A stretch of DNA of 36,942 nt from Nanobdellota archaeon. Lineage in GTDB: Archaea; Nanobdellota; Nanobdellia; Pacearchaeales; GW2011-AR1. Below the pieces are notes generated by a model. It was not told where the DNA came from and ran no database searches. It was given only the letters and a program-made list of their open reading frames with translations. The stretch lies in the NCBI GenBank assembly GCA_027334715.1, contig DAHWUG010000001.1, positions 171,158-208,099 on the forward strand, in the 5' to 3' direction. A program made the position numbers and the translations under genes. Shown in pieces: positions 1-36,942 of the stretch. Each line of letters opens with the position of its first letter. The first letter of the stretch is position 1.

Positions 1-238
1 CTATGTCATTTGGCCTTACCTTGTCAGGAACTTTTATACCTATATGGTCTCCCTTTTTTGCCATTTTAACAGGAGCCCTGTCTATTTGTATGCTTCCGAC
101 CTTTAACTCAATATCAGTTGTATGGCCTTTAACATGTATTGTATCTCCTACTTTCAGGCTTCCTGAGAGCTTTATTGCCGCAACCCCCACATGACTGAAA
201 TAACCTGAAATTGTACCTATTTCCTTTTCTTCTGCCAT
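1..238 (-). CDS. Translation elongation factor-like protein (EF-Tu domain 2-like beta barrel), C-terminus beyond the window edge
   Basis: Reverse strand from ATG at 238 reads MAEEKEIGTISGYFSHVGVAAIKLSGSLKVGDTIHVKGHTTDIELKVGSIQIDRAPVKMAKKGDHIGIKVPDKVRPNDI, which has the GxV..y....vaai.l...lkvGD.i...G..t.......S.q......a..Gd.vgikv pattern. Confidence 0.8.
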   Translation of the reverse strand, partial: MAEEKEIGTISGYFSHVGVAAIKLSGSLKVGDTIHVKGHTTDIELKVGSIQIDRAPVKMAKKGDHIGIKVPDKVRPNDI

Positions 239-352
239 TATTTATACAATCTCCTTTCATATTTAAATTTGTTGATTATTTATTACCCCTAAATATCTGT
301 TATTGTTTTTTAGACTAATAATGCTTAAATACACTGATTTATTATAAAATTC

Positions 353-514
353 ATGCCAAGCGCAAACCCCAATTGCCCAAAATGTCATGGAACAGGAAGA
401 ATAAGAGAAAAAGATGGAACAGTTCATGTTTGTTTTGATTGTCTTCAGCGCGGAGAGATGGATCAGCACGAGAAAAATCCAAAAACAGCAGAGGACTTCA
501 GGATAAAATTATAA
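353..514 (+). CDS. Small zinc-ribbon-like protein (53 aa)
   Basis: ATG..TAA reading MPSANPNCPKCHGTGRIREKDGTVHVCFDCLQRGEMDQHEKNPKTAEDFRIKL; CxxC...CxxC with a DnaJ-like CPKCHGTG half motif. Below the size cutoff of the supplied ORF track. Confidence 0.65.
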   Translation: MPSANPNCPKCHGTGRIREKDGTVHVCFDCLQRGEMDQHEKNPKTAEDFRIKL

Positions 515-542
515 CTCTGGAATTTTTAAAATTTATAAGAAA

Positions 543-615
543 TAGCCCCACCAGGATTCGAACCTGGGTTTATGCCTTCAGAGGGCATCGATCTTGACCG
601 CTGATCTATGGGGCT
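543..615 (-). tRNA. tRNA-Gln (anticodon CTG)
   Basis: Minus strand AGCCCCATAGATCAGCGGTCAAGATCGATGCCCTCTGAAGGCATAAACCCAGGTTCGAATCCTGGTGGGGCTA; complete cloverleaf, anticodon stem ATGCC/GGCAT with loop CTCTGAA. Confidence 0.9.
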
Positions 616-899
616 AATTTTTCTTAATCTTTGTATATGCTTTTGGTTTTTAAAACCTACTTCCTCCATATACCTCTTCACTGTTCCACCCATTTCAAAC
701 CAAAAATCTCTGTAATCAATTTTCCAAGATAGTTAACATGATAATCTCTATCTTTTTCTAAATCTCCAGATATTTTTCATTAGTTCCCAATTTTTTTGGT
801 AATTCTTTCCATATAAAATCTTTTTTTGCTTTGATGATCAACTCTTTTTGTTTACCTGTTTTAGTTTTATTCTCATATTTTCTTATGCTTATTATCGCT
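616..899 (-). pseudogene. Decayed (frameshifted) coding remnant of unknown family
   Basis: Minus-strand segments in different frames join into one plausible protein: IISIRKYENKTKTGKQKELIIKAKKDFIWKELPKKLGTNEKYL / SGDLEKDRDYHVNYLGKLITEIFGLKWVEQ / TVKRYMEEVGFKNQKHIQRLRK. In-frame stops at 758-760 and 678-680. Confidence 0.5.
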
Positions 900-964
900 C
901 ATATTGCTTCTTGGCTACTGCACTGGAGCTATAGATTTATATTTCTGAATTTGCATTATTACTT

Positions 965-1423
965 ATGCTCTGGAAGACACATCTTGTAATCGGACTCGCA
1001 GTAGCACTTTTTTTTGCCCCCCATGTTTCAGACCCTGTTTTGTTCATGCCTATTGTACTTTTTGCAACTCTTTTTCCTGACGTTGATTCCGGATTTTCAT
1101 ATATAGGGAAAAATCCCCTTGCCAAGCCGGTTCAGATGACAACAAATCATCGTGGAATTGTGCATAGCTACACTTTATGCATTTTCTTATCAATACTGAT
1201 AGTTTTTGTTTACCCGCCTGCAGCTCTTCCATTTTTTCTTGGCTACAGCTTTCATCTTTTTGCAGATGCATTTACTGTTCAGGGAATAAGGCCATTCTGG
1301 CCCATTAAAGCAGTTTCAAAAGGAGTCATAAAATCAGGCGGGATAACTGACAAAGCAATATTTTACACACTCCTTTTTGTAGACATACTGCTTATAGTTC
1401 TCATGATTTCAGGAACGTTCTGA
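965..1423 (+). CDS. YdjM/DUF457-like membrane-bound metal-dependent hydrolase family protein
   Basis: MLWKTHLVIGLAVALFF...LFPDVDSGFS...TNHRGIVHSYT...GYSFHLFADAFTVQGIRPFWPI; H..RG..HS and H..aD motifs in a multi-helix membrane protein. Confidence 0.8.
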   Translation: MLWKTHLVIGLAVALFFAPHVSDPVLFMPIVLFATLFPDVDSGFSYIGKNPLAKPVQMTTNHRGIVHSYTLCIFLSILIVFVYPPAALPFFLGYSFHLFADAFTVQGIRPFWPIKAVSKGVIKSGGITDKAIFYTLLFVDILLIVLMISGTF

Positions 1424-1480
1424 TTTATTCAAGGATATTATTTCAGAAATATTTTTATATGAGTGAAATCTTTATTTAAG

Positions 1481-1777
1481 ATGAATACATTTATACTTAT
1501 TGCAATAGCTACAGTAATAATACTTTATATTTTTCTTAAATTCAGCCATTTGAAAGCAAGGGTTTCCTTCATCTTCCTTCTTATAGGTGTTTTGTTCATA
1601 CTTTTCCTGATTTTCATTTTTACAAGTGGAAGCAATTTCAGCTTTTCATCTATTGATGGCTTAATTGCATCTGGCAAACTTTACTTTTTGTGGATAAAAA
1701 GCGTTGTTACAGGATTATTTCAGTTTACCGGAAAAGTAATCGGAATAGGTGTAAATAATTCAACAGCAATAAAATGA
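1481..1777 (+). CDS. Small membrane protein, unknown function
   Basis: Hydrophobic ORF; ATG at 1481 (the track's start at 1463 is a GTG). Stop overlaps the next start (ATGA). Confidence 0.6.
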   Translation: MNTFILIAIATVIILYIFLKFSHLKARVSFIFLLIGVLFILFLIFIFTSGSNFSFSSIDGLIASGKLYFLWIKSVVTGLFQFTGKVIGIGVNNSTAIK

Positions 1778-2031
1778 AAATCCCAATTCTAATTGTGAAT
1801 CTTTTGTTTTTGGGCGCGCTATTTATTATCAGCAACCAGAACATCCACATGGGTGTTTCCTCTGAAAGGCAGGCTTTTTTCCAGGATTACTCTGCATGGA
1901 TTGGAAACATTTTTAACAAAGCTGTTGATTTGACTGCATATGTCATTAAAGTTGACTGGCTTCCAGATAAAAATACAGAAATTCCCAATAACTTATCTAC
2001 GGGTAATTTTCCCAATAGCACTATAAACTAA
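1774..2031 (+). CDS. Small membrane-anchored protein, unknown function
   Basis: N-terminal hydrophobic segment; ATGA overlap with the upstream ORF indicates an operon. Confidence 0.6.
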   Translation: MKIPILIVNLLFLGALFIISNQNIHMGVSSERQAFFQDYSAWIGNIFNKAVDLTAYVIKVDWLPDKNTEIPNNLSTGNFPNSTIN

Positions 2032-2075
2032 CCGCCTCAAGTAATCTTTATAAACCAAAATAACTATACACTATA

Positions 2076-2333
2076 ATGCCTAGAAAAATAAAAAGAGCAG
2101 TAAGGCAGAGAGAGGACACAAGTCCTTTGCAAAGAAGAATACATATTTTATGGAAGAATCTTGTACTCTTCCTTATACTTTTCATAGTTTCATTAGTGCT
2201 ATTTTTCTTTTCGACAAATAATTCGGTTTTTTACAATCTCTTTGAAATACTTTTTATAATATTCGGATTTCTTTCATTGGCGCTTGTAATAGTCCTTATT
2301 ACTCTGTTGCTTGTTAAGTCAGGAAGGAAATAA
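2076..2333 (+). CDS. Small membrane protein, basic N-terminus, unknown function
   Basis: MPRKIKRAVRQRED... then two hydrophobic segments. Confidence 0.6.
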   Translation: MPRKIKRAVRQREDTSPLQRRIHILWKNLVLFLILFIVSLVLFFFSTNNSVFYNLFEILFIIFGFLSLALVIVLITLLLVKSGRK

Positions 2334-2411
2334 TTACAATTATTTTTTGCACACATTTTATATAGTATAATTTTTCTTTTACTATTGTGGTTTGTTTTAA
2401 CCTCAAATAAA

Positions 2412-2485
2412 GCCGCAGTAGTTCAGTTGGTAAGAATGCGTCCTTGGTAAGGACGAGGTCGGGAGTTCGACTCTCCCCTGCGGCT
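2412..2485 (+). tRNA. tRNA-Thr (anticodon GGT)
   Basis: GCCGCAGTAGTTCAGTTGGTAAGAATGCGTCCTTGGTAAGGACGAGGTCGGGAGTTCGACTCTCCCCTGCGGCT; stem CGTCC/GGACG, loop TTGGTAA; followed by a T-tract. Confidence 0.93.
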
Positions 2486-2528
2486 TTTTTTTCAATATAT
2501 TTATAAACAATTTTGATGATTGAAAGGA

Positions 2529-3023
2529 ATGGAAAAAACAGGCAATGGCATAGGACTTGAACAACTGAAGAAAGAGTATGAAAAACTGCAGAAAAAGGAA
2601 AAGCTCCCAGGCTTTAAGGAAATGAATGAGGAATTCTACATAGAGAAAATTGCGGAAAGTGAAACAGACATGCTTATAAGGGAAATAAGAAGAATGATTG
2701 GTGACAAATGTGCAAATTATATGAGATTCATTGAAAACATTTTGAATCCTGTAAACGCTCCAATGTTTGTTTTTCAGATACTGAAAATAATCAGCCAGGA
2801 AGACAAAAAAAATCTCTCAGAAGTTTATAAAAAGCTTATGCAGAATGAGATAAAATTCATTGAAAGGGATTTGGACTATAATGAACAAAAAGAGGCAGAA
2901 TTTGTAAAAGAATCATTCAAAATGTGGCAGGAAATAAAGAAAGACATTATTCCGATATTCGAAAAAATAGAAAGAAATCAGGTAATCAAGCCGGAAGACA
3001 ACAACAAAGGATATTTTGGATAA
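2529..3023 (+). CDS. Conserved-looking helical protein, unknown function
   Basis: 165-codon ORF from ATG at 2529 (TTG at 2520 possible); highly charged helical composition. Confidence 0.65.
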   Translation: MEKTGNGIGLEQLKKEYEKLQKKEKLPGFKEMNEEFYIEKIAESETDMLIREIRRMIGDKCANYMRFIENILNPVNAPMFVFQILKIISQEDKKNLSEVYKKLMQNEIKFIERDLDYNEQKEAEFVKESFKMWQEIKKDIIPIFEKIERNQVIKPEDNNKGYFG

Positions 3024-3070
3024 AAAGAGGCTATAAATTAGAGAGCGAGCCGAAGGAGTGAGGCGAGCGT

Positions 3071-4723
3071 TTAAGCTATTAACTTCTTAAAAATTTCTTC
3101 TAAATCAATCTCGAAAAGGGCAACAGGCATTTTTATCTTCCAGTTTTTCAGGATTTTAGGATGAATTTCCCCTATGAATCCTATCGACTTTCCATTGATT
3201 GATATCTCAGCTGTTCTTCCATCTATGAACCATGATGGCATGTTTTTTGGCTCTGAAAAAACAGCATTTATTTCCAGCATCCTGAAAAGATACTCAATTG
3301 CTTGCCTTGTTTCTGTGAAATTTCCGGGCGCAATGGCAAGGGAAAGGGATTCTTTTTCTGTTATTTTTTCTGAAACAAGATTGAAGATTTTTCCTACTTC
3401 AAATATTTTCTGAGGATATTCTGAATCAACATTCTCAGAAAGTATTTTTAACAAGGAGTGAGTGAGGTTTTTTCTGAGAGCATTGTATTCTGTCTTTGAT
3501 TGCTCAACTTCTATTACTCTCTCTTTTTCAGGCAGATTCATGTTTTCAATCTGCGCTTTTTTGTTTGTGAGATGATAGCTTGAAGCTTCCAAAAAACCAA
3601 GCCCTGCGAGTATTAGTGCAATGCTTCTTTTTATCTTTTCTTTTCCGCTTTCTTTACCAGTAGTTGATATCTCCGGAATTTCCGGAACAAGATTTTCATA
3701 GCCATAGGCAATTGCAACATCCTCTATCAAGTCAACTTCATGCAAAATGTCTGTTCTCCATGCCGGAATTTCAACAAGCTTGCTCTTGTAATTATAACCC
3801 ATTTTTTCAAGACATTCCTTAAGTTCTTTTTCAGTAATGCTTGTACCCAAAAGCTTGTTTGTGTTTTCAAGTGAAATTTTCATGACCCTTGGCGTAAAAT
3901 CAGGAGTTGTTTCCTTTCCTCTAAGCTGTCCGCGCGAAAGTTCCATCTGGTAAATCTTTCCCCCCATGTCTGCAAAACAGGTTGCTATTATATTAAGGCA
4001 TATCTTCAAGATATTCATGTCAGAGCCAGAACATTCGACAAAAACATCCTTTGTTTCACTGGTTATTCTGCCCGTAAGCTGTGAATTGATAATTGGGGGC
4101 ATGCTTAAAACCTGGTCTTTTGCATCAACAAAAATTGGGAACTTAACTTTTCCAGCCAGGAGATGCGCGTATTCCTTTCCTGCAGAATGCTTCTGAAGAA
4201 TTTCAAGGCCGGAAAGCTCTTTGTCCATTTCAAGGGGTGTGAATTTTATTTTATCAGGCTCAACGGCCCTGAATGTTATTGGAAGCTGAATTTTTTCCAA
4301 TGGATAAATTCCTATAGCTGCCTTTTTTCTTCTTCTTCCAAGAGTCAGGTGAAGCATTTCCTGGACCTGAATTATTTCCTTGATTTTTTCATCATCAAGC
4401 TGCAATCCCTTTATTACTGCGCATGCTGTGTAAGGCCTTATATCCCTTACAGAAGAGTCAATTATGACTTTATAATTTTCTTCAGGCTTGCTTAATTTAT
4501 ACTGAATCAGCCCTGTTCTTTTGCCTAGAAATCCAAGGAAGCCGCGCTTGAAGCCCTGATATGAAAGTAAATCAGGCCTATTCGGGAAAACTTCTATGCT
4601 TATGCTGTCTCCTTCTTCCCTTTCCAAAGGAGTCCCAAACATTGCAATCTTGTCCTTTATTTTTTCATCAAAGATTCCAATGTCTTTCTCAAACTGTTTT
4701 TTGCTGAAAGTTACTATTGCCAT
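3071..4723 (-). CDS. pheT: Phenylalanyl-tRNA synthetase beta subunit (archaeal/eukaryal type)
   Basis: 550 aa; N-terminal EGDSISIEVFPNRPDLLSYQGFKRGFLGF, B3/B4 region, IPAWRTDILHEVDLIEDVAIAYGYENLVPEIP, C-terminal GFIGEIHPKIL. Confidence 0.95.
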   Translation of the reverse strand: MAIVTFSKKQFEKDIGIFDEKIKDKIAMFGTPLEREEGDSISIEVFPNRPDLLSYQGFKRGFLGFLGKRTGLIQYKLSKPEENYKVIIDSSVRDIRPYTACAVIKGLQLDDEKIKEIIQVQEMLHLTLGRRRKKAAIGIYPLEKIQLPITFRAVEPDKIKFTPLEMDKELSGLEILQKHSAGKEYAHLLAGKVKFPIFVDAKDQVLSMPPIINSQLTGRITSETKDVFVECSGSDMNILKICLNIIATCFADMGGKIYQMELSRGQLRGKETTPDFTPRVMKISLENTNKLLGTSITEKELKECLEKMGYNYKSKLVEIPAWRTDILHEVDLIEDVAIAYGYENLVPEIPEISTTGKESGKEKIKRSIALILAGLGFLEASSYHLTNKKAQIENMNLPEKERVIEVEQSKTEYNALRKNLTHSLLKILSENVDSEYPQKIFEVGKIFNLVSEKITEKESLSLAIAPGNFTETRQAIEYLFRMLEINAVFSEPKNMPSWFIDGRTAEISINGKSIGFIGEIHPKILKNWKIKMPVALFEIDLEEIFKKLIA

Positions 4724-4724
4724 T

Positions 4725-5150
4725 TTATTTCATGAGCTTTTTTATTTTTGATGCTACTTTTTCCATTTCTCCCCTATTATAATTGTTGACTTCCCACTTT
4801 TCTATCCTTACTCCATCATTTTCGAATCTTGGTATTAAATGAAAATGAACATGAGGAACATACTGCCCTGCAACTTTTTTATTATTCTGCACAACATTTA
4901 ACCCTTCGCCATATTTTAACAATGCTCCTGAAATTTTCTTTATTGCAATTCCCATATCCTTTAAAACATTATCAGGAACATCGGTTATTAATTCAAAATG
5001 CTCTTTTGGCATTATTAATACATGACCGCCATGGATGCTTGCAGGGTGTATATCTAACATAGCCATAAATTCCTTATCTTCCCAGATTTTTACAGCCGGA
5101 ATTTCCCCGGCTATTATTTTGCAAAATATGCAGCCCTTATCTGTTTTCAT
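4725..5150 (-). CDS. HIT family (histidine triad) protein
   Basis: CIFCKIIAGEIPAVKIWEDKEFMAMLDIHPASIHGGHVLIMPKEH... and triad HVHFHLIPR; start at 5150 overlaps the upstream stop (ATGA). Confidence 0.93.
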   Translation of the reverse strand: MKTDKGCIFCKIIAGEIPAVKIWEDKEFMAMLDIHPASIHGGHVLIMPKEHFELITDVPDNVLKDMGIAIKKISGALLKYGEGLNVVQNNKKVAGQYVPHVHFHLIPRFENDGVRIEKWEVNNYNRGEMEKVASKIKKLMK

Positions 5151-5473
5151 CTTAAATCGTCCCACCTTATTACTGTAACAGGCGAACTATATTCTAAGTT
5201 ATGATAAAACTTTCTTAATCCATTATACATATCATCTTGTGATTTGTAACCATCATCCAGCCATTCTTTCTCAGTTACTTTTTCCAAAGTTGTGTGTCTT
5301 ACACTAGTTATTGTTCTCATTGTAGCCCAGTTTAATTTATGACAGCCTAATAAAACAGGACCTTCGCTGTAGTCTCTGTGACCTTCCCTTACTGTTATTT
5401 TTTTTCTTCCCTGAAGAACATCTTCTTTGTCTTTTTCTCCTTCTATTAAAATTGCTCTTAATGCTCTTTTCAT
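5147..5473 (-). CDS. ASCH (PUA-like) domain protein
   Basis: MKRALRAILIEGEKDKEDVLQGRKKITVREGHRDYSEGPVLLGC...SVRHTTLEKVTEKEWLDDGYKSQDDMYNGLRKFYHNLEYSSPVTVIRWD. Confidence 0.85.
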   Translation of the reverse strand: MKRALRAILIEGEKDKEDVLQGRKKITVREGHRDYSEGPVLLGCHKLNWATMRTITSVRHTTLEKVTEKEWLDDGYKSQDDMYNGLRKFYHNLEYSSPVTVIRWDDLR

Positions 5474-5474
5474 T

Positions 5475-6998
5475 TTATTTCACCCAAAATTTCATTTTTC
5501 TCATTTGATTTATGTCATTCCTGTAAAACTCACGCAGGTCCTTTATTTTGTAATAATCCATTATAATCCTGTCAAAACCAGGACCCCATGCCAATACAGG
5601 AATATTTTTTCCAAGAAGAGGAACAACAACCTCTGGCCTGAAAATTCCTGCGCCTCCCAGTTCAAGCCAGACTTTCCTTTCTGGATGAAAAACATCTATT
5701 TCAACGCTTGGTTCTGTGTATGGAAAATAACCCGGCCTGAATCTAACTTTTTCAAATCCCATTTTTGCAAAAAATGCCTTGAGATACCCAAGCAAATGTT
5801 TCATGTTTGCCTTTGGATCCACAACAATTCCCTCTGTCTGGTTGAATTCAAATCCATGCGACCAATCAACTGTTTCATTCCTGAAACATTTTCCTATTGC
5901 GAAGAATTTTGCAGGCAAATCTTTTTCTTTAAGCTGCGCAAGAGTTTGTGAAGAAAGACAGGTTGTGTGGGTACGCAAAACGAGTTTTTTTGCTTCTTCC
6001 TCATCCCATTTATAACCCCATCCAATGCTTCCGGAAACGCCAGATTCATGGCTTTCCCTTACCTCTTTTACAAGTTTCTTGTCTGGAAGCTCTGTTTTTT
6101 TGTCTATGAAAAAAGTATCCTGCATTTCCCTCACCGGATGGTCCTGTGCTGTAAATAAAGCATCGAAATTCCAGAAGCTGCTTACGACAATGTCCCCAGA
6201 CATTTCCCTGAATCCCATTTCTGTCCAGACAGTTCTTGCATAGTCAATTGCCTGATTGACAAAATGTCTTTTTCCGCCGTATATCTTAGGAACGGGAATA
6301 GTCAGGTCATATCTTCTGAATTTCTTTCCGCGCCATTTTGAATCGTCAGCTATTATTTCAGGGGTTATCTGCTCAATAAATCCCCTGCCGTTTGCTCCAA
6401 TGCTCAAACTCATTATTTTTATTCCGAATTCTGTCGCTTCAACATGCATTGTTTTCTCGTCTGAAATTTGAATCATATTCCTTCTTTTCTCAAGCGATTT
6501 CATTGCATAAAGCTGCTCCTGGCTTAAAGAATCAAATTCTAATGGAAGCGAATCAAGGAAAATTTCCTCAAGGCTTTTTCTTGATATTTCCTCCTTTTTT
6601 GCAGTCAGAAAAATCTTCTCATTTTTTAATTCTATAAACGCCTTTTTCTTAAGGACGCCAAGAGAAGCCCTGAACTCTTCTTCAGAAAGCCTGCTCTGCC
6701 TTTCTGCTTCTTCAATTTTTATTATCCTCTTTTCTTCCAAAAGCTGGAGAAGTCTTCGTTCAGGCAACCCTTTTTTTCTGTACAATGCCCCGTTTATCCC
6801 AACATCAACTATTTTTTTCTCTTTTGCTGTAATATTCACAATTCCCTTGCTTTTCAGGTAGCCCAAGGCCCTTGTAACAGATGTCTTGTCCAGGCTTGAT
6901 TTTTTGCAGATTTCCGAAACATTTTTTTCTTCAATATGGGGCAGAATTTTCTGTTCATTAGGGCTTAAGGATTCAAGGACTTTGTTTGCATCTTGCAT
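5475..6998 (-). CDS. pheS: Phenylalanyl-tRNA synthetase alpha subunit
   Basis: 507 aa; N-terminal wHTH region; class II motifs FWNFDALFTAQDHPVREMQDTF, FRNETVDWSHGFEFNQTEGIVV, WLELGGAGIFRPEVV, AWGPGFDRIIM. Confidence 0.96.
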   Translation of the reverse strand: MQDANKVLESLSPNEQKILPHIEEKNVSEICKKSSLDKTSVTRALGYLKSKGIVNITAKEKKIVDVGINGALYRKKGLPERRLLQLLEEKRIIKIEEAERQSRLSEEEFRASLGVLKKKAFIELKNEKIFLTAKKEEISRKSLEEIFLDSLPLEFDSLSQEQLYAMKSLEKRRNMIQISDEKTMHVEATEFGIKIMSLSIGANGRGFIEQITPEIIADDSKWRGKKFRRYDLTIPVPKIYGGKRHFVNQAIDYARTVWTEMGFREMSGDIVVSSFWNFDALFTAQDHPVREMQDTFFIDKKTELPDKKLVKEVRESHESGVSGSIGWGYKWDEEEAKKLVLRTHTTCLSSQTLAQLKEKDLPAKFFAIGKCFRNETVDWSHGFEFNQTEGIVVDPKANMKHLLGYLKAFFAKMGFEKVRFRPGYFPYTEPSVEIDVFHPERKVWLELGGAGIFRPEVVVPLLGKNIPVLAWGPGFDRIIMDYYKIKDLREFYRNDINQMRKMKFWVK

Positions 6999-6999
6999 T

Positions 7000-7449
7000 T
7001 TATATCTTCAATACTCCTGCCATCCATGTGGGCATGCTTAAAACAAGCCCCAGTGCTTTTAAATTATAACTGTCTCTTGATTCTCTGGAAATGAATATCA
7101 TTTTTAACTTATTCTTGTTGCACAAGATTATGCTCTGCCTTATTCTTCCTAAAATCTCGGCCTTTTCTTCCTTTCCTTGGCTAATAATCTCATCAAAGTT
7201 TATTCCTATTGAAACATCTTTTTTCTTTGCGAGCCTAGCCAAAACCTGATTAAATCCCGAATTTCTCTGCTTCAATTTGTCCTTTCTTCCAGATAGGTTT
7301 ATCAAAAAAATGCTTATCTTTTCCTTTTCCAATACTTTTCTTGCTACGTCATCATCATTACCTGAAAAAATGACATTTTTTCCCTTGCTTTCCCTTATCT
7401 TTTTTCTGATTTCATTGAAATCATTGCCTGAAACATTTATGTAATCCAT
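7000..7449 (-). CDS. rnp3: RNase P protein component 3 (Rpp30-like), short version
   Basis: NSGFNQVLARLAKKKDVSIGINFDEII and ISRESRDSYNLKALGLVLSMPTW are characteristic of archaeal Rpp30. Confidence 0.85.
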   Translation of the reverse strand: MDYINVSGNDFNEIRKKIRESKGKNVIFSGNDDDVARKVLEKEKISIFLINLSGRKDKLKQRNSGFNQVLARLAKKKDVSIGINFDEIISQGKEEKAEILGRIRQSIILCNKNKLKMIFISRESRDSYNLKALGLVLSMPTWMAGVLKI

Positions 7450-7495
7450 ATTTTAAAGAAATAAGGCTCATTTATAAAAATTGAGTTAATTCAAT

Positions 7496-8185
7496 TTATC
7501 CTCTGATTATTGTTCCTCTGAATGGTTTTCCATGAATCACGTTTTCAAGCTGTTTCAGGTCTTTTCCAAGAATATAGGTGGGAATTTTATGCTTCATTAT
7601 TATTTCTGCAGCTGTCTGGTCAAGGACAAAATGCTGACCTGGCCTGTACTTTGACTTGTTTGCCATTTTGTAGAAATCTATCCATCCTATTTTTGGTATG
7701 AACTTTGCATCTTTGTGCTCTTTAGGATTTTTATCGTGTAGACCAGAAACATTTGTTAAATTTATGAAAATCGTCTTGAAATGCTCTGCAACTTCTGCAG
7801 CTGTCGAGTCAGAAGTTTGTTTTGGTCTATATTCAAGTGCGCCCAAAAATATTACATCTCTTTTCTTTGCATAACTTTCCAGTGTTTTTGTCGTGTGCGG
7901 AATCCCATATTCAGGATTTATCCCAAAGAAATAATTCATGAACCTCGCATTCATTCTTGTAGCTGAAATTCCTGAAAAGCTCTGAAATTCCTCTTTAAGG
8001 CCTTCCTTTTTCAGGGCATTGATGTATTTTCTTGCTATTGAACCGCCTCCGCAGACAATCAGGAACTTAAAATTCTTTTTATTTCTCAGGATAAGGCTCT
8101 TGAACTTCTTGAGAAAAGCAAAATCAACATCATCAGGAATTATGATGCTTCCGCCGAGGCTTAGAACAATAATCCTCTTTTTCAT
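7496..8185 (-). CDS. pyrH: Uridylate kinase (archaeal UMP kinase)
   Basis: MKKRIIVLSLGGSIIIPDDVD...VCGGGSIARKY...SDSTAAEVAEHF...TNVSGLHDKNPKEHKDAKFIPKI; amino acid kinase fold. ATG at 8185 preferred over the track start 8206. Confidence 0.92.
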   Translation of the reverse strand: MKKRIIVLSLGGSIIIPDDVDFAFLKKFKSLILRNKKNFKFLIVCGGGSIARKYINALKKEGLKEEFQSFSGISATRMNARFMNYFFGINPEYGIPHTTKTLESYAKKRDVIFLGALEYRPKQTSDSTAAEVAEHFKTIFINLTNVSGLHDKNPKEHKDAKFIPKIGWIDFYKMANKSKYRPGQHFVLDQTAAEIIMKHKIPTYILGKDLKQLENVIHGKPFRGTIIRG

Positions 8186-8201
8186 TTTTAATGGAAAGTG
8201 A

Positions 8202-8221
8202 AGCAAATTTTAAAATTTGCT
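8202..8221. promoter_or_regulatory. Perfect 20-bp palindrome upstream of pyrH
   Basis: AGCAAATTTTAAAATTTGCT is identical to its reverse complement; lies 17-36 nt upstream of the pyrH ATG. Confidence 0.45.
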
Positions 8222-8354
8222 CTTTTTCATGATTTAATATGAATAATATATTTTATTAATGTTTTCACGACAATTTTGGCAGAATAATGCCAAGATTTTA
8301 TCCTAATTGCTTTGTTACATCAAAGAGCTAGAAAGCGATTTTACGAGCGGGCGT

Positions 8355-8645
8355 TTATTTCACTGTGAAAAGCCTGCTGTCTTTAACACTGAAAATGCCA
8401 AGACGAACCCCTGAATCGAGCCAGCCATGAGCATAGTTTAATGCTGCAAATGCATTTACAAAATCTCCTTGCTTTTCAAAATAACCCGCGTCTGAGACAT
8501 AATTTTCAGCCATTGATATTATTTCCCCTGCTTCCTTTTCCTTGCCTTTGATTACTTCTAATTTCACAGTTTCCAGCGCTTTTGATGTCAGTTTCCTGTA
8601 CTTTTCAAGCTTTTCCGGTGTTATTTTGTCGTGTTTTGTCGGCAT
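8355..8645 (-). CDS. DUF357 domain protein
   Basis: GYFEKQGDFVNAFAALNYAHGWLDSGVRLGIF matches the DUF357 core (FlekGDyvnAlaalsYAHGWLDaGvRlGlf). Confidence 0.88.
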   Translation of the reverse strand: MPTKHDKITPEKLEKYRKLTSKALETVKLEVIKGKEKEAGEIISMAENYVSDAGYFEKQGDFVNAFAALNYAHGWLDSGVRLGIFSVKDSRLFTVK

Positions 8646-8805
8646 TTTACTTTTTATTAGACAGATTAGATAAAAAAGATATATAAATTATAACTTATTG
8701 TTTTTTACATATTTATTGGCAATATTATTAGTAATATCCTTTATTACTGCATTTCTTAACTTAAGAAATATTTAAATATGAAACCATCCATCTACTGAAA
8801 TAAAA

Positions 8806-9564
8806 ATGAGGAAAATAATCTTTGGAATAATTGTTGTCTTGCTTGTTCTTGCAATAGGTGCTTTTGCCATATCTGCAGAAGCAGTCAATAATAATTCTTC
8901 CGGGAACAGTAGCGTTATTAGCAAGCTTAGCGGTTCTGTTGAAGGATTTGTGCAGCAATTTGCATCCAAAAGCGGAATAAACCAGCAAGAGATAACAGGC
9001 GTCAGCCAGGTTGATTTCAACTCCCTTCCAAAAGAAGTAAATATAAAAAATGTGAATGATAATAATCTTGCAATCTATCAGATAAATTATTCCAAAAACA
9101 ACCAGAACAAGCAGATTTATGTTGTTGCATACTCTCTTAATCAGCTTAAGGCTCAGGGTGATTTGATTGTTGCAAGCGATAAAAGAAATTTCCTGGACTT
9201 TGGTTATAGCGGAATAATGAATCAGTCGGGATTCTTGAATACCGGAGCAGGTGTTCAGACAAGCAATTCAAAAGGATATGTTATGCCAAGAGATGGAAGC
9301 ATAACTGCAATATCAACAGACCTTGAAGTCGTGCAGGGAAATCCAGGAGAGATAAATATTGTAATTCTCAAGAACGGCCAGCCGATAAGCTTTGGCAACA
9401 CAATAAGTACTGACACAATCGGAATGAAGAAAGATTATGATGTCCAGGAAAAAGGCATTGTCAATTTCCAGGCAGGGGATGTTATTTCAGTCGTTGCAAC
9501 AAGCTCAGGAAATGTTGCATGGAGAGATGTAATAACAATGGTTGAAATAACGACGAACAGCTAA
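8806..9564 (+). CDS. Secreted/surface protein, unknown function
   Basis: Signal peptide MRKIIFGIIVVLLVLAIGAFAISAEA, Asn-rich linker, C-terminal beta-rich region; TATA-like atatttaaatat upstream. Confidence 0.75.
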   Translation: MRKIIFGIIVVLLVLAIGAFAISAEAVNNNSSGNSSVISKLSGSVEGFVQQFASKSGINQQEITGVSQVDFNSLPKEVNIKNVNDNNLAIYQINYSKNNQNKQIYVVAYSLNQLKAQGDLIVASDKRNFLDFGYSGIMNQSGFLNTGAGVQTSNSKGYVMPRDGSITAISTDLEVVQGNPGEINIVILKNGQPISFGNTISTDTIGMKKDYDVQEKGIVNFQAGDVISVVATSSGNVAWRDVITMVEITTNS

Positions 9565-9610
9565 ATTCTCTTGTATGAAAAACAGAGCAATAGGATTCTG
9601 CTGCTTTCCA

Positions 9611-9633
9611 TTTCACAGATTATCAATGTGAAA
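9611..9633. repeat. Inverted repeat / hairpin downstream of the 8806-9564 CDS
   Basis: TTTCACA-gattatcaa-TGTGAAA (7-bp stem), followed by a T/A-rich tract. Confidence 0.4.
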
Positions 9634-9835
9634 ATCATATAATTTTTAATAACTTTTTTAATAACTTTTATTATCCTTCCCGCCATTATTACAATATCTC
9701 ATTTACTTTTACTTACACAAACTAAATTTATCCTACAAAATTCGCATCAACAAAATAACAGATTAATCAAACCCATGCAGTCAATCATAACAATTGTAAT
9801 ATCATAAGTTTTTTAAATAGACTTTATCTAATCTA

Positions 9836-10144
9836 TTGATGGCTGATACAAAAAGCATTTGGATAACTGTTCTTGGTTTGATTGTTGTCATTATGGCATT
9901 GGTTATAATCTATGCCTTTGTGATACAACCGGCAATTTCTGGGTATTCTGTCCAAAAACAGTCTGAGGGTGTTCAGATAGCTGTAAATGCAATTTTGACA
10001 CAGATTCAGCAGAATGGATACGTGCAGATACCTGTCGGAGGCAACAAAACAATAATACTTGTTCCATATGTGCCTCCAAGTGCCCAAACATCTACACAGA
10101 CAGCTACATCAACAACACAAGCACAAACAAATCAAACTCATTAG
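9836..10144 (+). CDS. Membrane-anchored small surface protein with Thr/Gln-rich tail
   Basis: MADTKSIWITVLGLIVVIMALVIIYAFVI then an extracellular-style region ending TSTQTATSTTQAQTNQTH. Confidence 0.7.
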   Translation: MMADTKSIWITVLGLIVVIMALVIIYAFVIQPAISGYSVQKQSEGVQIAVNAILTQIQQNGYVQIPVGGNKTIILVPYVPPSAQTSTQTATSTTQAQTNQTH

Positions 10145-10189
10145 AAATCTTATCGGTAATTTTATAAAGAGCTTTGTCTTTTTTTAGCA

Positions 10190-11326
10190 ATGCGTGAAAA
10201 GAGGTTTCTTTCTAAAAAAGAAACTAAGGGTTTATCAGAGATTGTTGCTACTTTGATAATAATTCTTCTTACTCTGGTCGCTGTTGGAATTATCTGGGTT
10301 GTTATTCGGGGGATTATCTCAAGCGGTTCAGATCAGATAAGCCTTAATCAATTCACTTTTGACATAAGCATAAAATCAGCATATGTTTCAGGCTCAGACA
10401 TTGTTGTAAATGTTAGAAGAAACGCTGGAGGGGGTGCTCTTGCAGGAATAAAATTTGTTTTTACAAACAATACCGGAAGCATAGGTATTGATGAGAATGT
10501 TTCTATGGATCAATTGAGTCTAAGGACATTTACTTTTACTTCCTCGCAGATATCTGGAATTTCAGCAGGCGATACTGTTTCTGTTGCTCCTTTATATATT
10601 GTTTCTGGACAATCAACAGTAGGCAACCCAACAGATACTTCAACAATAAGCGGGACCCCTCCAAGCGGTACTAACACAAATACTGGTGGGAACAACGTGC
10701 TGACAGGGAGCCCAGGAACAGGAACTTGCGGAGACGGGATTATACAGATTCCAGACAGCAAGGGCATAAATGAGCAGTGCGACACAAATAATCTCAATCT
10801 TGCAACATGCATCAGCCTCGGATTTACAGGAGGAAACTTAGCATGCACAAATGCCTGCCAGTTTGACACTTCACAGTGTACAGGACCTGCACCTGCATCA
10901 TTATCCTGCACAGGAACATGGAATTCAAGTGCATATCTGCCTGGAGTTTATGAATGCGACGGAGGAGGCAGTCCAGGAAATGTCCACGGCTGCCAGACAA
11001 ACTGCCTGTGCAAGACAGGATTCATCTCTGATGGGTCTGGAGGATGTACATTAAATCCATCATTGAATAATGGTTCTATACGTTCTGTGTGGAATAATAT
11101 ATATTTTGATAGTTATAATTTGCCTGCAAGCGCAGCTGTCCAGGGATATATTGGGGATTATGTAAACTTCAGCACGTTTAGCCAGGGATGCTTCCAGATA
11201 ACTTTTGCAGATTATTTGGCAGACAATAAGATAAGTTATGTGAGACTTGATAATTCAATGGGCACTCCAAGCATATCCCCAGGCGATAATTATTCAATTT
11301 GGCAGGCTGTAAACTGCGGGCAATAA
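10190..11326 (+). CDS. Archaeal type IV pilin-like protein with Cys-rich C-terminal module
   Basis: Class III signal peptide KETKG|LSEIVATLIIILLTLVAVGIIWVV; C-terminal CGDGIIQIPDSKGINEQCDTNNLNLATCISLGFTGGNLACTNACQFDTSQC. Confidence 0.82.
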   Translation: MREKRFLSKKETKGLSEIVATLIIILLTLVAVGIIWVVIRGIISSGSDQISLNQFTFDISIKSAYVSGSDIVVNVRRNAGGGALAGIKFVFTNNTGSIGIDENVSMDQLSLRTFTFTSSQISGISAGDTVSVAPLYIVSGQSTVGNPTDTSTISGTPPSGTNTNTGGNNVLTGSPGTGTCGDGIIQIPDSKGINEQCDTNNLNLATCISLGFTGGNLACTNACQFDTSQCTGPAPASLSCTGTWNSSAYLPGVYECDGGGSPGNVHGCQTNCLCKTGFISDGSGGCTLNPSLNNGSIRSVWNNIYFDSYNLPASAAVQGYIGDYVNFSTFSQGCFQITFADYLADNKISYVRLDNSMGTPSISPGDNYSIWQAVNCGQ

Positions 11327-11416
11327 ACCTTTAAATACGCTCCAGTTTTCTTATTGTAAGTCAGTTACCCTACACAATCTTTTTAAGAAGATTGGACAAA
11401 AAAAGGAAATTGAAAC

Positions 11417-12925
11417 ATGGCTTATGAGAAGTACATAAAAAAAGACGGGAAGATATACGGCCCTTACCTTTATCAAAGCAAAAGAGTTGATGGAAAAGTT
11501 GTTTCAGAATACCAGGGGCAGAAAAGGTTTTCTCTAGGGAAATTTGCATGGATAATCCCCCTTGCTTTGCTGATAATTATAGGAGCCTATTTTATAGGCC
11601 AGAGGCAAGGCAATCCAACAGGCAATGCCATACTTAATTTAAATGCAAATTATCAACAAGGCAAAACACTTGATGGACAGCTTAAAATTTCATTGAATCC
11701 TGGAGAGCTCATCCCTGTTTCTTCGAATATTGTCTTTGAAAATGGAGGTCAAACTTATCAGTATCCACTTAAAACCCTTGTTTCAGAGCAGACAGTTTCA
11801 GGGAATTATTTTGTTAATGGAAAAGATATAAATGGTTCAGGAGATGGCTTCGGCATTGCAGGAACAAAGACAATTTATCCAGATGTTCAGTTTACAATGA
11901 TAGTATCTTCCTCAAATGGTTCAGAAGTTTCTAATGCAAATGCAGAAAGCCCGGCAACAACAGAAACATCATCAAACACAACAACTGGAAACACAACTCT
12001 GCCAGAAAACAATTCATCATCAGCCGGAACAGTTTCTTCAGCATCAAACACAACAAATGCACAACCTCCTGCACGGGAAAATAACTCAAGCGGAGCTGGC
12101 TTGTTGGGCGTTGTCGCAAACTTTTTTCTGGGGCTAAGGCCAACAGGATATGCGACTTTCCAGTTTCAAAATGAAATTCAAGGAAACGTTTCTGAAGACC
12201 ACATTTTTACATATACCTTGCAGCCAGGAGAGACAGCTGAGATAAAGCCGACAAGCGTTCATACAGATGGCGGAAATCAGCTCCCAGACAGTACAATAAA
12301 ATTAACAACAAATGGGAATACTGTTTATGTTACAACAGATTATTCTGTTCAGCAGCAAGGATTTGGTAGTGATTACATCGGTACAGGCACAAAGGATATT
12401 TCAATAAACCTGAACCAGCTTAATCTTTCCTCTCTTCAGCAGGGGCCAATTGATGTCGGAATTTTGTATAATGGGGAAGAAATAGTTTCAATACAAACAA
12501 ACCTGATTCATGGTGAAATAAACGGAAATTCTTCACAAGTTCAAACGCAAACTTCAAACCAGAATGAAAATGCCAATGTAAACAATTCAAATGTAAATCA
12601 AAGCATAAATAATGTTTCTGTACCTGCTGCAAATCAAAATCTGGCTTTGACAGATTTTGAAAGAAGCACATTAATCAATGAATTTGGAAATATCTCTGTT
12701 CAGACTGCAGAAGCGCAGGAACAAAACGGGTTCATAGTTGTAAGATATGAAATTGGAACTTACTGGATTGAGAATTCCTATCCTGCAAATCTGGACAATT
12801 CAACATTAAACTCATTAATGAACGAAGACAAGATAAAATTCCTAAAGGACATTGCAGCAAGCCTTTCACAGCAAAATCCATCTTCACAAAGCATTAATTC
12901 TCTTCTGGGAAATTCTTCGTATTAA
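11417..12925 (+). CDS. Membrane-anchored Asn/Ser/Thr-rich surface protein
   Basis: Cytoplasmic N-terminal motif YIKKDGKIYGPYLYQSKRVDGKVVSEYQG, one TM (FAWIIPLALLIIIGAYFI), long extracellular region with many NxS/T sequons. Confidence 0.8.
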   Translation: MAYEKYIKKDGKIYGPYLYQSKRVDGKVVSEYQGQKRFSLGKFAWIIPLALLIIIGAYFIGQRQGNPTGNAILNLNANYQQGKTLDGQLKISLNPGELIPVSSNIVFENGGQTYQYPLKTLVSEQTVSGNYFVNGKDINGSGDGFGIAGTKTIYPDVQFTMIVSSSNGSEVSNANAESPATTETSSNTTTGNTTLPENNSSSAGTVSSASNTTNAQPPARENNSSGAGLLGVVANFFLGLRPTGYATFQFQNEIQGNVSEDHIFTYTLQPGETAEIKPTSVHTDGGNQLPDSTIKLTTNGNTVYVTTDYSVQQQGFGSDYIGTGTKDISINLNQLNLSSLQQGPIDVGILYNGEEIVSIQTNLIHGEINGNSSQVQTQTSNQNENANVNNSNVNQSINNVSVPAANQNLALTDFERSTLINEFGNISVQTAEAQEQNGFIVVRYEIGTYWIENSYPANLDNSTLNSLMNEDKIKFLKDIAASLSQQNPSSQSINSLLGNSSY

Positions 12926-12970
12926 AGAAAAAGAAAACATAATTCTTTTTTTGGTCTTTCAGCGTTTGGC

Positions 12971-13168
12971 TTGTTTTTTATTATCCCAATCCTGACAAAT
13001 TTACTTTTTGCTCCCATTTCTGCCTCTTTTTGCATATTTCCTGCATTTTATTTATTTTTTATATTATCCTTAGTTTTAGCTGAAAAAAGAGGGTTTAAAA
13101 TGACCCTTATAATTGTGTCCTTAATTTTATTTGTTACAGAAACTCTAATTCATTATAAGACAGGGTAA
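12971..13168 (+). CDS. Small hydrophobic protein, unknown
   Basis: 65 aa ORF with two or more hydrophobic segments, no competing ORF; short, so uncertain. Confidence 0.4.
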   Translation: MFFIIPILTNLLFAPISASFCIFPAFYLFFILSLVLAEKRGFKMTLIIVSLILFVTETLIHYKTG

Positions 13169-13188
13169 TAATCTTTTTAGATTAAAGA

Positions 13189-13992
13189 TTAGAACTCCTG
13201 AGCAATCTTCCTTATTATGAATCTGGTCCCAACAATATCTGAAACAACTGCTGAAATAACAAGATTTCCGAAAGCTGCCTTGAAAAGCCCCTCTGTGCTT
13301 GGTATTTTTGCAGATTCAGAAAAAGCTCTTACAATCTGGTCTATTTCTTCCTTGCTGAGCTTTATAGGAGTTTTTTTTCTTCCCATAATCCCCATAACAT
13401 AAATATTATCATCACTACCATTGCATTCTATAACCTTAACCAATGGGTCTTTTATAATCGCATTTATTCTTCCCAAATCAATTTCTCCGGGAGCTGTAAT
13501 TGGTCTTACATAATTTACTGTTTCTGGAAGTGGCTGCTCAGGAATTCTTAATGGTTGAAATGCTCTTTGGAATAAAGTAGTTTGCTTTCTTAATGGAATT
13601 AACACGGGTCTTTGAAACCTCTTTGAGAAAGAATTTAATTCTTCAGCAAGGTTGCTTTTCTTCATTTCAGAAAGCTTTTCAGATTCCTCCTTTATTCTGC
13701 CCTTGATTACTTCCTTGACCTCTTGCTTCTGCTTTTCAATCATTGCACTTATTTCCCTCTTCTTCTTTTCAAAGATAGATCGATTTTGGCTTTCTATGTC
13801 AAGTGTTTTTGGCGTATTTAGCGCATCCAAAAACCTTCTTTCATCTTCATTTTTTAACTTCTCTGCCTTGAAAATCTCCTCTGCTTTTCTGTTTACCCTA
13901 AACCCACGGTAATAATTTGTATTTTCAATTATTTCCTTTGTCAATTTCAGAAGAAATCTTTCCCTGAAGTCACCTGAAGTCTGTTCCAACAT
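13189..13992 (-). CDS. Coiled-coil protein with a TadA/CpaF-type secretion ATPase N-terminal-like domain (no ATPase core)
   Basis: C-terminal LGRINAIIKDPLVKVIECNGSDDNIYVMGIMGRKKTPIKLSKEEIDQIVRAFSESAKIPSTEGLFKAAFGNLVISAVVSDIVGTRFIIRKI resembles the ...L.DP.V.EI.vNG...vyV......t...f...ei..iv..... N-domain; no Walker A/B. Confidence 0.6.
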   Translation of the reverse strand: MLEQTSGDFRERFLLKLTKEIIENTNYYRGFRVNRKAEEIFKAEKLKNEDERRFLDALNTPKTLDIESQNRSIFEKKKREISAMIEKQKQEVKEVIKGRIKEESEKLSEMKKSNLAEELNSFSKRFQRPVLIPLRKQTTLFQRAFQPLRIPEQPLPETVNYVRPITAPGEIDLGRINAIIKDPLVKVIECNGSDDNIYVMGIMGRKKTPIKLSKEEIDQIVRAFSESAKIPSTEGLFKAAFGNLVISAVVSDIVGTRFIIRKIAQEF

Positions 13993-13995
13993 TTT

Positions 13996-14652
13996 CTAAG
14001 AAATATTATTGCTGTCGTTTGGTGATGATTTTTCAAAACTATCAAGCTCTTTCGTCAGCTTTTTACCTGATTCCATGCCCATTATGTTTGCACCGCTTTC
14101 TACGACATTTGTTTTTATAGGAATAATAGGACTTTGCATATTTTGTCCTACTGCTTTATTCTGCATATTATTGCCCGTACTTGAAAAGGTTTGTCCTGCA
14201 GAAAAAATTCCGTTTCTCTGGGGATTTGGCGGAATAACAGGGTTTCCATTTTCTGTTCCGACTTCATGAATGAGTGCTAATCCCCTTCCTATTAAGCCCG
14301 CTTGTTTTGAGATATTATCAAGCCTGTCCAAGATTCTTTTTGTGTCTGCCTGTGCTGACAGGGTATTAAAATTTCCAGGAGATGAAAGCTCTTTTTTTGC
14401 AAGAGATTTTGCAGAAATCTCAAAAAGGTCAAGAAGCTTTGATATCTGGTCAGAAAGACCGTCAAATTTGTTTGAGAGATTTACCATAACTTTCTGCAAC
14501 CCTATGAAGTTGTCAATCAGGGCTTTCTCAACCTTTATTTCTTTTGTTGAATGATAAACCACCTCTGTTGATTTTGCTCCATGGTTTACTTTTTTCTTTA
14601 TGCTTTTAGCCCTTACTCCTTTTTTTGCCTTAGAAAAAGTCTTTTTAGCCAT
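13996..14652 (-). CDS. Coiled-coil protein, unknown function (operon partner of 13189-13992)
   Basis: Basic N-terminus MAKKTFSKAKKGVRAKSIKKKV, heptad-like LIDNFIGLQKVMVNLSNKFDGLSDQISKLLDLFEI; 3-nt gap to the next gene. Confidence 0.65.
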   Translation of the reverse strand: MAKKTFSKAKKGVRAKSIKKKVNHGAKSTEVVYHSTKEIKVEKALIDNFIGLQKVMVNLSNKFDGLSDQISKLLDLFEISAKSLAKKELSSPGNFNTLSAQADTKRILDRLDNISKQAGLIGRGLALIHEVGTENGNPVIPPNPQRNGIFSAGQTFSSTGNNMQNKAVGQNMQSPIIPIKTNVVESGANIMGMESGKKLTKELDSFEKSSPNDSNNIS

Positions 14653-14731
14653 CTATTTTTAGAGGTATTTTTTGTTTATAAATTTTTAGAATATTTTAGA
14701 ATACATCAATGCCTTCAAGAACATCTGCCTC

Positions 14732-17173
14732 TTATTCTGCACGGTCTGCTTCTGTTCCGGGAATAACAGGCAAATCCTCTTTTGTTATGTCTTCTTCATA
14801 AACAGGCTTGCTTGCCTTTAATTCCCTGTCAATTTTCTTTGGCGGGCGCTCGTCTGATGGCCCATAATTCCTGTACCTGTACTGGCTTTTGCTGTTATCT
14901 TTTTCAAGTTCTGCAACATATTCTGAAATGTCTGCAGCAACATCTGAATTAACGCTTATGCTGTCAATTCCGTGTTCTACAAGAAATTTAACCATCTCTT
15001 TTTTGCTGCCTGACTGACCGCAAATGCTTGTTTCAGTATTGCTCCTTTTGCATGCTCTTATCACAGATGCAAGCTGATGAAGGATTGCAGGATTCATTTC
15101 ATTATACAAATCCTGAACTTCCTCATTTCCACGGTCAATTGCAAGGGTAAATTGCGTTAAATCATTTGTGCCGAAAGAGATGAAATCAACTTTCTCTGCA
15201 CATATTTCATCTATTACCTGAACAGCTGCAGGAGTTTCAATCATTACGCCTATTTTTGCTTTTTGAAATCCGGCTTCTTTTACAAATTCCTTTGCCTTCT
15301 TTACCTCTTCCAATGAAATAATCTGGGGAAACATAATACCTATTGTTTTTCCCTTTTCATGTTCTGCAACTCTTTTCATTGCCATAATTTCTGCCTTAAG
15401 TATTTCAGGGTGTTTTAATGAAAATCTGATTCCGTGCATTCCAAGCATTGGATTTGCCTCAATTTTTTTAGGGGCACCTTCAAGATTCTTGAATTCATCA
15501 CTTCTTATATCAGAAGTCCTTACCCATATCTCATCAAAATATTCTGCCAATTTTTTTATTCCTTTGAAAATAATTTCCTCATAATCTTTCATCTTCTTCT
15601 TTTCCAGAAAGTAGTAAGGATGCTTTCCTGATTCTGCAATTATTCCCTCGATTCTTGCAAGCCCAATTCCCCTCAATCCTGTTTTGGATGCGTGCTCTGC
15701 ATAAGTCGGAAGATCAATGATAACTTTTATTTTTGTTTTAGTCTTATTTGTAACAGGCTTTATCTCTTTCTGAACTGTTTCTGAAACTTTTCCAGCGTAT
15801 ACTTTTCCTGCAAATCCATCAACTGTCACAATTTCCCCTTCTTTGAGCTTTTTTGTTGCTTCTTCTGTGCCAACAACTGCAGGAATTCCCATTTCTCTTG
15901 AGACAATTGCTGCATGTGCTGTTATTCCCCCCTCATCTGTAACAATTGCAGAACAACGCTGCATTGTGACAACCATGTCCGGATTTGTCATTTCTGTTAC
16001 AAGAACATCGCCTGACAAAACTTTTTCCAGGTCTTCTATCTTATGGACAATCTTTACTTTCCCTGAGCCTATTCCAGGAGAAGCTGCAAGCCCTGTAAGA
16101 ACAACCTGGCCTTTGATTTCCTTTCCATTTCTTGAGATTGTTTTTCCCAAAGTTGTTATTGGCCTTGTCTGAACAATATAAATCTCGTCATTTTCTATTG
16201 CGAACTCTATGTCCTGGGGCTTCTTGTAATGCTGCTCCAATTTTAATGCTATCTCAGCAAGCCTTATTGTTTCATGGTCTTTCAAAACATTTTCTCTTGC
16301 TTTTTCCTCCTTAAGTTTTATTATTTTTGTCTTGCCTTCTTCATCCCTTATGAATGCAATTTTCTTTTCTGCTGTTTCCTTTTCCTTTATTTTTTCATTT
16401 TTTACAAGATATCTGTCTGGCGTGATTCTTCCAGAAACAATTCCTTCTCCAAGTCCCCACACAGCTTCTATAACAACACCTTCCCTGTTCATTGAAGGGT
16501 CTTTTGTAAAAATAACCCCTGACTTCTCTGAATTAATCATTCTCTGGACAACAACTGCCAGGCTTACTCCAACATTTCCAAACCCTTTTTTATTCCTGTA
16601 ATATGTTGCCCTTGGTGTGAAAAGAGAGGCAAAACATTTTTTTATTGAACTCAAAAGCTCGTCTTTTCCCCTTACATTGAGAAAACTTTCCTGCTGACCT
16701 GCAAAACTTGCTTCTGCAAGGTCCTCTGTTGTTGCACTGCTTCTTACTGCCACAAAAGCATTTTTCTGGGAATGAGCCAGAATAGCGCTAGCCTTACCTT
16801 CCTTTACCTCTTTTCCTTCTGTTCCAAGTATTTCATATGCTTCCAAGATTTCATCTTTCATTTCTTCAGTGTATTTTGCAGTTTCTATCATCTCCCTGAT
16901 TTGCTTTGTCACCTTGTCAAGCTCTTTCGTGTCCTCATAATTTATCTTTTCCAGAAGTAATTTTATTCTTGTGTCAAGCCCGGCCTTTTTTATGAAATAG
17001 TCATATGCCTGAGCTGTTATGACAAACCCTGGAGGCACAGGAACATGAAGATTAAAGATTTCTGCAAGGTTCGCCCCTTTTCCACCAGAAATTTTGCCAG
17101 AGCTTTTGTTTAATTCAGAAAACCATTTCACGAATTCTGTTTTAGAATCAATACCTCTTTCTTTTACGAGCAT
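14732..17173 (-). CDS. ppsA: Phosphoenolpyruvate synthase
   Basis: KISGGKGANLAEIFNLHVPVPPGFVIT, TTEDLAEASFAGQQESFLNV, TDEGGITAHAAIVSREMGIPAVVGT, NPMLGMHGIRFSL, FGTNDLTQFTLAIDRGN, CGQSGS. Confidence 0.96.
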   Translation of the reverse strand: MLVKERGIDSKTEFVKWFSELNKSSGKISGGKGANLAEIFNLHVPVPPGFVITAQAYDYFIKKAGLDTRIKLLLEKINYEDTKELDKVTKQIREMIETAKYTEEMKDEILEAYEILGTEGKEVKEGKASAILAHSQKNAFVAVRSSATTEDLAEASFAGQQESFLNVRGKDELLSSIKKCFASLFTPRATYYRNKKGFGNVGVSLAVVVQRMINSEKSGVIFTKDPSMNREGVVIEAVWGLGEGIVSGRITPDRYLVKNEKIKEKETAEKKIAFIRDEEGKTKIIKLKEEKARENVLKDHETIRLAEIALKLEQHYKKPQDIEFAIENDEIYIVQTRPITTLGKTISRNGKEIKGQVVLTGLAASPGIGSGKVKIVHKIEDLEKVLSGDVLVTEMTNPDMVVTMQRCSAIVTDEGGITAHAAIVSREMGIPAVVGTEEATKKLKEGEIVTVDGFAGKVYAGKVSETVQKEIKPVTNKTKTKIKVIIDLPTYAEHASKTGLRGIGLARIEGIIAESGKHPYYFLEKKKMKDYEEIIFKGIKKLAEYFDEIWVRTSDIRSDEFKNLEGAPKKIEANPMLGMHGIRFSLKHPEILKAEIMAMKRVAEHEKGKTIGIMFPQIISLEEVKKAKEFVKEAGFQKAKIGVMIETPAAVQVIDEICAEKVDFISFGTNDLTQFTLAIDRGNEEVQDLYNEMNPAILHQLASVIRACKRSNTETSICGQSGSKKEMVKFLVEHGIDSISVNSDVAADISEYVAELEKDNSKSQYRYRNYGPSDERPPKKIDRELKASKPVYEEDITKEDLPVIPGTEADRAE

Positions 17174-17245
17174 GAATAATAAAAAAGTATTAGATTAATA
17201 AATGTTTTTGTCAAAATTTATAAATGCTTTTTACTTTTATTAAAA

Positions 17246-18064
17246 ATGGGTTTTTTAAGAGGATTAGCTGTTGTTTTTCTTGCAATGCTTATTTTTGTTT
17301 CACTGGTTGCTTCAAATACCCTGTTTGTTTTTGGAACATCATTGAAATATGACAATGTCAAGGCAGGATTATACCCTCTTGTCCAGGAATTATCAGGAAC
17401 AGGCACGGGAAACATTCTTCCCCAGAATATTACACAAAATGTAAATGTAAACAAGTATGTTCAAGGAGCATTAACATATGTCAATAATTATTGCCAAAAC
17501 AATACAGATTACACTTTTAAATACAATGGATACAGCATTAACATTACGTGTGACCAGGCCAAGAGTGCCCTTAATTCATCCAATCCTGCAGAAGCCATTA
17601 TAAACCAGAGCTTTGACAGCATTGTTTCCGCATTTTATTACCAGAATTATAACTGCACATTCACGCAATGCTTTTCAACAATCAACCCGCCGACTTTTCT
17701 TGTTTCCCAGATGTCGCAGCAGTATTTTATGGGCAAATTTTATCTTGCTATTATTGTTTCAGTAATTCTTATTGCTTTGCTGATACTTGCAGCAGCAAGA
17801 AAGGCAAATGCTGTTATCATAATAGGAACATTGCTGATTGCCTCCGGAATATTTGTTTTGGAATTTATAAAAATTGCTGTAAGCATGCTTGGCCAGTATA
17901 GCCCTTTGCTTAGGGTATTTTTAACTACTGCAAATACAACTTTCCTGTTTTCCCTCATTGTAGGAATTGTTCTGATTTTGGCAGGAATTGGGTTAAGAAT
18001 ATGGCACAAAGTTGAAGATGAAAAGAAAAATGCTAAAGAAAGGCCCAAACAGAAAAAACAATAA
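17246..18064 (+). CDS. Multi-pass membrane protein with Cys-containing extracytoplasmic loop
   Basis: N-terminal TM, loop with four Cys and several NxT/S sequons, three C-terminal TM segments, basic tail. Confidence 0.75.
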   Translation: MGFLRGLAVVFLAMLIFVSLVASNTLFVFGTSLKYDNVKAGLYPLVQELSGTGTGNILPQNITQNVNVNKYVQGALTYVNNYCQNNTDYTFKYNGYSINITCDQAKSALNSSNPAEAIINQSFDSIVSAFYYQNYNCTFTQCFSTINPPTFLVSQMSQQYFMGKFYLAIIVSVILIALLILAAARKANAVIIIGTLLIASGIFVLEFIKIAVSMLGQYSPLLRVFLTTANTTFLFSLIVGIVLILAGIGLRIWHKVEDEKKNAKERPKQKKQ

Positions 18065-18082
18065 TTCCTAAGTTAACTAAGA

Positions 18083-20113
18083 TTAATCTTTTTCCATCCT
18101 TTTCATGAATCCATTAAGGAATCTTTCATGCTGGGAATGATCCTTCATTTCAGTTAATGCATAAACATCCATGTCCTCTATCTTAATTTTCTCAACCCTT
18201 ACAGAAGTTCTTACCCTGTCTGTCATTTTTTCAGAAAGAAGGATATTATTCTGCGCAATGGATGCTATTTTCTTTGATCTCATCATAATGTTTCCCATTC
18301 CCATGAACCTGAAAACATCTGGTTCCTGCTTTGCAATTATTTCGCCGTAGTTAAGGGAAATTCCAAATTCAATCTTCTGCCTTGCAGTCCTGTTGTGGCT
18401 GTCAAGAATTTCCTTTATTTTCTGCGCAGATTTTATTGCAGTCTGTTCATTGGCAAATGTCTTTGTTCTTGCAGGGGCGAAAATAAAGTAAAGATAATCC
18501 TGATTGTCATATGTTGCAGCTTTCATATCTTCTGCAGATGAAATTATTTTCTTCAGAACTTCTTCTCCGCCGCTTTCTTTTGTATGCCTGATTGAAATCA
18601 TGTTCTTAATATTCACTGCTACAATGCTGACTTCCTGCTTGTCGCCCTTTATTGAAAGAGTTAGTTCTGCCCTGCTGCTTTTTGGGTTGTAAATAGTCAA
18701 GTCCATGCTTTTATTTTTTTCTATTATTCCTAATGCAGTTCCCCCCTTTACAGAGCTAGGCGCGTAGCCTATAAAATTTTTTTGGTAGTTTTTCCTGAAG
18801 AGAATGAATGCAACCGCGCCCAAAATAAAGATGACAAATATCCAAACAGCTGGAAGCTTTGCAATGCTTAGGAAATCGCTTCCCGCTTTTTTAATATCTA
18901 TTGCGCTTCCTGTCAGGCCAACAACTGCTCCTGTTATCATTCCATCATTGATTACCTGAACATTATACTGCCCATCAGGTGCTGTTAAAACCCATTTCTT
19001 GCTTTGGTCAACAGGAATATACACATCAAGATTAAGGCTTTGGTTCCCGACTTTGACAAGAATTGTTCTGTTGAATGGAACATTTCCATTGTTTGTTATT
19101 ATGACAGTATTATTTATTATGCTTGTGCTTATGTTTTCATTTTCCAGAATTGTGAATGTTGAATAGGAATTAATCCTGTTCGAGACAGCTACAACACTCC
19201 AGTTTGCAGGAGCCTGGTCAGATGCTATGGAAAAGTTTGTGAAATTGTCTGTTGAAACCTGCACCTGACTGATTATTTTATTATTATTGTCTTTTACTGT
19301 CAAGAATCCTGTTGAGTTTATTTTTATTCCTGTCTGGTCATAAAGAACTTCCTTGACACTCATGTCTGTTCCCGGCATTACCCTGCTGTTATCGAAAATG
19401 ATTTCAAGGCTTGTCGGAACCTGATTGACATAAATATTGTCATCACTTGAACCATGGTTTGTTATTGTACCTAAAAAGTCTTTCTCATAGATTTTTAGAT
19501 TTACAAGGTAACTCCCTGATGCAGTGTCATTAGGGATGCTTAGATTCATTGAAAAATAGCCATTGTTCACTGTTCCGTTCTGCGAGAGAATTGTTGAATT
19601 TCCGTCAAGAAGACTTATTTCTGCATAGCCGTTTGCAGGATTTTGGTCAGCCCTTGTTGCAACACCCTTTAAAAAAACAGTATCCCCTGGATTGAAACTG
19701 GTTTGGGAAATGTTTGTGCTTACTGTTATTGAATCAGAAATCTGGAAGCTGTTTGTCAATGCATAATCATTTCCAAGATATGCTTTTATCTTGCAGTCTC
19801 CAATGCTGTTTCCTGTAATGCTTCTTGAAAGCACAAGGCTTTCATCCCTATTCCATTGCCCCCCTGACGGGATGCTTATTGTATTTTTGTAAAAATTTAT
19901 TTCATTTCCATTGCAAATTAAGTCCATGTAAAGAGTTCCTATAGTATCTGCTGACTCTTTTACTGTTAAAGAAACAGGTATAATATTTCCTAAATTATAG
20001 ATACTTCCCGGCTGCTGGTTGAAAATTATGTCTGCAGAAGTTAGTGGAACAATCAGCAATATAAACAGGACAGAAAGAATAAGAATTACATTAACTCCTC
20101 TTTTTGATGCCAT
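18083..20113 (-). CDS. Membrane receptor-like protein: Ig-like ectodomain, one TM, cytoplasmic degenerate class III adenylate/guanylate cyclase-like domain
   Basis: Signal peptide; repeated Ig/macroglobulin-like segments; TM FLSIAKLPAVWIFVIFILGAVAFILF; C-terminal VSIVAVNIKNMISI...QDYLYFIFAP...TAIKSAQKIKEILDSHN...KIEFGISLNYGEIIAKQEPDVFRFMGMGNIMMRSKKIASIAQNNILLSEKMTDRVR. Confidence 0.78.
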   Translation of the reverse strand: MASKRGVNVILILSVLFILLIVPLTSADIIFNQQPGSIYNLGNIIPVSLTVKESADTIGTLYMDLICNGNEINFYKNTISIPSGGQWNRDESLVLSRSITGNSIGDCKIKAYLGNDYALTNSFQISDSITVSTNISQTSFNPGDTVFLKGVATRADQNPANGYAEISLLDGNSTILSQNGTVNNGYFSMNLSIPNDTASGSYLVNLKIYEKDFLGTITNHGSSDDNIYVNQVPTSLEIIFDNSRVMPGTDMSVKEVLYDQTGIKINSTGFLTVKDNNNKIISQVQVSTDNFTNFSIASDQAPANWSVVAVSNRINSYSTFTILENENISTSIINNTVIITNNGNVPFNRTILVKVGNQSLNLDVYIPVDQSKKWVLTAPDGQYNVQVINDGMITGAVVGLTGSAIDIKKAGSDFLSIAKLPAVWIFVIFILGAVAFILFRKNYQKNFIGYAPSSVKGGTALGIIEKNKSMDLTIYNPKSSRAELTLSIKGDKQEVSIVAVNIKNMISIRHTKESGGEEVLKKIISSAEDMKAATYDNQDYLYFIFAPARTKTFANEQTAIKSAQKIKEILDSHNRTARQKIEFGISLNYGEIIAKQEPDVFRFMGMGNIMMRSKKIASIAQNNILLSEKMTDRVRTSVRVEKIKIEDMDVYALTEMKDHSQHERFLNGFMKRMEKD

Positions 20114-20256
20114 GAATTCTAAAGTAAGAACTTATTTATAAATTTATATGAAAATAATAGATTATTATGCAATATATTATAGGAATCTGCAGGAAAAGGA
20201 TTTTTACCGTTCGTTTTGTTAGATATATTTAAAAAATGCAAGGCCTTTGATTGAAA

Positions 20257-21378
20257 ATGGACAAAAAAATGAATGTGACTCCCTGGGAAGTTTCTGGAAA
20301 AATTGATTATGACAAATTGATAAGGGAATTTGGGATTAAACCAATAACAAATTTGCCTCAAGCTTTTATGGGCAACATATTATTCAGAAGAAAAATTGTT
20401 TTTGCACATAGGGATTTTGAAAAGATAATTGACTCAATAAAAAACAAGAAGCCCTTTGTCATGATGACTGGATTGATGCCTACAGGAAAGTTCCATTTAG
20501 GCCATATGATACTTGCTCTCCAGATGGCATTTTACCAAAAGCTTGGCGCAAAGATTTACATAGCTGTTGCAGATTTGGAGGCATACAATGCAAGGCAAAA
20601 GAGTCTTGAAGAGCTCAGAAAAAATGCAGTTGACCAGTATCTTCTTAATTATGCTGCCCTTGGACTTGACTTAAGCAAATGCGACATTTACTTTCAGAGC
20701 GATAGGAGCAGCAATGCAAAAAAATCCAGCGCTTATTACAGGCTTGCTTCAAATTTCTCAAGATATGCAACATTTAATGAATTTAAGGCTATTTACGGAG
20801 AAATTACACCAGGGAAAATGAATGCTTCACTTTTGCAAGCTGCAGATATGTACCATCCCCAGCTTCCGGAGTTTGAAGATTCAATACCAACCTTCATTCC
20901 TGTCGGAATAGACCAGGATCCCCACATAAGAATTGCAAGGGATATGGCCAACAGGGACAAAGACTACAAATTCATTCCAATTGCATCAACTTATCACATA
21001 TTCCTTCCTGGATTGAAAGGCGGGGGAAAAATGTCTTCAAGCGATGAGAATTCTTTTATTGCTATGACAGACTCCCAAAAAGAAGTCGAGCAGAAAATCA
21101 GGAAATATGCATTTTCAGGGGGAAAAGACACTATTGAAGAGCACAGAAAGAAAGGCGGGAATCCTGATGTCGACGTTTCTTTCCAATATCTTAAGATGTT
21201 CTTTGAACCTGACGATGAAAAATTGAGAAAAATTGAGAATGATTACAGAAGCGGAAAGCTTCTGACATCTGAACTTAAAGAGTATCTGATAAAAAAGATA
21301 AATTCATTCCTTTCTGAACACCAGAAAAAAAGGGATCTTGCGAAAAAACAGATTGAAAAATTTGTTTTTAAGGCTTAA
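20257..21378 (+). CDS. trpS: Tryptophanyl-tRNA synthetase
   Basis: NVTPWEVSGKIDYDKLIREFG, GLMPTGKFHLGHM (HIGH), VGIDQDPHIRIARDMA, GGKMSSS (KMSKS). ATG at 20257; TATA-like atatatttaaa upstream. Confidence 0.95.
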   Translation: MDKKMNVTPWEVSGKIDYDKLIREFGIKPITNLPQAFMGNILFRRKIVFAHRDFEKIIDSIKNKKPFVMMTGLMPTGKFHLGHMILALQMAFYQKLGAKIYIAVADLEAYNARQKSLEELRKNAVDQYLLNYAALGLDLSKCDIYFQSDRSSNAKKSSAYYRLASNFSRYATFNEFKAIYGEITPGKMNASLLQAADMYHPQLPEFEDSIPTFIPVGIDQDPHIRIARDMANRDKDYKFIPIASTYHIFLPGLKGGGKMSSSDENSFIAMTDSQKEVEQKIRKYAFSGGKDTIEEHRKKGGNPDVDVSFQYLKMFFEPDDEKLRKIENDYRSGKLLTSELKEYLIKKINSFLSEHQKKRDLAKKQIEKFVFKA

Positions 21379-22040
21379 TCACCGTTTCTTGTAATGTCCC
21401 TTATGTATTTTTGAGTTATTTTAGGGAGCCTGTCAAAATTTTTTATTGCATCTCCATAGCTCATTCTCCTGAGATTTCCTATTCCTGTATTGTAGCTTGC
21501 AAGGACATTCGCAACTGTTTTTTCAAGCCCGCGCTGTTCGAGCATTTTAGGAATTCTCTCAAACAAATACCATCTGCTGACAATTCCATTTTTCCTTGGA
21601 TTAAACATGTCTTCTTCGCTGAATTGCCTTGCATGATTTTGATTATAATCCTCCAAAGCCCCTGATTCGCTTGTATTAATCTGGTTCTCGCCCTTGGAGT
21701 ATATTGTATCTGGAACTACCATACCATCAACCACACTTTTTCTTATTACAAAACTAACTGCATTAGGATTATTGTTTGATTCAGTCTTTTTTAGCCTTTG
21801 AACCAGGTGACTTTTTTCTTCACTTGTCAAATCACCAATATTTTTTCCAGCAATATAATCCAAAGAGAAAGGCAAAGGGTCTGCTTTTACATTAATTTCA
21901 GGCATATCGTAGGAGTATGCCACAGGTTCAGGCAATTCAGCATTGTCTGTTTTGCCAAGCTGCGGCGGGAACATTGTAGTTACTATACTTGCCAGTCCGA
22001 TAATTCCCTGCCTGATTACTCTTTCTGTTCTGTTTTTCAT
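21375..22040 (-). CDS. Lytic transglycosylase/lysozyme-like (SLT-fold) exported protein
   Basis: N-terminal hydrophobic segment; LKKTESNNNPNAVS (catalytic-Glu motif), YSKGENQINTSESGALEDY, DMFNPRKNGIVSRWYLFERIPKML, VANVLASYNTGIGNLRR. Confidence 0.75.
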   Translation of the reverse strand: MKNRTERVIRQGIIGLASIVTTMFPPQLGKTDNAELPEPVAYSYDMPEINVKADPLPFSLDYIAGKNIGDLTSEEKSHLVQRLKKTESNNNPNAVSFVIRKSVVDGMVVPDTIYSKGENQINTSESGALEDYNQNHARQFSEEDMFNPRKNGIVSRWYLFERIPKMLEQRGLEKTVANVLASYNTGIGNLRRMSYGDAIKNFDRLPKITQKYIRDITRNGD

Positions 22041-22232
22041 TTTTTTTTGCAGCTTTTCAATTGTCTTCTTTAATTTTTGCTTATACCCTATTAAAAATTA
22101 GTGTGGAATGAATAAACTCTTTTTAAACTTTTCTCATCATATCCCAGTAGCGCTTGTCAATTTTGGCAATATTTTACTAATTTTTCACCTTTTATTGATT
22201 AACTTTATAAAATCCATTTCTCTATTTGTTTC

Positions 22233-23960
22233 ATGAAGATACTTTGCTTGCATGTTGATTATATTAACTTTAAGCCGCTGAAAAAAGCACTCAAAAACGC
22301 AAAAGAGCTTGAAGAAAAAGAAAAGCAGCAGCAAAAAGTAGGTGAAAGCCTTGTTGTCCTTACCTCTGTTGAGAAAGGAGACAATGCAAAAAGCGCTGTA
22401 AAACTTGCTGAAAACATTGAAGATGTTGCAGGGCAAGTAAAGGCAAAAACAGTTGTTCTTTACCCTTATGCGCACCTGTCAAGTAATCTCGCTTCACCTG
22501 AAACAGCAGAAGAAATCTTGAAAGAAGCTGAAAAAGAGCTGAAGAAAAAGTTTAAGGTTGTACGCGCTCCATTTGGATATTACAAAGAATTTGAGCTGAA
22601 AGTCAAAGGCCATCCTCTTTCTGAATTAAGCAGAGAGATTGTTGGAGAAGAAAGCAGAGAATCAGAAGACGGGGAAAAATTTGACATAGAGCAACTAAGA
22701 GACAGGCTTACAAAAGTCAGGATGAGCGCGCCAAAGGGAAAAAACGGACTGAAAAGCAATGTTGAGATTGGAAGGGATATGGATTTGTACATTGTCAGCG
22801 AAGTTGTCGGTCAGGGACTTCCGTTGCTTACCCCAAGAGGAGCAACAATAAAAAGGGAGATTGAAAGATTTATAGTTGATGAGGAAATAAAAAGGGAATA
22901 CCTGCATGTTTCAACGCCTGTAATGGCAAAATCGGATTTATACAAAATTTCAGGTCACTGGCAGCATTACAAAGAAGGAATGTTTGTGATGGATCTTGGA
23001 AATGAGAAATTTGCATTGCGGCCCATGACATGCCCTTTTCATTTTGTCCTCTACAAGAGCAAGCCAAGAAGCTATAAGGAAATGCCCGTAAGATATGCAG
23101 AAATATCAACCTTGTTCAGGAATGAAAAATCCGGCGAGTTGCGGGGTTTGTCAAGAGTAAGGCAGTTCACGCTCGCAGATGCTCATCTTATATGCAAGCC
23201 AGAGCAGATTGAGGAGGAATTTGCAAAAGTTCTTGACTTGATAAGATTCTCAATGGAAAAGCTTGGAATCAGCGATGTCTGGTACAGATTCTCAAAATGG
23301 GACCCTAAAAACAAGGAAAAATATGTTGACAATCCAAAAGCATGGGAAGAAACCCAGAAAATGATGAAAAAGATACTTGACAAATTGAAATTAAAGTATG
23401 TAGAAGCAGAAAATGAGGCTGCATTTTACGGACCAAAACTTGATTTGCAGTACAAGGATGTTTATGGAAAAGAAGACACCTTATTCACTGTACAAATAGA
23501 TTTTGCTTTGCCTGAAAAATTTAACCTTACTTATGTGAATGAAAAAGGAAAAGAGGAAAGGGCAATGGTTATTCACAGGTCTTCGACAGGAGCGACAGAA
23601 AGGGTGATTGCGCATCTTCTTGAATTAAATCAGGGAAGCTTGAAGACATGGCTTTCTCCTACTCAGGTAAGAGTTTTGAGTTTTACAGACAGAAATGACA
23701 AGCATGCAAGAAAAGTCATCGAACAAATTGGAACAGAAATCCCAAATATAAGGATGGATGCTGATTTCAGGTCTGTTCCTGTTTCAACTAAAGTCAAAGA
23801 TTCAGAGATTATGAAAATACCTTATATAATTGTAATAGGGGACAGGGAAGAAAAAGAGGGAACTGTTGCTGTGAGGGAAAAAGGAAACAGCAGGATAAAA
23901 TCAATGAAAATCAGCGATTTCATAAAAGAGTTAAAAGAAGAGATAGCAGAAAGGAAATAA
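22233..23960 (+). CDS. thrS: Threonyl-tRNA synthetase (archaeal type, with archaeal N-terminal editing domain)
   Basis: MKILCLHVDYINFKPL...; TPVMAKSDLYKISGHWQHY, RPMTCPFHFVLYKS, GLSRVRQFTLADAHL, HRSSTGATERVIAHLLE. Confidence 0.95.
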   Translation: MKILCLHVDYINFKPLKKALKNAKELEEKEKQQQKVGESLVVLTSVEKGDNAKSAVKLAENIEDVAGQVKAKTVVLYPYAHLSSNLASPETAEEILKEAEKELKKKFKVVRAPFGYYKEFELKVKGHPLSELSREIVGEESRESEDGEKFDIEQLRDRLTKVRMSAPKGKNGLKSNVEIGRDMDLYIVSEVVGQGLPLLTPRGATIKREIERFIVDEEIKREYLHVSTPVMAKSDLYKISGHWQHYKEGMFVMDLGNEKFALRPMTCPFHFVLYKSKPRSYKEMPVRYAEISTLFRNEKSGELRGLSRVRQFTLADAHLICKPEQIEEEFAKVLDLIRFSMEKLGISDVWYRFSKWDPKNKEKYVDNPKAWEETQKMMKKILDKLKLKYVEAENEAAFYGPKLDLQYKDVYGKEDTLFTVQIDFALPEKFNLTYVNEKGKEERAMVIHRSSTGATERVIAHLLELNQGSLKTWLSPTQVRVLSFTDRNDKHARKVIEQIGTEIPNIRMDADFRSVPVSTKVKDSEIMKIPYIIVIGDREEKEGTVAVREKGNSRIKSMKISDFIKELKEEIAERK

Positions 23961-24057
23961 ATAGTAAAAACAGTTATAATAAAGAATGCATAATCATCAT
24001 AACATTAATATACCTGAACTGTTTAAATTTTTTCAACATTAAAACAACATATTTAAA

Positions 24058-24798
24058 ATGAAAGCGCAGCATTACATAAAAAAAGTAAAGGAATCAAAAG
24101 AATTCAAGGAGTTCATAAAATCTGATCCAAAGGCATATCTCTGCTCTGTATTTTTTGTAAGGGATTTTACAGAAGGAAAGAACGAGACTCAGGTTGACTT
24201 TTTTTCTCCAAAGAAAAAAAAGATAATAAGCTTCAAGGCAGAAGGCAGAATAGAGAAAATGCTCGATAAAAAAGCGCAAACACTTGAAAACAAGAAATTC
24301 ATTCCAAAGGAGCTGAAGGAAATAACAAAAATAGATGTTGATGAAATTAAATCAACACTGCAGGATGAGATGCATAACAGGGAAATGACATACACAATTG
24401 AAAAAGTTCTTGCTTTCCTTACGACAATGGATGAAAAGCCTGTCTGGAACTGCACAGGATTCCTTGCAGGACTTGGACTGTTACAGGCGCATGTTGACGA
24501 TGAGACAAATACTGTTCTATTCATGGACAAGAAATCTCTTTTTGACATGATAAAATTCACAGGACAGGGCATGGCGGGTCTTGGCGCCGGTTCTGGCCCA
24601 AGTCTGGGTGTTGCTGGTGCTCCAACCGGACTTGGTGGTGTTCAAGCTCAGCCAAACATGGAAGCAAATTTCCAGCAGGCTGGAAAAAGGCCGGCAATAA
24701 AAATAGTAACTGAAGACGAATTCAAGAAAGCGATAAAGACGCAGAAGGAAGAGGCAGAAAAGGCTGAAAAATCGGAAAAGAAAGCAAAGAAGAAATAA
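24058..24798 (+). CDS. Conserved-looking cytoplasmic protein, unknown function
   Basis: Long ORF with a globular N-terminal region, Gly/Pro-rich linker and Lys/Glu-rich tail. Confidence 0.7.
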   Translation: MKAQHYIKKVKESKEFKEFIKSDPKAYLCSVFFVRDFTEGKNETQVDFFSPKKKKIISFKAEGRIEKMLDKKAQTLENKKFIPKELKEITKIDVDEIKSTLQDEMHNREMTYTIEKVLAFLTTMDEKPVWNCTGFLAGLGLLQAHVDDETNTVLFMDKKSLFDMIKFTGQGMAGLGAGSGPSLGVAGAPTGLGGVQAQPNMEANFQQAGKRPAIKIVTEDEFKKAIKTQKEEAEKAEKSEKKAKKK

Positions 24799-24813
24799 TT
24801 ATCTAACTCTTAA

Positions 24814-25467
24814 TCATTTCCTAACTATTGCAGTAATATTTTTTTCAGAATATGCTTTTCTTGTTGAATAATTCGTGTTTTCATTATCTTTTTCATAAAT
24901 TTTTACAATATTAAAGCCAGCGCTTTTCAATAAATCCAAAAATTCCTGCTTTTCATAAAGATAATAGTATCTTTTGAATTCGCCTTTTCCCTTTACTTCC
25001 CATGATATGAAATTTTGCTTTGGAACATCTTCAAATTTTCTCTGGTTCTTGTCCCAAACAGTTATCATTAATTCTGCTTTTGGCTTTAGAACACGATAAA
25101 GCTCTTTCAAGGAATCTTTTCTTTCTTTTTCAGAAGGAATGCAGTGAAGGGCAGCAATGTAAATTGCAGAATCAAAAAAATTGTCCGTAAAAGGAAGTTT
25201 GTCTGCTCTTGATTTCTTTAAAACAACATTTATTTTTTCATTTTCTGCGAATTCCTTGGCATATTTCAGCATTTTCTCTGAGAAATCAACACCATATATT
25301 GTTCCATTAATCTTCGCGAAATTTCTGCCAGAGCCACAGCACAAATCAAGAATTTCTCCTTTCTTGTCTTTCAGGAAATCTTGAACTTCTGGAATTGGCT
25401 TCGCCCTAAATTCTTTCCATGGGTTTGCAATATTGTCCCATACTTCTTCCTGCGAAAGTTCTTCCAT
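24814..25467 (-). CDS. Class I SAM-dependent methyltransferase, Trm9/ALKBH8-methyltransferase-like
   Basis: EEVWDNIANPWKEFRAKPIPEVQDFL, ILDLCCGSGRNF, GVDFSEKML, ADKLPFTDNFFDSAIYIAALHCIPSEKERKDSLKELYRVLKPKAELMITVWDKNQRKF...NFISW, all in Trm9-like order. Confidence 0.78.
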   Translation of the reverse strand: MEELSQEEVWDNIANPWKEFRAKPIPEVQDFLKDKKGEILDLCCGSGRNFAKINGTIYGVDFSEKMLKYAKEFAENEKINVVLKKSRADKLPFTDNFFDSAIYIAALHCIPSEKERKDSLKELYRVLKPKAELMITVWDKNQRKFEDVPKQNFISWEVKGKGEFKRYYYLYEKQEFLDLLKSAGFNIVKIYEKDNENTNYSTRKAYSEKNITAIVRK

Positions 25468-25547
25468 ATTTTAGTCAAAAAACCTACAATTTAATAAATT
25501 ATCTAATTAACATAAATTTTTAATATGTTCCTGCCATTAAAATCAAC

Positions 25548-26921
25548 ATGCAAAAGCAACTTGAAAAGCATGTCAAGAAACCTGTAAGGACAATTTCAGG
25601 AGTGACTCCATTGACAGTTGTTCTAAAACCAAGAAAATGCAATCATGGAACATGCATCTATTGCCCTGGCGGGGAATATGTTCCCCAAAGTTATACCGAC
25701 AAAAGCCCTGCAGTAATGAGGGCGCTTGCATTGGGTTTTGATCCCTATGAACAGGTAAAAAACAGGCTTAATGTTCTTAATGCAATGGGTCATCCGACAG
25801 ACAAGATTGAACTTATTGTTTTAGGAGGGACTTTTTTGCAGTATGACCTTGAATATCAATACTGGTTCATCAAAAGATGCTTTGATGCAATGAATGGAAA
25901 AGATGCAGAAAACCTGGAAGAAGCAAAGAAAATAAATGAAACAGCAGGGCACAGATGCGTTGCAATGTGCATTGAAAACAGGCCTGACAATTGCTCGCCT
26001 GAAGAAATAAAAAGAATGCTGGAATTCGGGGCAACAAGAGTTGAAATAGGTGTCCAGATGCCTGACGATGAAATTTACATGAAAACAAACAGAGGGCACA
26101 CTGTTCAGGATGTCATAAACGCGACAAAAAATCTGAAAAATGCAGGATTCAAATTAGGATATCACATGATGCCAGGACTTCCAGGAAGCAATCCAAAAAA
26201 AGACATTGAACTTTTCAAGAAAATATTTGATTCAAGTGATTTCAGGCCTGATCAGCTTAAACTTTATCCATGCCAGGTTGTTAAAGACTCTCCGCTTGCC
26301 AGGACATACAAGATAATTAAATACAAGCCGTATACAGAGAAACAAACAAAAGAAATTCTCAAGAAAATGATGGCTTTGATTCCTGAATACTGCAGGGTTA
26401 TGAGAATGATTCGGGAATTTCCCAAGGAAAAAATGGTTAAAGGTCTGACAAAGCTTGATTTAAGGAAAGATGTTGAAGAAGAAATAAGAATTTCAGGAAA
26501 GAAAGTCAATGAAATAAGAATGAGGGAAGTTGGCTTTAACAGCAAGAACTTAAATGAAAACTTAATGTTAAAGACAATTGAATATGATTCTTCTGATGGC
26601 AAAGAATATTTTTTAGAAATAGTTAATGACAATGGCATATTGTTTGGTCTTTTAAGGTTAAGACTAACAAAAGGAAAAGAAGGAAGGGCAACGATAAGAG
26701 AGCTTCATATTTACGGACAAACATTAAATTTGGGAGAGCATGAAAAAGGAGTTTCCCAGCACAAAGGACTTGGAAAATGGCTTATGGAAGAAGCTGAGAA
26801 AATTGCAAAAGAAAAAAAATACGAAAAGATTTATGTCATTTCAGGAATAGGCGTAAGGGAATATTACAAAAACTTGGGGTATAAACTTGACAGGCCTTAT
26901 ATGATTAAGAAATTACTTTAG
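25548..26921 (+). CDS. elp3: Elongator subunit 3-like tRNA U34 carboxymethyltransferase (radical SAM + GNAT)
   Basis: CNHGTCIYCPGGEYVPQSYTDKSPAVMRA, LGGTFLQYDLEYQYWFIKRCFDAMNG, ENRPDNCSPEEIKRMLEFGATRVEIGVQ, C-terminal GNAT GLGKWLMEEAEKIA...GIGVREYYKNLGYK. Confidence 0.96.
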   Translation: MQKQLEKHVKKPVRTISGVTPLTVVLKPRKCNHGTCIYCPGGEYVPQSYTDKSPAVMRALALGFDPYEQVKNRLNVLNAMGHPTDKIELIVLGGTFLQYDLEYQYWFIKRCFDAMNGKDAENLEEAKKINETAGHRCVAMCIENRPDNCSPEEIKRMLEFGATRVEIGVQMPDDEIYMKTNRGHTVQDVINATKNLKNAGFKLGYHMMPGLPGSNPKKDIELFKKIFDSSDFRPDQLKLYPCQVVKDSPLARTYKIIKYKPYTEKQTKEILKKMMALIPEYCRVMRMIREFPKEKMVKGLTKLDLRKDVEEEIRISGKKVNEIRMREVGFNSKNLNENLMLKTIEYDSSDGKEYFLEIVNDNGILFGLLRLRLTKGKEGRATIRELHIYGQTLNLGEHEKGVSQHKGLGKWLMEEAEKIAKEKKYEKIYVISGIGVREYYKNLGYKLDRPYMIKKLL

Positions 26922-27222
26922 CAGCAAGACCTGTTTCATCTTTTATTTCCATACACTTTAGATTTTCTTTTGCATATCTTTCCAAGTAATTATGTAGCCT
27001 TCTTGTCATCTCATCTTTATTTTTAGCTATTCCGAACAATTCATCTTGAACACAAATTGAAGTCATACCAAACAAAGGATAGACTCCATCAAGAGGATAG
27101 CTATAAGATCTTAAAACACATTTTCTGCTTGATTCTTCTACTAATTGAAAACCCTCTGGCAATGTGTCACTTTTCTTTAAGATATATCTTAAAATTCCAA
27201 TACCACCACCCATACCAGCCAT
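26905..27222 (-). CDS. Hypothetical protein (105 aa)
   Basis: Open frame MAGMGGGIGILRYILKKSD...; 3' end overlaps elp3 convergently by 17 bp. Confidence 0.5.
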   Translation of the reverse strand: MAGMGGGIGILRYILKKSDTLPEGFQLVEESSRKCVLRSYSYPLDGVYPLFGMTSICVQDELFGIAKNKDEMTRRLHNYLERYAKENLKCMEIKDETGLAAKVIS

Positions 27223-27400
27223 ATTCCTCTTATTTTACCATACTTTTTAAGAATTATTGTTCTAAATAATCACTGCAAAAAGAACAGGAATTCATGTAAA
27301 CAACTTTGCCAAAGCATTCATTGCCGCATATTTTGTCGTGCTTTTCATCGAGATTACAATTTTTTTCTGATTAAAATATTATGAATGTTCTGCGTGTTAA

Positions 27401-28057
27401 TCAAAATTCTCCTTCCCACTCTTTGTAAAACTCTCTTAGATATTCCTCCATGAACCTATGCCTCCCTTCTGCTATTTCCCTTCCTGTTTTTGTGTTCATT
27501 CTGTCTTTCAATAAAAGCAATTTCTCGTAAAAGTGATTTATTGATGGTGAATCAGTTTTTTTGTATTCTTCTGCAGTCATATTCAACTTTGGTTTTATTT
27601 CAGGGTCATAAATTGCCCTGTTCTTATAACCCCCATAATTGATGCATCTTGCAATGCCTATTGCACCCATTGCATCAAGCCTGTCTGCATCCTGAACAAT
27701 TTCAAGCTCTTTTGACTTGAATTTCTGTTTCTCAATTGTATCACTGTATGAAGCATGCCTCACTATATTTTCAACATGGTCAATTACCTTTGGATTAAGA
27801 TTCAGGGAAGTAAGGAATTCCCTTGTTTTTTTAGGTCCTATTTCCTTATCACCCCCATGAAACTTATAATCAGCTATATCATGCAATAATATGCCTAATT
27901 CAACTACAAACAAATCACATCCTCTTTCTTTTTTTGCGATGTGCTTTGCAAGTTTCCAAACTCTGTAAATATGCCACCAGTCATGGCCAGAATCATTGTC
28001 TTTCAGGTTTTGCTTGACAAATTCAACTGTTTTTTCAATCACTTTTTCTTTTTCCAT
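27401..28057 (-). CDS. HD superfamily phosphohydrolase
   Basis: GHDWWHIYRVWKLAKHIAKKE, LLHDIADYKFHGGD, VQDADRLDAMGAIGIARCINYGG. Confidence 0.92.
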   Translation of the reverse strand: MEKEKVIEKTVEFVKQNLKDNDSGHDWWHIYRVWKLAKHIAKKERGCDLFVVELGILLHDIADYKFHGGDKEIGPKKTREFLTSLNLNPKVIDHVENIVRHASYSDTIEKQKFKSKELEIVQDADRLDAMGAIGIARCINYGGYKNRAIYDPEIKPKLNMTAEEYKKTDSPSINHFYEKLLLLKDRMNTKTGREIAEGRHRFMEEYLREFYKEWEGEF

Positions 28058-28108
28058 TGTAAAAATAAGCGCCCGGGCCGAACCACAACAGGACGTAAGT
28101 GCCTACAA

Positions 28109-29059
28109 CTATTTTTTTGTGTGGTCACCTATTTTCTTCTTTAAAATCTTGTACTCTTTAATAAGCAAATCTATTGTTGGTCTTATATTGTGGTTCTTTT
28201 CATATTCTTGTAACACAGAATAGTACTCTCTTCTATTCTTGAAATCAATATTAACAGGAGCTAAATTGTTCTTTATTAAAATGTTGTTCAACAGTATCCT
28301 TCCTACTCTTCCATTACCATCACGAAAAGGGTGTATATTCTCAAATTGGTTATGAACAGCTACTGCAAGGACTAATGCAGGATATTTTTCTTTATTTTTA
28401 TTATACCATTCTATTAATTCTTTCAGCAATCCAAGGATTCTTGACTGGGGAGCTCCGTAATGCACAATGTTTCCAAGCCCATCCCTTACAACAACTTCCT
28501 CGCCTTTCTTTCTGAATTCACCTGCAAACCCTCTTGAATTTTTAAACACTATTTTATGCAGTTCCAAAATAAATTTTATTGAGATATGCTCTTTTGTTTC
28601 TCTTATAAAATTAATAGCCTTATTCACACCATAAGTCTCTGCTATATCTTCCTTTGACTTTTTAGGCCATTTGTCCTTTTCCAATATTTCTTTTACTTCT
28701 TTTTGGTCTAATTCACTTCCCTCTATTGCATTTGTGTTATATGTAAATAACTCAGAAAAAAATTTCCATTGCTCTTCTGATAAATGAGTAATTCTTAACT
28801 TCTGATTAACCTGCAGTTTTTGGATAAAATTTATTTCTTTTTCTGAAAGAGGAACCCTTAAAGGATCACTTATTATTTTGTATTGCGCTATTTCCTCCAA
28901 GATTATCTTTCTTGCTTTTTCTATCCTTTCTTTTAATTGTAGTACCTCAATATTTTTGCCTAGAAATTTCCTTATCTTATGGACTTTGTTCCCTTCTCTA
29001 AAAGAATGGGAAAGATAGTACTTTATTCTTTTTCCTTCCTTCCTTTTTTCAATGTACAT
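28109..29059 (-). CDS. Fic family protein with N-terminal inhibitory motif
   Basis: HPFRDGNGRVGR catalytic motif; YNTNAIEGSEL upstream fits the (S/T)xxxE(G/N) inhibitory helix; FAGEFRKKGEEVVV. Confidence 0.93.
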   Translation of the reverse strand: MYIEKRKEGKRIKYYLSHSFREGNKVHKIRKFLGKNIEVLQLKERIEKARKIILEEIAQYKIISDPLRVPLSEKEINFIQKLQVNQKLRITHLSEEQWKFFSELFTYNTNAIEGSELDQKEVKEILEKDKWPKKSKEDIAETYGVNKAINFIRETKEHISIKFILELHKIVFKNSRGFAGEFRKKGEEVVVRDGLGNIVHYGAPQSRILGLLKELIEWYNKNKEKYPALVLAVAVHNQFENIHPFRDGNGRVGRILLNNILIKNNLAPVNIDFKNRREYYSVLQEYEKNHNIRPTIDLLIKEYKILKKKIGDHTKK

Positions 29060-29138
29060 AATATTATAATGGGTGACTACATATATAAACTTTATTATTT
29101 TTTTGTCTACACAGAGCTGTAATTATTTTTAAACAAAG

Positions 29139-29211
29139 CGCCCCGACCGAGATTCGAACTCGGGTCGCCGCCGTGAAAGGGCAGTATTCTTGGCCTCTGA
29201 ACTATCGGGGC
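29139..29211 (-). tRNA. tRNA-Glu (anticodon TTC)
   Basis: Minus strand GCCCCGATAGTTCAGAGGCCAAGAATACTGCCCTTTCACGGCGGCGACCCGAGTTCGAATCTCGGTCGGGGCG; stem CTGCC/GGCGG, loop CTTTCAC. Confidence 0.93.
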
Positions 29212-29319
29212 TTTAGCACCGCAGATCATGGCAAAATCTTTCCAGTATTTTAGCCTGAACTATCCGTGCATTACCTATAGAATGCTTGTGGTAGTTTTTA
29301 AAGATAACCGAGGGATAAA

Positions 29320-29595
29320 TCAAAGGTCAAATTCCTGGATGAAAGTCTTGATTGCGCCGTATTTTTCCAGGAAATGAAATCCGCGGTCTGAAAGAGAATA
29401 ATACTTTGTGCCGTTCTTGTCTGTAATCTCCTTAACAAAATCCTTTTCCAGCATCTCTGCCATGTATTTTGAGAATCCTGCTGACGAGATATTTGAACTT
29501 CTCAGCAAAGGCGTATGCCTTATTGAATTCTTGTTTTCCATAACTGCCTTTAATATACCGTAAATTACCTCAACCCTGCTTCTTTTTTTTGGCAT
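29320..29595 (-). CDS. Winged-helix DNA-binding protein (archaeal HTH_45-like)
   Basis: KKRSRVEVIYGILKAVMENKNSIRHTPLLRSSNISSAGFSKYMAEMLEKDFVKEI...YSLSDRGFHFLEKY. Confidence 0.85.
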   Translation of the reverse strand: MPKKRSRVEVIYGILKAVMENKNSIRHTPLLRSSNISSAGFSKYMAEMLEKDFVKEITDKNGTKYYSLSDRGFHFLEKYGAIKTFIQEFDL

Positions 29596-29624
29596 TTTAT
29601 GGACTCTTTTTTACCCTGTTTAGA

Positions 29625-30299
29625 CTATCTTTTGGTGGTTTTTATCACCCTGTAGAGAATTATTAAAAACAAAACAGCAGATATAGTGTAAAGAACAATG
29701 CTTGCCTCATCAGATATTATTATGAAAAAATGCGCTACAGCATCTGCAATAAAAGCTATGAAAAGAAGGATGTAAAGGATATACAGTTTTCCTATGCCGC
29801 CCTTTCCTTTCTGCTTTGATGATTTCTCGCTTGAATATGCAAGAAGTATAGCAAGAATGTAAATTAGAAGCAAGAAAATAAAAGTTGCAGACCCGAAAAG
29901 GAAAATAATGAAAACCGCAGCAATTGTCGCAGCTATTGGATGGAAAAGCCATCCTATTTCCTCTGGATTTTTCAAATGCTTCCATAACGAGCTGTACACA
30001 AGGTAAAATCCCGCCATCAGTCCGGCATAAAGGAAAAAAACATATCCCAATCTGAAAAAAAGGAAGCCGAAATTATTACTGAAGTCTATAATTGCAAAAA
30101 TGCGAAGGACAAGTCTGGACAAAAAAGCTATTCCGAAGAAAAGAAAAGCATAGCTGAAATATTTTATCCCCCTGTATGAAGATAAATCATAAAGCTCCTT
30201 GGCTTTGAAATAAATAAGCCCGCAGGTTATAATAATAATTAATGAAAAAATAAGCTCTTCCCAAAACAAGGGGTCTACAAATGGAATTGGAGGCGACAT
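29625..30299 (-). CDS. Multi-pass membrane protein, unknown function
   Basis: Several hydrophobic helices across 224 aa; 29-bp gap to the downstream wHTH gene on the same strand. Confidence 0.7.
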   Translation of the reverse strand: MSPPIPFVDPLFWEELIFSLIIIITCGLIYFKAKELYDLSSYRGIKYFSYAFLFFGIAFLSRLVLRIFAIIDFSNNFGFLFFRLGYVFFLYAGLMAGFYLVYSSLWKHLKNPEEIGWLFHPIAATIAAVFIIFLFGSATFIFLLLIYILAILLAYSSEKSSKQKGKGGIGKLYILYILLFIAFIADAVAHFFIIISDEASIVLYTISAVLFLIILYRVIKTTKR

Positions 30300-30386
30300 T
30301 GTGATTTATCCAATTTTTTGCAGTATTTAAATCAAATAGATTTTAAGTCCATCTTGTTTATAAACTTATCAAGAAGAAATTATTTT

Positions 30387-30764
30387 ATGGATGATAAAAA
30401 AAATCATGGATATCTTCCCATTATGGAAATTCTCAGCGCTGCTGCAGTAACTCCATCTGGCTTTTTTATTTTTTCAGACCACTTATTTCATAATCAAAAC
30501 TCCATGATAAGAAGCCAGTTCATAATACAGGGAAACTTCACAATCAACCAAACAAAGGTTGACGAAACCACCTCTTTTTTTCAGGACTCTTCCAGCGCAG
30601 ATCAGGTAAGCACATACTGCAGCCAGAACAGAATTCACTGCTTCAAATGCTGCAGGATAAATCCAACCGATAAGAGCTGCGCTGGGCTTTTCAATCATGC
30701 AGGAAATTACGGAATTTACCCACTTATGAATTATGCAGGGCAGGAGGCACGCAGTAATCAATGA
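30387..30764 (+). CDS. Small Cys-containing protein, first gene of ABC operon (tentative)
   Basis: ATG at 30387 with TATA-like tttataaac at 30357-30365; ends ATGA-overlapping the ABC ATPase start. Contains YCSQNRIHCFKCCRINPTDKSC. Confidence 0.45.
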   Translation: MDDKKNHGYLPIMEILSAAAVTPSGFFIFSDHLFHNQNSMIRSQFIIQGNFTINQTKVDETTSFFQDSSSADQVSTYCSQNRIHCFKCCRINPTDKSCAGLFNHAGNYGIYPLMNYAGQEARSNQ

Positions 30765-31492
30765 AATCGATTGTTAAGATGAATGATGTATGGAAAAGAT
30801 ACCCGATGGGGAAGACAGAAGGGCTAAGTGTCCTTAAGGAAGTTTATTTAGACATAAAGCAAGGAGAATTCGTCGCAATAACAGGGCCAAGCGGAAGCGG
30901 AAAAAGCACAATGATGCATCTTGTCGGCGCTCTTGATGTGCCTTCATACGGAAATGTCTATCTTGATGAGAAAAACATAAGCAGCGTTGGTGAATCTTCG
31001 CTTTCTCTGCTGAGAAGCAAGAAAATTGGATTTATTTTCCAGCAGTTTAACCTAATACCGACGCTGAACGCACTGCAAAATGTGATGCTTCCCATGGAGC
31101 TTATTGATGTTTCCGAGGAATCTGCAAGAAAAAGGGCTGAAAATCTTCTCAAAATGCTTGGACTTGGAGAAAGAATGCATCACAAGCCATCTGAACTTTC
31201 AGGAGGACAGCAGCAAAGGGTTGCAATCGCAAGGTCGCTTGCAAACAATCCAGAGATAATCCTTGCCGACGAGCCAACAGGAAATCTTGACAGCAAAACA
31301 GGGACATTTGTCATGGACTTTCTTGGAGAAATGCATGAAAAATACGGAAAAACAATAATTCTCGTTACGCATGACCTGAACCTTGTTCACTATGCAAAAA
31401 GAGTCATTCACATCAAGGATGGGAGAATTGAAAAAGAAGTTGAGAACAAGAGGCCCGGAAGAAAAAGAAACGGGAGGAAAAATGGAAAATAA
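30761..31492 (+). CDS. ABC transporter ATP-binding protein (MacB/LolD-like)
   Basis: ITGPSGSGKSTMMHLVGALD, FIFQQFNLIPTLNALQNVMLP, LSGGQQQRVAIARSLANNPEIILADEPTGNLD, VTHD. Confidence 0.96.
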   Translation: MKSIVKMNDVWKRYPMGKTEGLSVLKEVYLDIKQGEFVAITGPSGSGKSTMMHLVGALDVPSYGNVYLDEKNISSVGESSLSLLRSKKIGFIFQQFNLIPTLNALQNVMLPMELIDVSEESARKRAENLLKMLGLGERMHHKPSELSGGQQQRVAIARSLANNPEIILADEPTGNLDSKTGTFVMDFLGEMHEKYGKTIILVTHDLNLVHYAKRVIHIKDGRIEKEVENKRPGRKRNGRKNGK

Positions 31493-32573
31493 AGCAAACA
31501 AAAAAGAAAAGCCAAATTTTAATGTGCTGAAAAATCTTGCATTGTCAATAATAATTGGAATTCTGATATTATTCCTAATATCATTCTTTTCCATAAAAAA
31601 CATTTCTGCACAGCCAATACAGCAGGTTAATTATACAACATCCTCAAGCGACCAGGGGCTAATTGTTACTCAGCTTGACTACTCCCCATTTCCAGCAAAT
31701 CCTGGAGGATATTTTGATTTATGGCTGAGCGGACAATATATTGGAAGCAATAATGCGCAGACAGTTACTTTTCAATTGCAGCCAAATTTTCCCTTTTCAC
31801 TTGATTCAAATCAAAGCACAAACAAAACTATTGTGCTGGTAGGAGGCCAGAATTTTCTTGTTCATTACAAAATAAAAGTTGACCAAAATGCCGTCACCGG
31901 AGACAATGAGCTTGATGTTCTTTATACTACCGATCCAACAAGCAATGTCTGGATATTGAAGAAGATAGATATTTCTGTCTCAAATGCCCAGACAACATTT
32001 TCATCTGTTATACAGCAGCCAACAAGCAGCTCAGGTTATTCTTTTTCAATCGTAAATACAGGAGAAAACACTGCAAATTCAGTAATAGTTCAGATACCTA
32101 ACCAGCCTGATTTCAGAGTTTCCGGCACAAACGGGCAGGTTGTCGGAAACCTTGCAGCAGGAGATTATACTGTTGTAAATTTTGATCTTGTTCCTACATT
32201 TTCCAGAACAGGAAATATTCCCGGAAGCAGAAACCTCACCGTTGAAATAGATTATACGGACAATATAGGGGTCAGAAGAACTGTTTTTGATACAGTTGAT
32301 TTCACCCCTTCTTTTGCAGGAAACGCTAACATAACAGGACTGACAACTGCAGGCGGGGCTTATTTCACAAGGAACAGGACAGGAACAAGCACATTCAGCA
32401 ATTTCTGGTTCTGGCTTTTTGCTCTTGCTGTTGCAGGCGGGCTTATCCTTTACTATAAAAAACATCCTGAAGATGTAAAAGGATTTTTTGGAAAATCACG
32501 CAAAGACAGAAACAGCAAGCAAAGAGATTCAGGAGAACCAAATTGGGTTTCGGCAGAAAGAAAGAAAAAATAA
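31482..32573 (+). CDS. Exported CARDB/COG1361-like protein with C-terminal TM, ABC operon partner
   Basis: N-terminal signal/TM, repeated Ig-like segments (e.g. YSFSIVNTGENTANSVIVQIP), TM FWFWLFALAVAGGLILYY and basic tail; start overlaps the ATPase ORF. Confidence 0.8.
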   Translation: MENKANKKEKPNFNVLKNLALSIIIGILILFLISFFSIKNISAQPIQQVNYTTSSSDQGLIVTQLDYSPFPANPGGYFDLWLSGQYIGSNNAQTVTFQLQPNFPFSLDSNQSTNKTIVLVGGQNFLVHYKIKVDQNAVTGDNELDVLYTTDPTSNVWILKKIDISVSNAQTTFSSVIQQPTSSSGYSFSIVNTGENTANSVIVQIPNQPDFRVSGTNGQVVGNLAAGDYTVVNFDLVPTFSRTGNIPGSRNLTVEIDYTDNIGVRRTVFDTVDFTPSFAGNANITGLTTAGGAYFTRNRTGTSTFSNFWFWLFALAVAGGLILYYKKHPEDVKGFFGKSRKDRNSKQRDSGEPNWVSAERKKK

Positions 32574-32582
32574 GAGGCTGAA

Positions 32583-33839
32583 ATGAGAATAAAAAAAGCA
32601 TTTCATCTCGCCTTCAACATACTTCTTCACAGCAAGCTTAGAATCTGGCTTACAATAATAGGTATTGTCATAGGAATTGCAGCGATTGTTTCGATAATTT
32701 CTGTCACAGAAGGCGCGCAAATGAATCTGCAGAGCCAGCTTAACTCTTTTGGGGCAAATATCCTGACTGTAACACCTGGATTTTCAAGGGCAAGCAGCAC
32801 GGCAGGCGGATTCAGAACATTTTTTGAAAATGGGCAATCTTTATCTGTAAACCAGAAAAATCTTACAACAACAGATGTGAATGTCATAAAAAATATCCAG
32901 AATGTTGATTATGCAATGGGAACTATAAGCTTAAGGCAAAGTGCAACATATCTTGGCAATAATGCAAGTGTCAGCATTGAAGGAGTTGATCCATTGATAT
33001 GGAAATATTTTGTTTCTTCACAGCTTGAAGATGGAAGATATCTTTCTGCAGGCGATGTAAACAGCGTTGTTGTTGGAGGCAATATTGCAAACTCTGTTTT
33101 TTCAAGCATGACTGCCAACAGCCAGATAGACCTTGGGGGTCAGCTTTTCAGAATTGTCGGGATACTTAAGCAAAGCGGAAACCAGGAAGACAATCAGATT
33201 TTCATGCCAATACAGGCTTTGAGAAATATTGAAGGCGATCCATCTGGAAACTATTTTAATTCAATATCTGTTGAAATAAAAGACACAAGCCTCTCAAACC
33301 AGACAGTGAATGACATAACCCAAAGCCTTATGGTTTCAAGGGGAATTTTCCAGGCGAAAAACCAGGATTTCACAGTGACTTCTCCACAGGCTTTTCAGGC
33401 AAGGATTTCATCTGCTTTGGGATCAACATCCATTTTCCTTGCAGCAATTGCAGCTATTTCGCTTATTGTTGGAGCTGTTGGAATCTCCAATACAATGTTC
33501 ACTTCTGTCATGGAAAAAACAAGGGAAATAGGAATAATGAAAGCAATCGGTGCTAAGAACAAGGATATTTTGCTGATATTCCTGATTAACTCAGGGCTTA
33601 TAGGGCTTGTTGGGGGAATAGGGGGAGTTGTTCTTGGACTTATAGGGGCAGGATTTATAGGAAACCTGACAAGCGGGAGCAGGATAGGAGGAAGGCTGAC
33701 TCTTGGTTCTGTTTATATTAATCCTGTACTTATAATCGGAGCTTTTTTAATTTCAATTATTGTTGGAATGATTGCAGGCGTGATTCCAGCATACAGGGCG
33801 TCAAAGCTAAAGCCGATTGAAGCATTAAGATATGAATAA
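32583..33839 (+). CDS. ABC transporter permease (MacB/FtsX family)
   Basis: Four-TM MacB layout; SKLRIWLTIIGIVIGIAAIVSIISVTEGAQ, GISNTMFTSVMEKTREIGIMKAIGAKNKDI, PAYRASKLKPIEALRYE. Confidence 0.95.
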   Translation: MRIKKAFHLAFNILLHSKLRIWLTIIGIVIGIAAIVSIISVTEGAQMNLQSQLNSFGANILTVTPGFSRASSTAGGFRTFFENGQSLSVNQKNLTTTDVNVIKNIQNVDYAMGTISLRQSATYLGNNASVSIEGVDPLIWKYFVSSQLEDGRYLSAGDVNSVVVGGNIANSVFSSMTANSQIDLGGQLFRIVGILKQSGNQEDNQIFMPIQALRNIEGDPSGNYFNSISVEIKDTSLSNQTVNDITQSLMVSRGIFQAKNQDFTVTSPQAFQARISSALGSTSIFLAAIAAISLIVGAVGISNTMFTSVMEKTREIGIMKAIGAKNKDILLIFLINSGLIGLVGGIGGVVLGLIGAGFIGNLTSGSRIGGRLTLGSVYINPVLIIGAFLISIIVGMIAGVIPAYRASKLKPIEALRYE

Positions 33840-33843
33840 TTCA

Positions 33844-34314
33844 TCACCCTAAAAAATTGAATTTGTTTGTCTGCGGGCAAATTTGCTCATTTCCGGTTGA
33901 ATCAGTGAAAAATGGAGTGTATTCTATTGATGTTCCATTATCTATTTCTGTCACATTTTTGCCTGTTACAGTGTTTAAAGTTACTGTTTTTTGGTCTAAC
34001 TGCATAATTTTTCCAAAGTCCATTGGCCCACTTCCTGTGCCATTTGCATCAATAATGCTGACCTTTATGCCACTAAGGTTGTTATCTCCTCCTGCTGACC
34101 TGTGTATTGTTACATCATATATTCCTCTTGAAATTTCATTAACAGAGATTACATCCAAATTTATTGAATTGCATTCAAAATTTAAAGATACCTGGCCGCT
34201 TCCACCTTGAATAAACGCTTTTACACCAACAAAAACAATTCCAACAGTTACTAAAACAAGAAGAGTTATTATTAATGTTGCAACAATCTCGGATAAACCC
34301 TTTGCATCTATCAT
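33844..34314 (-). CDS. Archaeal type IV pilin-like protein
   Basis: MIDAKG|LSEIVATLIITLLVLVTVGIVFVGVKAFI class III signal peptide. Confidence 0.85.
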   Translation of the reverse strand: MIDAKGLSEIVATLIITLLVLVTVGIVFVGVKAFIQGGSGQVSLNFECNSINLDVISVNEISRGIYDVTIHRSAGGDNNLSGIKVSIIDANGTGSGPMDFGKIMQLDQKTVTLNTVTGKNVTEIDNGTSIEYTPFFTDSTGNEQICPQTNKFNFLG

Positions 34315-34372
34315 TTTAACCTAATTTATATGATTAATAGATATAAAAACATTATTCTTAATCAGTAATTAG

Positions 34373-34969
34373 CTATTTTTTTCTGTATTTCTCAAAAAAA
34401 GCCTTTATTGCAAAATAACTTCCCCCGAAAAGGATTACTCCTGGTATAAGCGCAACCCCTAAAGTTGGAGCAAGAACAGCTGTTCCAACAGTACCTATTA
34501 ATCCTGCTCCTGTGCTTTCAAGGATTTTTGACATTAAAGGAATGCTGTTTTCAACGTTTTTCTGCAAAGGGTCTATCTGCATCAGGTATTTTCCATCCTT
34601 GAAGATCTTTATTTTCCTTTCTTCCTGGGATGCAAGGATTGCTATGTTCCCTTTTTTTGAGGCTGTCATGACTGCAGCATGCCTTGTTCCAAAGCCAACA
34701 AAAGGCTTTGTATTTTTTATCATTACCCCATAGTCCACAAGACGACCATTGAAATCAATTATTACTGCTCCATCAATTACAGCCAGACCCTTTAGGACTT
34801 TTTCAGCTCCCCTGTCAAAAATATCAAGCTTCCCGAATTTCTGTCTCATAAGCTTTGCATACCTTATTTCTTTACCTATGACAAAAAGAGCCCCTGCACC
34901 TTCCCTTGAAATTTCTATTGCAATCTTAATGATTTTTTCCTCAAGTTCCTTTAAACTGTGTTTTGCCAT
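34373..34969 (-). CDS. dacZ: Diadenylate cyclase (DisA_N/DacZ-like) with C-terminal hydrophobic segment
   Basis: GAGALFVIG, AVIDGAVIIDFNGRLVDYGV, FVGFGTRHAAVMTASKKGNIAILASQEERKIKIFKDGKYLMQIDP; hydrophobic tail GAGLIGTVGTAVLAPTLGVALIPGVILFGGSYFAIKAFF. Confidence 0.8.
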   Translation of the reverse strand: MAKHSLKELEEKIIKIAIEISREGAGALFVIGKEIRYAKLMRQKFGKLDIFDRGAEKVLKGLAVIDGAVIIDFNGRLVDYGVMIKNTKPFVGFGTRHAAVMTASKKGNIAILASQEERKIKIFKDGKYLMQIDPLQKNVENSIPLMSKILESTGAGLIGTVGTAVLAPTLGVALIPGVILFGGSYFAIKAFFEKYRKK

Positions 34970-35003
34970 ATTTTTATCATTTAAACTTTAATTTTAGATT
35001 CAA

Positions 35004-35124
35004 TGAGCCTGCACAGATTTGAACTGTGGACCCCTGCCTCACTTAGACTAATCCAGTGAAATATAATCCTTACGAATTACGCTCATATAAGAGCAGTGCT
35101 CTAACCAGGCTGAGCTACAGGCTC
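35004..35124 (-). tRNA. tRNA-Ile (anticodon TAT) with 46-nt intron (complement 35040..35085)
   Basis: Mature form GAGCCTGTAGCTCAGCCTGGTTAGAGCACTGCTCTTATA|intron|AGGCAGGGGTCCACAGTTCAAATCTGTGCAGGCTCA; stem CTGCT/GGCAG, loop CTTATAA; intron at 37/38 with BHB 4-bp helix CTTA/TAAG. Confidence 0.88.
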
Positions 35125-35195
35125 ATTATCACTTTGAGAGTTTTTTGCATATTTAAAATTATCCTAAAAATTAGCAGTTTAACATGATTTAAAAT

Positions 35196-35402
35196 TTATT
35201 TTGCAGGGAACAAAGTCTTGATCATTTTCCTGAGATTTTCATCCAAAAAACAAATATCTTCAGATGCTATTTTTTCTATGAATTTTGTCATGGCTCCGCG
35301 ACCCGTAAAACCAGTTTCACCAGCTTTCTTTAACAGCCTTTTTTGGGTTTCTGGGTCAAGGTAAACCTTAATAGGTTGTTTCATTTTCCTCTCTTTTATC
35401 AT
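35196..35402 (-). CDS. Ribbon-helix-helix-like small DNA-binding protein
   Basis: MKQPIKVYLDPETQKRLLKKAGETGFTGRGAMTKFIEKIA; beta-strand followed by two helices typical of CopG/RHH proteins. Confidence 0.65.
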   Translation of the reverse strand: MIKERKMKQPIKVYLDPETQKRLLKKAGETGFTGRGAMTKFIEKIASEDICFLDENLRKMIKTLFPAK

Positions 35403-35428
35403 TTTTTAATGTTTTTGGCTTTTATAAA

Positions 35429-35450
35429 GTTTACTTACACGTAGGTAAAC
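35429..35450. promoter_or_regulatory. 22-bp inverted repeat (candidate operator) upstream of RHH gene, next to its TATA-like box
   Basis: GTTTACTTACACGTAGGTAAAC, imperfect palindrome (GTTTACnTACnnGTAnGTAAAC); minus-strand TATA-like CTTTATAAA lies at 35421-35429. Confidence 0.6.
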
Positions 35451-35582
35451 TAATTTTTACCGACGATAAATATTTTTTCCTATTTTACTTACAACTGAAA
35501 AAAGTCAAACGGGCCTAAAAAAGGCTGTTTCAGGCCCTATTTGGTTCCTAATATTTATGATTAAATTTCATGTTTTTTTAGT

Positions 35583-36942
35583 ATGTCAAATACCGTATGG
35601 TATATCTCATTTAGTGGGAAGAAGATTGAATTTAAAAAATATCCAAAAAGCAAAAAATCAGGCAAAAAAAATAATAAAAAAACCCGCAAAATAAGAAATT
35701 TTTTCTTTTCTTTTCTGTTTTTATTTACTCTTTCATTTTTTTCTTCATACGTTTCAGCAGCTCCAATCAGCGATACTTTCCATATAAACCTGCAGACAAC
35801 TTATTCAAACGGCACGATACAGCCAGGAACTTTTAATTTTGCCTTTAACATAACAGATAACCCAAGCGCAAGTTGCATCCCAAACATTGTTTACAATTAT
35901 TCAACAACTTTAACAACAGACACAAGGGGAATTGTTTCTCTTTATTTGCCCCAGATTGGAAGCGGAGGAGGAAATTTAAGCGCCTTAAATTATGACATTC
36001 AGTACTATCTCTGCTATTACAGAGATGGCGTTTTGCAGGGCGTTGACCAACTTGCAAGAGTTCCCTATTCTTTTCGGGCAACAGAAGTTAACCTAAGCGA
36101 AATAACTGTAAACTCCAACTTGAACCTTACTCCTACTTCAGGCAGTTATAACATCAGCGCAAACACCGGTTTTTTCAGCTTTTTGGGAAGCATCACAAAC
36201 TTCATTTCCAATCTTTTTGTCATAAATGCCAATGTAAGCAATAACCTTAGTGTTGGAGGAAATTTGAGTGTTGGGGGCAATCTTAACATATCTGGATTCT
36301 ACTATGGAAATGGAAGCCAGCTTACAGACATAAATGCAACAACAATTGGCGGCTATAATGCCAGTTTTTTCATGCCCTTAAACAAGAGCGTTTATGGCAA
36401 TTTTGACTTTAATGGGGGCTGGCAGAACGGAGGATTAAGCATTTCCAATGGGAGCATTTTCGCCCAAACAGGCTACTTTTACAACATTTCAAGCTTAAAT
36501 GTAACAAATATTAATACAAATGGTTCCTTTGTCCCAATAATTGATAACCAGTTTGACCTTGGAAACAGTACAAACAGGTTCAGGAACATTTATGGTGTGA
36601 CCTTGTACTCTGGAGGAAACAACCTGACAGTTGGATACAACTACGCAACAAACGGAACATATTACCTTGCAACAAACCCAAACTCTTACTACAACTCAAC
36701 AACATTGCAGAACGTAAGCCAGCTTTCAAATAACCTGAATTTCTTAAACTGGTCAGGCGTTGATAACGGCACTTTTTACTACAAATCAAATCCTTTCAGC
36801 TTTTACAATAGCACAAATCCTCCTCCAATTATCAACACAAGCTACTATGTTGACAATGTTCATGGTTACTACAACTCAACAACATTGCAGAACGTAAGCC
36901 AGCTTTCAAATAACCTGAATTTCTTAAACTGGTCAGGCGTTG
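35583..36942 (+). CDS. Large secreted adhesin / tail-fibre-like surface protein (3' end beyond window)
   Basis: Open frame with no stop from MSNTVWYISFSGKK... through signal segment FFFSFLFLFTLSFFSSYVSAAP to window end; very Asn/Ser/Tyr-rich, FYYGNGSQLTDINATTIGGYNASFF and LGNSTNRFRNIYG motifs. Missing from the ORF track because it is unterminated. Confidence 0.8.
   Translation, partial: MSNTVWYISFSGKKIEFKKYPKSKKSGKKNNKKTRKIRNFFFSFLFLFTLSFFSSYVSAAPISDTFHINLQTTYSNGTIQPGTFNFAFNITDNPSASCIPNIVYNYSTTLTTDTRGIVSLYLPQIGSGGGNLSALNYDIQYYLCYYRDGVLQGVDQLARVPYSFRATEVNLSEITVNSNLNLTPTSGSYNISANTGFFSFLGSITNFISNLFVINANVSNNLSVGGNLSVGGNLNISGFYYGNGSQLTDINATTIGGYNASFFMPLNKSVYGNFDFNGGWQNGGLSISNGSIFAQTGYFYNISSLNVTNINTNGSFVPIIDNQFDLGNSTNRFRNIYGVTLYSGGNNLTVGYNYATNGTYYLATNPNSYYNSTTLQNVSQLSNNLNFLNWSGVDNGTFYYKSNPFSFYNSTNPPPIINTSYYVDNVHGYYNSTTLQNVSQLSNNLNFLNWSGV
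36686..36762 (+). repeat. Direct repeat copy 1 (77 bp, identical to 36866..36942)
   Basis: ttactacaactcaacaacattgcagaacgtaagccagctttcaaataacctgaatttcttaaactggtcaggcgttg. Confidence 0.97.
36866..36942 (+). repeat. Direct repeat copy 2, truncated by window end (180-bp offset from copy 1)
   Basis: Identical 77 bp to copy 1, running to the last base of the window. Confidence 0.97.

Follow-up and report, generated by a model that had tools for sequence, protein, structure and literature searches.

The receptor gene and its architecture

The window, by which we mean the whole 36,942-nucleotide stretch of archaeal DNA analyzed here, carries on its minus strand an open reading frame (18083..20113) that encodes a receptor-like protein of 676 residues with a class III pseudo-cyclase domain. 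The protein has a type I single-pass architecture. Its hydrophobic N terminus, read from the translation, forms a signal peptide (residues 1-27; 20033..20113, minus strand), which is followed by an extracellular region (residues 28-420; 18854..20032, minus), a single transmembrane helix supported by helix 395-418 of the structural model and by the hydrophobic sequence (residues ~421-444; 18782..18853, minus), a variable cytoplasmic linker (residues 445-480; 18674..18781, minus), a domain with the class III nucleotidyl-cyclase fold (residues 481-664; 18122..18673, minus), and a short C-terminal helix with a basic tail, a segment conserved after the domain in relatives (residues 665-676; 18086..18121, minus). 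The linker is the least conserved part of the protein, with a mean pairwise identity of 0.20 across residues 444-477.

The extracellular region is built of four macroglobulin/Ig-like beta-sandwich domains, with limits at about residues 28-126, 127-231, 232-327, and 328-402. An AlphaFold model made with 32 homologues (residues 27-446, pLDDT of 90.7) shows four consecutive beta-sandwiches and then one long hydrophobic helix; an earlier note on this DNA had proposed a signal peptide, several Ig-like beta segments, and one transmembrane helix by inspection, and the model agrees on the sandwiches and the helix, while the signal peptide stands on our own reading of the sequence. Foldseek places the macroglobulin-domain chains of complement C3, C4, and C5 and of alpha-2-macroglobulin as the best PDB matches to the ectodomain, and the Pfam MG2 model matches the protein with an E value of 5e-7, slightly below its cut-off. 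Because the domains are arranged differently, global TM-scores against the PDB macroglobulin chains reach only 0.2-0.3, and thus the likeness of the ectodomain is to be read at the level of the repeated domain.

The window belongs to a genome of 588 kb that is 90% complete. Orthologues are spread across the Pacearchaeota: the gene is present in 45 of 57 relatives, and open frames of similar length are found in most of the 57. Relatives matched in a genus-level alignment search are named Candidatus Pacearchaeota or Nanoarchaeota, and the closest named one is LacPavin_0920_SED2_MAG_35_12, with 61% identity in the cyclase-like domain; the single window protein used as a query against named genomes found no homologue. 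The genes that flank the receptor keep part of their order among relatives, and they mostly encode tRNA synthetases and other housekeeping functions. Elsewhere in the window lie a protein with an SLT lytic-transglycosylase domain and an N-terminal hydrophobic segment, here in an archaeon (21375-22040, minus; Pfam E value of 4.5e-7), and, as read from translations, a row of genes for an ABC transporter ATPase, a surface-like protein whose ends are hydrophobic, and a MacB/FtsX-like permease (30761-33839).

The cytoplasmic domain has a class III cyclase fold

The earlier note had aligned the C-terminal region by eye with class III cyclases along its length. Could such a likeness be chance, the region being unrelated to cyclases? 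There are grounds for asking: a Pfam scan of the window protein alone returns no cyclase domain match, and a profile built only from 15 close relatives gives a weak result, its best PDB match being a uridylate cyclase at an E value of 0.57. However, intermediate profiles say otherwise. A profile of seven order-level relatives matches CyaB at 5e-19, and the 40-member profile (A1) finds Cya2 (2w01) at 3e-10 and CyaB (3r5g) at 2e-9 in the PDB. The Pfam family PF00211 (Guanylate_cyc) is matched by 16 of the 40 profile members (best E value of 1e-10, at 41.8 bits where the cut-off is 21.9), and this curated cut-off is also exceeded by two members of the family to which the window belongs. The AlphaFold model of the domain is confident (pLDDT of 94.4, pTM of 0.89), and in the Foldseek search that the note had suggested, the top PDB matches to this model are all class III cyclase domains (E value of 4e-11, TM-score of about 0.73). 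Profiles, the above-cut-off Pfam matches of relatives, and predicted fold agree that the resemblance is real and not chance. The chance explanation, to which we give almost no credence, is refuted at the level of these tests, and the alignment by eye has held up along the whole domain.

The active site is incomplete throughout the family

We assigned residues by aligning the window domain to CyaB and Cya2. A functional class III cyclase needs two metal-binding Asp residues, a transition-state Asn and Arg, and a purine-specifying Lys with an Asp/Thr partner, and the window protein has none of these sets complete. The first metal position holds Asn501 (18611..18613, minus), and the Asp is lost there in 50 of 51 close relatives; the second holds Asp539 (18497..18499, minus). 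At the transition-state positions, the Asn is replaced by Met611 (18281..18283, minus) and the Arg by Lys615 (18269..18271, minus), the latter position being Lys or Arg in 49 of 51 close relatives (K in 35, R in 14). The adenine-binding Lys aligns to a gap in the window protein and in all 51 close relatives, and the second adenine-specifying position holds Arg602 (18308..18310, minus), where 41 of the 51 have Lys or Arg. These are the substitutions that had been proposed by eye for the first Asp and for the transition-state pair.

The note had also stated that the second Asp is kept. It is, in the window protein, but it is not a feature of the family: 22 of the 51 close relatives have Asp at this position, and the others have Asn, Glu, Ser, or Gly. 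The retention of Asp539 therefore carries no weight, and we dropped the idea that it marks binding of a single metal ion. The note had called for a survey of homologues. No pseudo-domain among 62 distinct ones has all four core residues, and 31 of the 62 have none, while each of the 19 intact domains used for comparison (CyaB, Cya2, and 17 domains from genomes of the same class) has four of four. A few relatives retain two or three of the four, so the loss may have been stepwise; very low activity in some family members is possible on these residues. As for the basic residues at the old Arg and second adenine positions, their side chains would allow the binding of an anion, which is not to say that they demonstrate it.

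A degenerate domain that is maintained

Is this domain, without its catalytic set, decaying? It is not. A profile with low sensitivity for the window's family detects the cyclase-like domain in 100 of 136 genomes of the order, and a better profile detects it in 22 of 22 sampled genomes of that family. Among relatives, the domain is no less conserved than the ectodomain (mean identities of 0.40 and 0.36, respectively). For two pairs of close relatives, the dN/dS values are 0.111 and 0.055 in the cyclase-like domain, against 0.129 and 0.103 in the ectodomain. Purifying selection on the coding sequence is strong, and the domain is a maintained pseudo-cyclase. The residues that are invariant in close relatives (TKTFxNE, HNKxFKQK, a KK pair, and GDKQ) fall mostly at noncatalytic positions. 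Lineage-wide conservation and dN/dS of 0.06-0.11 support the proposal of the note that the pseudo-cyclase serves as a signaling module.

Related receptors with other cytoplasmic parts

Ectodomains of this family are present in 135 of the 285 genomes of the class, and they are not always joined to a pseudo-cyclase. In three receptors whose ectodomain belongs to the family of the pseudo-receptors, the class III domain is intact: L080/L117 in the window's family, and L240/L242 and L224/L241 in other families (Pfam cyclase E values of 3e-19, 5e-26, and 2e-23). Profiles of the intact receptors and of the pseudo-cyclases match each other at an E value of 1e-19. Many more receptors have only a short tail; of 23 of these read outside the order, 17 carry a terminal motif like SMFD, NIFD, GMFN, or DVFK, and this common ending suggests a common cytoplasmic binding partner. 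In L209-L232, tail-only receptors of other families, most C termini read GLFSMFD, NPFNIFD, GMFNMFD, or similar.

How did the pseudo-receptors arise? In a tree of cyclase domains, the pseudo-domains form one clade (100/99), and a branch uniting pseudo- and intact receptors against all other cyclases has weak support (74/69). A tree of the ectodomains places the intact receptors among tail-only receptors from other families (99/98), apart from the pseudo-receptors. We had considered whether the pseudo-receptors descend directly from these intact receptors, and rejected this on the weak cyclase branch and the separation in the ectodomain tree. A single fusion followed by losses and two independent fusions are both possible.

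Two further kinds of cyclase-related protein were seen in the class. A second receptor paralogue, with a shorter and more degenerate cyclase-like tail, occurs in five genomes (L051, L052, L053, L235, and L236); its profile matches the pseudo-cyclase profile at an E value of 2.5e-4 and a probability of 43%, which is no more than suggestive, and the window genome yielded no copy. Scattered genomes encode intact class III cyclases whose sensor part by eye resembles CHASE2 (L078, L079, L082, L083, and L098); these were possibly acquired from bacteria.

In total, we think it probable that these proteins represent an undescribed DPANN receptor family, in which a macroglobulin-like ectodomain is coupled to an intact cyclase (once beside a Hanks-type kinase), to an F-x-[MI]-F-[DN] tail, or to a repurposed pseudo-cyclase found across the Pacearchaeota.

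Candidate partners in the genome

We searched the gene neighborhoods of relatives for a conserved functional partner and found none, only housekeeping order. Within the window genome, PF00211 detects no other class III cyclase, the A2 profile matches the receptor gene alone, and no domain that binds cyclic nucleotides (cNMP) was detected; since the genome is 90% complete, a cyclase may have been missed. In these searches, then, no second class III domain was found that would supply the missing half of a heterodimer. The second receptor paralogue was also considered as such a partner and set aside, given that its profile link is no more than suggestive (2.5e-4) and that it was not detected in the window genome.

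Two neighboring genes in relatives deserve mention. In seven deeper-branching relatives (L031-L034, L044, L045, and L066), the next gene, in the same direction, encodes a HAD-superfamily hydrolase; none lies directly downstream of the window receptor. In G142, a genome of the window's family, a Hanks-type Ser/Thr kinase is encoded 39 bases downstream of an intact receptor cyclase (L117:7262-8455; PF00069, E value of 1e-29).

A proposed mechanism and its alternatives

The architecture, the fold, the loss of the catalytic set, the wide conservation, and the purifying selection all come directly from computation, and they leave the dimer, the ligand, the output, and the direction of signaling to be inferred. 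We lean toward a model in which the protein is a dimeric receptor whose dead cyclase domain passes a signal by protein contact or by ligand-driven allostery. In this model, the four extracellular macroglobulin-like domains of a type I single-pass Pacearchaeota receptor would bind a ligand, a surface polymer, or a partner cell. The cytoplasmic cyclase-fold domain, which has lost its metal-binding and transition-state residues, would produce no cyclic nucleotide, and it would most likely homodimerize, as true class III cyclases do. We posit that ligand binding alters the geometry of the receptor dimer, and that the output is delivered through protein-protein contact, perhaps modulated by a small anionic ligand that binds the basic residues retained at the old adenine and Arg positions.

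Could the signal instead travel from the inside out? The dead domain might bind a nucleotide, cyclic or not, leave it unconverted, and thereby alter the ectodomain outside the cell, much as LapD does with c-di-GMP. The class III fold is a nucleotide-binding fold, the Lys or Arg that 49 of 51 close relatives keep in place of the transition-state Arg, and 41 of 51 at the second adenine position, would fit an anionic ligand, and the degenerate GGDEF-EAL receptor LapD offers a precedent (PMC3032553, PMC5231407). However, neither the first metal Asp nor the adenine Lys is present, the basic residues may be mere surface charge, and neither synthesis nor reception of cNMP was detected in the window genome; we regard this possibility as unlikely, if worth keeping in mind. 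It is also conceivable that the protein is mainly an adhesin or a surface-layer anchor and that the cyclase fold is only a dimerizing or anchoring plug. Such a role would suit a macroglobulin-like ectodomain, the short cytoplasmic tail that is all that most relatives elsewhere in the class carry, and the attachment of DPANN archaea to hosts (PMC11329633). Against it stand a conservation of the domain equal to that of the ectodomain, equal or stronger purifying selection, and specific conserved polar motifs, and we judge the idea improbable.

Catalysis in some form is the remaining alternative, either by an active cyclase with unusual residues or by a heterodimer with another cyclase-fold protein that restores activity. 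Asp2 is present in the window protein, split-site heterodimers are known among class III cyclases (PMC8815786, PMC9552081), and some relatives have the second receptor paralogue with its cyclase-like tail. But in one and the same chain, damage affects Asp1 of the metal half as well as Asn and Arg of the transition-state half, no other class III domain was found in the genome, and the paralogue, itself degenerate, was not found there either. We hold catalysis to be very improbable, and we return to a noncatalytic dimeric receptor as our working model.

Significance and comparison with known systems

The receptor points to an undescribed signaling protein in the Pacearchaeota, a group whose signaling is almost unknown. 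It is close to a core gene of a large archaeal lineage that is uncultivated and whose genomes, at about 0.6 Mb, are so small that every retained gene counts, and it is a concrete candidate for environmental sensing by host-dependent archaea. Moreover, intact, dead, and absent cyclases on related ectodomains make a natural series in which to study how an enzyme becomes a nonenzymatic part of a signaling system. Very few of the predicted archaeal adenylate cyclases are class III, and the source of cAMP in most archaea is unknown (PMC8646023). We found no earlier description of a pseudo-cyclase receptor family in the literature searched, a body that most subscription journals lie outside.

Several known systems bear comparison. 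The alpha-2-macroglobulin family has MG-type beta-sandwich repeats like those of the window receptor at the domain level, but its members have a complete body with a bait region and a thioester domain, whereas the receptor has only four MG-like domains before its transmembrane helix. The class III catalytic domain (PF00211; Cya2 and CyaB) and the window domain have in common the fold, the order of strands and helices, a GxxKQ start, an NxG motif, and an alignment over the whole domain. They differ in that the window domain has incomplete metal and transition-state sets and no adenine Lys, is shortened after strand 1, and has conserved motifs of its own. Archaeal counterparts are the intact receptor cyclases (L080/L117, L224/L241, and L240/L242), which likewise have a homologous ectodomain, one transmembrane helix, and a class III domain, but which have all four core residues, as the window receptor does not. 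Outside the archaea, single-pass receptor cyclases, namely, the natriuretic-peptide receptor guanylyl cyclases and the trypanosome receptor adenylate cyclases (PMC3955944, PMC6027212), also combine an extracellular sensor, one transmembrane helix, and a cytoplasmic class III domain. Unlike these, the window receptor is archaeal, is dead as judged from its residues, has an unrelated macroglobulin-like ectodomain, and lacks a kinase-homology domain.

That a pseudo-enzyme can be part of a receptor is established in principle by LapD (PMC3032553) and by the degenerate (forskolin) site of mammalian transmembrane adenylyl cyclases (PMC8815786). In the mammalian enzyme, a class III site without catalysis serves regulation, but one of the two dimer sites stays active, whereas in the window receptor neither would be. 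LapD and other degenerate GGDEF/EAL receptors (PMC3032553, PMC5231407) are another parallel, in that there too the fold of a signaling enzyme has become a noncatalytic transmembrane receptor; LapD belongs to a different enzyme family and has a known ligand and partner, whereas the archaeal receptor is known from sequence and models.
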